A DNA stretch of 53,966 nt from Deltaproteobacteria bacterium (GCA_026388415.1 JAPLJV010000055.1:1-53966); one strand, 5' to 3'; positions 1 through 53,966 are shown, counted from the first letter of the stretch. Numbers and translations: made by a program. The notes: generated by a model not told the origin, from the sequence alone.

Positions 1-13
1 CACCTCAACAGTT

Positions 14-47
14 CCCCTCTTTAGAAAAGAGGGGTTAGGGGAGATTT
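14..47. repeat. Dispersed CCCCTCTTTA palindromic repeat, copy 1
   Basis: A short palindrome (CCCCTCTTTA...GAGGGG) is followed by a TTAGGGGAGATTT tail. The same module recurs near 4.4, 10.8, 11.4 and 26.9 kb, always between genes. This copy lies just downstream of rfbA and could also act as a transcription stop. Confidence 0.7.
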
Positions 48-83
48 GGTTAGTGTTGGGGAAGGTTTCGGGGCATGAAGAGG

Positions 84-947
84 TCACTTCAGGAGCGAAA
101 GGAGGTATTCCCCGTAGTGATTGTTGCTGACGGGGCTGGCCAGGGCGATTAGCTGGTCGGCCGTGATGTAGCCCTTGTTGTAGGCGATTTCTTCGAGGCA
201 GGCGACCTTCAAACCCTGGCGATGTTCGATCGTGGCGATGAAGTTGCTGGCCTCGAGCAGGCTCTCGTGGGTGCCCGTATCGAGCCAGGCGATGCCCCGA
301 CCCAGCACTTCCACCTGGAGTTGGCCGCGCTGCAGGTATTCCCGGATGACGTCCGTGATTTCCAGCTCTCCACGGGCCGAGGGCTTCAGCTTCCCGGCAA
401 TTTCTACTACGTCATTATCGTAGAAATACAGGCCCGTGACGGCATAGTTCGATTGCGGCTGCGCTGGTTTTTCCTCAATGCTGACCGCCCGGCCCTGCCC
501 ATCGAAGGCCACGACGCCGTACCGGTTGGGGTCTTTCACCCAGTAGACGAATACCAGGGCGCCTTTAGTCATCCGGCCTGCCTTTTCGAGGATCCCCGAG
601 AGCCCCTGGCCGAAGAAGATATTGTCTCCCAAAATCAGGCAGACATTGTCCCGCCCGATGAAAGGGGCGCCGATGGTGAAGGCCTGGGCGAGGCCGCCGG
701 GGTGGGGTTGCTCGGCATAGGAGAGTGACAAGCCTAACCGGGAGCCGTCGCCGAAGAGCTCCCGGTACAGCGGCAGATCGCGCGGTGTCGAAATGAGGAG
801 GATTTCCCGAATCCCGGACAGCATCAGGATCGAAAGCGGATAATAGATCATCGGCTTGTCAAAGATCGGCAGCAGTTGCTTGGAGACGGTGGTTGTCACC
901 GGGTAGAGCCGCGTGCCGGAACCGCCGGCGAGGATGATGCCTTTCAT
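84..947 (-). CDS. rfbA: Glucose-1-phosphate thymidylyltransferase
   Basis: This enzyme makes dTDP-glucose from glucose-1-phosphate and dTTP, the first step of dTDP-rhamnose synthesis, in the cytoplasm. The 287-residue length is normal for RfbA/RmlA. The N-terminus carries the nucleotidyltransferase signature [11 protein letters not shown] (residues 8-18) followed by [18 protein letters not shown]-type residues, and EKP near residue 158 is the sugar-phosphate-binding lysine region. It is the last gene seen in a minus-strand exopolysaccharide cluster, 46 bp after yjbH. No rfbB, rfbC or rfbD is in the window, so the rest of the rhamnose pathway must lie to the left or elsewhere. Confidence 0.96.
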
Positions 948-993
948 AAAAATACCGCCTGTATCAGGTTTTTCTGCATGGCCTTATTCCAAT

Positions 994-3135
994 TTAATTA
1001 AACCCCGCCTTTCGTCCATCCCTCGCCAACGCATCTTTCTTCAGATAAATTTGCGTGTTTCGGCGCATGTAGTCGAAAAGGTTGTTGAAATGGTCAATGT
1101 CCTGGGCTACATCGCGGGTCCAAGCGGAGACAGCGAAGTCGTAGGCGGTTTTTGAATCCGTGCCTTCGAAGAGGCGCATGGGAATCGTCACCGCAATCCC
1201 CTTGTCGTGGTAGCCCCTGTTAAAAGGGTCGGTAAAGACGTCCGTATTCGTTATGCTGTACCAGGCCGACAGGATCACACCGTTGAAGAATTTTGACAAC
1301 GTCACCACCGTCCCCCGATCGCCCGCCAGAAACTGACCAGTCTTGAAGTCGAGCGCCGCCTCGATCTCGGGAAAATTTATGCGCGTGTTTAAGAAGGCCG
1401 TCTGATAGACATCCTTGTAATCATTCTCCTTGAAACCAAAGGCCATATCAGGGTCCCGTTTCTTCACGAGACTGCCCGCCAGCCCCACCATCACCCGCCC
1501 GCCAAAAAGGGGTGTGGCCAATTCTGCATCCAGCCCGCCGTACTGAACCTCCAGAAGCCCCACATCCAGTCGGCCATAGATCTCATAGGGGAACTTTCTG
1601 ATCTGCTCGGCCATCAAAATCCCCAACACGGCCTTATTCTGCTGGTAAGGCACAATATCCGTCCGCACTGCCTCCGCCGAGGGAGTATTCAAAGAGGACA
1701 CCGTATTGAAGGGATAATATTCCAGACCCGTGATCAGGGATGCCCCCGACCAGGGATAGACGCCCACCCAGGCCCGCGCGCCGAAGCGGTACTTGAAAAA
1801 CCCCGAGGGATCGTTGAGGAATGTCCGAAAGGACGGCAGTATCCCGTAATCCCACCACTTCCGGTAAAGCTTCTTCCCGGGCAGACCATCGGTAATGTCC
1901 GTATTGAATACATCTGCCATACCGGACCTGATCCGGTATCCATTATTAGCACTGGATTCCGGCTTTCGCCGGAATGACGACGAGAGAAACTCCGCCGCCG
2001 TAATCTTCTCCGCCAGGAAGAGCGCCGCATCCTCGCGCAGGCAGGTAAGCGACACGATGGGAAGCCCGTTGTTCGCGATAATCAGGCGGAGCTCCCGAAT
2101 CTCGATGGGCGCAAACTCCGTTACGACCCGCAGCATCACCGCGACGGCCCGCGGCGTGTAGTAATACTTGTCGTTCCGGGCCTCTACCGCCAGCTTATCT
2201 CCGTCCCGCAGCACGATAATATCGCTGAAGCCGGAAGCATCCAGCCCGCGGGCGATCCGTTGCTCCCAGGGATGCAGAAGACGGTACTCAGGTTTTTCCT
2301 TGTAGGGATGATCATAAATTGGAATCAGGGGCACGCCCATATCGAAGGCCACAGAAATATTCGCCCCGATCTGCTGCCCCCGCTGCCAGCTCAGATCTGT
2401 CTCTACCCAATCCAGAGGCCGCCAGCGGATACCGAAGTTATATTGGGAGGGGACGGGTTCGGTAAAATACTTTGCCTGCGCCGGATCGCCGGTCTGCTCG
2501 TCGTAGCGGATCGGGTTGTACTCCGCCATCAGCATCAGCCGCTCCGACAGAGCAAACTGTACTCCCCAGAAGAATTGTCCATCCTGCCGGAAGGAGGCGT
2601 TGTCGGTGAACATCTCGACTGCGATTCCTTCCCCCTGTCCGGGCAGCGGCTGTTTCCCGTAGCGCCCGTTCCCGAAACCGATCGTGAAATCGAAGGGATA
2701 GATCTGCTTGCTCGCCACCAGGTACTGGGCGGGATAAACCCGCGTCCCGTGTGGATCCATGATCCCGACGGCGATGGCCGGCCACCACTTTCCTTCGGCG
2801 AGAAACTGATACTTGAAATCTATAGCCTTGTCCCTGGTATTGCCATAGTCCGCCGTAAGTGCTCCCACACCCATGACTTCCGTCACCCGCCCACCGATCT
2901 CCAACCCCGAAAGCAGCGCAACCGCAAAATAATAGTTTCGATACGGATCAACCTGGCTCGCGCCGAAGCGATACCGCCCCGCCCGCATCACCCGCGCCGT
3001 AGGAATCTCCATGATCCCCGTCCCGCCCCAGTTCGCCGGTCCGTCAAAGGGTTCATCCGCCGCTACCGCAGTCCCAATCAACGCCGCAACCAAAAACCAG
3101 ACAAAAAAAAGGGCTAACGCCCTTTGCTTCAGCAT
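994..3135 (-). CDS. YjbH/GfcD-like outer-membrane exopolysaccharide protein
   Basis: The 713-residue protein has a cleavable signal (hydrophobic stretch 8-26, AVA-A cleavage) and the features of the YjbH family: an N-terminal GPANWGGTGIMEIPTARVM block, many amphipathic beta segments and aromatic-rich strands. YjbH/GfcD proteins are predicted outer-membrane barrels involved in polysaccharide secretion. The protein is close to the length of E. coli YjbH (about 700). Residues about 386-408 (SFRRKPESS...NNGYRIRSG) do not look like family sequence: they are encoded by a dispersed palindromic repeat inserted in frame (1919-1980). The gene is in the minus-strand export operon between gmd and rfbA. 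Its role is inferred from family and context. Confidence 0.85.
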   Translation of the reverse strand: MLKQRALALFFVWFLVAALIGTAVAADEPFDGPANWGGTGIMEIPTARVMRAGRYRFGASQVDPYRNYYFAVALLSGLEIGGRVTEVMGVGALTADYGNTRDKAIDFKYQFLAEGKWWPAIAVGIMDPHGTRVYPAQYLVASKQIYPFDFTIGFGNGRYGKQPLPGQGEGIAVEMFTDNASFRQDGQFFWGVQFALSERLMLMAEYNPIRYDEQTGDPAQAKYFTEPVPSQYNFGIRWRPLDWVETDLSWQRGQQIGANISVAFDMGVPLIPIYDHPYKEKPEYRLLHPWEQRIARGLDASGFSDIIVLRDGDKLAVEARNDKYYYTPRAVAVMLRVVTEFAPIEIRELRLIIANNGLPIVSLTCLREDAALFLAEKITAAEFLSSSFRRKPESSANNGYRIRSGMADVFNTDITDGLPGKKLYRKWWDYGILPSFRTFLNDPSGFFKYRFGARAWVGVYPWSGASLITGLEYYPFNTVSSLNTPSAEAVRTDIVPYQQNKAVLGILMAEQIRKFPYEIYGRLDVGLLEVQYGGLDAELATPLFGGRVMVGLAGSLVKKRDPDMAFGFKENDYKDVYQTAFLNTRINFPEIEAALDFKTGQFLAGDRGTVVTLSKFFNGVILSAWYSITNTDVFTDPFNRGYHDKGIAVTIPMRLFEGTDSKTAYDFAVSAWTRDVAQDIDHFNNLFDYMRRNTQIYLKKDALARDGRKAGFN
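1919..1980. repeat. CCGGC-type palindromic repeat inserted in frame in yjbH
   Basis: Two adjacent inverted repeats are visible: ATACCGGA...TCCGGTAT (1919-1939) and ATTCCGGCTTTCGCCGGAAT (1956-1975), followed by GACGA. A related unit is at about 3186-3285 outside any gene. The element contributes about 22 codons to yjbH without breaking the frame. Confidence 0.75.
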
Positions 3136-3185
3136 CCTGATATTCCTTTACGTTTTAAGAGACTTTGCACAACTCCCTTATTCGT

Positions 3186-3285
3186 CATTCCGGTGCTCTT
3201 TTCAGTCCTCGCTTGACGGGGAAAAACCGGAATCCAGGAAGTGGCTGATAATACTGGATACCGGCCTTCGCCGGTATGACATAAT
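3186..3285. repeat. CCGGC-type palindromic repeat, intergenic copy
   Basis: This copy lies between yjbH and gmd. It contains ATTCCGG...CCGGAAT arms (3187-3234) and the tight hairpin ATACCGGCCTTCGCCGGTAT (3258-3277) followed by GAC. It shares the CTGGAT-CCGGC-TTCGCCGG-ATGAC core with the copy inside yjbH, which marks both as members of one family. Confidence 0.7.
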
Positions 3286-3341
3286 TGATGGTTTTCTGTA
3301 ATTGTGCAAGGTTTCTTAAAGTGTTAGAGCGTAAAACATAA

Positions 3342-4364
3342 TTACATCCTGTTGCCGCAGGTATAGCCGGCGTTGAGCAGGGTCTTTTCTTTGGCGGCGA
3401 TTTCGAGGTCGGCGGCGACCATCATGTCAATAAGCTGATCGAAGCTGACTTTCGGCTGCCAGTTGAGGTCGTGGCGGGCCCGGGAGGCATCGCCCAGCAG
3501 AACGTCCACCTCGGTGGGGCGGAAATAACGGGGGTCTACGGCCACATACTGCTTATAATCAAGATCCAGCCGGGCAAATACCTTCTCCGTAAATTCACGG
3601 ACCGAATAGGTCTCGCCCGTGGCGATGACATAATCTTCAGGCCGCTCCTGCTGGAGCATGAGCCACATGGCCTCGACATAATCCCCGGCATAGCCCCAGT
3701 CGCGCTTGGCCTCAAGATTGCCGAGGTAGAGCTTGTCCTGGAGACACAGTTTGATCCGCGTCGCCGCCCGGGTGATCTTGCGCGTAACGAATGTCTCGCC
3801 GCGGCGGGGCGATTCGTGATTGAAGAGGATGCCGTTGGCCGCAAATATCTTATAAGCATCCCGGTAATTGCGGACGACATAGTAGGCGTAAACCTTGGCG
3901 GCGGCGTACGGACTCCGGGGTTGGAAGGGCGTCGTCTCGCTCTGCGGGGGCAGCGCGGCGCCGAACATCTCGCTCGAAGATGCCTGATAGAAACGGGCCT
4001 TGATCCCCGTCCTCCGGATGGCCTCCAAAAGGCGAATGGTCCCGAGGCCCGTCACGTCCCCCGTGTACTCGGGCATATCGAAGCTCACGCGCACATGGCT
4101 CTGGGCGCCGAGATTATATATTTCATCCGGTCTTATTTCATTAATCAGATCGGTCAGATGACCAGAAACCGAGAGGTCGCCGTAGTGGAGATAGACCCGC
4201 GCCTGGGGGTCATGGAAATCCTTGTAAAGGTGATCAATGCGGTTTGTGTTGAAGGTGCTGGCCCGGCGGATAAGGCCATGGATCTCATAGCCCTTGTTGA
4301 GCAACAGCTCCGCCAGATAGGAACCATCCTGACCCGTGATGCCCGTGATGAGCGCTTTTTTCAT
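3342..4364 (-). CDS. gmd: GDP-mannose 4,6-dehydratase
   Basis: This enzyme converts GDP-mannose to GDP-4-keto-6-deoxymannose, the precursor of GDP-fucose, GDP-rhamnose and perosamine. The 340-residue short-chain dehydrogenase has the Rossmann glycine motif GITGQDGS (8-15), the catalytic serine region SSSEMFG (129-135) and Tyr153/Lys157 in [22 protein letters not shown] is the Gmd-specific block. It sits in the polysaccharide operon. The product of the next step (fucose synthase or reductase) is not in the window, so the final deoxysugar is unknown. Confidence 0.96.
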
Positions 4365-4395
4365 AAATTATCAAACCAGACTATTGCGGGTTTCC

Positions 4396-4495
4396 AAATC
4401 CCCCTTTACTAAAGGGGGAGATTATAGTTCCCCTCTTGGGAAAAGAGGCAACCCTCTGCTTCCCCTCTTTAGTAAAGAGGGGTCAGGGGAGATTT
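4396..4495. repeat. Dispersed CCCCTCTTTA palindromic repeat, copy 2 (compound)
   Basis: Three palindromic modules in a row (CCCCCTTTACTAAAGGGGG, CCCCTCTTGGGAAAAGAGG and CCCCTCTTTAGTAAAGAGGGG), ending in TCAGGGGAGATTT. The compound fills most of the gap between gmd and the next upstream gene of the operon, so operon RNA would carry several strong hairpins here. Confidence 0.75.
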
Positions 4496-4520
4496 GATCA
4501 ACACTCCGATAATGTTTCAA

Positions 4521-5027
4521 TTACTTGCGGGTGGAGAAGGTCTCTTCGAGGCCGACCTTCCAGGCGCCTTCTTCCCGGAACATCTTCAGAATGGCGTCGC
4601 GGTCGGATTTTCTGTAGCGAATGATAATCTCGGCGGTATCTTTTTTTATCTCGCCCATGGTCCACTTGCTTTCTTCGAGAACCAGCCTCGGCTCGAACTG
4701 CAAGACATAATTTGTCCAGTAATCACGGGCAAGATCGCCGCCGGCAGCGAAATCCGCCCCGATGCGCTCGTCCGCATAGTCGAACCCGCCCTTACCGATG
4801 GCCTTGCGCACATTTTTTATGATGCTTCGCCGCGACTGGACGGACAGACCGCGCCACAGGGCCGGATAAGCCGCCTGCGACATATTCTGGAATACTGCTT
4901 CCGCCGCGCTCAGAACACTGCCAACGTCCCGGGCGTCTCCTGCTGCCTGCGGCTTCGCAGGAAGCAACAGGCAGCAGATGAGGAACATCCCTACTAAAAA
5001 CAATATGTTACTTTTATTTTTGCCCAA
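4521..5027 (-). CDS. Exported protein of unknown function in the exopolysaccharide cluster
   Basis: I do not recognise the family with confidence. The 168-residue product starts with a clear signal peptide (positively charged start, hydrophobic 8-22, cleavage near PQAAG). The remaining about 140 residues are a mixed alpha/beta domain with an ELVLEESKW-like block and a YRKSDRDAILKMF...WKVGLEE end, reminiscent of small periplasmic NTF2-like domains. The start is a TTG at 5027; no in-frame ATG gives a complete signal peptide. It is 18 bp downstream of the YjbE-like gene, where YjbF would be in enteric yjbEFGH operons, but it lacks a lipobox. A periplasmic role in polysaccharide secretion is only inferred. 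Confidence 0.75.
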   Translation of the reverse strand: MGKNKSNILFLVGMFLICCLLLPAKPQAAGDARDVGSVLSAAEAVFQNMSQAAYPALWRGLSVQSRRSIIKNVRKAIGKGGFDYADERIGADFAAGGDLARDYWTNYVLQFEPRLVLEESKWTMGEIKKDTAEIIIRYRKSDRDAILKMFREEGAWKVGLEETFSTRK

Positions 5028-5045
5028 TACACCAAGTGATGACTA

Positions 5046-5315
5046 TCAATGGTGATGGGTTGACGTGGTCGAACCTGAACCAGCCGATACACCGGCCGCT
5101 ACCGCTGCCGCTGCTACTGCTGCTCCTACGGCAATCGTTCCGGTCGTTAACCCGGCTGCCGCTCCGGCCCCTGCAGATGCCCCGGCACCGCCGGCGCCAG
5201 AACCGGCCGCCGCCGTGCCTGCCTCAGCAGCAGCCGCAAATGCCTGAAACGGAACGGCCATCACCAAAACGAATAAAATTGCCACGACACTAACAAATTT
5301 TCCGAACTTCCGCAT
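5046..5315 (-). CDS. YjbE/GfcA-like small Ala/Gly-rich exported protein
   Basis: The 89-residue protein has a signal peptide (RKFGKFVSVVAILFVLVMAVPFQAFA) and a mature part made almost only of Ala, Gly, Ser, Thr and Val, ending in STTSTHHH. Composition, size and location next to a YjbH-family gene match YjbE/GfcA, the small low-complexity proteins that open enteric group-4-capsule/yjb operons; I infer this from composition, not alignment. The ATG at 5315 is chosen because AAGGAGGAG lies 7 nt upstream; a TTG two codons earlier overlaps the Shine-Dalgarno spacer. It has its own strong promoter (5407-5435), unusual for a mid-operon gene, suggesting high expression. The extreme composition makes the opposite strand look open in other frames. 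Confidence 0.8.
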   Translation of the reverse strand: MRKFGKFVSVVAILFVLVMAVPFQAFAAAAEAGTAAAGSGAGGAGASAGAGAAAGLTTGTIAVGAAVAAAAVAAGVSAGSGSTTSTHHH

Positions 5316-5406
5316 GATCAACCTCCTCCTTGAAAAAGTAGTCTAACAATCTGTCGGAGAGATTTCTCTCCACCTCGGGACTAAAAAGCAACCAATGTTT
5401 TGCGAC

Positions 5407-5435
5407 AATCTAAACTCTCATCCTCCCCATGTCAA
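5407..5435 (-). promoter_or_regulatory. Sigma70-type promoter for the YjbE-like gene
   Basis: On the minus strand TTGACA (5435-5430) and TAGATT (5412-5407) are separated by exactly 17 bp. Transcription would start near 5400, giving a leader of about 85 nt before the ATG at 5315. It lies in the 160-bp gap after the SLBB export gene. Confidence 0.65.
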
Positions 5436-5441
5436 GAAAAA

Positions 5442-5458
5442 TTTCACAATTTGTGAAA
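5442..5458. promoter_or_regulatory. Perfect 17-bp palindrome, candidate activator site
   Basis: TTTCACAA-T-TTGTGAAA is a perfect inverted repeat centred at 5450, about 50 bp upstream of the predicted start point of the YjbE-like gene and just upstream of its -35 box. That is the usual place for a dimeric activator such as a CRP/FNR-family protein. The regulator is unknown. Confidence 0.5.
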
Positions 5459-5476
5459 AATATTTTACCTGCCGGC

Positions 5477-8400
5477 TTAGAAGAGAGTTATGAGCACACC
5501 GGCAGACACTGCCGTATTCATCAATATCTGCGTGATATCGCGGACGTTCCTCATCCAGGCGATCCGTTCGACCTTCTCCGGCACGACGATGGTGTCGCCC
5601 GGTTCGATTTCCTTGATCTCTTCGCCGGCGCCGGCAAGTTCCCAGCGATTCTGCGATGAGCTCCAGTTGAAGAACCCGCGGGCTATCTTCCGGGCAGAAC
5701 CGTCCACCTTCAGAACAAAAACGTTGCCCGTGTCGGCGAAACCGGCATAGCCGCCGGTCTGTTCGATGTAGTCCTTATAGTCCAGCCGGTCGGCATAGAC
5801 ATAACTGCCCTGGATCATCACAGCGCCAACAACATTGACGACGCTGTTCTTCTGGGGAAGAAAAAGGTTATCGTGGTCCTCAAGCTCAATGTCATATTCA
5901 CTGCCCTTGAGCAGGCGCAGGTGAGCCATGTAAATCGTCATCCGGCCCGTGGCCTTGAGTTTCCTTAGTGACTCGACGAACTTTTGCTTCTGCTCCATTT
6001 CGGCCTTCTTACCGGCAATCTCTTCAGCCGATATCGCCGTGGATAAACTTTGGCCGCCGGAAAGAAGTTCCCGCTCCAAACGGTCCGCCATCTCCAGGAT
6101 GCTCTTCTGCTGGAGATCGCGCACCCGCTCCCGCGTGAACATGGTCCCTCGCAGATAGGCCGTTTCCTTGTAACCGCCCGCCCGTTCGATGAGCGACGAG
6201 AGCTTCTCCCCCCTGCGGATCGCGTAGGTACCGGGGAAGCGCACTTCACCCTCGATCTTGACGAATTTCTCCTGCCGCCAATCCGGGATCTGCTTCACCA
6301 ACAGGCGATCGTAGGGCCGCAGAGGGGCATTCTGGCCGGTATCGCCGGCGAAAGCCTTCCGTAAGTTCAGGTTGCGATTTTCATATTTCGTATTTTGGCC
6401 GCCATCAACAATCATGGATGTCAATTCGGCTTCATCGAGGTAGGCCGATTCCTTGATGTTACCGGCTGCAAACAGCAGATCCCGAACGGTCATCCCCTCG
6501 GTTAGCGGGTACTGCCCGGTCCGGCTGACCTCCCCTTCGATGGTCACGAATTTTTCCGGTATGGACTCCTGAATATGGTGAATAACCAGACGATCCTTGT
6601 CCTGCAAGACGATATTGTCCTGGTCGCGCTCGGCCAGAGCACGGGCAATATCCACGATCATCATGGTCACGCCCCTGCTCTCCGGATTGGTTCGGAAGAT
6701 GTGGGCAGAATCCAGAGAGGCGTACGCATTCGGTCCGCCGGCCATAAAGAGAGCGTCTTTGACGCGCATATTCTTCTGCAGGGGGTATTTCCCCGGGTTG
6801 CGCACCTCACCGCTGACTGTTATGTCGGGCCTGTTATGGAAATCCCACTGGCGGAAGATATAAATCTCATCGTAGGGCTGCAACGCCAGGTCCTCGCCGG
6901 GCGCTTTCTGCAGGACAGCCTCGCCTAACTTGAAAGGTACAATCGTCGGCTCCATCGTCGGTTTTTTGTAACGCTTGACAAAGGCATAGGATAGATTCGT
7001 ATCGGGCTGCAGGTCCCTCTCCATAATCATCATGGAAACGGTGCTTCCCGGCTGAAACTGATACTTTCCCGGCCGCTTCACGTTGCCATACAGATAAACG
7101 ACGTTCACATCCTCGTCCACCACGCGAAATATCTTAACCCGGTCGCCATCCTGCAGAGCGAAAGAATCCTTCCTGTCCTTCATGGCTGCCAGAGAAGTAT
7201 CCAGGACGACTCGTTCCTGGTTGTTGGCATAACGCTGAACCTGGATCTGCCCGCCAAAAGCGGATGTCTTGAGGCCCCCCGCCAAATCCAGTATCTTAAG
7301 CAGGGACTGTTCCTGCTTAAGTTCGTACAGGGCGGGTACCTTCACATCGCCGTAGATGGCCACGGTGGCCTCCGGCTTGGGGACAAAGATGACATCCCCC
7401 TGTTGGAGCCGTAAGTCTTTCGACTTGTCGCCGTTTAAAATCAGGTCATAGAGGTCAAAGACGCTTACCACCTTATCGTTGCGTTTTAGCTGGATATTCC
7501 GCATGGAACCAAGTTGCACAGGCAGCAGTGTCTCCTTTTCCGTCAGCGCTTCCTTGTACCGCTTCTCGGGGAAGACATGCTGCTTCAGGGTGTAGTCCCG
7601 CTCCACCATGTCCCTGCTGCTATCCAGTTTCCGTAATTCATCTTCCAGGTAGCGGACGTCAAGTTTCGTGTAATCCTTCATCTTTTCTGTAAGTTCCTTG
7701 TCCGACTTTATTTTTTCAACGAGCTGCCGGAGGCTCGTGTATTTATCCCGATTCTTCTCGACCGTCTCCAAGTCCTCCAGTTCTTTCTGCAGCTGTTCCC
7801 CATCCAGTTCCCGGACGCGCTTGATCACATCCTCGGACTGGCGTTCCTCCTGGAAGATGGTCAGAAGTTTCTTGAGCACTGAACCTTGATCTTTCCCGGT
7901 AGCGCCACCGGGAAGTTGCGCCGCACTGGGAAATTGGGTAGCGCCATCGGGGAATTGGACAGTACCACCGGGGAATTGGGCAGCGCCACTGGGGAATTGG
8001 GCGGCGCTACCGGGGAATTGGGCAGCGCCACCGGGGAATTGGATAGCGCTACCGGGGAATTGGGCAGCGCTACCGGGAAGTTGGGGGCTCTTCGCTCTAA
8101 TATCCGCCCCCGTGAGTTCCCGGTCAGAGATACGATCCCTTTCCTTTCTTAACCGCTCCACAAGCTGGAGGGCATCGTCATTCTCCTTTTTGATTTTTTC
8201 CCGGTACCAATCGTTGAGAAGGGATTTCGTCTCCGGCCCGCCCGCGTAAATCAGGGCGTTCAGGATCGTGTCGAAGGCGCTGACCGTGTAGGCGCCGGGC
8301 TGCTTCACCGCCCCGACAACGAACACGGTGATGCTGCGCAGCTCTCCCATTGTCACGCTGGCGCTCACGCCGAGGACGGATTCCACTTCCTTGCGGATGG

Positions 8401-8959
8401 CGGCCACGACCTGCTTGTAGGTCTGGCCGGCCACATTGATGCTGCCGACCTGGGGGATGTAAACGCTGCCGTTGCGCTGCACCGTCAGGGTATAGGTCTC
8501 ATTCAGCCGCCCCCAGACATTCACTACTATGTCATCATCGGGTCCGACGACATAGTCGAGGGTAACGGGCATGTTTGTCGGTGGAGAGAAGGAAGTTGGA
8601 CCGGCGGAAAAGAGCTGCTGCCCGAAAACCTTCAGCTCCTCGGGGGGCAGAATACCCTTTTCCTGAATAAGTGTTTCCAGCATCGGATAGGTGAGGTCGG
8701 CCTTTTCTGGTACGGCCGCCGTTGTATCTCCCGTGGAGCCGGCCGGTTTTTTCGCCTCGGTGCCAAGTCTTTTGGCTTCGCCGTTCTTCTTCGTCGCCGG
8801 AGTTTTGCCGCGCAGATCCGGGAGGCTCTGCAGGTATTTACCGAGGTCCGGCAGCGCCGCATCCAGTGCGAAAACGTTAAGGGATGTGGCCAGAAGAAGA
8901 GCCACCGACAGAATCCATATCCAATTTCTAAGAGATTTATTCATTTTTCTCACTTTCAT
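5477..8959 (-). CDS. Giant multi-SLBB polysaccharide export protein (Wza-related)
   Basis: The 1160-residue protein is about three times the length of Wza. After a signal peptide (about 10-32) comes a poly_export domain (DYVVGPDDDIVVNVWGRLN, about 135-200), then several SLBB-type repeats recognisable by G-x-V-x-x-PG-x-Y followed by L...AGG (for example VVGAVKQPGAYT, VSGEVRNPGKYP, IEGEVSRTGQYP, IEGEVRFPGTYA, VVGAVMIQGSYV). A low-complexity tandem FPGxAxQ tract (about 290-350) and a charged coiled-coil region (about 360-480) interrupt the array. The C-terminus ends with a hydrophobic helix. It presumably forms the periplasm-spanning or outer-membrane exit channel. The start overlaps the wzz stop as ATGA, indicating translational coupling. 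Confidence 0.93.
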   Translation of the reverse strand: MKVRKMNKSLRNWIWILSVALLLATSLNVFALDAALPDLGKYLQSLPDLRGKTPATKKNGEAKRLGTEAKKPAGSTGDTTAAVPEKADLTYPMLETLIQEKGILPPEELKVFGQQLFSAGPTSFSPPTNMPVTLDYVVGPDDDIVVNVWGRLNETYTLTVQRNGSVYIPQVGSINVAGQTYKQVVAAIRKEVESVLGVSASVTMGELRSITVFVVGAVKQPGAYTVSAFDTILNALIYAGGPETKSLLNDWYREKIKKENDDALQLVERLRKERDRISDRELTGADIRAKSPQLPGSAAQFPGSAIQFPGGAAQFPGSAAQFPSGAAQFPGGTVQFPDGATQFPSAAQLPGGATGKDQGSVLKKLLTIFQEERQSEDVIKRVRELDGEQLQKELEDLETVEKNRDKYTSLRQLVEKIKSDKELTEKMKDYTKLDVRYLEDELRKLDSSRDMVERDYTLKQHVFPEKRYKEALTEKETLLPVQLGSMRNIQLKRNDKVVSVFDLYDLILNGDKSKDLRLQQGDVIFVPKPEATVAIYGDVKVPALYELKQEQSLLKILDLAGGLKTSAFGGQIQVQRYANNQERVVLDTSLAAMKDRKDSFALQDGDRVKIFRVVDEDVNVVYLYGNVKRPGKYQFQPGSTVSMMIMERDLQPDTNLSYAFVKRYKKPTMEPTIVPFKLGEAVLQKAPGEDLALQPYDEIYIFRQWDFHNRPDITVSGEVRNPGKYPLQKNMRVKDALFMAGGPNAYASLDSAHIFRTNPESRGVTMMIVDIARALAERDQDNIVLQDKDRLVIHHIQESIPEKFVTIEGEVSRTGQYPLTEGMTVRDLLFAAGNIKESAYLDEAELTSMIVDGGQNTKYENRNLNLRKAFAGDTGQNAPLRPYDRLLVKQIPDWRQEKFVKIEGEVRFPGTYAIRRGEKLSSLIERAGGYKETAYLRGTMFTRERVRDLQQKSILEMADRLERELLSGGQSLSTAISAEEIAGKKAEMEQKQKFVESLRKLKATGRMTIYMAHLRLLKGSEYDIELEDHDNLFLPQKNSVVNVVGAVMIQGSYVYADRLDYKDYIEQTGGYAGFADTGNVFVLKVDGSARKIARGFFNWSSSQNRWELAGAGEEIKEIEPGDTIVVPEKVERIAWMRNVRDITQILMNTAVSAGVLITLF
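7909..8088 (-). repeat. 21-bp minisatellite inside the SLBB export gene
   Basis: About eight tandem copies of a 21-bp unit (plus-strand consensus GGGGAATTGGGCAGCGCCAC plus one base) encode FPGSAAQ-like heptapeptides. The units differ by a few substitutions, and the last is shortened to FPSAAQ. Unit length is a multiple of three, so copy-number changes would keep the frame. Confidence 0.9.
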
Positions 8960-10068
8960 GCTCGCCTCCGGAAGCGGAGGGCGTTCCGCAGATTTGCCAG
9001 GCGCTCCGGGTCCTCATTTCTCTTCATATTATTCAGATATTCCAGAAAAAAGGCCAGGAAGATCGCGATAAAGAAGGCCACGACCACCGACAGGAGGCAG
9101 ATCTGCGCCCGCTTGGGCTTGAATTTCTTCTCCGGCACAAAGGCCGGATCAATAATATTAAAGCTGTAATATCTCTGGACCGTGGCTAAAGCCTCTTTCT
9201 CGATCTGCTTGGCAATCACCTCGTAGAGACGGTTTTTGAGCATCGGGTCCGTCGTCTTGGCTAATTGCGTGCCGAGCTGCGCCTGTTGGGCAGCGGCATC
9301 GGTGAGCGTCTGCTGCCGCAGGAATTCGCTCAGGCCCACCACGTAGTAATTGAGGATGGTTTGGGCCAGTACGGGGTCTTTATGCTCGATGCTCAGTTGC
9401 ATGACGTTTTGTTTCTTGTTGGGCGTTATTTTCAACAGGCCCTGCATGGCCAGGCGTGCATCCTCCAAAGTGAAGGGATCTTTGCCACCGGGTTTTTTCT
9501 CCGGCGTTACTCCAAGCATCCCCCGTACGAACTCGATCAGATTCTGAAGGGCCGAGGGCTTCCCGACCTTCCAGCGCTTGTTTTCGGCATCCCAGGACTT
9601 CTCGAAGAGGATTGGCAACAGATCATATTTTATGACGATGCCGTTGGTGAGATCGCGGCTTTTGAGGACAACTTCGAACTGATCGAGGGAGCCGGTACCG
9701 CCGATCCCCATATCCGAGGCAATCATGGAGGCGAAACCGCCTAAGGCGGAAAGGGCGCCGCCGGTTTTTTCCTGCGTCGTGGGAGAGATGGTGATCTCCG
9801 ATCGGTAGATGTTCGGCATCTGAATGCTGATGACGACCGCCATGATCCCTGCCAGCAGGACGACGGAAAAGATCATGACCTTGTGCTTGAGGAGCACGAT
9901 AAAAAGGTCGAGGAGATTTATCTCGTCCTCCTCCTCGGGCAAATCGGAATAAGCCCCATGTCCGGGCGACCAGGGCGGCGACTGCCCCGGAGTCCCCTGG
10001 GCAATGACAGGCGACGGACATGCCGACGCGGTTTCTTCAGTCTTCGATCTGGTAGGCTCTTCCTTCAT
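8956..10068 (-). CDS. Wzz/chain-length-determinant family inner-membrane protein
   Basis: The 370-residue protein has the Wzz layout: cytoplasmic Pro-rich N-terminus with EEDEINLLDLFIVLLKHK, first membrane helix (about 50-70), a YRSEITISPTTQEK periplasmic domain, a helical region with YVVGLSEFLRQQTLTDAA, an IDPAFVPEKKFKPKR Pro-rich motif and a second membrane helix (about 325-345). It controls polymer length or links periplasmic synthesis to export. No tyrosine-kinase domain is fused and none is in the window. ATG 10068 is preferred over the TTG six codons upstream because GGGGGCGGAG lies just before it. It overlaps the SLBB gene by ATGA. Confidence 0.93.
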   Translation of the reverse strand: MKEEPTRSKTEETASACPSPVIAQGTPGQSPPWSPGHGAYSDLPEEEDEINLLDLFIVLLKHKVMIFSVVLLAGIMAVVISIQMPNIYRSEITISPTTQEKTGGALSALGGFASMIASDMGIGGTGSLDQFEVVLKSRDLTNGIVIKYDLLPILFEKSWDAENKRWKVGKPSALQNLIEFVRGMLGVTPEKKPGGKDPFTLEDARLAMQGLLKITPNKKQNVMQLSIEHKDPVLAQTILNYYVVGLSEFLRQQTLTDAAAQQAQLGTQLAKTTDPMLKNRLYEVIAKQIEKEALATVQRYYSFNIIDPAFVPEKKFKPKRAQICLLSVVVAFFIAIFLAFFLEYLNNMKRNEDPERLANLRNALRFRRRA

Positions 10069-10210
10069 ACAGCTCCGCCCCCTCAATTACATGAGACCGT
10101 AATTTTATTAACAAATATCCCCTCACGAATTTGAAGGGAAGGAAAATAGAATGCGACAGATAGCGTCTCCCGCCTGGATTGTCAATAATTTTCTTCAAGA
10201 TATGCGTATT

Positions 10211-10714
10211 TTATACCTTTTCTATCTGGAAGCCTTCCAGTTTGATGGCTATGGAGCGATGGAGCAGATCAATCGTGATAACGAAAAGCTCTTTTTTGAA
10301 ATCAGTAGTAACTACGGTGCCTTCCACGCCCTTGAAGGGGCCGTCGGTGATGCGCGCCCGCCCTCCTGCGTCGGGATACTGGAAGTGCTGGATTTCCACT
10401 TTGGAATTGATGATTTTCTGAATGGCGGCGATCTTGTCATCCGGGACGGCCACAGGTTCACAGCTCGAAGGATTGCCGAGGATTTTCACTACTCCAAAGG
10501 TCTTCAGTACCTCTACCCGCGTCTCCGGGTTCACGTCCATAAGTTCGATAAAGAGATACCCGGAAAACATCGGCAGCAGGATCTTCTTTTTTCTGTCCTG
10601 TCTCTTGCTCCATACTTCGATCTTCGGCAGAAAGGCATTGAATTCCTTAACGATCAGACCGGCATAGGCCTTGTCTTCATGTCGGCTGCGGGTGTGTACA
10701 GCATACCAGGGCAT
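10211..10714 (-). CDS. NusG/RfaH/UpxY-like specialised transcription antiterminator
   Basis: The 167-residue protein starts with the NusG N-terminal signature PWYAVHTRSRHEDKAY and has FLPKIEVWSKRQDRKKKILLPMFSGYLFIEL, followed by a KOW domain (ITDGPFKGVEGTVV, about 130-145). Specialised NusG paralogs head capsule and exopolysaccharide operons and let RNA polymerase read through long, hairpin-rich transcripts. That fits here: it is the first gene of an about 10.6-kb minus-strand operon that contains strong palindromic repeats between its genes. A housekeeping NusG would be next to secE and rplK, which are absent. The target leader element was not identified. Confidence 0.92.
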   Translation of the reverse strand: MPWYAVHTRSRHEDKAYAGLIVKEFNAFLPKIEVWSKRQDRKKKILLPMFSGYLFIELMDVNPETRVEVLKTFGVVKILGNPSSCEPVAVPDDKIAAIQKIINSKVEIQHFQYPDAGGRARITDGPFKGVEGTVVTTDFKKELFVITIDLLHRSIAIKLEGFQIEKV

Positions 10715-10824
10715 ACGAACTCCTCTTAAACAGGGACAGAGCCCTATTTATGAATCACTTCTCTGCTTTTCCTATCATTCCAGCCCCCTGTCAAGCATTT
10801 TTTCGGGACATCCTTCTATTAATT

Positions 10825-10857
10825 CCTCCTTTAGAAAAGGGGGATTCAGAGGGATTT
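10825..10857. repeat. Dispersed CCCCTCTTTA palindromic repeat, copy 3 (single module)
   Basis: CCTCCTTTAGAAAAGGGGG followed by ATTCAGAGGGATTT, in the divergent gap between the antiterminator gene and ndk. The rest of this 252-bp gap holds the start signals of both genes and a small AGGG...CCCT hairpin near 10733. Confidence 0.6.
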
Positions 10858-10966
10858 GCCAAAGAGGAGAGAATGAGATTGGAACGGTGGTTGACTTGCG
10901 TCCGTCCTTTTGGTAAGGCAGGAGACCACAAATAAACAGCAGCTCAGAAAGGACGGGGAGTAATTT

Positions 10967-11386
10967 ATGGAAAAGACATTATCCATCATCAAGCCGGACG
11001 GCGTGGCGCGGGGACATATAGGCGACGTGATCAAACGGTTGGAGCAGAACAACCTGAAAATTGTCGCCCTGAAGATGATCCACATGACGAAGGCCCAGGC
11101 CGAAGGTTTTTATGCCGTACACAGGGAAAGGCCCTTTTTCGCCAGTTTGACGGAATTCATGTCCTCCGGACCGGCCGTGGTCATGGTACTGGCAGGAGAC
11201 AACGTGATTGCCCGCTACCGCGAACTTATGGGGGCAACCGACTGCCGGCTGGCCGCCGCGGGCACCATCAGAAAAGATTTTGCCACAGACATCGAGAGAA
11301 ATGTCGTCCACGGTTCCGATGCACCCGAGACGGCGGCCTTTGAGATTGGCTATTTCTTCAACAGTTTTGAGATGATAGCAGGATGA
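10967..11386 (+). CDS. ndk: Nucleoside diphosphate kinase
   Basis: This enzyme transfers the gamma phosphate between nucleoside triphosphates and diphosphates through a phosphohistidine. The 139-residue length is standard. The start [19 protein letters not shown] and the active-site histidine motif [10 protein letters not shown] (about residues 112-121) are intact. The usual ATNPxxAxPGTIR block reads [17 protein letters not shown], a modest deviation. GGGGAG lies upstream of the ATG. It is a monocistronic housekeeping gene, separated from larE by a long palindromic repeat. Confidence 0.96.
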
Positions 11387-11399
11387 TTTAATAATACCC

Positions 11400-11543
11400 C
11401 ATGACGGCACACATCGTCACGGGAGATAATCCAAATCTCCCCTAACCCCTCTTTACTAAAGAGGGGAAGTAGGGGTTTTCCTCTTTGGTAAAGAGGGGAA
11501 CAATAAACGTCCCCCTTTAGTAAAGGGGGATTCAGGGGGATTT
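11400..11543. repeat. Dispersed CCCCTCTTTA repeat, copy 4 (long form)
   Basis: The long form starts with a small hairpin (GACGGCAC...CGTC, 11402-11418) and continues through AAATCTCCCCTAACCCC and three palindromic modules, ending in TTCAGGGGGATTT at 11543. Copy 5 at 26844 has the same order including the leading hairpin, so the whole 130-145 bp is one element. It occupies almost the whole ndk-larE gap. Confidence 0.8.
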
Positions 11544-11584
11544 GAATCGTATTTTCAGTTAAATAACGGCTATTTAGGAACAGC

Positions 11585-12409
11585 ATGACACCTGGCAGAG
11601 AAGAAAAATTGAGCAGGCTGAGAGAAATCCTCGGGGAGATGGAAAGCGTAGTTGTGGCCTTTTCCGGGGGGGTGGACAGCACCTTTCTTTTGAAGATGGC
11701 CCTGGAGGCGCTGGGGACGGCCAAGGTACTGGCCGTCACGGGTCAGTCGCCCACCTATCCCGCCTGGGAGTTTAAGGAAGCCCGGGAGCTGGCCCACACC
11801 CTGGGGGTCAGGCAGTTGATCATCGCCACCGAGGAACTGGCAAAGGACAATTTCGCCGCCAACCCGCCCGAGCGCTGCTATTTCTGCAAGCAGGAATTGT
11901 TCACCCGCCTCGGGCAGATTGCGGCGCAGGAAAAGGCAAATTATATCCTCGATGGGACCAATCTTGATGATCTGGGCGACTTCCGTCCCGGCCGGAGGGC
12001 GGCACAGGAATTGGGCGTCCGGAGTCCGCTGCTGGAGGCGGGCCTGACCAAGGATGATATCCGCTTCTTTTCCCGGCAACTGGGGCTGACCACCTGGGAC
12101 AAGCAAGCCTGCGCCTGCCTGAGCTCCCGTTTCCCCTACGGGACCAGAATCACTAAAGACAAGCTCAGCCAGGTGGAGCGCGGCGAGGATTACCTGCGCT
12201 CCCTGGGTTTCCGGCAATTCCGCCTGCGTCACCACGGCGATGTGGTCCGCATCGAGATCGGCAGCGAAGAATTCCCCCGGCTGCTGGCCCAGGCGCCAGA
12301 GGTGGCAAAGGAACTCAAGGCGGCCGGCTTCACCTACGTAGCGCTGGATCTGGAAGGGTACCGAACCGGCAGCATGAATGAGGTGCTGAAAACCGGGACA
12401 CGATCCTAA
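11585..12409 (+). CDS. larE: ATP-dependent sacrificial sulfur transferase LarE
   Basis: LarE adenylates the pyridinium biscarboxylate mononucleotide and donates sulfur from a cysteine to form the thiocarboxylates of the nickel-pincer nucleotide cofactor. The PP-loop is SGGVDST (27-33). A CYFC pair (100 and 103) and a CAC pair (178 and 180) lie in the region of the sacrificial cysteine; the extra cysteines leave open an Fe-S-type LarE. The C-terminus GYRTGSMNEVLKTGTRS differs from an almost identical second copy of the last about 20 codons lying 58 bp downstream, so the present end was probably created by a repeat insertion or recombination. It is the first gene of larE-larB-larC. Confidence 0.93.
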   Translation: MTPGREEKLSRLREILGEMESVVVAFSGGVDSTFLLKMALEALGTAKVLAVTGQSPTYPAWEFKEARELAHTLGVRQLIIATEELAKDNFAANPPERCYFCKQELFTRLGQIAAQEKANYILDGTNLDDLGDFRPGRRAAQELGVRSPLLEAGLTKDDIRFFSRQLGLTTWDKQACACLSSRFPYGTRITKDKLSQVERGEDYLRSLGFRQFRLRHHGDVVRIEIGSEEFPRLLAQAPEVAKELKAAGFTYVALDLEGYRTGSMNEVLKTGTRS

Positions 12410-12435
12410 ATTCTTTCGAATTTAGGTCATGTCCC
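12395..12435. repeat. GGGACA hairpin (REP-like) at the end of larE
   Basis: GGGACACGATCCTAAATTC and GAATTTAGGTCATGTCCC form an almost perfect hairpin with a 3-nt loop. It provides the last codons and stop of larE. Hairpins with GGGACA ends also occur at 36909 and 37828, suggesting a REP/RAYT-like family. Confidence 0.7.
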
Positions 12436-12439
12436 TTCA

Positions 12440-12530
12440 GCCGGCTTCACCTACGTAGCGCTGGATCTGGAAGGCTATCGGACCGGCAGCATGAATGAAA
12501 CCCTGGCAGGCCGGGAGAAGGTGATATAGC
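12440..12530 (+). pseudogene. Duplicated 3' end of a larE gene
   Basis: Bases 12440-12498 repeat 12323-12381 of larE with four differences, all synonymous in the larE frame (Gly, Tyr, Arg and Glu codons). The copy continues as NETLAGREKVI and a TAG at about 12528. It is out of frame with any start and therefore not expressed by itself. It is the tail of a LarE gene, either the original end displaced by the hairpin or the relic of a diverged second copy. Confidence 0.75.
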
Positions 12531-12547
12531 ATCATGGCGAGGTTTTT

Positions 12548-13318
12548 ATGAACGAAGAGAGATTACGGGAGCTCCTCCTGGGTGTCCGGGACCGGAGGCT
12601 GGATGTGGAGCAAGCGGTGCAGGAATTGAAGCAGTTGCCCTTTGACGATCTGGGCTTTGCCAAGATTGATTCCCATCGCGAGCTGAGGCGCGGTTTCCCG
12701 GAGGTGGTCTATTGCGCGGGCAAAACAACGGAGCAAGTCGTGGCCATCGTGGCGCGGCTGGCCCGGCAGGCCGATAACAACATCCTGGCTACGCGGGCGG
12801 ATCGCGATGTTTATCTGGCCATCGCGGCGGAGGTTGAGGGCGCCGAATATCACGATCTGGCCCGGCTGATTATTATCCGGCGCGGCAGGCAGGAAAAAAA
12901 GGGCTGCATAGCGGTATTGAGCGCTGGCACCTCGGATATGCCCGTGGCGGAAGAGGCGGCCCTGACGGCCGAGGCGATGGGCAACCGCGTGGAGCGCATC
13001 TATGATGTCGGCGTGACGGGCATCCATCGGCTCCTTAATTACCGCGACCAACTGCTGGCGGCGCGGGTCCTCATCGTGGTAGCTGGAATGGAAGGCGCCC
13101 TGCCCAGTGTGGTCGGCGGTCTCGTGGATAAACCCGTGATTGCCGTGCCGACGAGCGTCGGTTACAGCGCCAGCTTCGGCGGCCTGGCGGCCTTGCTGGC
13201 CATGCTGAACAGTTGCGCGAGCGGCATCTCCGTAGTCAATATAGATAACGGCTTCGGGGCAGGTTATCAGGCCGGATTGATCAATCGGCTGGGGGCGGCT
13301 GAGAGAATGTGCAACTGA
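12548..13318 (+). CDS. larB: Nickel pincer cofactor biosynthesis protein LarB
   Basis: LarB is a carboxylase/hydrolase that converts nicotinate adenine dinucleotide to pyridinium-3,5-biscarboxylate mononucleotide. The 256-residue length is usual. The C-terminal half has the PurE-like fold with VLSAGTSDMPVAEEAALTAE, a GVTGIHRLL block, a VVAGMEGALPSVVGG motif and PTSVGYSASFGGLAALLAMLNSCASGISVVNIDNGFGAG, all typical. It follows larE closely and precedes larC. A GC-rich hairpin with a T-rich tail after it may reduce read-through into larC. Confidence 0.95.
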   Translation: MNEERLRELLLGVRDRRLDVEQAVQELKQLPFDDLGFAKIDSHRELRRGFPEVVYCAGKTTEQVVAIVARLARQADNNILATRADRDVYLAIAAEVEGAEYHDLARLIIIRRGRQEKKGCIAVLSAGTSDMPVAEEAALTAEAMGNRVERIYDVGVTGIHRLLNYRDQLLAARVLIVVAGMEGALPSVVGGLVDKPVIAVPTSVGYSASFGGLAALLAMLNSCASGISVVNIDNGFGAGYQAGLINRLGAAERMCN

Positions 13319-13347
13319 AACGTAAGTTCCCTCCCCCTCCCCTTAAT

Positions 13348-13380
13348 CCCCTCCCGCCGGGGGAGGGGAAATTTTCTTTT
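13348..13380 (+). terminator. Hairpin with T-rich tail between larB and larC
   Basis: CCCCTCCC (13348-13355) pairs with GGGAGGGG (13361-13368), followed by AAATTTTCTTTT. It looks like an intrinsic terminator or attenuator. The larC start lies 38 bp further on, so partial termination inside the lar operon is possible. Confidence 0.55.
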
Positions 13381-13405
13381 GCGAGACCGTCAAGGATGCA
13401 ACCTT

Positions 13406-14614
13406 ATGAAAACCGCCTACTTTAACTGCTTTGCCGGCGCGGCCGGCGATATGATCCTGGGGGCGCTGCTCGATGCGGGTCTGCCTTTGGATGAACTTAA
13501 GGCAGATTTAGCCAAGCTTCCCCTTGAGGGTTTCCGTCTCGACGTGAGCAGGGTCCTCAAGCACGGGATCGTGGCAACAAAGGTGGATGTCTGCGTTGAC
13601 GATACCAAGACCCATCGCCGCTTGAAGGATATAAGGGCTCTCATTGGTCAAAGCGGTTTGCCGGCAGTTGTGCAGGAACAAAGCAGCAAGATCTTTACCC
13701 GTCTGGCCGAGGCGGAGGCTAAGGTACACGGCGTAAAGATCGCCGCGGTTGTCTTCCACGAGGTGGGGGCGCTCGATGCCATTGTGGATGTGGTGGGCGC
13801 TGTCAGCGGGCTGTGGCGTCTCGGCATCGAAGCGGTTTACGCCTCACCGATCAATGTGGGCGGTGGATTCGCCCGCTCCGCTCACGGGGTGATACCTGTC
13901 CCCGCTCCTGCCACTCTGGAACTGCTCAAGGGCGTGCCGATCTACTCGCGCGGCGCGGAAAAGGAACTCCTTACTCCTACGGGAGCGGCGATCCTTACCG
14001 CCTGCTGCCGCTCCTTTGGGGAGATGCCTCTTTTGCGGGTCGAAAAAAGTGGTTACGGCGCCGGCCACCATGACCTCGACATCCCCAACCTGCTTGGCAT
14101 CACCATCGGCGAGTCAGTGGCGACAATGGACGAAAGCAGAACCGACGACGTCGCCCGCAGCTATCATCAAGCGCCGGCCTTGATGATGGAGGCCAATATT
14201 GATGACATGAACCCGGAGTTTTATGATTATCTCATGACGGGTCTTCTGGAAGCGGGGGCGATGGACGTCTTCCTCCAGACCATCCAGATGAAGAAAGGCC
14301 GCCCCGCCTTAACATTATGCGTCCTCATGCGTCCCGAAGACGAGGACAAGTTCCGCCGGCGGATATTTGCCGAAACTACCACCCTGGGACTCCGGGTCTA
14401 TCCCGTCACGAAGCACATGCTGCCCCGTGAAGTAATCACCATCGCAACCCGTTTGGGCAATGCACGCGTGAAGATCGCCCGCCAGGAGGGGAAAATTAGC
14501 AACGTGGCCCCGGAATACGAGGATTGCCGCCGTCTGGCCCAGGAAAACAAGTTGCCTCTGAAGGCAGTTTACGATATTGTCAAAGCGGTGGCGGGGAGAA
14601 AGTGCTTTCAATAA
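13406..14614 (+). CDS. larC: Nickel pincer cofactor biosynthesis protein LarC
   Basis: LarC is the CTP-dependent cyclometallase that inserts nickel into the bis-thiocarboxylated nucleotide to finish the cofactor. The 402-residue product has the family start AYFNCFAGAAGDMILGALLDAG, the FHEVGALDAIVDVVGA block and the C-terminal EANIDDMNPEFYDYLMTGLLEAGAMDVF and MKKGRPALTLCVL blocks. ATG 13406 is chosen with AAGGA 9 nt upstream; a TTG nine codons earlier has no such signal. It is one continuous frame, unlike lactobacillar larC, which needs a frameshift. No nickel-pincer enzyme gene (larA) is adjacent. Confidence 0.95.
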   Translation: MKTAYFNCFAGAAGDMILGALLDAGLPLDELKADLAKLPLEGFRLDVSRVLKHGIVATKVDVCVDDTKTHRRLKDIRALIGQSGLPAVVQEQSSKIFTRLAEAEAKVHGVKIAAVVFHEVGALDAIVDVVGAVSGLWRLGIEAVYASPINVGGGFARSAHGVIPVPAPATLELLKGVPIYSRGAEKELLTPTGAAILTACCRSFGEMPLLRVEKSGYGAGHHDLDIPNLLGITIGESVATMDESRTDDVARSYHQAPALMMEANIDDMNPEFYDYLMTGLLEAGAMDVFLQTIQMKKGRPALTLCVLMRPEDEDKFRRRIFAETTTLGLRVYPVTKHMLPREVITIATRLGNARVKIARQEGKISNVAPEYEDCRRLAQENKLPLKAVYDIVKAVAGRKCFQ

Positions 14615-14696
14615 TCAACTTGACATGTTAGAGTATACCGCGGTTTGCTTTAGAGGGGGCAGCAACAAGAATAACGGAAAAATGAGGGGAATAATC

Positions 14697-15254
14697 ATGA
14701 AAAAGAAAAATTTCATTCTTTTTAGCGGCGGGGCGAAGGGGGCGGAAGCGGAATTTGGCGCGAATGCGGAGCGCATGGGCATTGAGGAAGTGAACTTCAC
14801 CTTTGAGGGCCACTGCATCGTTCGGCAGCGGGGCTTGCGCATCCTGAATCACGAAGAGCTGAAAAATGGCGACGTGAGTCTGGAATACGTCTCGAAATTG
14901 ATGAATCGCCGCTACACGGAGAGTCCGACCCTGCGCAAGGTCTTGCAGAGCATCTGGTATCAGATCAACAGCGCCCAGGGAATTTTCGTGGTCGGAGAGA
15001 TTATGCCGGACAATACTGTCAAGGGGGGGACGGGATGGGCCGCCGAGTTTACGAAGATATGCAACAAATCGTTGTACGTGTTCGATCAGAAGCGCGACGC
15101 GTGGTTCCGCTGGAATCAGGTAGAGTGGGAGGAACGTGAGAAGGGAGAGGAACCCGTCATTACGAACAATCATTTCGCCGGGACGGGGACGCGCTTTCTC
15201 GAAGAAAACGGCCGGAAAGCGATCGCCGACCTGTTCGAGCGGACTTTTGCATAA
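14697..15254 (+). CDS. SLOG/YpsA-like nucleotide-binding-fold protein of unknown function
   Basis: I do not recognise a named family. The 185-residue protein opens with a Rossmann-like strand and loop (FILFSGGAKGAEAEFG, 7-22) and has a second conserved-looking block GIFVVGEIMPDNTVKGGTGWAAEFTKICNKSLYVFDQ (about 103-139). This pattern of FSGG-x-x-GA then GGTGWA...K-x-x-x-V-D is like the SLOG/YpsA-type superfamily that binds nucleotides. ATG 14697 is chosen because GAGGGG lies 8 nt upstream; the frame is open further upstream only across the larC end. It sits between larC and truA. A direct link to nickel-cofactor metabolism is possible but unsupported. Confidence 0.75.
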   Translation: MKKKNFILFSGGAKGAEAEFGANAERMGIEEVNFTFEGHCIVRQRGLRILNHEELKNGDVSLEYVSKLMNRRYTESPTLRKVLQSIWYQINSAQGIFVVGEIMPDNTVKGGTGWAAEFTKICNKSLYVFDQKRDAWFRWNQVEWEEREKGEEPVITNNHFAGTGTRFLEENGRKAIADLFERTFA

Positions 15255-15260
15255 TTAATA

Positions 15261-16067
15261 ATGCTGCACAAATATAAAATCACGCTCGAATACGACGGCA
15301 CGGGTTATCGGGGCTGGCAAACCCAGAAAAATGCCCGCAGCGTCCAGGGAACGCTGATCGAGGCGGCAGCCAAAATCATCGGCAACAATATCGAGCTGCA
15401 AGGCGCCGGGCGCACCGATGCGGGCGTCCATGCCCTGGCCCAGGTTGCTCATCTTGCTTCCGACCGTAAAATAAATCCCGGACGTCTCCTCGCAGAATTA
15501 AACGATCTGCTCCCCGCGAGCATCAATGTGCGGAACGTCGAGACGGCGCCGCGTGACTTCCACGCCCGCCACCACGCAAAAATGAGGAGTTATCTTTATA
15601 TCGTGGCGAAGCGGCGGACTGCTTTCGGCAAGCGGTATGTCTGGTGGGTAAAGGAAAAACTCGATATGAAGCGGATGCTGACCGTCATCGGGCTGTTCCG
15701 CGGTTTCCATGATTTTGCCTCTTTCGCCGACATAAGGCGGGAGAAGGATGTGTCAACCATGGTGAATCTTTACTCTACGGAACTGCATGAATGCGGTGAT
15801 CTGCTGGTCTTCCGGATCGTGGGCTCACATTTTTTATGGAAGATGGTGCGCCGCCTGGTGGGGATAACGGTGGAAGCGGGCAAGGGCAACCTCGCCGCCG
15901 CCGAGGTGAAACAGATGTTAACCAGTTTTTCCGAGCTGCCGGCCCAATTGACGGCGCCGGGTTCGGGCCTCTTTCTCGAACGGGTCATGTATGAGGGAGA
16001 TCCACAGCCTCCCGAGGGACTGCTCACCCTGCCACTGTTTTTCTCGGCCCGAATCCCATCATCTTAA
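15261..16067 (+). CDS. truA: tRNA pseudouridine(38-40) synthase
   Basis: TruA isomerises uridines 38-40 in the anticodon arm. The 268-residue protein has the family start YKITLEYDGTGYRGWQ, the catalytic aspartate in GAGRTDAGVHA (Asp53), the FHARHHAKMRSYLYIV block and the VGSHFLWKMVRRLVG block. It is 6 bp after the SLOG-like gene and 17 bp before lutA, so it may be cotranscribed with both, although it is a housekeeping gene. Confidence 0.96.
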   Translation: MLHKYKITLEYDGTGYRGWQTQKNARSVQGTLIEAAAKIIGNNIELQGAGRTDAGVHALAQVAHLASDRKINPGRLLAELNDLLPASINVRNVETAPRDFHARHHAKMRSYLYIVAKRRTAFGKRYVWWVKEKLDMKRMLTVIGLFRGFHDFASFADIRREKDVSTMVNLYSTELHECGDLLVFRIVGSHFLWKMVRRLVGITVEAGKGNLAAAEVKQMLTSFSELPAQLTAPGSGLFLERVMYEGDPQPPEGLLTLPLFFSARIPSS

Positions 16068-16084
16068 GGCAACAGGTCATAAAA

Positions 16085-16840
16085 ATGCCGACAACACGCC
16101 GAATCTCTCTTTTCCTTACTTGCAGCGCCGACGCCCTCTACCCCAGTGTGGGCCGGACCACGGTGCGCCTGCTTTCAAGTTATGGCGTGGACGTCGCTTT
16201 TCCGGCCGAACAGACCTGTTGCGGCCAGCCCTGGCTGAATACCGGCGACACCAAAAGCGCTAAAAGTATGGCGCTTAATTTCCTGAAAGTTTTCGAGCGG
16301 GCGGAGGCCATTGTCGCTCCCAGTTCTTCCTGCGTGGACACGGTCCGGAACCGTTATTGGCCTCTGTTCCAGGGGGAGCCCGGGCTGCAGGACCGTTTCC
16401 GCGAGCTGGCCGCCAAAACCTACGAACTTTGCGAATATCTGCACGGCGTACTGGCTATTCCGGCACTCCCGCCCCATCCGGAGCCCACCCGCACCACCTA
16501 TCATTCCAGTTGCCGCACCCTGCGCGGTATTGGACTCACCGGCGTGGCCGAGAACTACCTGCAGCAGATGCTGGGCGATAATTTCGTCCCGCTGCCCGCT
16601 GCGGATACCTGTTGCGGGTTCGGCGGCAGTTTCAGCGTCAAATTTCCCGAAGTTTCGGGTAAAATGATGGCCGACAAACTGGGGAATATTGTTCTTACGG
16701 GCGCTTCCACAGTTGCCGCCTTAGATATGAGCTGCCTCACCCATCTGGCGGCGGGCGCGAAGAGGCAAAATCTGGGCCGGCTGCGCTTTGTCCACCTTGC
16801 CGAACTGATACTGGAAGCACGGGAGGGCAAGACGCGATGA
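16085..16840 (+). CDS. lutA: L-lactate oxidation iron-sulfur protein LutA/LldE
   Basis: This is a subunit of the LutABC lactate-oxidising complex. The 251-residue protein carries two CCG-domain cysteine motifs of the heterodisulfide-reductase type, TCCGQPWLNTGD (Cys45-Cys46) and TCCGFGGSFSVKFPE (Cys176-Cys177), plus the linked SSSCVDTVRNRY and YHSSCRTLRGIG blocks, as in LutA/LldE. It overlaps lutB by ATGA, indicating translational coupling and fixed stoichiometry. Confidence 0.94.
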   Translation: MPTTRRISLFLTCSADALYPSVGRTTVRLLSSYGVDVAFPAEQTCCGQPWLNTGDTKSAKSMALNFLKVFERAEAIVAPSSSCVDTVRNRYWPLFQGEPGLQDRFRELAAKTYELCEYLHGVLAIPALPPHPEPTRTTYHSSCRTLRGIGLTGVAENYLQQMLGDNFVPLPAADTCCGFGGSFSVKFPEVSGKMMADKLGNIVLTGASTVAALDMSCLTHLAAGAKRQNLGRLRFVHLAELILEAREGKTR

Positions 16841-18231
16841 GTCATGTTGCCCCCAATTTCCGCCAGGCATCGCGCGAGGCAGTGCTGAACGCCCAAGTCA
16901 TCGCCGCCGTGCGAAAAACCGCCGATCTCCTTATCGAAAAGAGGGCGCTGGCTGTCGCTGACACACCTGATTTTGAAGCGCTGCGCGACTATGGCCGCGT
17001 CCACAAGCTCGAAATCTCGGGCAATCTGGAGAAATACGCGCAATTGTTTACCGCCCATGCCAAGGCCGCCGGTGCGTTCGTCCATCGGGCCAAAGACGCC
17101 GCCGCAGTGGCCCGCCTCGCCATCAAGATAGCCGCCGACAACAGCGCCAAAACCGCCGTCAAAGGCAAATCCATGACCGCCGAGGAAGTGGAATTAAACG
17201 AGGCGCTGGCGGCAGCCGGCATCACCATCACCGAAACCGATTTGGGCGAGTTCATCATCCAACTGGCTAATGAGAAGCCCTCGCACATCATGGCCCCGGC
17301 CATTCACCGGAGCCGTGCCCAGGTAGCGGAACTGTTCAGCGAAAAGCTCGGCACGCCGCCGGACCTGGGCACGGAGGCGCTGGTCGCCGCCGCACGAAAA
17401 TACCTGCGCACCAAGTTTTTGACCGCTGATATGGGGATCACGGGGGGCAATTTCGTTATCGCCGATACGGGCTCCTTAGTGCTGGTGAGCAACGAGGGCA
17501 ACATCCGCATGGCCGCCAACCTGCCGCGCATTATGCTGGCGGTGGTGGGTATTGATAAGATCATCCCGGCAATGGCCGACCTGCCCAACTTTCTGGCTCT
17601 GCTGACCCGTTCCGCCGCCGGCCAGACGATTTCCTCCTATGTATCAATCATTACAGGCCCGCACCGCCCCGGTGAGGACGAGGGGCCGGAACAATTACAC
17701 ATCATCCTTCTGGACAACGGCCGCTCCCGCATCGCCTCCGGCCCTTACCGCGAGATATTGCACTGTCTGCACTGCGGAGCCTGCATCTCCCACTGTCCCG
17801 TCTATCGTGCCGTGGGGGGCCATGCCTATGAGGCCACCTATCCCGGCCCGATGGGTTCGGTTCTTTCACCGCTCATCTCGGGATTGACAGTTTACGCCGA
17901 TCTGCCCAATGCTTGCACATTGTGCGGCCGCTGCGCCGAGGTGTGTCCCATACGCGTGCCGCTGCCCGATTATCTGCGGGGACTGCGCTCCGACGTCAAT
18001 AAACCGCCTTTGACGATGAAGGTGGCTGCCTGGGGTGCGGGTAACCCTCTGCTCTACCGGCTCGGGATGACCGTTCTGCGCCGGCTGCTGAAAAAGGGCT
18101 CTTCGGGCTTGATGCGGCCGCTGCTGAAAGAATGGCTGGTGTGCCGCGAGGCGCCCGAACCGCAAGCGGGAGAGAGTTTCCGCCACTGGTGGATAGCAAG
18201 GAGTAAGAAAACAGGGGGCACCGACCAATGA
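16837..18231 (+). CDS. lutB: L-lactate oxidation iron-sulfur protein LutB/LldF
   Basis: The 464-residue protein has an N-terminal LUD domain (EELNEALAAAGITITETDLGEFIIQL region, MGITGGNFVIADTGSLVLVSNEGN) and a C-terminal pair of [4Fe-4S] motifs, CLHCGACISHCPVY (about 309-322) and CTLCGRCAEVCPIRVPLPDYL (about 362-382), as in LutB/LldF. It would pass electrons from lactate to the respiratory or electron-confurcating chain. It overlaps both neighbours by ATGA. Confidence 0.95.
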   Translation: MSHVAPNFRQASREAVLNAQVIAAVRKTADLLIEKRALAVADTPDFEALRDYGRVHKLEISGNLEKYAQLFTAHAKAAGAFVHRAKDAAAVARLAIKIAADNSAKTAVKGKSMTAEEVELNEALAAAGITITETDLGEFIIQLANEKPSHIMAPAIHRSRAQVAELFSEKLGTPPDLGTEALVAAARKYLRTKFLTADMGITGGNFVIADTGSLVLVSNEGNIRMAANLPRIMLAVVGIDKIIPAMADLPNFLALLTRSAAGQTISSYVSIITGPHRPGEDEGPEQLHIILLDNGRSRIASGPYREILHCLHCGACISHCPVYRAVGGHAYEATYPGPMGSVLSPLISGLTVYADLPNACTLCGRCAEVCPIRVPLPDYLRGLRSDVNKPPLTMKVAAWGAGNPLLYRLGMTVLRRLLKKGSSGLMRPLLKEWLVCREAPEPQAGESFRHWWIARSKKTGGTDQ

Positions 18232-18806
18232 TCCTCGATCAATACCTGGCCAGGGCCCGGGGCGTAGGCGTCACCGTTGAATTGTTGATTGTTTCCGATC
18301 TCGAGTTGCGCCTCGCGGCGTTGATCGACGAACTTCAGGCCACATCCATCGCGCTGCCGCTGAACGGCTGGCCCGAGCCGCTGCTTTGCACCGTGCAGGC
18401 CGCAGTTGAGAAGTGCGGTTCTGCTGCGGTCTCGCCCCGGCGAAGAACTGACGGCGGCTACGAGTGGAACCGCCCGGCCCTTGCTTCTGCCAACCTCGGC
18501 ATCACCTTTTGCGGCGCCTTTATCGCGGCAACGGGCAGCCTCGCCTTCCCCTCCGGCCCCGGCTTCGGAACCCTGGCCTCCCTTTTGCCGGAAACACAAC
18601 TGGCGCTCAGCTACGCCAAAGATTGCCGACCCGATCTGGCCAGCTATCTGGCGGAATTCGGCGCTGCCCTTCCCTCGCGCCTCACCTTCGTAACCGGCCC
18701 CAGCCGCACCGGAGACATTGAAGCCTCGATGACCACCTGCGTCCATGGACCCGGCAGAGTGCTGCACTGGATTATTGGGGAGGGGTCTGCCACTAATAAT
18801 AAGTAA
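18228..18806 (+). CDS. lutC: L-lactate oxidation protein LutC/LldG (LUD domain)
   Basis: The 192-residue product is a single LUD domain. LGITFCGAFIAATGSLAF corresponds to the family's G-x-T-x-x-x-A-x-T-G-T/S block, and TFVTGPSRTGDIEASMTTCVHGPGRVLHWII is the typical C-terminal signature. It completes lutABC, enabling growth on or production of lactate, presumably with the D/L conversion supplied elsewhere. Its last codons form one arm of a long hairpin (18772-18831) shared with the convergent dctM gene end. Confidence 0.93.
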   Translation: MILDQYLARARGVGVTVELLIVSDLELRLAALIDELQATSIALPLNGWPEPLLCTVQAAVEKCGSAAVSPRRRTDGGYEWNRPALASANLGITFCGAFIAATGSLAFPSGPGFGTLASLLPETQLALSYAKDCRPDLASYLAEFGAALPSRLTFVTGPSRTGDIEASMTTCVHGPGRVLHWIIGEGSATNNK

Positions 18807-18831
18807 TCAGTGGCAGCCTCCTCCCCAATAA
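18772..18831. terminator. Long hairpin between convergent lutC and dctM
   Basis: The arms TTATTGGGGAGG...CTGCCACT (18772-18794) and AGTGGCAG...CCTCCCCAATAA (18809-18831) match at 21 of 23 positions around a 14-nt loop. The hairpin ends 9 bp before the dctM stop and overlaps the lutC stop. It has no clear U-tract on either strand. It most likely serves as a bidirectional 3'-end structure. Confidence 0.6.
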
Positions 18832-18839
18832 CAATAACG

Positions 18840-20120
18840 CTACCTCAAGAGAAGTTCGGGCAGCAGGGTAGAGAGCTTCGGCACATAGGTTATCACGAGC
18901 AAACAGAAAATAAAGAGCAGGATAAAGGGCAAGACCGCCTTGCCGATCTCGACGAGCGATCTCCGCATGATGGCCATGGAGACAAAGAGATTGAGCCCGA
19001 AAGGGGGCGTCAGGAAGCCGCACTCGATGTTTACGATCATGATGATTCCGTAATGGATATAGTCAATGTTGTACCTGCTCAGCGTCTCCGCCAGGATGGG
19101 CGAGATGACGATGATGGCGGTCACGATGTCCATGAGGGCGCCGACCAGCAGGAGCACTCCGTTGATGGCGAGCAGGAAGAGCCATTTGCTGTGGATATTG
19201 GCCACGATTACCTCGGCCAGCTTGACCGGGATCTGCTCCACCGTCAGGAGCCAGATAAAGCTCATGGCGCAGGACATGATGAAGAGGAGACAGCCCGAGA
19301 GGACCGCCGAGTCCCGGCAGATAGTAAAGAGTTTGTCATATTTCAGCTCTTTGTAGATGCAAAGCTCGACAAAAAGCGCATAGACGACCGATACGGCCGC
19401 CGCCTCCGTGGGCGTAAAGATGCCGCCGTATATCCCGCCCAGGACCAGTACCGGCAGGAACAGCGCCCATATCCCGTCTTTGATGATTTTCAGTCCGTCT
19501 TTAACGCTGTAACGAACTTCGGAACGCCAGCCGTGTTTGCTGGACATGAAGTAGGAGTAGCCCATGAGGCAGCAGCCGATGAAGATGCCCGGCAGGAAAC
19601 CGGCCATAAAGATCTCCGCGACCGAGACATTCATCACCAGGGCATAGAGGATCATGGGAATGCTGGGCGGAATCAGGATCCCAAGCGAACCGGCGGAGGT
19701 CAGCAGGCCGATGGAAAACCTTTCGCCGTAGCCTTCCTTGATCAGCGCCGGCATCATGATGCTTCCGATCGCGATCACTGTGGCCGGGGAAGATCCCGAT
19801 ATGGCGGCAAAGAACATGCAGGCCATGATGGAGGCCATGGCGAGCCCGCCCGTGAACCGGCCCACAAAAAGCTTCATCACCCCTACCAGCCGGTCCGATA
19901 TGGCGCCCTCGGCCATGATGTTCCCTGCCAGGATGAAAAAAGGCACCCCCAGGAGAACGAAATTGTCGAGCCCGTTAAAGAGCTGCTGGATAAGGGATGT
20001 TACGGGCGTATTGGCGATAAAGATCAGGTAAACAGCGGTAGTAGCGGCCAGGAGCAGGGAGATGGGCATACTGAGCGTAAGGAGGGCAAAAAAACAGATA
20101 AGGACGATGGTCAGAGTCAT
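18840..20120 (-). CDS. dctM: TRAP transporter large permease DctM
   Basis: The 426-residue integral membrane protein has about 12 predicted helices and the DctM signature blocks PVTSLIQQLFNGLDNFVLLGVPFFILAGNIMAEG and AISGSSPATVIAIGSIMMPALIKEGYGERFSIGLLTSAGSLGILIPPSIPMILYA, plus GFLTPPFGLNLFV near the C-terminus. It forms the sodium-driven substrate channel of a tripartite transporter with dctQ and dctP. The long open frame on the opposite strand here is a shadow of the hydrophobic coding bias. Confidence 0.96.
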   Translation of the reverse strand: MTLTIVLICFFALLTLSMPISLLLAATTAVYLIFIANTPVTSLIQQLFNGLDNFVLLGVPFFILAGNIMAEGAISDRLVGVMKLFVGRFTGGLAMASIMACMFFAAISGSSPATVIAIGSIMMPALIKEGYGERFSIGLLTSAGSLGILIPPSIPMILYALVMNVSVAEIFMAGFLPGIFIGCCLMGYSYFMSSKHGWRSEVRYSVKDGLKIIKDGIWALFLPVLVLGGIYGGIFTPTEAAAVSVVYALFVELCIYKELKYDKLFTICRDSAVLSGCLLFIMSCAMSFIWLLTVEQIPVKLAEVIVANIHSKWLFLLAINGVLLLVGALMDIVTAIIVISPILAETLSRYNIDYIHYGIIMIVNIECGFLTPPFGLNLFVSMAIMRRSLVEIGKAVLPFILLFIFCLLVITYVPKLSTLLPELLLR

Positions 20121-20123
20121 CGG

Positions 20124-20630
20124 TTATTTGCTCCTGATTCTCTCGAAGGGCTCACCCTTCCGGAAGCTGTTGAAATGCCGGTACGACAGGGCAAAAAATC
20201 TAAAGGCGATGGAAATGGAAAATAGCGGTATCGGTATGTAGGGGATGTACATGGGGATCTGCATGGCGGAGCTCTTAACGCCGAAGGATTTTAAACTGAA
20301 GAGATGTTTGGTGCCGTAATAAATAAACAGGACGGCCATGACTCCGGAGAGAAAATAGGCCAAGGTTTTCAGGAGATGGCTGACCTTGTCGGGACAGTAT
20401 TCGGTCAGGGCCTCCATGGAAAAATGCGTGCCATATTTGACGCCGACTGATGCCCCGAGATAGGTGCAAAAGATGATCGTATAATTGGCGACTTCGTTAA
20501 ACCAGGTAAAGGTATAGGAGATGCTGTAGCGCAGCACGGTTTCAACGAAGGTAAAGACGGCAATGCCGAGGAGGGAGTAAGCGAGCACGCCCTCCTCGAA
20601 TTTATTGAGCTTTGTTAACAGATCATTCAT
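20124..20630 (-). CDS. dctQ: TRAP transporter small permease DctQ
   Basis: The 168-residue protein has four predicted membrane helices, with FNEVANYTIIFCTYLGASVGVKYGTHFSMEAL as the characteristic W/F-N-E-x-A and G-A block of the DctQ family. Its stop is 3 bp before the dctM start and it is 6 bp after dctP, so the three form one operon. Confidence 0.93.
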   Translation of the reverse strand: MNDLLTKLNKFEEGVLAYSLLGIAVFTFVETVLRYSISYTFTWFNEVANYTIIFCTYLGASVGVKYGTHFSMEALTEYCPDKVSHLLKTLAYFLSGVMAVLFIYYGTKHLFSLKSFGVKSSAMQIPMYIPYIPIPLFSISIAFRFFALSYRHFNSFRKGEPFERIRSK

Positions 20631-20636
20631 GCGCGG

Positions 20637-21641
20637 TTATTTGGAGTATGAGTCCACCTTCTTCAGGAAGTAATCGTACCACTCGGCGCCGAAGACTCCC
20701 CGGTATTTATCGTAAACGGGTTTAACCGCTGCCTTGAAGACCGCCCGGTCCTGGGCCGTCAACACATATACTTCCACCTTCAGCGCCCTGGCCTTTTCCA
20801 CGGCATCAGCGCTGCCCTTGGCATTGCCTTCGCGGTTCACTTTAATCTGAACGTCCGCAGCTTCCCGGAAAATCTGCTGCTGTTCCGGGGTCAGGGTACT
20901 CCAGAATTTCTTGTTCACCACAACGGGGCATTCCGTGAGGATATGGTTGGTGACGGTGGCGAATTTGTTTACTTCCAAGAATTTCATGAGGTTTGAGGTA
21001 TAGAGGGGATTATCCTGCCCGTCTATCACCTTCTGCTGCAGGGCATTGTAGATTTCCGGGAACGGCAGGGGGGTAGGGTTGGCGCCAAGCGTTTTAAAGG
21101 TATCAATGAAGATGGGGCTTTCCACGACCCGGAGCTTCAATCCTTTTAAATCATCGGGTTTTTTGATCGGTCGTTTGGAGTTCGTCATGTCCCGGAATTC
21201 ATTCTCCGTGTAGCCGATGAACACAAACCCTTTGGGATCGCAAAATTTGGCAAACCGCTCCTTGACGTCTTTGTCGTCGAGAACTTTATAGGCCGTTTCC
21301 CGGTTAGGATAGACAAAAGGCAATTCAATGATCCCCATCTCGGGAACGAAATTGGCAAGCACGCCTGATGTGACAGCCGTCATATGCAGGGTTCCGGCCT
21401 GAACCTGTTCCGTCATGGACCGCTCACCACCGAGCTGACCCAGCGGGAAGACCTGCACCTCGATCTCGCCTTTTGTCTTCTCCGTAACATATTTGGCAAA
21501 TGCCACTGCGCCAAGGTGCTGCGGGTGAATCGGCGGCCCTACATGACCATATTTAACAACCGTTTTTGCCTCGACAACGGCCAAGGACGAAAAAGCAAAG
21601 ACAACCGACACAAAGATGATAAAAAGCGATTTTTTTAACAT
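20637..21641 (-). CDS. dctP: TRAP transporter solute-binding protein DctP
   Basis: The 334-residue periplasmic receptor has a signal peptide (KKSLFIIFVSVVFAFSSLAVVEA) followed by the DctP fold: KYGHVGPPIHPQHLGAVAFAKYVTEKTKG, FPLGQLGGERSMTEQVQAGTLHM, the specificity-helix block LKGLKLRVVESPIFIDTFKTLGANPTPLPFPEIYNALQQKVIDGQDNPLY with the conserved arginine that binds carboxylates, and the C-terminal YDKYRGVFG. The substrate is an organic acid; proximity to lut genes makes a hydroxy acid conceivable but the lut genes are on the other strand. Strong Shine-Dalgarno AGGAGG lies before the ATG. Confidence 0.95.
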   Translation of the reverse strand: MLKKSLFIIFVSVVFAFSSLAVVEAKTVVKYGHVGPPIHPQHLGAVAFAKYVTEKTKGEIEVQVFPLGQLGGERSMTEQVQAGTLHMTAVTSGVLANFVPEMGIIELPFVYPNRETAYKVLDDKDVKERFAKFCDPKGFVFIGYTENEFRDMTNSKRPIKKPDDLKGLKLRVVESPIFIDTFKTLGANPTPLPFPEIYNALQQKVIDGQDNPLYTSNLMKFLEVNKFATVTNHILTECPVVVNKKFWSTLTPEQQQIFREAADVQIKVNREGNAKGSADAVEKARALKVEVYVLTAQDRAVFKAAVKPVYDKYRGVFGAEWYDYFLKKVDSYSK

Positions 21642-21679
21642 AACTCCTCCTTTTATGGTGCTGTTTTCACGCCGGTCGA

Positions 21680-21708
21680 AGTATAGGGGGGCTGCTTTTG
21701 CTTGTCAA
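21680..21708 (-). promoter_or_regulatory. Sigma70-type promoter of the TRAP operon
   Basis: On the minus strand TTGACA (21708-21703) and TATACT (21685-21680) are spaced by 17 bp. The predicted start is about 32 bp upstream of the dctP ATG. It lies entirely between the stop of the efflux ATPase gene and dctP. Confidence 0.75.
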
Positions 21709-21725
21709 GGGATATTTCCAAACTA

Positions 21726-22538
21726 TTATCGCTCCGTGGTGCCGGTCATCAAGGCTACGAAGGCGTCATTCAGGTTCGCCTGGGGGCGCCCCGGGCAGGT
21801 CTGGGCGATAATCTCACCGGGGCTGCCCACCGCCACGATGCGTCCTTCATTGATCATCACGATTCGCCCGCAATGGCGCGCTTCATCCATGTAGTGGGTC
21901 GTGACAAAAACCGTTATCCCCTCCCCGGCCAGCCGGCCGATAAAATCCCAAAAGTGCTGTCTTGTGATGGGATCCACGCCGGCAGTCGGTTCATCCAGAA
22001 AAAGGATGCGCGGCCGGTGCAGCAGCGCACAGCCGAGGGCCAGGCGCTGCCGCCAGCCCGGCGGCAATTCGCGGGCCAGGCGATGGCGGACTTCCTGCAA
22101 CCTGGTCGTATCGAGCACCCACTCCAGGCGCTCCCGCCATTGCTCCTCGGGCACATTGTAAATGCCGAGATAGAAACGCAGATTTTCAAACGGCGTCAGG
22201 TCTTCATAGAGGGAAAATTTCTGAGACATGTAGCCGATGGCGCGCTTTATCTCTTCCGCCCCCGTGATGATGTCATGCCCCGCCACCTGACCGTAACCAG
22301 ACGTAGGCGTGATGATCCCGCAAAGCATGCGGATTGTGGTGGATTTTCCCGAACCGTTGGGGCCGAGAAAGCCGAAAATCTCCCCCTGGCGCACGGAAAA
22401 AGTTATTTTATTGACCGCGATAAAGGCGCCGTAACGCTTTTCCAGATTTTTTACGGCCACGGCCTCAGGTTTTTCCACGACTACCGCGGCAGATATTTCT
22501 ACGGCTACCGCCTCAGGCAGAGAATTTATCATCAACAA
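21726..22538 (-). CDS. ABC efflux ATPase, YbhF C-terminal-half type
   Basis: The 270-residue ATPase has Walker A GPNGSGKST (59-67), a Q-loop in MSQKFSLYEDLTPFENL and Walker B RILFLDEPTAGVDP. The signature motif is LPPGWRQRLALG instead of LSGGQ, exactly the variant seen in the second nucleotide-binding domain of YbhF-type efflux ATPases. An extra about 28 residues of Val/Ala/Glu repeats precede the domain. It overlaps the upstream ATPase gene by 26 bp. No ABC-2 permease follows; the next gene is dctP. Confidence 0.92.
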   Translation of the reverse strand: MLMINSLPEAVAVEISAAVVVEKPEAVAVKNLEKRYGAFIAVNKITFSVRQGEIFGFLGPNGSGKSTTIRMLCGIITPTSGYGQVAGHDIITGAEEIKRAIGYMSQKFSLYEDLTPFENLRFYLGIYNVPEEQWRERLEWVLDTTRLQEVRHRLARELPPGWRQRLALGCALLHRPRILFLDEPTAGVDPITRQHFWDFIGRLAGEGITVFVTTHYMDEARHCGRIVMINEGRIVAVGSPGEIIAQTCPGRPQANLNDAFVALMTGTTER

Positions 22539-23277
22539 GCCCCCGGTCCACTTCCCCGATACGCTGGATTATGGCCTCTTCCAGACTGGCAAAAGACGAC
22601 TTTATCTCCGCCGGGGGCGCCCAGGCCAGCAGCCGGGAACGGTGCAGCAAGCCCAACTGATCGCATTTTTCCCCTTCGTCAATATAGGCCGTGGCAATAA
22701 TAATCGTCATCCCCCCGCCCTTCATCCGGGTCAGAATATCCCAGAACTCCTGCCGCGAGACGGGATCAACGCCGTTGGTCGGTTCATCAAGGAGGAGCAC
22801 CTGCGGCTCGTGCACGAGGACACAGGCCAGCCCCAGCTTTTGCTTCATCCCCCCGGAGAGGTTGCCGGCCAGACGATCAATAAACGGAGTAAGGTTGGAA
22901 AAACCGAGGTAGCGTTGTCGGCGCTGCACCCTTTCCGCCCCCGTAATACCGAAGATGTCCATGAAAAAATCCAGATTCTCCCCTACGGTCAGATCCTGAT
23001 AAAGGCCGAAGCGCTGCGGCATATAACCCATCAGGTGCTTCATGCGCGTTTTTTCGGCCAACACATCCAGCCCGGCGACGGCAATGCTGCCAGCCGCGGG
23101 CCTGATCATGGTCGCCATCATCCTGAGCAGGGTGGATTTGCCCGCCCCGTCGGAGCCCACAAGACCGGCAATCATCCCGCGGCCCACAGTGAAACTCACC
23201 CCCTGCACCGCCGCCAGGGAAGCGAAGTGGAACGACACATTATCCACCCGGATAAAGGCATCATCGCAACCAGGCAT
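22513..23277 (-). CDS. ABC efflux ATPase, YbhF N-terminal-half type
   Basis: The 254-residue ATPase has Walker A GSDGAGKST (40-48), MPQRFGLYQDLTVGENL, an orthodox signature LSGGMKQKLGLAC and Walker B VLLLDEPTNGVDP. It corresponds to the first half of YbhF. Together with the next gene it makes the ATPase pair that in E. coli is one polypeptide. It overlaps the membrane fusion gene by 17 bp, so the three are one operon. The permease partners are not encoded here. Confidence 0.92.
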   Translation of the reverse strand: MPGCDDAFIRVDNVSFHFASLAAVQGVSFTVGRGMIAGLVGSDGAGKSTLLRMMATMIRPAAGSIAVAGLDVLAEKTRMKHLMGYMPQRFGLYQDLTVGENLDFFMDIFGITGAERVQRRQRYLGFSNLTPFIDRLAGNLSGGMKQKLGLACVLVHEPQVLLLDEPTNGVDPVSRQEFWDILTRMKGGGMTIIIATAYIDEGEKCDQLGLLHRSRLLAWAPPAEIKSSFASLEEAIIQRIGEVDRGLVDDKFSA

Positions 23278-24499
23278 CGGCCGGCATCCCCGTTTTCAGT
23301 TCGAGATTGGGATTGGGAAGGGAAATCTTGACCAAGTAGACGAGCTTGACGCGCTCTTTGTGGGTCTGGATGATCTTGGGCGTAAACTCACCCACGGGGG
23401 AAATAAAGGCCACCACCCCCGGATAGATTTTAGCGGGGAAGCTGTCCACCGAGACATCCACACGCTGTCCCGGTTTTACCCGGCCGATTTCCGTCTCGCC
23501 CACAAAGATTTTCAGCTCCACGCGGGAAAGATCGGCCAGGGTTAAAACTTCCCGGCTCGGCGTCACCACCTCGCCCGGTTCCACATTGCGGCTCGTGATG
23601 ATGCCCGGGGCCGGGGCCGGCAATTGCGTATAATCCAATTGTATCCTGGCCTGGGCCTGGGCGGCGGCGGCCGCTTTAACCTGCGCACGGGCCGCGGCGA
23701 GATCGCTTTTTGCGGCCTCGATCCGCGGCAGATTTTGGCGGGTATTCTTGAGGGCGGCTTCACCTTCCGCCAGCCTGGCCCGCGCCGTGGCTACTGTTTC
23801 CGGACGGGGGCCTTCCTTAGCCAGATCGTAGGCTTCCCGACCCCTTTCATAATCCCGGAGCGCCGTTTCATACTTGAGCTTTACGGCATCCCTTTCCTTT
23901 TCCGAAACGACGCCGCCCTGGAAGAGCCGATCATATCTTTCCCAGTTTTTGCGCGCCTCTTCCCACACGTCCTGCGCCGCCAGCAATGTCTGGCGCGCCC
24001 TTTCCACATCCTGGACACGGTTGCCCGCCTTGAGTTCATCAAGCTGAGAACTCAGTGCGCTCACGCCTGCTTCGGCCCGGACAACTTCCGTGGGGAGGGA
24101 TTTTTCATAAACCGCCAGGATCGCCTCCAGTTGCTTCTGCTGCTGTTGCGCCCGGTCGGCATTGGCCCGGGCCTGTTCCCAGCGGGCTTCATATTCGGCA
24201 CGCTCCAACTCGGCCAGTATCTGCCCTGCCGTCACGGCCTGGCCTTCCCGAACCAACACGCGCTCTACCCGACCGCCGGCCTGAAAGGCCAGATTGACCT
24301 GCGTCGCCTCGATAGTCCCCGAGTAAAACAGCTCACCCTGCCTTACCCCCCTCTGTCCCAGGTAAACCAGTAGGCCGACACTGAACAGCAGCAATAAAAA
24401 AATAGCTATAATAATTCGTTTTTTCAGGGGCAACCTCCTGTTTTTAAATAATCCTGGTGCCGAAATTCTTAGAGCCCACTTTAACAGGAATATGTCCAT
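23261..24499 (-). CDS. HlyD/YbhG-family membrane fusion protein
   Basis: The periplasmic adaptor has one N-terminal membrane helix (IIIAIFLLLLFSVGLLVYL), a lipoyl half-motif (TIEATQVNLAFQAGGRVERVLVREGQAVTAGQILAELE), a long coiled-coil hairpin (about 90-290), the second lipoyl half and a beta-barrel (EPGEVVTPSREVLTLADLSRVELKIFVGE). The start is uncertain: 24499 is the outermost ATG, but it lies inside a TTGACA-16-TAAAGT promoter (24505-24478), and an AGGAGG at 24439-24434 points to translation from TTG 24433 or CTG 24427 just before the helix. It works with the two ATPases; transported drug or lipid unknown. Confidence 0.9.
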   Translation of the reverse strand: MDIFLLKWALRISAPGLFKNRRLPLKKRIIIAIFLLLLFSVGLLVYLGQRGVRQGELFYSGTIEATQVNLAFQAGGRVERVLVREGQAVTAGQILAELERAEYEARWEQARANADRAQQQQKQLEAILAVYEKSLPTEVVRAEAGVSALSSQLDELKAGNRVQDVERARQTLLAAQDVWEEARKNWERYDRLFQGGVVSEKERDAVKLKYETALRDYERGREAYDLAKEGPRPETVATARARLAEGEAALKNTRQNLPRIEAAKSDLAAARAQVKAAAAAQAQARIQLDYTQLPAPAPGIITSRNVEPGEVVTPSREVLTLADLSRVELKIFVGETEIGRVKPGQRVDVSVDSFPAKIYPGVVAFISPVGEFTPKIIQTHKERVKLVYLVKISLPNPNLELKTGMPADAWLR

Positions 24500-24505
24500 T
24501 GTCAA
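24478..24505 (-). promoter_or_regulatory. Candidate promoter of the HlyD/ABC operon
   Basis: TTGACA (24505-24500) and TAAAGT (24483-24478) on the minus strand with a 16-bp spacer. If used, transcription begins near 24470, which excludes the outermost start codons and supports initiation next to the AGGAGG at 24439-24434. Confidence 0.5.
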
Positions 24506-24617
24506 TAAGGTTCATCTGAGCCGGAAAAAAATGCTTGACAAGGGGGATGAAATGATAAGAAAAGCAGAGAACTAACTCGGTTGCTGCGGCGCCGGGGGAA
24601 ACGCGGCAGGAATAAGG

Positions 24618-26837
24618 ATGGATGGAAATAACTTCAAACGGGCGCGAGAAATCTATGCCTTGCTTTTCCTGGCGTTGGCCGTTTTGCTGCTGTTGTCGTT
24701 AATCTCTTACCACCCCGGTGATTCTTCCTTTAACCGCTTTCTGACCGAGGCACGTGCGCCCCACAATCTGATCGGCGTCTGCGGATCATACACCGCCGAC
24801 GCGCTTTTCCGGCTGCTGGGCCTGACCGCTTTTTTGCTGCCCCTGTTTTTTTTTCTGCTCGCCCTGACATATTTTCGGCCGGACCCTTTCCCCAATTACC
24901 CGACCCGGATCATTAGTTTCTTTGCCTTCATGGCATCCGTAGCAGGACTGCTCGCCCACCTGCAAAGCGACATCAGCATATTCAATACCCCGTTGCAAAC
25001 CGGCGGGCTGCTCGGCGACCTGCTGACGCATTTGCTCTCCCGCTATTTCAACCCTATAGGCGCCGGTCTGCTTTTTATCCTTGCGATCACCATAACGCTG
25101 ATGATCATGATTGATTTCTCTCTCCTTGCCTTTACCAAGAGACTGGCAGCCTGGCTCTTTTCCGCAGGGCGCGGCTTAAAAGGGTATGGCGCCAACCAGG
25201 GTGAAGATGACGTAAACACTGAAGGAATAGAGCAGCCGCATAAAAAATCCGCACCGGTAATTGAGGATTTTTCCTGGGAAACCCGGAAAAAAGTCAAGGA
25301 CGCCGAGCAATCACACTTTGACTTCCTGGAGACAGGCGGCGACTTCCAGTTGCCGCCGCTGACGCTGCTCGATCAGGTGGAACACAAAGATACGAAGGTC
25401 AAGCGGGAGACCTTGCTCGCTAATGCCCGACTCCTGGAAAGCAAGCTCGCCGACTTCGGCGTCGAGGGAAAAGTGGTGGAAATCAAACCGGGGCCCGTGA
25501 TCACCATGTACGAGCTGGAGCCGGCGCCGGGCGTCAAGATCAACCGGATCACGAACCTCTCCGACGACCTGGCTTTGGCACTGAAGGCACCCAGCGTCCG
25601 GATCATCGCCCCCATCCCGGGGAAGGCGGCGGTGGGCATTGAGGTTCCTCAGCAGGAACGCGATTCCGTGCAGCTCAAGGACGTGCTCGATAACGATACC
25701 TTCCTGAGTTCCTCCCTGCGCCTGCCTATCGCCCTGGGGGTGGACATTGCCGGAATGCCTATGGTCACCGACCTGATCCGGATGCCCCACCTCCTGATTG
25801 CGGGCACTACAGGTTCGGGAAAAAGCGTGGCCCTGAATGCCCTGATTTGCAGCATCCTCTTCAAGGCGCCGCCGGACGAGGTAAAATTCCTTATGATTGA
25901 CCCCAAGCGGCTGGAATTTTCGTCCTATGAAGGCATACCGCACCTCCTCCACCCCGTGGTGCTGGATCCAAAAATGGCGGCCCAGGTGCTGAAATGGGCG
26001 GTGGAGGAGATGGAACGCCGTTATCAGATCATCAGTCTCACGGGTGTAAAAAACATCGAGTCCTACAACCGGCTGCTGGAAAAGAAGGTTCCGAAAGAGG
26101 ATAAAAAAAGCATGTTGGCGCGCCTGCGCAAAGGTGGAGCCGAACATGGTCCTTTGACGGACAATGAAGATATCGCCTTGCCTCAAAAGCTGCCCTATAT
26201 TGTGATCCTCATTGATGAACTAGCCGATCTGATGCTCGTCGCCCAGCGCAACGTGGAAGAATCCCTGGCGCGTCTGGCCCAGATGGCGAGAGCGGCGGGC
26301 ATCCACCTGATCCTCGCCACCCAGCGCCCCTCGGTGGACGTCATTACGGGCGTCATCAAGGCCAATTTCCCCACGCGCATCTCTTTTCAGGTATCGTCGA
26401 AGGTGGATTCCCGCACCATCCTTGATCAGCACGGGGCGGAAAAACTCCTGGGCGCGGGCGATATGCTTTTCCTCCCTCCTGGCACCTCCAAACTGACGCG
26501 CATCCACGGCGCCTATGTCTCGGACAAGGAGATAGGGCGCATCGTGGACTTTATCAAAAAACAGGCCCAGCCGGCCTATGATGAATCTATTGCCCAGTTC
26601 GAGGCGGAGACGGCGGAGGAAGGCAGGAAAGAGGGCGACTTTGATGAAAAATATGACGAGGCCGTGGAATTAGTCACCGAGCTGGGGCACGCCTCGGTAT
26701 CGCTCGTCCAGCGCTATATGAAAATTGGTTATAACCGGGCGGCGCGCATTATTGAGCGCATGGAAGTGGAGGGCGTCGTCGGCCCGTCGGACGGCGTCAA
26801 AACGCGAAAAGTGCTGGCCAGGAGAATCCCCAAGTGA
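24618..26837 (+). CDS. ftsK: DNA translocase FtsK/SpoIIIE
   Basis: The protein pumps chromosome ends through the division septum and activates XerCD. It has 739 residues: four predicted N-terminal membrane helices (about 12-180), a short acidic linker, the alpha/beta FtsK motor with Walker A GTTGSGKSV (about 395-403), Walker B IVILIDELADLM (about 527) and ATQRPSVDVITGVIKANFPTRISFQV, and the winged-helix gamma domain (ELVTELGHASVSLVQRYMKIGYNRAARIIERME, about 685-718) that reads KOPS. It is a short-linker, SpoIIIE-like form. It is divergent from the efflux operon; TTGACA at 24535 may belong to its promoter, though no good -10 follows. Confidence 0.97.
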   Translation: MDGNNFKRAREIYALLFLALAVLLLLSLISYHPGDSSFNRFLTEARAPHNLIGVCGSYTADALFRLLGLTAFLLPLFFFLLALTYFRPDPFPNYPTRIISFFAFMASVAGLLAHLQSDISIFNTPLQTGGLLGDLLTHLLSRYFNPIGAGLLFILAITITLMIMIDFSLLAFTKRLAAWLFSAGRGLKGYGANQGEDDVNTEGIEQPHKKSAPVIEDFSWETRKKVKDAEQSHFDFLETGGDFQLPPLTLLDQVEHKDTKVKRETLLANARLLESKLADFGVEGKVVEIKPGPVITMYELEPAPGVKINRITNLSDDLALALKAPSVRIIAPIPGKAAVGIEVPQQERDSVQLKDVLDNDTFLSSSLRLPIALGVDIAGMPMVTDLIRMPHLLIAGTTGSGKSVALNALICSILFKAPPDEVKFLMIDPKRLEFSSYEGIPHLLHPVVLDPKMAAQVLKWAVEEMERRYQIISLTGVKNIESYNRLLEKKVPKEDKKSMLARLRKGGAEHGPLTDNEDIALPQKLPYIVILIDELADLMLVAQRNVEESLARLAQMARAAGIHLILATQRPSVDVITGVIKANFPTRISFQVSSKVDSRTILDQHGAEKLLGAGDMLFLPPGTSKLTRIHGAYVSDKEIGRIVDFIKKQAQPAYDESIAQFEAETAEEGRKEGDFDEKYDEAVELVTELGHASVSLVQRYMKIGYNRAARIIERMEVEGVVGPSDGVKTRKVLARRIPK

Positions 26838-26843
26838 AACCCA

Positions 26844-26975
26844 CATGACGGCACGCCGTCGTATAAAATCTCCCCTAACCCCTCTTTGACAAAGAGGGGG
26901 AGTAGAGGGTTTCCTCTTTGACAAAGAGGGGAATAATAAACTCCCCCTTCAGAAAAGGGGGATCGAGGGGGATTT
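26844..26975. repeat. Dispersed CCCCTCTTTA repeat, copy 5 (long form)
   Basis: Same architecture as copy 4: a leading GACGGCACGCCGTC hairpin (26848-26861), AAATCTCCCCTAACCCC, three palindromic modules and a GAGGGGGATTT end. It fills the ftsK-rimO gap completely, and its last bases abut the rimO Shine-Dalgarno region. Confidence 0.8.
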
Positions 26976-26990
26976 GAGGTGAATTTTCAG

Positions 26991-28325
26991 ATGAAAGACG
27001 CCGTTCACATCATCAGTCTCGGCTGTCCTAAAAACCTCGTAGATTCGGAGGTCATGGCCGCCGCGCTGACCAAGGGCGGTTACCGGATTGCACCTGATCC
27101 CCGGGCAGCAGCAATCATTCTGGTCAACACCTGCGCCTTCATCCTGCCGGCCAAAGAAGAGTCAATTGACGAGATCCTGCGCGCAGCCAACTGGAAGAAA
27201 TCCGGCCGGTGCCGCCACCTCGTGGTAACGGGTTGCCTCCCGCAGCGGTACGGAAGGAGCCTCGCGGCCGAGTTGCCGGAGGTGGATGCCTTTCTCGACA
27301 CCAACGAGGCGCCTCATATCGCCGGACATTTGGACAGGCTCCGGGACAGGCAAAACGCCGCCCCCCTGACCATCATCGCCAATCCCACTTTTCTCATGAA
27401 TTCAGGTCATGCCCGCCTGCTCTCCACCCCCGCTTATAGCGCCTACCTCAAGATCGCCGAAGGCTGCTCCAACTACTGCTCCTACTGCATCATCCCGGCC
27501 ATCCGGGGGAAAGCGCGCAGCCGGCCCATAGACGATCTAGTGCGGGAGGCGGAGATTCTGGCAGCGCAGGGAGTCCGGGAAATAATCATCACCGCCCAGG
27601 ATACCACCGCCTATGGCCGCGATCTGAAAGGACATCCCCACCTGAGCGAACTATTGCAGAGTCTCGCCGCCATTGACCAACTGCGGTGGATCAGGCTACT
27701 CTACACCTATCCGGGCAAATTGGACAAAAAAACGCTTACGGTTATGGCCGCGGCAGAAAAAATCTGCCCCTACCTGGACATTCCGATCCAGCATATTGAT
27801 GACGACATCCTGAATGCCATGCACCGTCAGGGCGGCAGCGCCCAGATCACGGCCGGTATCGCGCTCGCCAGAGAGGCGATTCCCGGTGTGGCCTTGCGGA
27901 CTTCGCTGATCGTGGGTTTCCCGGGAGAAACGCCGTCCCGCTTCAAAAGACTCCTGAATTTTATTGTCGCCACCCGGTTCGATCACCTGGGCGTCTTCAA
28001 GTATTCACGGGAAGAAGAAACGGCGGCGGCCATCATTCCGGGTCATATCTCGGAAAGGACCAGGGAAAACCGCCGCAGCCAGTTGATGGAAGAACAAGCC
28101 ACCGTTTCCAGCTCCATCAACCAAACCCTGATCGGCTCCCGGCAGGAGGTGCTGATCGAAGGCGGCAGTGACATCCCTGATTATCCTTTTATCGGCCGTT
28201 GCCGACGGCAGGCGCCGGAAATTGACGGGATTACCTATGTCAAGGGTAAGGGGCTTACAGCCGGGGACTTTGTCGCCTGCACAATCACCGGCGCCGACAC
28301 CTATGATCTTTATGCGGAAAGTTGA
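26991..28325 (+). CDS. rimO: Ribosomal protein S12 methylthiotransferase RimO
   Basis: RimO is a radical-SAM enzyme that methylthiolates an aspartate of ribosomal protein S12. The N-terminal MTTase domain starts HIISLGCPKNLVDSE; the radical-SAM cluster motif is CSNYCSYC (about residues 158-165). SYPG-like LLYTYPGKL and a C-terminal TRAM domain (about 375-440) complete the 444 residues. ATG 26991 matches the usual family start; a GTG four codons upstream sits at the edge of repeat copy 5 and is possible. The end overlaps the ATPase remnant downstream. Confidence 0.95.
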   Translation: MKDAVHIISLGCPKNLVDSEVMAAALTKGGYRIAPDPRAAAIILVNTCAFILPAKEESIDEILRAANWKKSGRCRHLVVTGCLPQRYGRSLAAELPEVDAFLDTNEAPHIAGHLDRLRDRQNAAPLTIIANPTFLMNSGHARLLSTPAYSAYLKIAEGCSNYCSYCIIPAIRGKARSRPIDDLVREAEILAAQGVREIIITAQDTTAYGRDLKGHPHLSELLQSLAAIDQLRWIRLLYTYPGKLDKKTLTVMAAAEKICPYLDIPIQHIDDDILNAMHRQGGSAQITAGIALAREAIPGVALRTSLIVGFPGETPSRFKRLLNFIVATRFDHLGVFKYSREEETAAAIIPGHISERTRENRRSQLMEEQATVSSSINQTLIGSRQEVLIEGGSDIPDYPFIGRCRRQAPEIDGITYVKGKGLTAGDFVACTITGADTYDLYAES

Positions 28326-28682
28326 GCTGATCAATTACGATCAGGCCGTATTTACCAAGACCCTGCAGGAGTGTATTGATCTTATCGTGTACCGGGACAT
28401 CATCGAGCGGTTCGGCGTTTCCAACACCTTTCTGCTCAAGCGTCTGGTGAAATTCTGCTTTACCAATATCTCGACGCTCGTGAGCCTGAACAAACTCTAT
28501 AATGATTTCAAGTCCGAGGGGCTGAAGATATCGCGGAATACCGTCTATAAATATATTCCCCATATCGAAGACGCCTTGACCCTGTTTACGGTTCCCGCGT
28601 AAGCACAATCAATGCGGGAACAGTGGCGGAATCCGAGGAAGATTTACGCCGGCGACGTGGGTTTTAAGACGGCGATGCCATG
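28312..28682 (+). pseudogene. Remnant of a DUF4143-type AAA ATPase
   Basis: The reading frame 28312-28602 encodes a fragment typical of the middle of AAA/DUF4143 ATPases: VYRDIIERFGVSNTFLLKRLVKF, STLVSLNKLYNDFKSEGLKISRNTVYKYI and HIEDALTLFTVP. The Walker A/B N-terminus is absent. After its stop, homology-like sequence continues in another frame as EQWRNPRKIYAGDVGF up to a TGA at about 28682. So it is truncated at the 5' end and frameshifted. The 5' breakpoint coincides with the end of rimO. These ATPases are often linked to toxin-antitoxin or mobile DNA, but the role is unknown. Confidence 0.75.
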
Positions 28683-28692
28683 AAAATAATGT

Positions 28693-28720
28693 TTGACATC
28701 GAACAGGAATAAATTATAAT
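28693..28720 (+). promoter_or_regulatory. Near-consensus sigma70 promoter of the CsgG-lipoprotein operon
   Basis: TTGACA (28693-28698) and TATAAT (28715-28720) are both perfect, with a 16-bp spacer. Transcription would begin near 28727, about 95 bp before the first lipoprotein gene. It is the best promoter by sequence in the window. Confidence 0.8.
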
Positions 28721-28821
28721 CGCGTGCAATCTTTCGCGTAATGCAGACATTTCGTTCCGGGTAGTTTGTGGCTGGTGGTTAGAATGCTTCCACTGTTTCG
28801 AACGTTTATGGGGATGTGTAA

Positions 28822-29796
28822 ATGCGAATCTTCTCTTTTCCACTCATCATAATTATTATTTGTTTTGTACAATCATGCGCAATGCCTGATAAGGCGAAGG
28901 TTAAGGTTGTTGGTACGCAACAGGTGCAAGTCAGTAGAGTGTTAACGGATGAAGCTTCTTCAAAGTATCTAAAGAGAAAAGTTGCTATAGCGCGATTTAC
29001 TAACGAAACTAAATATGGGCGAAGTTTTTTCTCTGATGGAAAAGATGAAAATGTTGGCAAACAGGCTACGGATATTCTCTCAGCAAAGTTAGCAGCAACA
29101 AACAAATTTTTACTCCTCGAACGCTCCGATATTGAAAAGACATTTAGTGAAATGAAACTGAAGATAGCTCGGGATGAACTCTCAGAGCTTCATCTATCGG
29201 CTGATTACCTTATCATAGGTTCAATATCTGAATTGGGCAGAAGGGAAGTTGGCGAAGTAGGTGTTTTCAGCCGCTCCAAAAAACAGACCGCATATTGCAA
29301 AGTAAACGTGAGGTTGATTGATGTACATACGGGGGAAATCGTTTATTCCGAGGAAGGTTCTGGCGAAGCATTCTCTGAAGTAGGGTCTGTCATGGGGCTC
29401 GGTGGACGAGCAGGGTATGACTATACCCTAAATGACAAGGTAATTTCCGCTGCCATATCAAAGCTTGTCAACAATATCATCGAAAATCTTCTGGATAAAC
29501 CGTGGCGATCATACATTCTTTCATATGATGGAAGTTTCTACTTTACAGCTGGCGGAAAATCACAAGGAATTGCCAAGGGCGATATTTTTGAGGTTTTTCA
29601 GAGAGGTAATAAAGTCAAAAATCCCCAAACCGGAATAATGATAGAATTACCTGGGCGGTTGATTGGAAAAATCAAAGTGGAGAACATGATGGGCAACACC
29701 TCGGCCGATGAAGTATCGATGTGTTCCCGAGTATCAGGCAATCTTCCCAATGAAAGATTAGATCAGCTCTATGTTCAGGAAATGGGCAGGAAATAA
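28822..29796 (+). CDS. CsgG/HfaB-family outer-membrane lipoprotein
   Basis: The 324-residue protein has a lipoprotein signal (hydrophobic IFSFPLIIIIICFV and Cys19 in QSC). CsgG-domain features follow: KRKVAIARFTNETKYGRSFF, ATDILSAKLAATNKFLLLERSDIEKTFSEM, ADYLIIGSISELGRREVGEVGVFSRSKKQTAYCKVNVRLIDVHTGEIVYSEEGSGEA. CsgG forms a nonameric outer-membrane secretion pore in curli systems; relatives occur with DUF4810 and GNA1162-type lipoproteins. No curlin or CsgE/F is nearby, so curli itself is unlikely. Base composition is clearly more AT-rich than rimO or yacP on either side, suggesting acquisition. Confidence 0.88.
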   Translation: MRIFSFPLIIIIICFVQSCAMPDKAKVKVVGTQQVQVSRVLTDEASSKYLKRKVAIARFTNETKYGRSFFSDGKDENVGKQATDILSAKLAATNKFLLLERSDIEKTFSEMKLKIARDELSELHLSADYLIIGSISELGRREVGEVGVFSRSKKQTAYCKVNVRLIDVHTGEIVYSEEGSGEAFSEVGSVMGLGGRAGYDYTLNDKVISAAISKLVNNIIENLLDKPWRSYILSYDGSFYFTAGGKSQGIAKGDIFEVFQRGNKVKNPQTGIMIELPGRLIGKIKVENMMGNTSADEVSMCSRVSGNLPNERLDQLYVQEMGRK

Positions 29797-29812
29797 ACTT
29801 AAGGAAATAGGA

Positions 29813-30103
29813 ATGAGGTTCGTAGCTTTATTTTTCATAGTGCTTTCCATGACAAGTTGTGCAGCACATCAGGAAGGCATCATCCAGCAAGCGGACAGAA
29901 GCTATATTATGTTTACTGGCAATGTAAAGGGAGTCACAGTTCAAATTGATGACGAACAGCCTTTTCCGTTAGCAGTGGAGAAGGCTATATATCAGGTGAA
30001 ACCTGGAAAACATACGGTAAAAGCTTTTCGAGGGGATGTACTCATTGTAAAAAGGCTCTTGTTCCTTGATAATCAGGTGACTATGGAGCTACTAATTCAA
30101 TGA
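29813..30103 (+). CDS. Small lipoprotein with a PEGA-like domain
   Basis: The 96-residue product starts at ATG 29813, giving a compact lipoprotein signal (RFVALFFIVLSMTSC, Cys16). The rest resembles a PEGA-like beta sandwich: NVKGVTVQIDDEQPFPL...YQVKPGKHTVKAFRGD and a strand-rich end. I infer the fold from the G-x-x-V-x-I-D and PG-x-H-x-V pattern only. It lies 16 bp after the CsgG-like gene and overlaps the next lipoprotein gene by ATGA. It is an additional member compared with the common three-gene arrangement. Confidence 0.75.
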   Translation: MRFVALFFIVLSMTSCAAHQEGIIQQADRSYIMFTGNVKGVTVQIDDEQPFPLAVEKAIYQVKPGKHTVKAFRGDVLIVKRLLFLDNQVTMELLIQ

Positions 30104-30462
30104 AAGTATTTTTATCTTGCTCACTTATCGTTCTTTTCTTCTTAAACGGGTGTGCACCTGTGGTAGCGAATACCCCCAAGTATTATTGGGGTAATTATTC
30201 CCAGGCACTATATAAGAATAAGAAGGATCATACACCTGAAAGCTATCAGAACTACAAAAACGCTCTTGCTAAAATCGTGGAAATATCTAAGGCAGGTGTT
30301 TTTTTAGTGCCACCTGGCATTTATTCTGAGTACGGATTCATCCTTGCTCAGGAAGGAAAACTTGACGAAGCTAAAGTTTATTTCGCCTTGGAAAAGGAAA
30401 AATACCCTGAGTCAACAATTTTCGTTGACAGACTTATGAAAGCGACAGGAGGCTCATTATGA
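30100..30462 (+). CDS. DUF4810-like lipoprotein
   Basis: The 120-residue lipoprotein has a signal ending at LNGCAPV (Cys18). The mature part YYWGNYSQALYKNKKDHTPESYQNYKNALAKIVE...VPPGIYSEYGFILAQEGKLDEAKVYFALEKEKYPES is a short TPR-like helical hairpin typical of DUF4810. Such proteins are found between CsgG-like and GNA1162-like lipoproteins in other proteobacteria and Neisseria. It overlaps both neighbours by four bases, indicating coupled translation. Function unknown. Confidence 0.82.
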   Translation: MKVFLSCSLIVLFFLNGCAPVVANTPKYYWGNYSQALYKNKKDHTPESYQNYKNALAKIVEISKAGVFLVPPGIYSEYGFILAQEGKLDEAKVYFALEKEKYPESTIFVDRLMKATGGSL

Positions 30463-31160
30463 AGACCTTTAAACTTTCTCCTCTCGTTCTGTGTATATTA
30501 CTCTTAGCGGGCTGTGGGCCTAAACTGATCACTAAAGGTGATGCTTACCCTGGTCATTACAGGGAAGCCCCCCTTTCAATTCTCGTTTTACCCGCAATCA
30601 ATGAGTCAACGGCGGCGGATGCGAAGGATTTTTACTCCACAACGGTTGCGGAACCTCTCGCCTTTGCAGGCTATTATGTTTTTCCTCTAGAAGTAGTCAC
30701 AGAGATATTGAAAAAAGAGGGTCTCGCAGATACGGAAACACTAATGAATGTTCCCCAAAAAAAATTTAAGGAGTATTTCGGAGCCGATGCAGTTCTGTAT
30801 GTCAAGATTCTAAAATGGGACACGTTCTACTTTGTTATAGGAGGTAATGTGACTGTTGGCATCGAATGTGAGCTGAAATCAACTACCACGGGGGACCTGA
30901 TTTGGAGGTATAATGGCAGCTTAACATTGGATACTACAGCGGAAGATCGAAATGTTGGATCTCCCATTGCGAGCTTAATTGTAAAATTGGTTGAAACAGC
31001 CGTCAAGACAGCTGTAACAGATTATGTTCCTATTGCAAAGAGGGTAAATTATATGGTGACGTCATCAATGCCCTTCGGCAAATACCATAAGCTGCACGGT
31101 AAGGATCAAGGATTAAACGTTTTGGAAGATAAAGTTAAACCAAAAGAGCAGAAAAAGTAG
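30459..31160 (+). CDS. GNA1162/DUF799-like lipoprotein
   Basis: The 233-residue lipoprotein (Cys19 in LLAGCGP) has the DUF799 pattern: APLSILVLPAINESTAADAKDFYSTTVAEPLAFAGYYVFPLEVVTEILKKEGL, then KKFKEYFGADAVLYVKILKWDTFYFVIGGNVTVGIECELKSTTTGDLIWR. GNA1162 of Neisseria has a TolB-N-terminal-like fold. The C-terminal about 30 residues are lysine-rich. It is last in the operon and followed by a strong terminator. It presumably assembles with the CsgG-like protein at the outer membrane. Confidence 0.85.
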   Translation: MKTFKLSPLVLCILLLAGCGPKLITKGDAYPGHYREAPLSILVLPAINESTAADAKDFYSTTVAEPLAFAGYYVFPLEVVTEILKKEGLADTETLMNVPQKKFKEYFGADAVLYVKILKWDTFYFVIGGNVTVGIECELKSTTTGDLIWRYNGSLTLDTTAEDRNVGSPIASLIVKLVETAVKTAVTDYVPIAKRVNYMVTSSMPFGKYHKLHGKDQGLNVLEDKVKPKEQKK

Positions 31161-31189
31161 CAAACATGCTTGTATTGTAAGCATACATA

Positions 31190-31235
31190 AAAGCCCCCTT
31201 CTTTCCGCTCATGAAATGAAAGGGGCCTCTTTTTT
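31190..31235 (+). terminator. Rho-independent terminator of the lipoprotein operon
   Basis: GCCCCCTTCTTTC pairs with GAAATGAAAGGGGC across a short loop and is followed by CTCTTTTTTTT. It lies 30 bp after the last lipoprotein stop. Confidence 0.85.
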
Positions 31236-31386
31236 TTCGAGGGAATTAAGGAATTTCCTGCGCTGGAATTGACTGGACGCCATGTACTCGCATACCCCGA
31301 ACAGTGTGAGAGCAATTGGTGCGTTATCCGAGCTACGCCACCAGCGCGTCAGGTATGCCAAGTGCGGATGGTTTTAGATAAACCCC

Positions 31387-31920
31387 ATGGCCAATATCCT
31401 CGTTGACGGCTACAATTTGATCGGCATTGCGCACCGGGATTTTGAGAAGGCGCGCCAGGACCTTATTTTGCAGCTTGACCGGTATGCCGGTCTGAAGAGG
31501 CACAGCATTACCGTTGTCTTTGACGGCTGGAAGAATGGACAAGCGGCCGAGACAAAAATGAGGCGGGGCGATGTAACAGTTATCTATTCTAGTCTCGGTG
31601 AAAGGGCCGACAGCGTTATTAAAAATATGTTGTCTTCCGCAACAAAACCCTGGATCGTCGTCAGTTCCGACCGGGAAATTTATGAATTTGCCCGGAAGAA
31701 ATATCTCGTCGCCCTCAAGTCGGATGAATTTGCCGGTAAGCTTGCTTCGGCGTTAGCCGCCGGTGGAAAAGGTAAAGAAGAAAATTTGTATGATGGCTAT
31801 GAAGACGAGTATGAAGATGAAGACGAAGGTGATGATCTGCAACGGGGCGGTAAAAAAGGGAATCCGAATAAGCTCTCTAAAGAGGACAAGCGCAAAACAG
31901 AGGCGCTGAAAAAACTGTAG
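31387..31920 (+). CDS. YacP-like NYN-domain ribonuclease-fold protein
   Basis: The 177-residue protein has an N-terminal NYN/PIN-like domain: ILVDGYNLIG (4-13) with the first acidic residue, VVFDGW (about 41-46) and VVSSDREIYEFARKK (about 99-113) with further acidic metal ligands, as in YacP/Rae1-related proteins. The C-terminus is a highly acidic tract (YDGYEDEYEDEDEGDD) followed by a lysine-rich tail, probably disordered. RNA cleavage is the family expectation. There is no strong Shine-Dalgarno. Confidence 0.82.
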   Translation: MANILVDGYNLIGIAHRDFEKARQDLILQLDRYAGLKRHSITVVFDGWKNGQAAETKMRRGDVTVIYSSLGERADSVIKNMLSSATKPWIVVSSDREIYEFARKKYLVALKSDEFAGKLASALAAGGKGKEENLYDGYEDEYEDEDEGDDLQRGGKKGNPNKLSKEDKRKTEALKKL

Positions 31921-32003
31921 TGAAGGGTTCGTTAGCCCGGGTCGGCGCAAATCAGGCAGGAATTATTAAAACCCTTGTCTGAAAAAAGCACCTGGACCAA
32001 GGA

Positions 32004-32027
32004 TGACGACCTCGTTAAAGGTCGTCA
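32004..32027. terminator. Hairpin between convergent yacP-like and coxG-like genes
   Basis: TGACGACCT (32004-32012) and AGGTCGTCA (32019-32027) are perfect inverted repeats with a 6-nt loop. On the minus strand a T-run (near 31986-31981) follows at a distance. It may end transcription from both sides. Confidence 0.5.
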
Positions 32028-32043
32028 CACCGGTCCCTTACGC

Positions 32044-32490
32044 CTATCCCTTCAGCTTCGCCAGCAGGTTCTGCGTAAACTCCTTTTCCACGTCCTTGGC
32101 CTTGCTCTTCATGACGCGGTCGCCGAACATGGCCAGCTTGCCGACGATTGCCACATCGGACTTGTATGACACCTCCACATTGCCGTCGCCGGTTTCCTTG
32201 AGTTCAACGGTGGTCTTCTGTTTCATGTGGCCGAGCTTGGTTATATCTTCTCCCTCGCCTTCCAGGACGAGGCGGTGCGGCGGCTGCACTTCCGTGAGGA
32301 CATTCCTGAATTTGAGCGTGACCTTGATGGGGCCTACCTTCTGCTTGACCACGGCATCGTATGTCTTTTCATCAATCTTTTCGATCTTTTCAGCGCCGGG
32401 GAGGCACGAGCCGAGCGTGGCGGGATCGAGCAGCATGTCCCACAGTCCCTGAATCGGCGCCTTGACCGTAAACTTTCCCTCGATAATCAT
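32044..32490 (-). CDS. CoxG/SRPBCC-family protein
   Basis: The 148-residue protein has the CoxG pattern: IEGKFTVKAPIQGLWDMLLDPATLGSCLPGAEKIE, then VKQKVGPIKVTLKFRNVLTEVQPPHRLVLEGEGED and VSYKSDVAIVGKLAMFGDRVMKSKAKDVEKEFTQNLLAKL. CoxG proteins accompany molybdenum hydroxylases and help with maturation or membrane attachment. It is the last gene of the minus-strand hydroxylase operon with GAGGAG upstream. Confidence 0.92.
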   Translation of the reverse strand: MIIEGKFTVKAPIQGLWDMLLDPATLGSCLPGAEKIEKIDEKTYDAVVKQKVGPIKVTLKFRNVLTEVQPPHRLVLEGEGEDITKLGHMKQKTTVELKETGDGNVEVSYKSDVAIVGKLAMFGDRVMKSKAKDVEKEFTQNLLAKLKG

Positions 32491-32525
32491 TGTATTCTCC
32501 TCATCATGAAAAAAGGTACTGAAGA

Positions 32526-32738
32526 CTATTTCTGCTTCGCCTTGACGATCAGCTCACCCACCTCAATGTATGCCTTGTTGCCGGGCTCGGTGGCCTGCGA
32601 AAGGAGCAGGTCTATGTAAGACAATCCCTGGGCTGAGAACCACGCCTTGTGTGGTTTGTCGCCCGTGCCAAACATGTGCCTGGCACAGTCAACAGGGTCT
32701 TTTTTTAGTTTTCCGCAAACGGGACATGTTAAGCTCAT
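32526..32738 (-). CDS. Small Cys-containing protein of the hydroxylase operon
   Basis: The 70-residue protein starts SLTCPVCGKLKKDPVDCARHMFG, a CPxC-x(9)-C-x2-H pattern that could bind zinc, followed by an amphipathic helical part. I do not recognise a family. Its ATG overlaps the stop of the large subunit gene as ATGA, so expression is coupled to that subunit, suggesting a role in its maturation or in electron transfer. Not a ferredoxin: too few cysteines. Confidence 0.7.
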   Translation of the reverse strand: MSLTCPVCGKLKKDPVDCARHMFGTGDKPHKAWFSAQGLSYIDLLLSQATEPGNKAYIEVGELIVKAKQK

Positions 32739-35020
32739 GGTTTTCCTCCCTCTTTTGTCTTTTCCTTAAAGGCATTAACGATCATTTCGGGCATAATGGG
32801 GGCCTGTTTCATCTGCAGGCCCGTGGCGTGGAAGATCGCATTGCCAAGGGCGGCCGCAGTCGGATTGGTCAAACCTTCCCCGGCCTCCTTCGCCCCGTAG
32901 GGACCCTCCGGTTCATAGGTGTCAATCTCGATGATCTCGCACGCGGGCATTTCCGGCGCGCGAATGATCTTGTAATCAACCAGATTCGGGTTCATGACCT
33001 TGCCATCCTCAACGGGCATATTCTCCAGGTAGCCGTAACCGGCGGCCATGGAGGCAGCACCCTCGAGTTGACCGATCAGGCCGAGCGTGTTGATCGGCTG
33101 GCCACAATCATGGGCCGTGGTGCAATTAATGATTGCCAGTTTTCCCGTTTCCACATCAATTTCCGCCTCCACCGCCTGCACCATATAGCTGTAAGCGGGA
33201 GAGATCATGCCCTTGCGGTGAGGGGTGTAGTGGCCCCGGCCGATAATCCGCTGGCCGTCTTTGCCCCGGAGCGCTTCCTTTACCAGATCAGTGTAGTGCA
33301 TGCCTCTCTCGGGACGGGCGACGTTATACACCCAGCCGTCCTTGATATCGAGGTCGTAAATGATATTGTAGCCAAATTTTGCGCTCGCGAATTCGAGGAG
33401 CTGCTTCTTGGCGTCTTCCGCGGCCATCTTGGTGGCATTGCCCGCCATCAGCGTCTGTCGTGATCCCCAGGCTCCGAGGTCTGCCGGACAGTGGTCCGTG
33501 TCGCCGGAATGCACCTTGATGTTCTCCACCTTGACTCCCAGCGCCTCGGCACAGATAATGGCCATGGTGGTATTGGAACCCTGACCGATATCCTGGGCGC
33601 CCACATGGAGCTCTACAACGCCATCGTAGTTTATGGTCACGACGGCCGAGGAGAAGGAATAGGGCGAGTCGAACCAGTTGAAAATGCCGCCCGACATAAA
33701 GCCTGCTGCGGAGATGCCGATCGCCCGGTTCTTCGGGAGCTTGCCCCTGTCCTTGATCCACTGTTCGATCTTGTCGAGGCACTGGGTGAGGCCGCAACTG
33801 GCGATGGTGGCCTGACCCGGGACTTCATATCCCGATGTATGGGCATTCTTCCGTCTGATTTCGATAATATCCAACCCCAGGTCAGCGGCGATCCAGTCTA
33901 TCTGCTGCTCGGAACAAAACATGGCCTGCGGAGCGCCAAAACCGCGCATGGACGTGGAGGGCAGGCTGTTGGTGTAAACCCGGTAGCCGTCGTAGCGGTA
34001 GGCCTTCCACTTGTACGGGAAGGAGTGAAAGAAGCCGGTCAGGTAGAGGGCCGTTGCCCCCATCCCCGTGTAAGCCCCGCCGTTGGTAAACACCCGGGCT
34101 TCCCGCGCACAGAAGGTGCCATCCTTCTTTACGCCGGTACGCACATAGTAGTACATGGGGGTCCGCCGTTTGGTGGCGATAAAATCTTCTTCACGGGTAA
34201 AGACAATCTTCACCGGTTTGGACAATTTCATGGAAAGAACGCAGGCACAGAACTGCGAGGCGTCCAGTTCAAACTTGCCGCCGAAACCGCCGCCCACATA
34301 GTGAGCGATGACCCGGATATCGCTTTCCCGCAGTCCCAGCACGCCGGCCAGCAGTGCCTGGTGGTAATACGGCGACTGGGTGGAGGTATAGACGGTCAGC
34401 TTCTTATCGGGGGTGTAACTGGCCACGGTGGCGCGCGTCTCCATGCACATGTGCGCCTGGCCGCCCAACTTGAACCAGTCTTCCCGGACATAGTCCGCTT
34501 CCTCGAATGCCTCTTCCACATCACCCCACTCGATGTGGCGCGTGATATTCACATTCCGCTCCACCCCGTCGTGGATCATGGGGGCTTCCTTCTTGATTGC
34601 TTCCATGGGATCATCCACGAAGGGCAGCACCTCGTACTGCACATCTATCAAGTCGAGCGCCTGTTCGGCGATTTCTTCAGAGATGGCCGCCACTGCCGCC
34701 ACCGGCTCCCCGATGTAACGAACCTTCTCGATAGTCAGGATCTGCTCGTCGCACAGCTCGGGATAGCGCCTCCAGATCCCCTGCTTAACCCCCAGGGTAT
34801 CCTTGCCGGTCACCACTGCCTTTACCCCGGGAAGTTTCAACGCTTCGGTCGGATCAATAGAGATGATCATGGCGTGGGGGTGCGGGCTTCTCAGGATCTT
34901 TCCATAAAGCATGCCGGGCAGTTTCACATCAAAGGTATAGGTTGCCCGGCCCGTCACCTTGGCATAGCCGTCAACATTATGAACTCGTGTATTCAAGACG
35001 GAATATTTATTTGTTGTCAT
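32735..35020 (-). CDS. Xanthine-dehydrogenase-family molybdopterin-binding large subunit
   Basis: The 761-residue catalytic subunit has the family order: KVTGRATYTFDVKLPGMLYGKILRSPHPHA at the N-terminus, GGGFGGKFELDASQFCA (about 244-260), the active-site loop SMRGFGAPQAMFCSEQQID (about 356-374), GAQDIGQGSNTTMAIICAEALG and the catalytic glutamate in YGAKEAGEGLTNPTAAALGNA near residue 725. The CO-dehydrogenase signature (a Cys-containing AYRCSFR loop) is absent, so it hydroxylates a heterocycle, aldehyde or similar substrate rather than CO. It is between the 2Fe-2S subunit and the small Cys protein. Confidence 0.93.
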   Translation of the reverse strand: MTTNKYSVLNTRVHNVDGYAKVTGRATYTFDVKLPGMLYGKILRSPHPHAMIISIDPTEALKLPGVKAVVTGKDTLGVKQGIWRRYPELCDEQILTIEKVRYIGEPVAAVAAISEEIAEQALDLIDVQYEVLPFVDDPMEAIKKEAPMIHDGVERNVNITRHIEWGDVEEAFEEADYVREDWFKLGGQAHMCMETRATVASYTPDKKLTVYTSTQSPYYHQALLAGVLGLRESDIRVIAHYVGGGFGGKFELDASQFCACVLSMKLSKPVKIVFTREEDFIATKRRTPMYYYVRTGVKKDGTFCAREARVFTNGGAYTGMGATALYLTGFFHSFPYKWKAYRYDGYRVYTNSLPSTSMRGFGAPQAMFCSEQQIDWIAADLGLDIIEIRRKNAHTSGYEVPGQATIASCGLTQCLDKIEQWIKDRGKLPKNRAIGISAAGFMSGGIFNWFDSPYSFSSAVVTINYDGVVELHVGAQDIGQGSNTTMAIICAEALGVKVENIKVHSGDTDHCPADLGAWGSRQTLMAGNATKMAAEDAKKQLLEFASAKFGYNIIYDLDIKDGWVYNVARPERGMHYTDLVKEALRGKDGQRIIGRGHYTPHRKGMISPAYSYMVQAVEAEIDVETGKLAIINCTTAHDCGQPINTLGLIGQLEGAASMAAGYGYLENMPVEDGKVMNPNLVDYKIIRAPEMPACEIIEIDTYEPEGPYGAKEAGEGLTNPTAAALGNAIFHATGLQMKQAPIMPEMIVNAFKEKTKEGGKP

Positions 35021-35505
35021 TACACGCCCTCCCTGTACTTGCCTTGGGCCACGGAATCAATTGCCCGGACAATGCTGTTGTATCCCGTGCAGCGGCAGAG
35101 GTTGCCCTCGATGCCGCGGCGGATCTCCATGCCATCTTTCGGCGCCGGGGTCTCGTTCAGAAACGCCCTTGCCGACATGAGCATCCCCGAGGTGCAGAAA
35201 CCGCACTGGTATGCTCCCTCGTCCAGAAAGGCAGCCTGGACCGGATCGAGCTTCCCGTCCTTTTCCAGACCCTCGACGGTGGTGATATGCATCCCGCTCA
35301 CCTGCACCGCGAGCACTGAACAGCCCTTTACCGCCATGCCGTTGACCATGACCGTGCAGACACCGCATGATGCCGTGTCGCAACCCCGCTTCGTTCCCGC
35401 GAAGCCCAGATGATCCCGAAGCGCCTCGACCAAGAGGGTCTTGGGATTGATGAAAAGTTCATATTCCTGATCGTTTACATAAAAGCGAAGCAGTTGTTTT
35501 TCCAT
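35020..35505 (-). CDS. 2Fe-2S subunit of the molybdenum hydroxylase
   Basis: The 161-residue protein has both [2Fe-2S] clusters of the family: plant-type GTKRGCDTASCGVCTVMVNGMAVKGC (about 38-63) and the helical one with CGFCTSGMLM and LCRCTGYNSIV (about 97-140). It shuttles electrons between molybdenum and FAD. Its stop overlaps the large-subunit ATG (TAATG). It is 16 bp after the FAD subunit gene. Confidence 0.95.
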   Translation of the reverse strand: MEKQLLRFYVNDQEYELFINPKTLLVEALRDHLGFAGTKRGCDTASCGVCTVMVNGMAVKGCSVLAVQVSGMHITTVEGLEKDGKLDPVQAAFLDEGAYQCGFCTSGMLMSARAFLNETPAPKDGMEIRRGIEGNLCRCTGYNSIVRAIDSVAQGKYREGV

Positions 35506-35521
35506 GGTATGATACCCCTTT

Positions 35522-36394
35522 CTACGCTTGACAGGCCTGCTTCCAGGCCTCCTTGGTCATCCGCCTGGTCAATACCGAAATCAGGTGGCGCCGGTAGTCT
35601 TCCGAGGCGTGGATGTCGGCAACCGGATCCGCCTCCTCACCGGCAGTCTCGCCGGCTTTAGTAAAGATCTTCTCGTTCAGTTTCTTCCCGATCAATAATT
35701 TTTCCGTATTCCTGGCCCTGATCGGGACAGGTGCAGCGTTGCCGAGCACAATCCGCGCGTCCTGGCAGATGCCGGCGTTGTTGACGCTCAGCGAGACAGC
35801 CACGGCAACGATGCCCTGATCGCTCTCCAGCAGGTTGAATTTATGATAGGCAGTTGCACTTTTTGCGGGCGGCGGTGGAACGAGCACCTCTAATATCATT
35901 TCGTCCGGCGTCAGGACCGTCTCAAAGAGTCCCGGATAAAAGTCCTCCAGGGGTACGAACCGTTCACCGGCGCTTGATCCGACCTTTACCGTCGCATTGA
36001 GGGCGATAAGCACAGGCGCCGGATCACCAGCCGCATCGGCGTGCGCCAGATTGCCGCCCATTGTCCCCCAGTTGCGCACCTGGATGGAAGCAAGCTTCTC
36101 TTCCATGGCGACCAGAACGGGGTATTTTTCCTTGATGAGGAGCGATTTTTCGATGGTGCGGTGGGTGGTTGTGGCGCCGATCTTCAGACCGGCCCGGGGA
36201 TCATAGCTGAGGTAGTTCAGTTCTTCGAGCCCCTTGATGTCAATGAGATGCTCCGTTATGACGAGGCCCTGCCGCATGATGATCAACAATGACTGCCCTC
36301 CGCAGATGATCTTGGCGCTGTCATGGTACTCGGCCAGCATCGCGAGAGCCTCTTTCACATTTCCGGGTCTCAGGTAGGTAAAGTCGTGTATCAT
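35522..36394 (-). CDS. FAD-binding subunit of the molybdenum hydroxylase
   Basis: The 290-residue CoxM-type protein has FAD-binding motifs ICGGQSLLIIMR (about 31-42) and GGNLAHADAAGDPAP (about 113-127), LEVLVPPPP and a C-terminal CO_deh_flav_C domain. It lacks the cysteine-rich insertion that carries the extra 4Fe-4S cluster in 4-hydroxybenzoyl-CoA reductase, so it is not that enzyme. It is the second gene of the operon, overlapping the upstream small gene by ATGA. Confidence 0.94.
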   Translation of the reverse strand: MIHDFTYLRPGNVKEALAMLAEYHDSAKIICGGQSLLIIMRQGLVITEHLIDIKGLEELNYLSYDPRAGLKIGATTTHRTIEKSLLIKEKYPVLVAMEEKLASIQVRNWGTMGGNLAHADAAGDPAPVLIALNATVKVGSSAGERFVPLEDFYPGLFETVLTPDEMILEVLVPPPPAKSATAYHKFNLLESDQGIVAVAVSLSVNNAGICQDARIVLGNAAPVPIRARNTEKLLIGKKLNEKIFTKAGETAGEEADPVADIHASEDYRRHLISVLTRRMTKEAWKQACQA

Positions 36395-36654
36395 CCATCT
36401 CTCCTTTCCGTACAGTCTTCAATGTTTGCCAGCCAGGTAGGTTTCTCGGGAAGCTCGGGAAACTCGGACCACATGCTGCCATTGGTGGTTATTGGTTTCT
36501 TAACCGTCTGCCTGCCTGCGATCAAGTCATCCCTGTTCCACCGGTGTTCCTGATATTGGGGGTAATGGCAGAGACTGACGTGTCTGCCGCGGAAGATACC
36601 GCACTCCTTGCAGGCTTTTTTTGAAAAGGGACAGACTGGTTGAAGCTTGGGCAT
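36391..36654 (-). CDS. Small Cys-rich protein heading the hydroxylase operon
   Basis: The 87-residue product is taken from ATG 36654 (PKLQPVCPFSKKACKECGIFRGRHVSLCHYPQYQ); the frame is open nine codons further to a possible upstream start. CPFSKKACKEC...C-x2-Y could bind an Fe-S cluster or zinc. The rest is Pro/Trp-rich. I do not recognise the family. It overlaps the FAD subunit gene by ATGA, so it is probably part of the same operon and a candidate accessory or electron-entry protein. Confidence 0.65.
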   Translation of the reverse strand: MPKLQPVCPFSKKACKECGIFRGRHVSLCHYPQYQEHRWNRDDLIAGRQTVKKPITTNGSMWSEFPELPEKPTWLANIEDCTERRDG

Positions 36655-36908
36655 GGGCGATTCCTTATATCTATCTATCAATACACAATACAGAGCGTCG
36701 GGACAGTGAGCGATAAAAGATTTCTTTCTCTTTCTATTACTCGCCTGGAGCGCAAAGGACCCGCTTTCGGCAGCGGGTATGTAACAGAAAGGAATCTCCT
36801 TGTAAAGAAAAATTTATCCTTCAATTGCGTTGATGTTGACACTATCGGCAATTAACGGTAATATTTAGTAGCTTAGCGTAATAATAAGTAATAAAGGATA
36901 CTAAAACT

Positions 36909-36923
36909 GGGGACAGCGTCCCC
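36909..36923. repeat. GGGGACAGCGTCCCC palindrome
   Basis: Perfect 6-bp arms around AGC, in the 300-bp gap between the hydroxylase operon and the ferritin-like gene. It shares the GGGACA start with the hairpins at 12395 and 37828. The remainder of this gap (36655-36957) shows no gene; an imperfect CCGCTTTCGGCAGCGG hairpin lies near 36760. Confidence 0.5.
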
Positions 36924-36957
36924 CGGAACATGCCATAATAAAGATGCAATAATTCGA

Positions 36958-37422
36958 TCAACCGCCCTCCGTCTGCGGGAAGGCCGTGTTCGTGTACAGG
37001 TACTCAAACTTTTCCTTATGTTTTAATTCTTCATTTGCCATTTTTGTCAAGAGGTCCTTCACTTCACCGGCGGGATAGCTGCCTGCCAGGCTATTATAAA
37101 AATTGTACGCGTTTAGCTCTCTGTTTGCGGCAACCAGGTAAACTTCCGAGCTTTTCATATTCTTTTTGATATCGGGCTTCTCGATGTTTTCAATAATCTT
37201 GTAATCAATGGCTGCATCCATTTTCAGAACATTTGCACAGACAAGACCCTTCTGGCAGTTTATAAGGAATTCCTTGTGCTTGGCTTCTTCCTGAGCCATG
37301 AACTTCAGGTTGTCTTTCGCGTCTTTGTCTTCCACGATTTTGTAGAGGTCCATGTAGAAATCATATGCCTCTTTTTCTTTTACAATCGCCATTTTAATCA
37401 CATCAGCTAGTGTATTTCCCAT
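36958..37422 (-). CDS. Ferritin-like/rubrerythrin-family diiron protein
   Basis: The 154-residue four-helix protein has the two E-x(n)-E-x2-H halves of a ferritin-like diiron site: MAIVKEKEAYDFYMDLY with FMAQEEAKHKEFL (about residues 43-55), and AANRELNAYNFYNSLA with MANEELKHKEKFEYLY (about 129-144). There is no C-terminal rubredoxin domain. Such proteins act in peroxide or oxygen protection in anaerobes. Good Shine-Dalgarno GAGGAAA upstream. It is 75 bp after the Cys-type UXX-star gene on the same strand. Confidence 0.9.
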   Translation of the reverse strand: MGNTLADVIKMAIVKEKEAYDFYMDLYKIVEDKDAKDNLKFMAQEEAKHKEFLINCQKGLVCANVLKMDAAIDYKIIENIEKPDIKKNMKSSEVYLVAANRELNAYNFYNSLAGSYPAGEVKDLLTKMANEELKHKEKFEYLYTNTAFPQTEGG

Positions 37423-37497
37423 TTTCCAATTTCCTCCCTGAATTATTTTATTCTAATCATTCTATATCCGATCAACGATCGAATCCGTTCACACCCC

Positions 37498-37704
37498 TCA
37501 GGCGCCGCCGTAACCGATCGTAATTTTGGCGCCTTCCACAATAACCGGCACTTTCCGAATATCGCCGGACAGCTTGAGCATCTCCTTCAGTTTTGCTCCG
37601 TCCGATTCTACGTCAATATACCTTGCCTTCTTCCCGTAGGCCGACAGCGCCTGATCGGTGAAAGGGCAACCTGATTTGCCGTATATAAGAATTTCTTCCG
37701 CCAT
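37498..37704 (-). CDS. Cys form of the UXX-star thioredoxin-like family
   Basis: The 68-residue protein has a glutaredoxin-like fold pattern: EEILIYGKSGCPFTDQALSAYGKKARYIDVE...KVPVIVEGAKITIGYGGA. The ending G-x-x-TIG-x-GG and CPFT site match the UXX-star family, in which the cysteine is often selenocysteine; here the codon is TGC, so this is the cysteine form. ATG 37704 is chosen with GGAGGT 6 nt upstream, over a GTG one codon earlier. Probably a thiol oxidoreductase; its partner may be the downstream ferritin-like protein. Confidence 0.75.
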   Translation of the reverse strand: MAEEILIYGKSGCPFTDQALSAYGKKARYIDVESDGAKLKEMLKLSGDIRKVPVIVEGAKITIGYGGA

Positions 37705-37827
37705 CACCTCACCTCCACAATCAATAGCCGCTTATATTGACAGTATCTGCTCACCAGTCGCCCCGATTTCACATACCAATCTTTTCTTGTTTATGCCACA
37801 GAAAAAATTTCTTAAGGTGAAAATAAA

Positions 37828-37868
37828 GGGACATAACACTTGATTATTTTGATATAGATGTCATGTCC
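37828..37868. repeat. GGGACATAACA/TGTCATGTCC inverted repeat
   Basis: The ends GGGACATAACA (37828-37838) and TGTCATGTCC (37859-37868) are nearly complementary around a 20-nt AT-rich loop. It lies just after the GNAT gene end. It is the third GGGACA-bounded hairpin in the window. Confidence 0.5.
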
Positions 37869-37877
37869 TCCGAATGC

Positions 37878-38408
37878 TCAGAGCCTTAATTCATAGCGCT
37901 GTTCAATCACCAGGGCGCCCCATATAGCAGCGGGCGGTTTCTCCTGCGTTAATTGAAACCCGGCTGACTGGTATATATGAGCGGCCGCCGGCAGTGAACT
38001 GACTGTCCAGAGGAAAACGGACGAGTAGCCATGAAGCTTACAGAAGGCGATTGCTTTCGCAACGAGGATCTTCCCCACGCCCTGCCCGCGCAGGCTCGGA
38101 TGCAGCAGCAGCCAGCGTAACTGTGCTGCCTCGCGGGATGCCTCTACGATGGCAATTGCCCCGGCCAGCATGGCCTCTTTTTCAACGATCCATATCTGCT
38201 CGCGCTCGGTATGTGATTGGGCAAAGCTGGACAGAGGAATTGCCACATATGGCTCCAGGGTGTAATCCCAGCCAAACTCTTTAGCATATAAGACTCCATG
38301 CAGGTAAGTCAAATAGCCGATATCGCCCGGCTTCAGATTGTGTCTGATGCTCACATTGCGCGGTAGCATCAGGATTGTATTGTTATTGTTAAGGGATTGC
38401 TTTTTCAC
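37878..38408 (-). CDS. GNAT-family N-acetyltransferase
   Basis: The 176-residue protein has the acetyl-CoA-binding motif LRWLLLHPSLRGQGVGKILVAKAIAFCKLHG (about 94-123, R-x-x-G-x-G core) and a C-terminal LWTVSSLPAAAHIYQSAGFQLTQEKP block, typical of MarR-associated GNAT domains. The start is a GTG at 38408; ATG 38369 is an alternative that would still keep the domain. Substrate unknown. It is divergent from ssrA. Confidence 0.85.
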   Translation of the reverse strand: MKKQSLNNNNTILMLPRNVSIRHNLKPGDIGYLTYLHGVLYAKEFGWDYTLEPYVAIPLSSFAQSHTEREQIWIVEKEAMLAGAIAIVEASREAAQLRWLLLHPSLRGQGVGKILVAKAIAFCKLHGYSSVFLWTVSSLPAAAHIYQSAGFQLTQEKPPAAIWGALVIEQRYELRL

Positions 38409-38465
38409 GGTGTGAGTATATGAAGTATGTATTTGTGTGTCAATCGAATTTTGAGACCTTAATCC

Positions 38466-38494
38466 TTGACTTCAGTAAATATTTATCCTATAAC
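38466..38494 (+). promoter_or_regulatory. Promoter of ssrA
   Basis: TTGACT (38466-38471) and TATAAC (38489-38494) with a 17-bp spacer, about 30 bp upstream of the mature tmRNA 5' end. Confidence 0.75.
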
Positions 38495-38524
38495 CCACTC
38501 GACGCGTAGAAATTCTTTTAATAT

Positions 38525-38879
38525 GGGGGCGTCACGGTTTCGACGGGGATAGTTGAAGCTGTAGCAGCGTACCGAGGTTCCTACAGGCCTCGTTAAACAG
38601 GTAGGACAATATAATCGCAGACAACTACGATTACGCTTTAGCCGCTTAGTCGGCTAACGGTCTCCTGGACCCGCCTGTCGGTTCAGATGAGGGCGTCATA
38701 AAGGCAGTATAGCCACTTCCCTCTTTTCCCGGAGAGGGCGGGGCGAATCAAAACGGGATAGCGCCTAATCAATCCTGACTCTGGGAGTTTTCGGGGGCGA
38801 AATCAAATCAGAGTCTATGTACGTAGAAACTGCAGTGGAATATTTTCGGACGCGGGTTCGACTCCCGCCGCCTCCACCA
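38525..38879 (+). ncRNA. ssrA: Transfer-messenger RNA (tmRNA)
   Basis: The 5' end GGGGGCGTCACGGTTTCGACGGGGAT and the 3' T-arm and acceptor GGGTTCGACTCCCGCCGCCTCCACCA are both intact and pair as the alanyl acceptor stem. The tag frame starts at GCA 38617 and stops at TAG 38647-38649, giving ADNYDYALAA. The RNA rescues stalled ribosomes with SmpB. The 3' end contains the 27-bp core att site used by two elements. No terminator follows directly; the likely native one is now 5.2 kb away at 44158. Confidence 0.97.
38853..38879. other. Attachment site, left copy (attL core in ssrA)
   Basis: 27 bp, CGGGTTCGACTCCCGCCGCC plus TCCACCA, the T-arm and 3' end of ssrA. It is identical to 44098-44124. The pair bounds the 5.2-kb island. 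Confidence 0.93.
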
Positions 38880-38881
38880 AT

Positions 38882-40054
38882 TTAGTTATTAAATATCAAT
38901 ATGTTAGCTGCATCAGCCTGCTCCTTTTCCTGGTGCAGTTTTGGTGCAGTTGTTTTCCTGTAAACCATTCTCAAATCTTCCGCCTCTATCCTGAAATATC
39001 TTTCAAATGCTTTATTCGTGGAATGCATTGTTGCCCGTTTTATTTCCTCGGGAGTGCAATATTGCCTTAACGCCCTTGCCGAACTATGTCTTGTGCCGCC
39101 ATAGAGGTCAACACCGGTAATCCCTATATTTTCGCATGCTCTGCACCACCATTTATAAAAGTATTTTTCCCCGAATGGCTCACCTTCACACACACCGCTA
39201 ACGCCTTTATTATGACGGAAAAAGTGTAAAGATGGGATTGCCGCTGGGAAGGTCTTTAATATTTCAACGTCCTCTTCCAATATGGGCACAAGCTTCGGTT
39301 TTTTCTCTTTAGGGTGCGGGAACAATAAATAACCATTCCCCTTGTCGATATCGCCTTCCTTAAGGCTTATCATTTCGCCAGGGCGGATTGATATGTACAT
39401 GCATAAGAATTTAATGCCCAAGTATATCTTAGGATTGATATGGTAGCTAATTCTATGCACCTCTTGAAGGATTGCTTCTTGTTCCTCTTTTGAAATAACT
39501 TTCCTATAGCCCAACTCAAAAGATATTTCCGGGAACTCCGGTATTTGCTGAATGGTTATAACTTTTCTTTTTCGCAACCACGACCAAAAGTCTGTGAGGC
39601 ATGATTTCATGTTAGATTTCGTCTTGTCAGAAACCTTTTGTGACAAGAAAAAATCTTCCAGGTCAGCATAGCCAATTTCCTTGATATTCTTTTGACCGAA
39701 ACGGTCAATGGCCCGTGAGATGTAATTATTTAAGTTGTTATAGGTCTTAGGGCGGACATTTTGCTTTTTGATTCCAAGCCACTGCGTAGCAAGGGTAACA
39801 AACCCTAGAGGATTGTCCTCTTTATAGTCCCTCGCATCAAAGCTGCCTTCATCTATTTTATATCTTAACCCTGTTAAAAACCTGTGAGCTTCGTCATAGT
39901 TCTTGAATCTACGCCATACGCCCTTAATTTTAACAAAGAGCCTTGTTGCTTTCTGTTGGGGGTGTTCAGGGCACTGCACTCCGCTTTTTCCATTGTCTTT
40001 GAGAGGTTTTCCGCAGATAGGGCATTTTTGATTAGTGTAAATTCCGCCAAGCAT
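38882..40054 (-). CDS. Tyrosine integrase with N-terminal zinc ribbon
   Basis: The 390-residue recombinase starts at ATG 40054, with GGGGGAG 8 nt upstream; the frame stays open 22 codons higher without such a signal. Residues about 9-32 form a zinc ribbon (CPICGKPLKDNGKSGVQCPEHP). A SAM-like core-binding domain and the catalytic domain follow: Arg in ISIRPGEMISL, TRHSSARAL and the nucleophile Tyr in HSTNKAFERYFRI. Its stop codon lies three bases inside the island from the att core. It is the integrase that most likely inserted this island. Confidence 0.9.
   Translation of the reverse strand: MLGGIYTNQKCPICGKPLKDNGKSGVQCPEHPQQKATRLFVKIKGVWRRFKNYDEAHRFLTGLRYKIDEGSFDARDYKEDNPLGFVTLATQWLGIKKQNVRPKTYNNLNNYISRAIDRFGQKNIKEIGYADLEDFFLSQKVSDKTKSNMKSCLTDFWSWLRKRKVITIQQIPEFPEISFELGYRKVISKEEQEAILQEVHRISYHINPKIYLGIKFLCMYISIRPGEMISLKEGDIDKGNGYLLFPHPKEKKPKLVPILEEDVEILKTFPAAIPSLHFFRHNKGVSGVCEGEPFGEKYFYKWWCRACENIGITGVDLYGGTRHSSARALRQYCTPEEIKRATMHSTNKAFERYFRIEAEDLRMVYRKTTAPKLHQEKEQADAANILIFNN
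38932..38949. repeat. Paired GGTGCA direct repeat near attL
   Basis: GGTGCAGTTTTGGTGCAG lies within the integrase 3' coding region, 53 bp from the core. A near copy (GGTGCACTTTTGGTGCA) is 38 bp outside the core at the other end (44044-44060) in the same orientation. Candidate arm-type binding sites for the integrase. Confidence 0.4.
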
Positions 40055-40152
40055 ACACAGTTCTCCCCCTTTATGGTTACAGAGAGAAATATCATGTCCG
40101 GCAGAAAAACTCAATTTCAATACTCCAGAAAGTTTCTTGTAATTTAATATCG

Positions 40153-41172
40153 TTAAAACGGCACCCCTTCAACGCCCTGGGCCATGTCAATATATTTAAT
40201 AATCTTGTCGATTGTCCGTTTTTCAATAAAGATAAAGAATTTATTATACTGAGTCTTCAGCATTGTTCCGAAATGCTTACGTCTTTTCTTGACTAGTTTT
40301 CTCAGGCATCGCTTTAATAAAACCATGTCTTTCGTCGTCATTTCTATTTGCAGGCCTTCACCTTCACGGGGATCACCGACTTTCCCCCAATTTCGTCCTA
40401 TGCTCTCATCAGTCACAAAGCCGTCATGCTTGACGATGTACTTACTCATATAAATCTGCATTTGTTTTCTTGATTGGATGAGCCGAGAGCTTTTATGATG
40501 AAGGGCGACCGCGAGAGCCTTATCTTGCAATTGAGTCCCAGTTATTTTCACCCACCGCACTGCCAGTTTCTTAATGATCAAATTATACATATCTTGATCT
40601 GCATTCGGCACAGAATAGACCATATGATAATGGGGAACGTAATGTCCCTTTAACGCCCCTGATTTTCTTTTTTGCCATTCCTTTTTCCAGACACCATTTA
40701 TCTCCAGGCCGTATCTCACAGACCAGTGTTTAAGCTTCCAGAGGCAATAAGAAGCGAGCTTAGCCTTTTCCTTGATCGTCTTTCCCTCCATAATGTCATC
40801 GGCAAAAGTGAAGTCCTGCCAGACCTCAAAAGGATCGTCCATTTTAGCCATAGTCACCATCATATTACGCCTAGACTTGTTAGAAAAATCAGTTACCGGC
40901 CCGCGCTTACCAACATTAAGATTTCCGCCCTCTACAAAATCACCATATCTTGTCTTAGCCCTATTTCGTACTAGAGTAACGCCTCCATAAACTATTAAAT
41001 GCTCATCTAACTCACTGTTAATATTATCATGTATTAATATGTCACTTATACAAGCATGACCGTTGCCATCTGGTTCTAATTCGTTATCGTAATCTTTAAC
41101 TGCTTTTCTCTCAAACGTCAGTGGTCCGTTTGAGGGAAAAGCAGAAACACGCCCCCTGTAAACTGTCTCCAT
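40153..41172 (-). CDS. HUH rolling-circle replication initiator (Rep)
   Basis: The 339-residue protein has the HUH endonuclease signature: HYVPHYHMVYS (His-Tyr-His at about 181-183) for metal binding, and about 58 residues later IYMSKYIVK with two tyrosines (about 241 and 245), one being the nucleophile that nicks the origin. The N-terminal part has VTMAKMDDPFEVWQDFTF, a possible FTLT-like motif 1. It resembles Rep proteins of small rolling-circle plasmids and phages; no relaxase accessory domain is visible. ATG 41172 with an AGGAGG 12-14 nt upstream. Confidence 0.85.
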   Translation of the reverse strand: METVYRGRVSAFPSNGPLTFERKAVKDYDNELEPDGNGHACISDILIHDNINSELDEHLIVYGGVTLVRNRAKTRYGDFVEGGNLNVGKRGPVTDFSNKSRRNMMVTMAKMDDPFEVWQDFTFADDIMEGKTIKEKAKLASYCLWKLKHWSVRYGLEINGVWKKEWQKRKSGALKGHYVPHYHMVYSVPNADQDMYNLIIKKLAVRWVKITGTQLQDKALAVALHHKSSRLIQSRKQMQIYMSKYIVKHDGFVTDESIGRNWGKVGDPREGEGLQIEMTTKDMVLLKRCLRKLVKKRRKHFGTMLKTQYNKFFIFIEKRTIDKIIKYIDMAQGVEGVPF

Positions 41173-41248
41173 CAAAATAAAAAACCTCCTTTCTTTTCAT
41201 ATCGTCCTATCGCTGTTTTAACAGCTTAATTTTCTTAAATATCTAAGA

Positions 41249-41635
41249 TTATTTCTTGTTTTCTTCATCTTTCCGCCTATACATCATGAAATTGTGGATT
41301 AAATTTTCTTCTAATATTTCCAGCTCCTTATCTGATTTATCGCTATATAACTTGTAAAAAACTGTATTAATGGCATCCGTTAACAAATCGGTTGCTATGC
41401 TTGTCCTGCTAATTTTCCATCTATCGGACAGGTGATCTAGAATAGCCATGTTCAATACACTCATTCTAAGGGTCATCGAAACAAGGGTAAGGTCTATAAA
41501 CTTTTTCAAAACATCCGATGCTCTTTCCTTTTGCCTAATGTATTCGTCAATTGAATCTCTGCCTTTATGATCATCGACAATGAGTTTTTTAGGCGTGTAC
41601 TTCCTTGGTTTCTTTTCTGTTTGCTTCATCGTCAT
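41249..41635 (-). CDS. Small basic, possibly ribbon-helix-helix protein
   Basis: The 128-residue protein has a Lys/Arg-rich N-terminus (MKQTEKKPRKYTPKKLIV), then LDHLSDRWKISRTSIATDLLTDAINTVF, a pattern like the helix pair of ribbon-helix-helix or Arc-type DNA-binding proteins, and a charged C-terminus. GAGGAG upstream of the start. It precedes rep in the same direction and follows the hairpin at 41751, so it may be a copy-control or origin-binding factor. No firm family assignment. Confidence 0.7.
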   Translation of the reverse strand: MTMKQTEKKPRKYTPKKLIVDDHKGRDSIDEYIRQKERASDVLKKFIDLTLVSMTLRMSVLNMAILDHLSDRWKISRTSIATDLLTDAINTVFYKLYSDKSDKELEILEENLIHNFMMYRRKDEENKK

Positions 41636-41750
41636 TTCATCTCCTCACAATTACAAAATGTAATCTTTTAAATTACAATAATAAACTTGTTTCTTTATTG
41701 CAAGCTTTTTTTGCAACGGTAGAAACTCCCTCTCCTTGCCATGTTACAAT

Positions 41751-41828
41751 AGCACGAGCGCTGCATCTGTAAAGGTTTCCCTTCGGCTCGCTTCGCTCGA
41801 CCTTGACAGAAGCGGCTTTACTCGTGCT
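41751..41828. other. 78-bp imperfect hairpin, candidate rolling-circle origin
   Basis: The region 41636-41941 holds no gene. At its centre AGCACGAG (41751-41758) pairs with CTCGTGCT (41821-41828). Inside are matching segments GCT..TCTGT..AGGT and ACCT..ACAGA..AGC, with a GGCTCGCTTCGCTCGACC core. A large cruciform next to rep is typical of double-strand or single-strand origins of rolling-circle replicons. It could instead be the 3' end structure of the Vsr module. Confidence 0.5.
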
Positions 41829-41941
41829 TAATGGAAATCAGGCGACGGTGGGAGGGTAGGCAACAACACAGCTCCGATAAAAGGGTATTTATGTGTCTTT
41901 TGCCTTAGAGCGTTACTTTGTTGTGAGGTTTTCGAGAAGAT

Positions 41942-42358
41942 TTAAGTGGCTAGGAATGACAGGATTATTTGTTCAAGGGCGAGCTTGTCCCGGGTCTGGC
42001 ATTCCCAAATAACTAGGATGCTCCAGCCCTCTGCTTTTAACGCAGCTTCATTTTCTGCATCTCGTACTTGATTTCGCACGAGTTTGGGCTGCCAATAATC
42101 TGCATTTGATTTCGGTTTCCGTGCGTCTTTACAGAACGGATCAGGGTGTTGATGCCAGAAGCAGCCATTAACAAAGATTACAGAATGTCTACTATGGAAA
42201 ACCATATCCGGTGTGCCTGGAAGGGATTTACTATGGAGACGGTAGCGGTAGCCCAAACGATGAACCATTCGGCGTACGGCCAATTCTGGTTTCATATCCT
42301 TACTACGAATGGCACTCATGTTTTTACTGCGGCGTTCCGGTGACAGCTTGTCGGTCAA
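41942..42358 (-). CDS. vsr: Very short patch repair endonuclease
   Basis: Vsr nicks 5' of T in T:G mismatches created by deamination of 5-methylcytosine. The 138-residue protein has the family start SKNMSAIRSKDMKPELAVRRMVHRLGYRYRLH, catalytic LPGTPDMVF and GCFWHQHPDPFC with KSNADYWQPKLVRNQVRDAE, ending WSILVIWECQ. It overlaps the HNH gene by four bases. Its presence with a cytosine-5 methylase is expected. Confidence 0.95.
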   Translation of the reverse strand: MTDKLSPERRSKNMSAIRSKDMKPELAVRRMVHRLGYRYRLHSKSLPGTPDMVFHSRHSVIFVNGCFWHQHPDPFCKDARKPKSNADYWQPKLVRNQVRDAENEAALKAEGWSILVIWECQTRDKLALEQIILSFLAT

Positions 42359-42927
42359 CTCTTACCACCGAATTTCTTACATAGCCAATCATAAACGGCT
42401 CGTTGCTCATCCATACCTGCACGTCTAATCTGCGTCAGTAGCCATATTGTGCTTGGTTTTTCTGTCGTGATATTCTTTGCACCTTGATTACAGTTTGAGC
42501 ATAGAGCACGAAGGTTCGATAATTCGTCTTTGCCGCCATGACTGCGATCAACGATATGCCCTATATGAAGGCGCACTTTACGGCCTGTAGAAGGATCAAC
42601 ATCCCCAGGCGTAAGGCCGCACATCTGACATGTGAATCCATTACGGTCGAGGACTGCGGCCCGAAGACGCGCGGAAATTGAGGTTGAAAACGAAACATTG
42701 TACCTTTCCGGCGGTTGCTCTTGCAATTGATATTGTCCAGGCTTTAAATTGGTGCTGTCAAGATGTGAAAAAATCGGCCAGCCTTCTTGCTCGCGAAGTT
42801 CTCTCAAGCGGCGGCTATATTGAACTGCGCCGTCTGCTGCTGTTTGCAATTCATGGGATTCGATTACTCGCCCAATATTTGCAAGAAGGAATTGGCGTAT
42901 TTTCTCTTTTGAGCCTTTACGAACCAT
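42355..42927 (-). CDS. HNH endonuclease, candidate restriction enzyme
   Basis: The 190-residue protein has an N-terminal helical or winged-helix part (REKIRQFLLANIGRVIESHELQTAA...YSRRLRELREQEGW, like the domain that precedes HNH in several type II enzymes) and a C-terminal HNH domain FTCQMCGLTPGD...HIGHIVDRSHGGKDELSNLRALCSNCNQGAKN with CxxC and CxxC zinc pairs. Its position directly between the methylase and vsr makes it the likely cognate nuclease of the system. Specificity unknown. Confidence 0.88.
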   Translation of the reverse strand: MVRKGSKEKIRQFLLANIGRVIESHELQTAADGAVQYSRRLRELREQEGWPIFSHLDSTNLKPGQYQLQEQPPERYNVSFSTSISARLRAAVLDRNGFTCQMCGLTPGDVDPSTGRKVRLHIGHIVDRSHGGKDELSNLRALCSNCNQGAKNITTEKPSTIWLLTQIRRAGMDEQRAVYDWLCKKFGGKS

Positions 42928-42936
42928 TGAAACCTC

Positions 42937-43953
42937 CTAACCGGTTGCCCTAAATATCTGACGGCTTGTAAGGGCAGAAGCGATACATTTTGCAACAGAA
43001 TGAGCGACCGGAGGCGGAAAAGCATTGCCTACTTGTCGGTAAGCTGGTGTTTTCTTACCTGTGAAAATCCAATCGTCAGGGAAACCTTGAATTCTCGCGA
43101 CCATTGGCACCGTGAGGCGGGGCATGCCAATAAAGTCGTGATCGGGCGGATCATTAGAAATAACAAGCCCGTCAACACCTAAAGCAGCCCAGGCTTTACG
43201 TGCTCTGGTCGGGCCGAGGTCTGGGCCACCGTGTTTCTTAGAACCTCCGACGATTGTCGGCGCTATATCATTCGCCCTTTCTCGCCACGCCGCTGCACCA
43301 TGCCAACCGCGAGACGCCATAAGATCAAAAAGGATTTCCCCAACGGTCAACGGCTTGTGTTTATTCGAGGCAGGCCATTCGAAATGATGTGAAAACTGTT
43401 TACGGATAGCGACGAACACAACACGGGGGCGCAGTTGAGACACTCCATAATCAGAGGCATTCAGCAATTGCCAATCGGTTATGTAGCCAAGTTTTGCTAT
43501 CTGGCCAGACACATATGTCCGGTAGTCGTCAAAAATTGCATCAAAGATGCCACGAACATTTTCAATCATGACGGCACGGGGACGGATTTGGTCAATTAGC
43601 TTGATGGCTGCCGGAAACATATTGCGCTCATCAGCTTTACCAAGTTGTTTTCCAGCTCTGGAAAAGGGTGGGCAGGGTAAACCGCCTGCTAAAAGATCAA
43701 TTCCTTTAAATGGCGCTCCATCAAATATTTCAAGATCTTGTTCAAAAACTTTCCAATTCGGGCGATTGAAGCGCAACGTCTCACAGCAATGATGATCAAT
43801 TTCTACAAGGCCTTGATGATTGAAGCCAGCCTGCTCTAATCCTAGCGCCTGTCCACCTCCACCAGCGCAAAGCTCTAAGGAAGTAAGACCGTTTGTTCTC
43901 ATTTCGTGCCCTTCGTTATGTGGTTGACTCTGATTGTTCATCATTTTCCACAT
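42937..43953 (-). CDS. DNA (cytosine-5-)-methyltransferase
   Basis: The 338-residue C5-methyltransferase has motif I SLELCAGGGGQALGLEQAGF, motif IV GGLPCPPFSRAGKQLG with the catalytic Cys, motif VI MIENVRGIF, motif VIII-like QLRPRVVFVAI, a target-recognition region (about 190-260) and motifs IX-X in MVARIQGFPDDWIFTGKKTPAYRQVGNAFPPPVAHSVAK. It belongs to the Dcm class linked to vsr. It is the first gene of the methylase/HNH/Vsr module and is closest to attR. Confidence 0.95.
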   Translation of the reverse strand: MWKMMNNQSQPHNEGHEMRTNGLTSLELCAGGGGQALGLEQAGFNHQGLVEIDHHCCETLRFNRPNWKVFEQDLEIFDGAPFKGIDLLAGGLPCPPFSRAGKQLGKADERNMFPAAIKLIDQIRPRAVMIENVRGIFDAIFDDYRTYVSGQIAKLGYITDWQLLNASDYGVSQLRPRVVFVAIRKQFSHHFEWPASNKHKPLTVGEILFDLMASRGWHGAAAWRERANDIAPTIVGGSKKHGGPDLGPTRARKAWAALGVDGLVISNDPPDHDFIGMPRLTVPMVARIQGFPDDWIFTGKKTPAYRQVGNAFPPPVAHSVAKCIASALTSRQIFRATG

Positions 43954-44097
43954 TGAAATATATGTAGACGGAGCTTAATATGGATTGATATCTACACTTC
44001 CGTATCGGCTATGTCAAATATGAAGTTCAGAAGAAATGCTTTTGGTGCACTTTTGGTGCATGATGATCATAACTATTTGATTTTACTTGCTGGGGAT
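43954..44097. other. Right end of the island, no gene seen
   Basis: AT-rich stretch upstream of the methylase gene. It must contain the methylase promoter on the minus strand and the GGTGCACTTTTGGTGCA repeat (44044-44060). No RNA gene or reading frame with a start signal is visible. Confidence 0.5.
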
Positions 44098-44124
44098 CGG
44101 GTTCGACTCCCGCCGCCTCCACCA
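44098..44124. other. Attachment site, right copy (attR core)
   Basis: Perfect 27-bp copy of the ssrA 3' end (compare 38853-38879). Only the T-arm and CCA end are present, not the full tmRNA. Confidence 0.93.
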
Positions 44125-44157
44125 GAAGACAATCCAAGGAAGTCCAAAGAAGTACAG

Positions 44158-44184
44158 AACCCGTTAGAAATAGCGGGTTTTTTC
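44158..44184 (+). terminator. Rho-independent terminator, probably the displaced ssrA terminator
   Basis: AACCCG (44158-44163) and CGGGTT (44174-44179) form a hairpin followed by TTTTC TTG. It lies 34 bp after attR, which is where the terminator of an uninterrupted ssrA would be; no terminator follows the complete ssrA at 38879. Confidence 0.75.
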
Positions 44185-44303
44185 TTGATTTTTATCCAGA
44201 AACGTGCTATGTAATTCATCAACGTCCCGTTGTTTTGGGGGCCTTTTGAACAGTAGAAAGCCCCCAAGGAAAATTGGAAGCCCCCAAAAGGGAGGAAATC
44301 GAG

Positions 44304-45553
44304 ATGCCAAAAAGGATTGCGCCGTTATCTGAGGTCAAGGTTCGTAACACTAAATCGCAGGAAAACGAGTACAAGCTTTTTGATGGCGGTGGCTTATTTC
44401 TTTTGGTCACACCCTCGGGGGGAAAACTGTGGAATTTAAAATACCGCTTTGAAGGCAAGGAGAAAAAACTTGCCCTTGGAACATATCCTGAAATCAGCCT
44501 TGCCGATGCCAGAGAGAGAAGAGATAAAGCGAGAAGACAGCTTGCAAATGGCATTGATCCTCGGGCTGTTAGAAAAGCCCAGAAACAGGCAGACACCGCC
44601 GAAACGGAAACCTTTGAAGTGATAGCCCGTGAATGGCATACGAGATTTAGACCTACATGGTCGCCAGGGCATAGTGTTACAATCATGAGCCGTCTGGAAC
44701 GTGATTTATTCCCTTGGATAGGCGCGCGCCCAATTGCTGCAATAAAAGCACCTGAATTGCTGGCGGTATTACGCCGTGTGGAAAGCCGGGGGGCGTGGAA
44801 TCAGCTCACCGCATAAGGACTACTGCCGGTCAGGTTTTTCAATATGCCGTTGCCACAGGGAGGGCGGAGCGAGACCCGGCAACTGATCTGCGTGGAGCAT
44901 TGCCGCAGCCGATGGAAAAACACCAAGCAGCGCTAACGGACCCGAAAGACGTTGCTTCACTTCTTCGGGCAATAGACGCATACAAGGGCACATTTGTCGT
45001 CAAGTGCGCTCTTCAACTGGCGGCGCTGTCATTTGTTCGGCCCGGTGAACTTAGGGGAGGGGAATGGTCATAAATAAACCTTGAAACAGCAGAATGGAAT
45101 ATACCCATTGAGCGCATGAAATTACAACTGAAGATAAAACAGGAACGGAAAGGGCAGACTCATTTAGTCCCTCTCTCAAATCAGGCCATAGCGATCCTGA
45201 AAGATTTACAACCATTGACCGGCCATAGCCGGTATATTTTCCCCTCACATCGAACACCGTTACGCCCTATGAGTGAGAACGCTATCCTTGCTGCTCTAGG
45301 GGCTATGGGTTACGCCAAGGATGAAATGTCCGGGCATGGCTTCAGGGCTATGGCAAGAACCATCCTTGATGAAGTCTTGCGGGTAAGACCAGATTTCATA
45401 GAACACCAACTTGCTCATGCTGTGAGGGATGTAAACGGGAGGGCGTATAATCGTACGTCCCACCTGGCGGAGCGCCGGAAAATGATGGAGCTTTGGGGAA
45501 ATTACCTGGATGACCTGAAGCAAGGAGCCAAGGTATTACATTTCAAAATATGA
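44304..45553 (+). pseudogene. P4/DUF4102-type tyrosine integrase, broken
   Basis: The arm-binding domain LSEVKVRNTKSQENEYKLFDGGGLFLLVTPSGGKLWNLKYRFEGKEKKLALGTYPEISLADAR and the catalytic parts (RPGELRGGEW, HGFRAMARTILDE, HQLAHAVRDVNGRAYNRTSHLAERRKMM) are all present, but the gene is in three pieces. A one-base loss near 44790-44795, next to a GGGGGG run, shifts the frame; a TAA at 45071-45073 replaces the Glu normally after EWS. ATG 44304 has GGAGG upstream. It would be the integrase of an older element inserted at the same ssrA site; its distal att site is not in the window. Confidence 0.9.
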
Positions 45554-45722
45554 TAGTACGGATATAATTGTCATGACCAATACTTGACTTGACACTAACT
45601 GTCAAAATATATCCTCTCCCGACAGCCATCCTTAATTTATTGAAGTAAACGAGAGGAGCTTTAAATTTTATAGCAGATTTCAACCAGTAATTCTTAGCCA
45701 AAAAGTCTGTATTGGTTATCAA
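45543..45722 (-). CDS. Possible small protein next to the broken integrase
   Basis: A 59-codon frame starts at TTG 45722, 5 nt after a strong AGGAGG; GTG 45728 is too close to it. The product (ITNTDFLAKNYWLKSAIKFKAPLVYFNKLRMAVGRG...) matches nothing I recognise. The good ribosome site is the main support. The rest of the gap to the IS (45729-45777) is AT-rich and featureless. Confidence 0.25.
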   Translation of the reverse strand: MITNTDFLAKNYWLKSAIKFKAPLVYFNKLRMAVGRGYILTVSVKSSIGHDNYIRTIIF

Positions 45723-45777
45723 TTTCACCTCCTACTAATCATTTATGTTAATAGTAGAGAATGGTAGGGTTTATAGG

Positions 45778-45924
45778 GAAAAAGGCAGGAGAACGGGCTT
45801 TCACCTGGGTCCGAGAATCCTTTTTGTAGTGTGTTCCCTGTCTCCCTGAACCCTCATAGGTTGGTTGGGTCATAGAACCCTTGTCACGCTGGAGGATTGG
45901 TCGGGAGGCACCCCTGCCTTTTTC
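45778..45924 (+). ncRNA. Candidate bridge RNA region of the IS110 element
   Basis: GAAAAAGGCAGG (45778-45789) is exactly complementary to CCTGCCTTTTTC (45913-45924), enclosing 147 nt with internal GGGTC...ACCC-type hairpins, ending 24 bp before the recombinase ATG. IS110-group elements encode a structured bridge RNA of comparable length upstream of the recombinase that specifies donor and target. Identification here is structural inference only. Confidence 0.5.
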
Positions 45925-45948
45925 TACTTATACCATGGAGGTGTAACG

Positions 45949-47136
45949 ATGGAAAGTCTCTTTGTGGGGATTGATGTTTCGAAGGATTATTTCTGTGTGT
46001 CCGGGCTGGATGTTCAGGGGAATGTGCTGTTCTCGCTTACTGCAGCGGCCGACAAAACCGGTTTTACCGAGATGATGAGTACAATTTCCTCTCATTGTGC
46101 CCGCTTGGAGGAAGTGATCGTCGCCATGGAGTCGACTGGATGCTATCACCTCAATCTCTTCTCGTTTCTGACATCCCATAATATCAGTACGGTCGTGATC
46201 AATCCGTTGCTCATTGCCAATTACGGGAAGCTATCCCTGAGGAAGACCAAGACAGACAAGAAGGATGCCCTGGTGATAGCCCAATATGTCCTGGCAAACC
46301 GGCAAACGATTTCACAGTTTTCTGTTTCAAGTGGTTATCAGGATCTGAGAGACTTGGCCAGGGAAAGGGAATTTACGGGAAAGATGATTGCGGCGGTCAA
46401 AAATGACATCAAGCGGATGCTTCAAGCAACTTTTCCTGAGCTGGAGCAAATGGTCAACGTCTTCAGCGACACCATGCTTCATTTTCTTAAAACGTACCCT
46501 TCGGCACGACTGGTTGTCAATGCCGGCGAGCAAGATCTGAGACAGGCATTCATACATCCCGACAAGAGGATGAGGCTTATGGTCAAACCAGAGAAGATTA
46601 GAGATGCAGCTCTGAACTCTGTGGCTTCTATCAGTCCGGCAAAGGAGATGATACTCCCGGGAAAAATTGAAACCCTTGTCCATCTGCAGCATCGTCTCGA
46701 TGATCTTACTACCATGATGGTGAACCTCTGCAAGGCTACGGCTGAGGAAGATTTGAATATCATCACCTCGATTAGCGGGATCAGTACAAAAACAGCGGCA
46801 CCATTCCTTGCCGAGTTGGGGGAGCTATCCAATTACAAATCTTACAAGAAGGTTATCGCCTTTGCGGGCGTTGATCCTTCGATTCATGATTCGGGTAATT
46901 TTCATGGAAACAGCAAGTTATCCAAAAGAGGAAATCGACACTTGAGGAGGGTGATCTATCTGATGACCTTTTGTGCCGTGCGTATGGAGGGCCCCTTTAA
47001 ACGGTACTTCCTTAAAAGAAAAAGCGAAGGATTGCCCTTCAAAAAGGCCTTGTTTGCTACTGCTCACAAGCTTATCAGGGTCATTTTTACCATGCTACAA
47101 AGGAGGACTTATTTTATCGCAAATCAAAGTGCATAA
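45949..47136 (+). CDS. IS110-family recombinase (transposase)
   Basis: The 395-residue protein has the N-terminal RuvC-like DEDD domain, with SLFVGIDVSKDYFCV (first Asp), VIVAMESTGCYHLNL (Glu) and LRKTKTDKKDALVIAQY (Asp pair), and the C-terminal Tnp domain with the serine region: ITSISGISTKTAAPFLAELG, AFAGVDPSIHDSGNFHGNSKLSKRGNRHLRRVIYLM. Start at ATG 45949 with TGGAGG upstream; the frame is open earlier through the left end. The gene looks intact and the element potentially active. Confidence 0.93.
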   Translation: MESLFVGIDVSKDYFCVSGLDVQGNVLFSLTAAADKTGFTEMMSTISSHCARLEEVIVAMESTGCYHLNLFSFLTSHNISTVVINPLLIANYGKLSLRKTKTDKKDALVIAQYVLANRQTISQFSVSSGYQDLRDLAREREFTGKMIAAVKNDIKRMLQATFPELEQMVNVFSDTMLHFLKTYPSARLVVNAGEQDLRQAFIHPDKRMRLMVKPEKIRDAALNSVASISPAKEMILPGKIETLVHLQHRLDDLTTMMVNLCKATAEEDLNIITSISGISTKTAAPFLAELGELSNYKSYKKVIAFAGVDPSIHDSGNFHGNSKLSKRGNRHLRRVIYLMTFCAVRMEGPFKRYFLKRKSEGLPFKKALFATAHKLIRVIFTMLQRRTYFIANQSA

Positions 47137-47338
47137 TAGTTGACTACAAATAAACAGAACCGCGGCGTTATAAAATTGTTTATTACGAATCGAACAGTGT
47201 AACAGCTTCTTGATAAGGAATCGGGTATGGCAGATTCTGTAAAAGCAACAACGGGATGTGGAGAAGTATAAAGACCTGATCAGACAGGAATTCGCCAAGT
47301 GAAGGGCGGCTGAGTACTGGATCGGCGTGATGAAACCG

Positions 47339-49171
47339 TCAAGATATTTTTTCTCTTTTGCCGTTTTTCAGGTGATAGCGTCCCAGGAAACAGGCTTGGG
47401 TAAAAGTAGGCATGAAACCCGGTGCGGTGGCGAGTTCAATATAACGGGAGCGGCGGGCGATTTGCTTCGCCTTCTCACGCTTGCGTGTCGAAATCAGGGT
47501 GAGCTTGGCCCCCATCCCGGCGGCGTTTCCGACCTGGGTGATGCAATCTCTGGGCAACGGCGGTAACATCCCGACCGTTATCGCGCTTTCGACATTAAGG
47601 TACGTGCCGAATGAGCCGGCAATAATCACCCGGTCAATATCATTATCCGTCAAACCACCTGCTTCCAGCAATATCTGGATGCCGCTTCGGATGGCCGCTC
47701 TGGAAAGCTGGAGTTCCCGGACGTCCCCCTGCGTAATCGAAATGTGCCGTTCGTGATCACAGATGATGAATTCACGTTGCCCGCTTCCAGCATGTATGCC
47801 AAGCTCTTTTGACATCCGTCCGCCCTTGTCCAGCAGACCGGCGCGATACAGGGCAGCCAGGCCGTCCAGGACGCCCGAGCCGCAGATACCGCAGGGCGGC
47901 ACGTTGTCAATGGTCTGATATTCGACCCGACCGTTTTCGATGCGCATCCGTTCTATGCCGCCGGCGGCGGCTCTCATGCCGCAGCTCAGATGCCCCCCCT
48001 CAAAGGCCGGGCCGGAGGCGCAGGAGGCGCTCGTTATTTCGCCTCTGTGGATGAGGGAAATTTCGGTATTGGTGCCGATATCGATGAGAACCGCCGTATC
48101 CGTTATTGCCGGGGCGTCCACGGCCAGGAGGGCGGCAGTATGGTCGGCGCCGATAAATCCGGCGATGTTGGCCGGAATATGCACGTACGCGCCGGGGGCG
48201 AGCCGGAGATTCAGGTCGCGCATCTTGATGTCCAAGGCATCGCTGATCGTGGCAATATAGGGAGCCGTTGCGAGCTGCCCCACGGGCAGGCCCAGCAGCA
48301 GGTGATGCATGGCCGTATTCCCGACGATAACGGCATCCACAATATCGCTGTTTTTAACGTTGACACTCTGGCAGAGATCGTCAGTCAGTGCGTTGACACT
48401 GTTCACGGCAAGTGACTGAAGCCTTTCTGCTTCTGCCACGGAACCAACTGCCCGCGCCATGCGGCTGATAATATCCCCTCCATAGCTTATCTGAGGGTTC
48501 ATGACGATTTTACGGGCTAATGTCACCCCGGTGGCCAGGTCAACAAGGTAGCCGGCGATCTTCGTTGTCCCCAAGTCGATGGCCAGTCCAAGGGAACGGG
48601 TGCCCGAAGGGGCGATATGGATCACCTCGCTATTGCGAACAAACGCCCGACATTCCCAATTAAATTCGCGGAGCAACTGCGAGATTCCCTGCAGGACGCG
48701 CAGGTCGATAGTATCGCAGTGAAGGCCATATTCCCGGTTTAGAGTCCCGCATAGCCGTTCTCCATCGGCGGCAAGGTCGGAAAGGGTGTGAAGCGCAAGT
48801 TTGACAGGGTAATGCCTGACTGCCGGATTGAGGGCAACGGCGATTTCAGTTTCCTCTACCTGCGACCGCAGCGGGGCGGTCAGCGATTCCGGGGGAAGAT
48901 AGATGGTGCAATCGCTTTCTGGAAAGGCCTGGCAGGCAAGACGCCAACCCTCAGCCATCTCTTTTGCGGAGAAGAGTTTGACTTCGGTAGGCGTCACCGG
49001 CGAGGCACTGCCCGCGATAATCTGCACGCGGCAGGAATGGCAGATTCCCCGCCCATCGCAAATGCCGGACATACCGACTCCAAGCAACCGGGCAGTATCA
49101 AGGAGGGATTTCCCTCCCTCTACTGTCCCGCATTGGCCGAGCGGTTTAAATTCAATGACAAGCTGCTTCAT
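47339..49171 (-). CDS. RACo-type reductive activator of corrinoid proteins (ferredoxin + ASKHA ATPase)
   Basis: The 610-residue protein combines an N-terminal [2Fe-2S] ferredoxin domain (CDGRGICHSCRVQI with a later LACQA cysteine, about 38-82), a linker, and an ASKHA-type ATPase/corrinoid-binding domain: GLAIDLGTTKIAGYLVDLATG (about 208-228), NPQISYGGDIISRM, VVIGNTAMHHLLLG-like VGNTAMHHLL, LIDIGTNTEISL and IIAGSFGTYLNVESAI. It uses ATP to restore inactive Co(II) corrinoid to Co(I). ATG 49171 is preferred over the start six codons upstream. It is the last gene of the corrinoid operon. Confidence 0.93.
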   Translation of the reverse strand: MKQLVIEFKPLGQCGTVEGGKSLLDTARLLGVGMSGICDGRGICHSCRVQIIAGSASPVTPTEVKLFSAKEMAEGWRLACQAFPESDCTIYLPPESLTAPLRSQVEETEIAVALNPAVRHYPVKLALHTLSDLAADGERLCGTLNREYGLHCDTIDLRVLQGISQLLREFNWECRAFVRNSEVIHIAPSGTRSLGLAIDLGTTKIAGYLVDLATGVTLARKIVMNPQISYGGDIISRMARAVGSVAEAERLQSLAVNSVNALTDDLCQSVNVKNSDIVDAVIVGNTAMHHLLLGLPVGQLATAPYIATISDALDIKMRDLNLRLAPGAYVHIPANIAGFIGADHTAALLAVDAPAITDTAVLIDIGTNTEISLIHRGEITSASCASGPAFEGGHLSCGMRAAAGGIERMRIENGRVEYQTIDNVPPCGICGSGVLDGLAALYRAGLLDKGGRMSKELGIHAGSGQREFIICDHERHISITQGDVRELQLSRAAIRSGIQILLEAGGLTDNDIDRVIIAGSFGTYLNVESAITVGMLPPLPRDCITQVGNAAGMGAKLTLISTRKREKAKQIARRSRYIELATAPGFMPTFTQACFLGRYHLKNGKREKIS

Positions 49172-49904
49172 GGGTATCAGGATTTTCACATTTCAGTTCA
49201 GGATGGTAACGGTAAAGGCAGTTACTGCCGTTTGAGCAGTGGTCACAGCGCTCGGCAGCCGACCAGGTGGGCATATTCTCGCCCAGTCCCACTACCAGTG
49301 AAATAGATTTACGGGGCATCATCATGGCGGTTTCGGTAAGATGCACACCAATTCCATCCGCCGGTGCGAGCTGGAAAAGTTTGAATTGCTCGGTAATGGA
49401 CCAGTTCACTCCCCCGGGGCTGACGGGAGAACTTGCCGTATAGCCGCGGCTTCCCGCTTCTCTATTGATAATATCGTGGATGGCAAAGATCATATTCTCA
49501 GCCGTGGAAGTTCCAATTGCATCCAGGATAAGTCCGTAAAGGCGTTTCCCCTGCTGGAAATATTCCCCGACGGCAGTCTCAATCTCCGGCCCGATGGTAG
49601 CGAAGGCAACAACGATGGCTTCCGCCCGGGCAAACACCCGGGGAATGATTTCACCGTGCAGTACTGTCCCCCCTTCAAGGTAGCAATCGTCCGACTCCAT
49701 CTGATTAATGGCGTGGACGGCATAGGCAAATGCCGGGCGTATCAGTTGCAACACTCCTTCATCTTGCAACGTCTTATCGATCAACCGGTCTATCTCAGGG
49801 TGGACGGAAGAGCTCGAACCCATGCCGAGCCCCCGGAGGACATCTTTCTTATCCAGCCGGAAGGGGATATTGCGAACAATCTTCACCTTGGTCGAGAGAA
49901 TCAT
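49152..49904 (-). CDS. MetH-activation-domain-like protein of the corrinoid system
   Basis: The 250-residue protein resembles the B12-dependent methionine synthase activation domain seen as separate proteins in corrinoid methyltransferase clusters: FARAEAIVVAFATIGPEIETAVGEYFQQGKRLYGLILDAIGTSTAEN and GVNWSITEQFKLFQLAPADGIGVHLTETAMMMPRKSISLVVGLG. The C-terminus adds CDHCSNGSNCLYR, a cysteine cluster that may bind Fe-S. ATG 49904 overlaps the TGA of the upstream truncated gene as ATGA, so I prefer it over the start 12 codons upstream. It overlaps the activator gene by about 20 bp. Confidence 0.85.
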   Translation of the reverse strand: MILSTKVKIVRNIPFRLDKKDVLRGLGMGSSSSVHPEIDRLIDKTLQDEGVLQLIRPAFAYAVHAINQMESDDCYLEGGTVLHGEIIPRVFARAEAIVVAFATIGPEIETAVGEYFQQGKRLYGLILDAIGTSTAENMIFAIHDIINREAGSRGYTASSPVSPGGVNWSITEQFKLFQLAPADGIGVHLTETAMMMPRKSISLVVGLGENMPTWSAAERCDHCSNGSNCLYRYHPELKCENPDTHEAACH

Positions 49905-50350
49905 TGGCAAATGCCGTATTGGTGCGTAAGGTCGGCCCACAACTTCACGAGTGCCGGGTTCGCATCATCCAGGGCGGTTCGCGACGACGTGATAAATCCG
50001 CCGCCCTTCCCGACGATGCAGATGAGCTTCTTTGTGTACTCCGTAACTTGTTCCGCCGTACCGGCAGAGAGAAGAGACGGCGGCATGTTCCCCGCCAGAC
50101 ACATCGTGTTGCCGAGGATCTCTTTGGCCCTGAAGATATCCGTCGAATCCAGGAGTGCCAGTACTTTTCCTTTCGGGAATTCCGTGAAGCACTCCAACCG
50201 GGAACCGCAATCCCCCTCTACAAAGAGGCAGGGCGTCAGGCCCTTCTCGATCAACGCCAGTGTCAACTTTTTCAGTCCCGGCCAGTACAAGGTTTCGAAC
50301 TGCTTCAGCGACATAAACCCGTCCGCACCCCGGTGCAGGGGTATGCACCC
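49901..50350 (-). pseudogene. 5'-truncated UroD-family corrinoid methyltransferase
   Basis: Only the C-terminal third of a UroD/MtbA-type protein remains: IPLHRGADGFMSLKQFETLYWPGLKKLTLALIEKGLTPCLFVEGDCGSRLE...KGKVLALLDSTDIFRAKEILGNTMCLAGNMPPSLLSAGTAEQV. It aligns by eye with the last about 150 residues of the intact gene at 51211-52479. The homology begins right after the stop of the MtrH-like gene, where the N-terminus has been lost. ATG 50314 could still express a 137-residue fragment, and the stop is translationally coupled to the next gene, so expression of the fragment is possible. Confidence 0.8.
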
Positions 50351-50358
50351 TTACCCGA

Positions 50359-51204
50359 TTACCTTTTCAACTGCCGACAATATCCCATATACCTTCTTGC
50401 CCGTAAATCATGCTCCATGAGGAGGTCGCTGGCAAGGATATAGGGGCGCACGACTCCTGCGTTCACGATAGCGGCAGTTAATCCGGAGGCGATTGCCAGG
50501 GTCAGGAAAGGAATATTGATAAAAGTGCGGTTAGGCAATCCGAAGGAGATATTGCTCGCACCTAATACCATATTGACCCCCAGCTCTTTTTTCACCATCT
50601 CGATAGACTGAAGGGTGATGCGGGCGGCATGATTATGGACGCCGATTGATTCGGCAAGACAATCAATGATAATATTCCCCCTGCTGACACCCATATTTTC
50701 CGCATAGGCAATGATTTTCCGGGCGACCTCCAGGCGCTGCCCCGGCTCGGGTGAGATGCCTGCCCCGTCTGAAGCCATAGCGATAACCGGGGTATCATAC
50801 TTTTTTATGAGCGGCATAATCTGTTCCAGTATTGCCGTTTCACCGGTCACCGAGCTGATTATTGGTCTGCCGCACCCGGCTTCAAGCACCTTTTCCAAGG
50901 CAAGAGGGTCTCTGCTCTCCAGGCAGAAGGGTATGTCAACAGTACGCATAATTGCCTGTACTGCCTGAGGAAGGAGGACTGTTTCGTCAACCCCGAAGGC
51001 ATTGACATTTACAATCAATATGTCGGCCCCGGCTTCTACCTGAGTCACGGCTTCATTGCAAACAGGCTTCATATCCCCCGCCAGCAGCGCCTCCTTAATA
51101 GGCCCCTTCCCGAAGGGATTGATCCGCTCGCCGATGAGGATTGTAGGCAGGCCGTGGCCTATTACCACTTCTTTTCCCTGCGGGCTCGTGACAATCGTTT
51201 GCAT
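50359..51204 (-). CDS. MtrH/AcsE-like pterin-dependent methyltransferase
   Basis: The 281-residue DHPS-fold protein has ILIGERINPFGKGPIKEAL (about 22-40), ADILIVNVNAFGVDE, IIIDCLAESIGVH and LGASNISFGLPNRTFIN, the pterin-site Asn in GASNISFGLP as in AcsE and MtrH-like enzymes. It would move the methyl group from the corrinoid protein to tetrahydrofolate (or reverse). It is 6 bp from the UroD-type gene. This completes a route from an unknown methyl donor to the Wood-Ljungdahl or C1 pool. Confidence 0.9.
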   Translation of the reverse strand: MQTIVTSPQGKEVVIGHGLPTILIGERINPFGKGPIKEALLAGDMKPVCNEAVTQVEAGADILIVNVNAFGVDETVLLPQAVQAIMRTVDIPFCLESRDPLALEKVLEAGCGRPIISSVTGETAILEQIMPLIKKYDTPVIAMASDGAGISPEPGQRLEVARKIIAYAENMGVSRGNIIIDCLAESIGVHNHAARITLQSIEMVKKELGVNMVLGASNISFGLPNRTFINIPFLTLAIASGLTAAIVNAGVVRPYILASDLLMEHDLRARRYMGYCRQLKR

Positions 51205-51210
51205 AGGTTC

Positions 51211-52479
51211 TTAGTATGTCCCGTATTCCTTGGTAAATTCAAACATGGCTTTCACGTTCTCTGGCTTTGCATCTTCCAGCCCGGTCGACGCATCCATAAT
51301 ATAGCCGCCGCCCTTTCCGCACACGTCGATCAATCGCTTGCAGTATGCCCGGACATCATCCGGTGTGCCGGTGGCCAGAATGGAGAGTGGAACGTTGCCC
51401 CGTATGCACACCGTGCCTTGCAGTATCTCTTTGGCCTTGGCCATGTCGGTCGCCTCAAAGGCATAGCAGGCTTTTCCCGCCGGGATGTCCTTGATGACAT
51501 CGAGGCGGGTTGTGCAGTCACCCTCCCACAGCGGGCACGGATTGAGGCCCTCATTGATCAGGGTTACCATGAGCTCGCGCAACGTGGGCCAAAAGAACTT
51601 CTTGAACTGCTCTTGAGACATAAAGCCATCCAGACCCTTGTGAATGGGAATGAAAACGCGGGGGTTTCCGGACGTCTTTGACGCATTCACCGCCAGCTCG
51701 AGCATGAAGGGCAGAAGCTTCTCACATGCCTTGATCACGGTATCGGGCCGCCGGTACATATCCAGCATAAGACCCTTTGTTCCGCGGAAGAAATCGCCCA
51801 GCGTGTCGAAGGGAGCCTGGGTGAACGCACCAAATTGCAGAGGGAAGCCTTCTTCCTTCGCCTTTTCGCCGTACAGGCGCGAATAGGAGACAATGCGCAT
51901 CGATTCCCGCCCGGCCTTCTTGATTGCCTCCATAGCTTGCTCCACCTCGGGCAGACTGAAGGGGGCCAGTCCAAAAGGTATGCCCATGTAGTAGGTGACG
52001 ATACTGTGTATCGGTGCGAGCTTCTCGAACCCCGCCAGCGCACCGCATGCCCGGGGCCAGTATTTCCTTATCATGAAGTCGGACGGGTCAAGGAGAAAGT
52101 GGTCGTATTCCTCCGCCTTCATGTATTCGCCCTCGACAAACTGATAGGTCAGGTCAGCCGCCACCCCGTGGCCTGGCCATCTCAACTGCTTGAAATCGAG
52201 GGCTTCCAGTATGGGGCCCAGAAAACGCAAGCCAAAGGGGTTCTGGTCCATATCGGGCTTGAAATCCAGCAGGGTCTTGAGCTGTGATTTGAGCAGCTTT
52301 TCCGGGTCGTACATCACCTCTTCGACGGTCACGCCCGAATACTTAGCCGGGAAAAACGCGAACATGACCTCGATCGGAACCCGGTCAGGAATCCGCAGTG
52401 CAATGGCGTCGTTGACCCTCTTTTCCCGCTGCTTGAAGAGCTCTTCGGCGGTTTCGTTCATAAGTTCCCTCCGATCCAC
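51211..52479 (-). CDS. UroD-family corrinoid methyltransferase
   Basis: The 422-residue protein belongs to the uroporphyrinogen-decarboxylase superfamily methyltransferases (MtaA/MtbA-related): KREKRVNDAIALRIPDRVPIEVMFAFFP at the start, RFLGPILEALDF, and the C-terminal zinc-site region with Cys in PLWEGDCTTRLD and VCIRGNVPLSILATGTPDDVRAYCKRLIDVCGKGGGYIM. The methyl donor is unknown; related proteins act in O-demethylation or methylamine metabolism. It overlaps the corrinoid protein gene by 22 bp. Confidence 0.9.
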   Translation of the reverse strand: MDRRELMNETAEELFKQREKRVNDAIALRIPDRVPIEVMFAFFPAKYSGVTVEEVMYDPEKLLKSQLKTLLDFKPDMDQNPFGLRFLGPILEALDFKQLRWPGHGVAADLTYQFVEGEYMKAEEYDHFLLDPSDFMIRKYWPRACGALAGFEKLAPIHSIVTYYMGIPFGLAPFSLPEVEQAMEAIKKAGRESMRIVSYSRLYGEKAKEEGFPLQFGAFTQAPFDTLGDFFRGTKGLMLDMYRRPDTVIKACEKLLPFMLELAVNASKTSGNPRVFIPIHKGLDGFMSQEQFKKFFWPTLRELMVTLINEGLNPCPLWEGDCTTRLDVIKDIPAGKACYAFEATDMAKAKEILQGTVCIRGNVPLSILATGTPDDVRAYCKRLIDVCGKGGGYIMDASTGLEDAKPENVKAMFEFTKEYGTY

Positions 52480-53093
52480 TGCTTGCAGAGGTTGACGGCC
52501 GCAATCGCGTCCTTGCCGAACGCATCGGCGCCTGCGTACTTCCTGACCTTATCGTCCATCTGGCCGCCGCCGATCATGATTTTAACGGAATCACGGAGCC
52601 CCGCCTCCTCTAACGCCTCGACGGTTTTCTTCATGGAGTCAAAGGCCAGGGTGAGGAAGCCGCTGAGGCCTATAACTTGAGGTTTAAATTCTTTGACTTT
52701 GTCCACGAATACCTGCACCGGTACATCAATGCCGATATCAAGGACGTCATAGCCGCTCACATCGAGCATGAAGGTAACTATATCTTTGCCGATGTCGTGG
52801 ATATCGCCGGCTACGGTGCCGATTAGAACCTTGCCTTTCTTGGCCGCAGCATTGCCCTGTTCAATAAGTGGCTTGACGACATCGGAGATGCCTTTTAATA
52901 TCTCCCCCGCCATCATGAGATCGGGGATAAAGTATTCACCCGCTTCAAACCGCTTTCCTACGAGTTCCATAGCGGATCTGGCATCATCGAGGATCTCCAT
53001 GGGGTTAGCGCCTTCTTTTAACAGTTCATTGACCAGCGCCAGTGTTTCTTCCTCTTTCATGTCGGCCATAAAGTTAATTAGCTTAATGTTCAT
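52458..53093 (-). CDS. Corrinoid (B12-binding) methyl-carrier protein
   Basis: The 211-residue protein has an N-terminal helical cap (LALVNELLKEGANPMEILDDARSAMELVGKRFEAGEYFIPDLMMAGEILK) and a C-terminal B12-binding Rossmann domain with GDIHDIGKDIV (Asp-x-His-x-x-Gly, about 97-107), VLDIGIDVPVQVF, VIGLSGFLTLAFDSMK and IMIGGGQMDD. It carries the methyl group between the UroD-type and MtrH-type enzymes. It is the first gene of the operon; GAGAGG precedes ATG 53093. Confidence 0.95.
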   Translation of the reverse strand: MNIKLINFMADMKEEETLALVNELLKEGANPMEILDDARSAMELVGKRFEAGEYFIPDLMMAGEILKGISDVVKPLIEQGNAAAKKGKVLIGTVAGDIHDIGKDIVTFMLDVSGYDVLDIGIDVPVQVFVDKVKEFKPQVIGLSGFLTLAFDSMKKTVEALEEAGLRDSVKIMIGGGQMDDKVRKYAGADAFGKDAIAAVNLCKQWIGGNL

Positions 53094-53264
53094 CAAATAC
53101 CTCTCATAATTGATTTATTCATACCCTGCAATAAGGTCGGTTGTCAAGAGTGGACGCCAATGATTTTATCATGAATCCTCTTTTGTTCCTTGTATACCAT
53201 CAAAAAGTTATTGACATCTAATATTAATATGGCCTAACGTCAATCCATATCAGCATTGGTTACA

Positions 53265-53278
53265 GACGATGCATCGTC
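53265..53278. promoter_or_regulatory. Perfect 14-bp palindrome GACGATGCATCGTC
   Basis: A perfect palindrome 33 bp upstream of the acyl-CoA synthetase start, in the divergent gap with the corrinoid operon. TTGACA at 53214-53219 is a possible -35. It could be an operator for a dimeric repressor controlling one or both genes. Confidence 0.45.
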
Positions 53279-53310
53279 AAGCTATAAACCATTCTTTCAA
53301 GAGTGAGCTT

Positions 53311-53966
53311 ATGAATCTTGCCTGCAACCTGGAAACGTCAGCCTCCTTTTTCCCCGATCGTCCGGCGATCCGGGAAGGTGGTGTCGTCATGACCTACGGG
53401 AAGCTGAACGATCAGGGAAACCGCATTGCCACCGGGCTGATCAAAATGGGGATCAAGCCGGGTCAGCACGTTGGCCTCTGTGCCCCGAACTCGGCGGAAT
53501 GGGTTGCCTTCTATTTCGGGGTGCTCAAGGCAGGCGCTGTTGCCGTAACCCTCTCATCCGTGCTGAGCAGAGAGGAATTGGCGCTCTTTATCGAACATGC
53601 CAAGCCACGATTATTGTACATCACCGCAGCCAGGCGGCACGATTTGAAGCCACTTCAAGACTCCGGTTTCCTTGGACAAACGATCTGTCCGGGAGGCGAC
53701 CTTGACCTGCCGCAGCTCGTCGGCATGGGTTCCGGTATCTTTAAAGCCATTGACCGGAGGCGCAAAAACACCGCGGCAATTCTCTATACCGGGGGCACAA
53801 CCGGGACCCCGAAAGGGGTTATGCTGACCCATGAAGGCATCAGTTTTTCCAGCTGTATGATTGCCTACTTCGAGCGGTCCGTGGAGACGGATGTTGCGCT
53901 GTGCTTTATGCCCTTTAACCATGTCTTCGGCCAGATACACATCATGAACTCGACTATTTTCAGCGC
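53311..53966 (+). CDS. AMP-dependent acyl-CoA synthetase (partial, runs off the window)
   Basis: The first 218 residues are present: NLETSASFFPDRPAIREGGVVMTYGKLNDQGNRIATGLIKMGIKPGQHVGL, then GVLKAGAVAVTLSSVLSREEL and the AMP-binding P-loop YTGGTTGTPKGVMLTHEG (about 156-173), followed by FMPFNHVFGQ. It would activate a carboxylic acid (fatty or aromatic) with CoA. ATG 53311 is the start, with GAGTGAG upstream. The 3' part lies beyond the window; substrate cannot be told. Confidence 0.92.
   Translation, partial: MNLACNLETSASFFPDRPAIREGGVVMTYGKLNDQGNRIATGLIKMGIKPGQHVGLCAPNSAEWVAFYFGVLKAGAVAVTLSSVLSREELALFIEHAKPRLLYITAARRHDLKPLQDSGFLGQTICPGGDLDLPQLVGMGSGIFKAIDRRRKNTAAILYTGGTTGTPKGVMLTHEGISFSSCMIAYFERSVETDVALCFMPFNHVFGQIHIMNSTIFS

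Follow-up and report, generated by a model that had tools for sequence, protein, structure and literature searches.

The window analyzed here, a stretch of 53,966 nucleotides, is contig C55 of the 2.8-Mb genome of an uncultured Syntrophales bacterium, for which the named relatives found were Syntrophaceae and deltaproteobacterial MAGs. It carries a 5,245-bp element in ssrA, bounded by exact 27-bp repeats of the 3′ end of this gene (Table 1). The six main genes of the element are all on the minus strand and all open, in the order methylase, HNH, Vsr, small gene, Rep, and integrase. The initial annotation of this DNA had described perfect 27-bp att repeats around a 5.2-kb element, an integrase at one end and a DNA-modification module at the other, and a composition unlike the flanks, and all of these features were recovered: the repeats are identical and spaced 5245 bp apart, with no other match in the window at ≤3 mismatches and none in shuffled sequences, the integrase and the methylase–HNH–Vsr genes lie at opposite ends, the 3′ end of the target gene is whole, and the GC content is 43.1% in the element vs 54.5% in the remainder of the window that served as the reference. 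One refinement concerns composition, as the low GC content continues past the right repeat because the decayed integrase of another insertion adjoins it.

Table 1 Features of the element inserted in ssrA, with positions counted from the first letter of the window.
Feature	Position	Strand	Evidence
ssrA (tmRNA), target; 3′ end is the left att core	38525–38879	+	ARAGORN; Rfam RF00023
Left att core, 27 bp	38853–38879	+	Exact repeat
Tyrosine integrase, 412 aa	38882–40120	-	PHROG, Pfam, homologue alignment
Paired TTGGTGCA repeats, candidate integrase arm sites (left)	38931–38948	.	Repeat comparison
Rep, 340 aa, HUH initiator (G2P-like)	40153–41175	-	Pfam, motifs, predicted fold
Conserved word GCTTGTATAAGTGACATA inside rep, candidate double-strand origin nick site	41038–41055	-	rep gene comparison
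Strong hairpin in rep 5′ region (arms 41100–41117/41127–41144)	41100–41144	-	Folding
Small protein, 128 aa, occupying the place of the relatives' RHH/CopG-like gene	41249–41635	-	Gene call
Structured non-coding stretch, candidate single-strand origin or terminator	41745–41830	-	Folding, comparison with Zod
Vsr mismatch endonuclease, intact	41942–42358	-	Profile match
HNH nuclease, likely restriction enzyme, intact	42355–42927	-	Profile match
C5 cytosine methylase, predicted GCCGGC, intact	42937–43953	-	Profile match, homologues
Paired TTGGTGCA repeats, candidate integrase arm sites (right)	44043–44060	.	Repeat comparison
Right att core, 27 bp	44098–44124	+	Exact repeat

The adjoining insertion, a decayed P4-type integrase just past the right repeat (44274–45553), is 73% identical at the DNA level to a stretch next to a tRNA-Lys gene in the same genome. 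Since this broken integrase adjoins the right repeat, ssrA has served as an integration target before. In the family-mate G001, other genes directly follow ssrA and no integrase match was found there.

The integrase of the element matched PHROG integrases (4e-27) and Pfam Phage_int_SAM_3 (above cut-off), while its match to Pfam Phage_integrase (1e-4) remained below that model's cut-off. Its residues R246, R344, H345, H366, and Y375 are conserved across an alignment of four core homologues, except for a lysine at position 344 in one of them. Two other Syntrophales carry an integrase of this lineage immediately 3′ of ssrA: the first (67% identity) has no Rep gene beside the integrase, and in the second (57%) the sequence ends at a contig end. 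The lineage was also identified in two IMG/VR phage contigs, in which an exact 21-nt ssrA core adjoins the gene.

The protein encoded in mid-element, initially read as an HUH Rep, is an HUH initiator by motif and predicted fold. While its match to Pfam REP_ORF2-G2P (E 0.0026) is below cut-off, it displays H182 and H184 (PHYH) and YMSKYIVK at residues 242–249, and the positions H182, H184, Y242, K245, Y246, and K249 are invariant across six Rep homologues, which have PHxH, YxxKYxxK, and GRxWG in common. The AlphaFold model is confident for the core and disordered for residues 1–56 (pLDDT < 50). When compared to BFVD with Foldseek (best E 4e-12, ORF2/G2P Reps at 4e-6), this model resembles phage replication proteins of the ORF2/G2P and microvirus types, and the nuclease domains of pMV158 RepB and parvovirus NS1 were weak matches in the PDB. 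No helicase, of superfamily 3 or otherwise, was matched by Pfam or PHROGs in this protein of only 340 aa. Rep relatives were absent from our plasmid, phage, and IMG/VR searches, which returned no characterized close relative, and no full-length relative was found among the 155 Syntrophales genomes searched outside the genomes of the five elements described below.

The Rep–integrase pair, which the initial annotation had suggested looking for in related genomes, recurs in another four Syntrophales MAGs, i.e., CAISJV (L012), UBA6255 (L018), fen_1145 (L013), and Zod (L014), as a core of small gene, Rep, and integrase that is flanked by att repeats of its own. The full members of this family are thus five, all from MAGs, with sizes of 4,701 to 6,634 bp and a gene order of cargo, small gene, rep, and int; a literature search for Syntrophales with integrative elements returned nothing relevant. 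The four relatives are bounded by 26–29-bp direct repeats of ssrA or tRNA-Sec ends. In Zod, the repeat is an ssrA end and adjoins a tmRNA gene that is intact. The repeat of fen is an ssrA-type end, the ssrA gene of this genome being located at the edge of another contig. UBA6255 has a tRNA-Sec end that adjoins the tRNA-Sec gene, and CAISJV a tRNA-Sec-type end, with no tRNA gene found nearby.

Cargo differs across the family. CAISJV carries the same methylase–HNH–Vsr module as the window, Zod a Vsr and a fused methylase–PstI/BsuBI-type enzyme, fen a HicB and a weak HicA-like gene, and UBA6255 a PARP-like and a SecB-like protein. Between the window and CAISJV, identity is 90% for the methylase, 89% for HNH, and 70% for Vsr, vs 48% for Rep and 23% for the integrase. 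More generally, integrases group by target, with 76% identity between the ssrA-type fen and Zod, 50% between the tRNA-Sec-type CAISJV and UBA6255, and 23–30% between groups, while Reps, 34–48% identical, do not, which shows that modules are exchanged between elements. The window, Zod, fen, and UBA6255 elements have paired short direct repeats close to each end, which are identical between Zod and fen and different in the others. Since this sharing follows integrase similarity, these repeats fit integrase arm sites.

Next to these protein-coding modules, the five elements share an 18-nt word, GCTTGTATNAGTGACATA, in the 5′ part of rep, which is one base longer in one of them and has the consensus GCTTGTAT(A/T)AGTGACATA across rep genes. 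Across four reps, 5 of the 6 codons of the word are identical compared to 8 of 53 among the remaining degenerate residues that the reps share (P 0.0014), and for residues with ≥3 codons, 3 of 4 are identical within the word compared to 0 of 31 elsewhere (P 0.0006), in tests that treat related sequences as independent, a fair approximation because these reps are so divergent. The longer copy is that of CAISJV, where an additional base within the word puts the preceding part in another frame, so that the peptide changes and the DNA is kept. As synonymous sites are frozen, one copy is frame-shifted, and the part of Rep encoded by the word is predicted to be disordered, we reasoned that the word is conserved as DNA. 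Conservation of the word for the protein, i.e., as an ACISDI peptide motif, would agree with the presence of this motif in 4 of 5 Reps but is unlikely given the same frozen sites and predicted disorder, and given that CAISJV encodes LVLSDI through its one-base shift.

Based on this comparison, the word is likely the nick site of a double-strand origin. Its CTTG followed by an A/T-rich stretch recalls the nick sites of phiX174- and pC194-type initiators, a resemblance we use as a lead only. At ≤1 mismatch, the word occurs at five places in the 155 Syntrophales genomes, four of them in elements and one in another genome (G079), where it lies in a 73-aa remnant of the rep 5′ end adjoining another integrase. 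In IMG/VR, the word was matched in four contigs, which we judged to be chance because in three of them it falls in one shared stretch where a ClpC-like phage gene starts, and no Rep relative lies close by in any of the four.

The initial annotation had instead pointed to an origin-like hairpin. The hairpin itself is real (17 of 18 bp paired, z about -4 to -5), but the elements do not have its sequence in common, and it was rejected as the origin in favor of the conserved word. Hairpins of other sequence are found at about the same place in the relatives, where they rank second to 29th (~930–1,300 overlapping windows per element), with the CAISJV hairpin not exceeding its own shuffles. The word sits outside strong loops except in Zod. 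A positional role of the hairpin near the putative origin is plausible.

Further upstream, the structured stretch between cargo and small gene is 79% identical between the window and Zod over its central 62 nt, and CAISJV and UBA6255 display unrelated strong hairpins in its place. No RHH homology was detected for the window's small gene, as opposed to the RHH genes of the relatives. In CAISJV, fen, and UBA6255, the gap between the RHH gene and rep is 70–74% identical, and a hairpin at its end covers what is likely the ribosome site of rep.

In the cargo of the window, the methylase and endonuclease-candidate genes lie side by side, as in type II restriction-modification (R-M) systems, and vsr and the HNH gene overlap. 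A gap-free alignment that extends through the region of expected target recognition shows 66% identity of the methylase to one on the E. coli plasmid pNORD58_4, whose partner there is an NgoMIV-family endonuclease. It is equally (66%) identical to a methylase of the Acidithiobacillus plasmid pGT2, which is likewise paired with an HNH nuclease, itself 49% identical to the window's HNH protein. NgoMIV cuts GCCGGC. Based on the gap-free match to the partner of an NgoMIV-family enzyme, GCCGGC is the predicted methylase site, a prediction drawn from the methylase only. This replaces the Dcm-like motif proposed initially, as a Dcm (CCWGG) specificity is unlikely given the same match. Unlike on pNORD58_4, the NgoMIV-family endonuclease is absent from the element and the partner gene encodes the HNH protein, which is likely the restriction enzyme of the pair. 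Two automated labels were set aside: the PADLOC label DruM2 reflects the methylase family only, with no other Druantia protein matched, and the NCBIfam label IscB for the HNH protein is far below cut-off and covers the HNH part only. The element contains no GCCGGC site, which is uninformative because about half a site would be expected at its GC content.

Taken together, these data indicate that the element is very probably an integrated rolling-circle replicon, and a member of a small family found in Syntrophales. The initial reading of a rolling-circle replicon with R-M as its only cargo thus gains support from the cores in four other genomes, and R-M is the only cargo recognized in the window, but this restriction does not extend to the family, in which cargo varies.

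Several known systems resemble this element in part. Capsid-less integrated rolling-circle plasmids are known from the pCRESS groups (Kazlauskas et al. 2019, PMC6668415), which similarly combine a HUH Rep with site-specific chromosomal insertion between direct repeats, but their Reps are nuclease-helicases similar to those of CRESS-DNA viruses, while the Rep described here has the HUH part only and G2P-like relatives. Phage-inducible chromosomal minimalist islands (PICMIs, PMC10803314) are likewise very small, with an integrase, rolling-circle replication, and an accessory slot for type I/II R-M or other defense systems. They are, however, located downstream of fis in Vibrionaceae and encode a prim gene, as opposed to ssrA- or tRNA-Sec-type sites and a HUH Rep here; no such gene was matched, and the target is ssrA and not fis. 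The Pf filamentous prophages of Pseudomonas have integrase types that fit their targets, including tmRNA and tRNA-Sec, and some carry dcm (PMC7549136), but their coat, assembly, and secretion genes are absent here, with no match to a Zot-like morphogenesis ATPase or coat proteins among the six main genes. Finally, actinomycete integrative and conjugative elements (AICEs) such as pSAM2 associate a tyrosine integrase at tRNA 3′ ends with the rolling-circle initiator RepSA, which has an HUH motif (PMC3218068), but also carry an FtsK/SpoIIIE-type transfer protein, for which Pfam gave no match in the element. Since a defining feature of each of these groups is missing, we filed the family as a variant of integrated rolling-circle elements.

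From these features, we propose the following life cycle. The integrase would excise a 5,245-bp circle and restore ssrA. Rolling-circle replication would start when Rep nicks the word within its own gene, probably immediately 3′ of GCTTG. From its place upstream, the small gene would control rep, the structured stretch preceding the small gene may start second-strand synthesis, and the circle would re-enter ssrA in a daughter or new cell. Methylase and HNH protein would form a type II R-M pair (predicted GCCGGC) that protects the host and penalizes cells losing the element, with Vsr repairing the T:G mismatches that arise from methylated C. As no capsid, conjugation, or relaxase gene was recognized in the element, transfer between cells probably needs a helper, and could proceed through the machinery of others, i.e., a phage particle or conjugation.

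If this helper is a phage, the element could be a phage satellite, with the circle replicated and packaged after infection as in PICMIs, and R-M directed at competing phages. This helper-dependent lifestyle is a possibility we entertain tentatively: the element sizes span a narrow range of 4.7–6.6 kb with no transfer genes matched, phage contigs carry the same integrase lineage and ssrA core, and PICMIs also combine rolling-circle replication with R-M cargo (PMC10803314), but no phage-control gene and no packaging gene or site was recognized, and no Rep copy was detected in IMG/VR or phage records. It is unlikely that the element is instead a stranded defense island, i.e., R-M genes retained by the host next to a dead integrase and Rep. 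While a decayed integrase does adjoin ssrA as well, the genes of the element itself are all open, its att repeats exact, and its catalytic residues and origin word intact. Slightly less likely still is a mobilizable element that is transferred by a conjugative element in the same cell, with Rep as the relaxase and the word as the nic site within an oriT. Relaxases are among the HUH enzymes, mobilization of plasmid DNA is known for some Rep proteins (PMC5714925), and Rep could in principle double as a relaxase, but profile searches matched no relaxase family or accessory mobilization gene and the Rep fold is nearest to phage replication proteins.

Beyond the replicon reading itself, we see an even chance that these elements represent a previously undescribed minimal integrative rolling-circle family of Syntrophales, with an origin inside their own rep and single exchangeable defense or toxin-antitoxin-like modules, in which integrase and target are swapped while Rep and origin are kept, and which possibly includes Rep-less relatives (as in G079) that keep the word and use the Rep of a sister element. 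In syntrophic anaerobes, which are known mainly through MAGs, single defense systems may then travel in the form of small replicating units. The word provides a concrete candidate origin for Reps that stay below cut-off with every Pfam model, and as a 17-base search string it found such elements with almost no background. Core, integrase, and cargo behave as separable modules, with nearly the same R-M cargo found in an ssrA and a tRNA-Sec-type element.

The cargo of related elements in other Syntrophales genomes varied. The UBA6255 set recalls toxin-antitoxin-chaperone systems, and the fen_1145 cargo also holds unknown ORFs, on the opposite strand. By comparison among relatives, the gap between rep and the small RHH gene upstream of it was 70–74% conserved in three elements, and in each a hairpin covers the probable rep ribosome site, a configuration that may serve copy-number control.

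Features of related elements and loci, with identity to the window protein where applicable
Feature	Locus	Positions	Identity
UBA6255 cargo: PARP-like protein, small ORF, SecB-like protein	L018	5788-7050	
fen_1145 cargo: HicB-like and weakly HicA-like genes	L013	4422-5731 and 6077-7001	
Zod cargo: Vsr, then methylase-PstI/BsuBI-type endonuclease fusion	L014	3127-5623	
RHH-rep gap, CAISJV	L012	7586-7760	
RHH-rep gap, fen_1145	L013	3667-3839	
RHH-rep gap, UBA6255	L018	7621-7793	
Integrase, IMG/VR phage contig	L091	4953-6203	56% (integrase)
Integrase, IMG/VR phage contig	L092	5001-6267	42% (integrase)
Integrase immediately 3' of ssrA, with other recombinase-like genes, genome G018	L069	3909-6614	67% (integrase)
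Stretch (~5.1 kb) adjoining a prfC-like gene, G079:C234	L027	4100-9300	
Distant Rep relative, genome G390	L021	6202-7632	23% (Rep)
C-terminal fragment of a Rep relative (47 residues), G037:C58	L089	23477-23617 of C58	
Decayed P4-type integrase	window	44274-45553	
Low-GC region (~41%)	window	29001-31000	

Integrases related to that of the window element also occur in phages: in both IMG/VR contigs the exact 21-nt ssrA core adjoins the integrase gene, and these phages compete for the same ssrA site or could act as helpers there. At the G018 locus, other recombinase-like genes accompany the integrase, and Rep was not found beside it.

Rep-related sequences were also seen elsewhere. The stretch in G079, whose neighboring prfC-like gene was named by ORF reading, encodes an integrase, HTH, GIY-YIG-like and AlbA-like proteins, with short repeats in pairs at either end. 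It retains a 73-aa remnant of the rep 5' part, including the origin word with one mismatch, and is possibly an element borrowing the Rep of a sister element. The distant relative in G390, from a different part of the phylum, lies near a contig end and is preceded by a small gene; the origin word is absent from it. The fragment in G037 is probably the remnant of another insertion.

Within the window, the decayed P4-type integrase abuts the right att repeat of the element, and a stretch 73% identical to it adjoins tRNA-Lys in contig C44 (L002). The low-GC region, around genes judged by ORF reading to encode lipoprotein-like proteins, is unrelated to the element.
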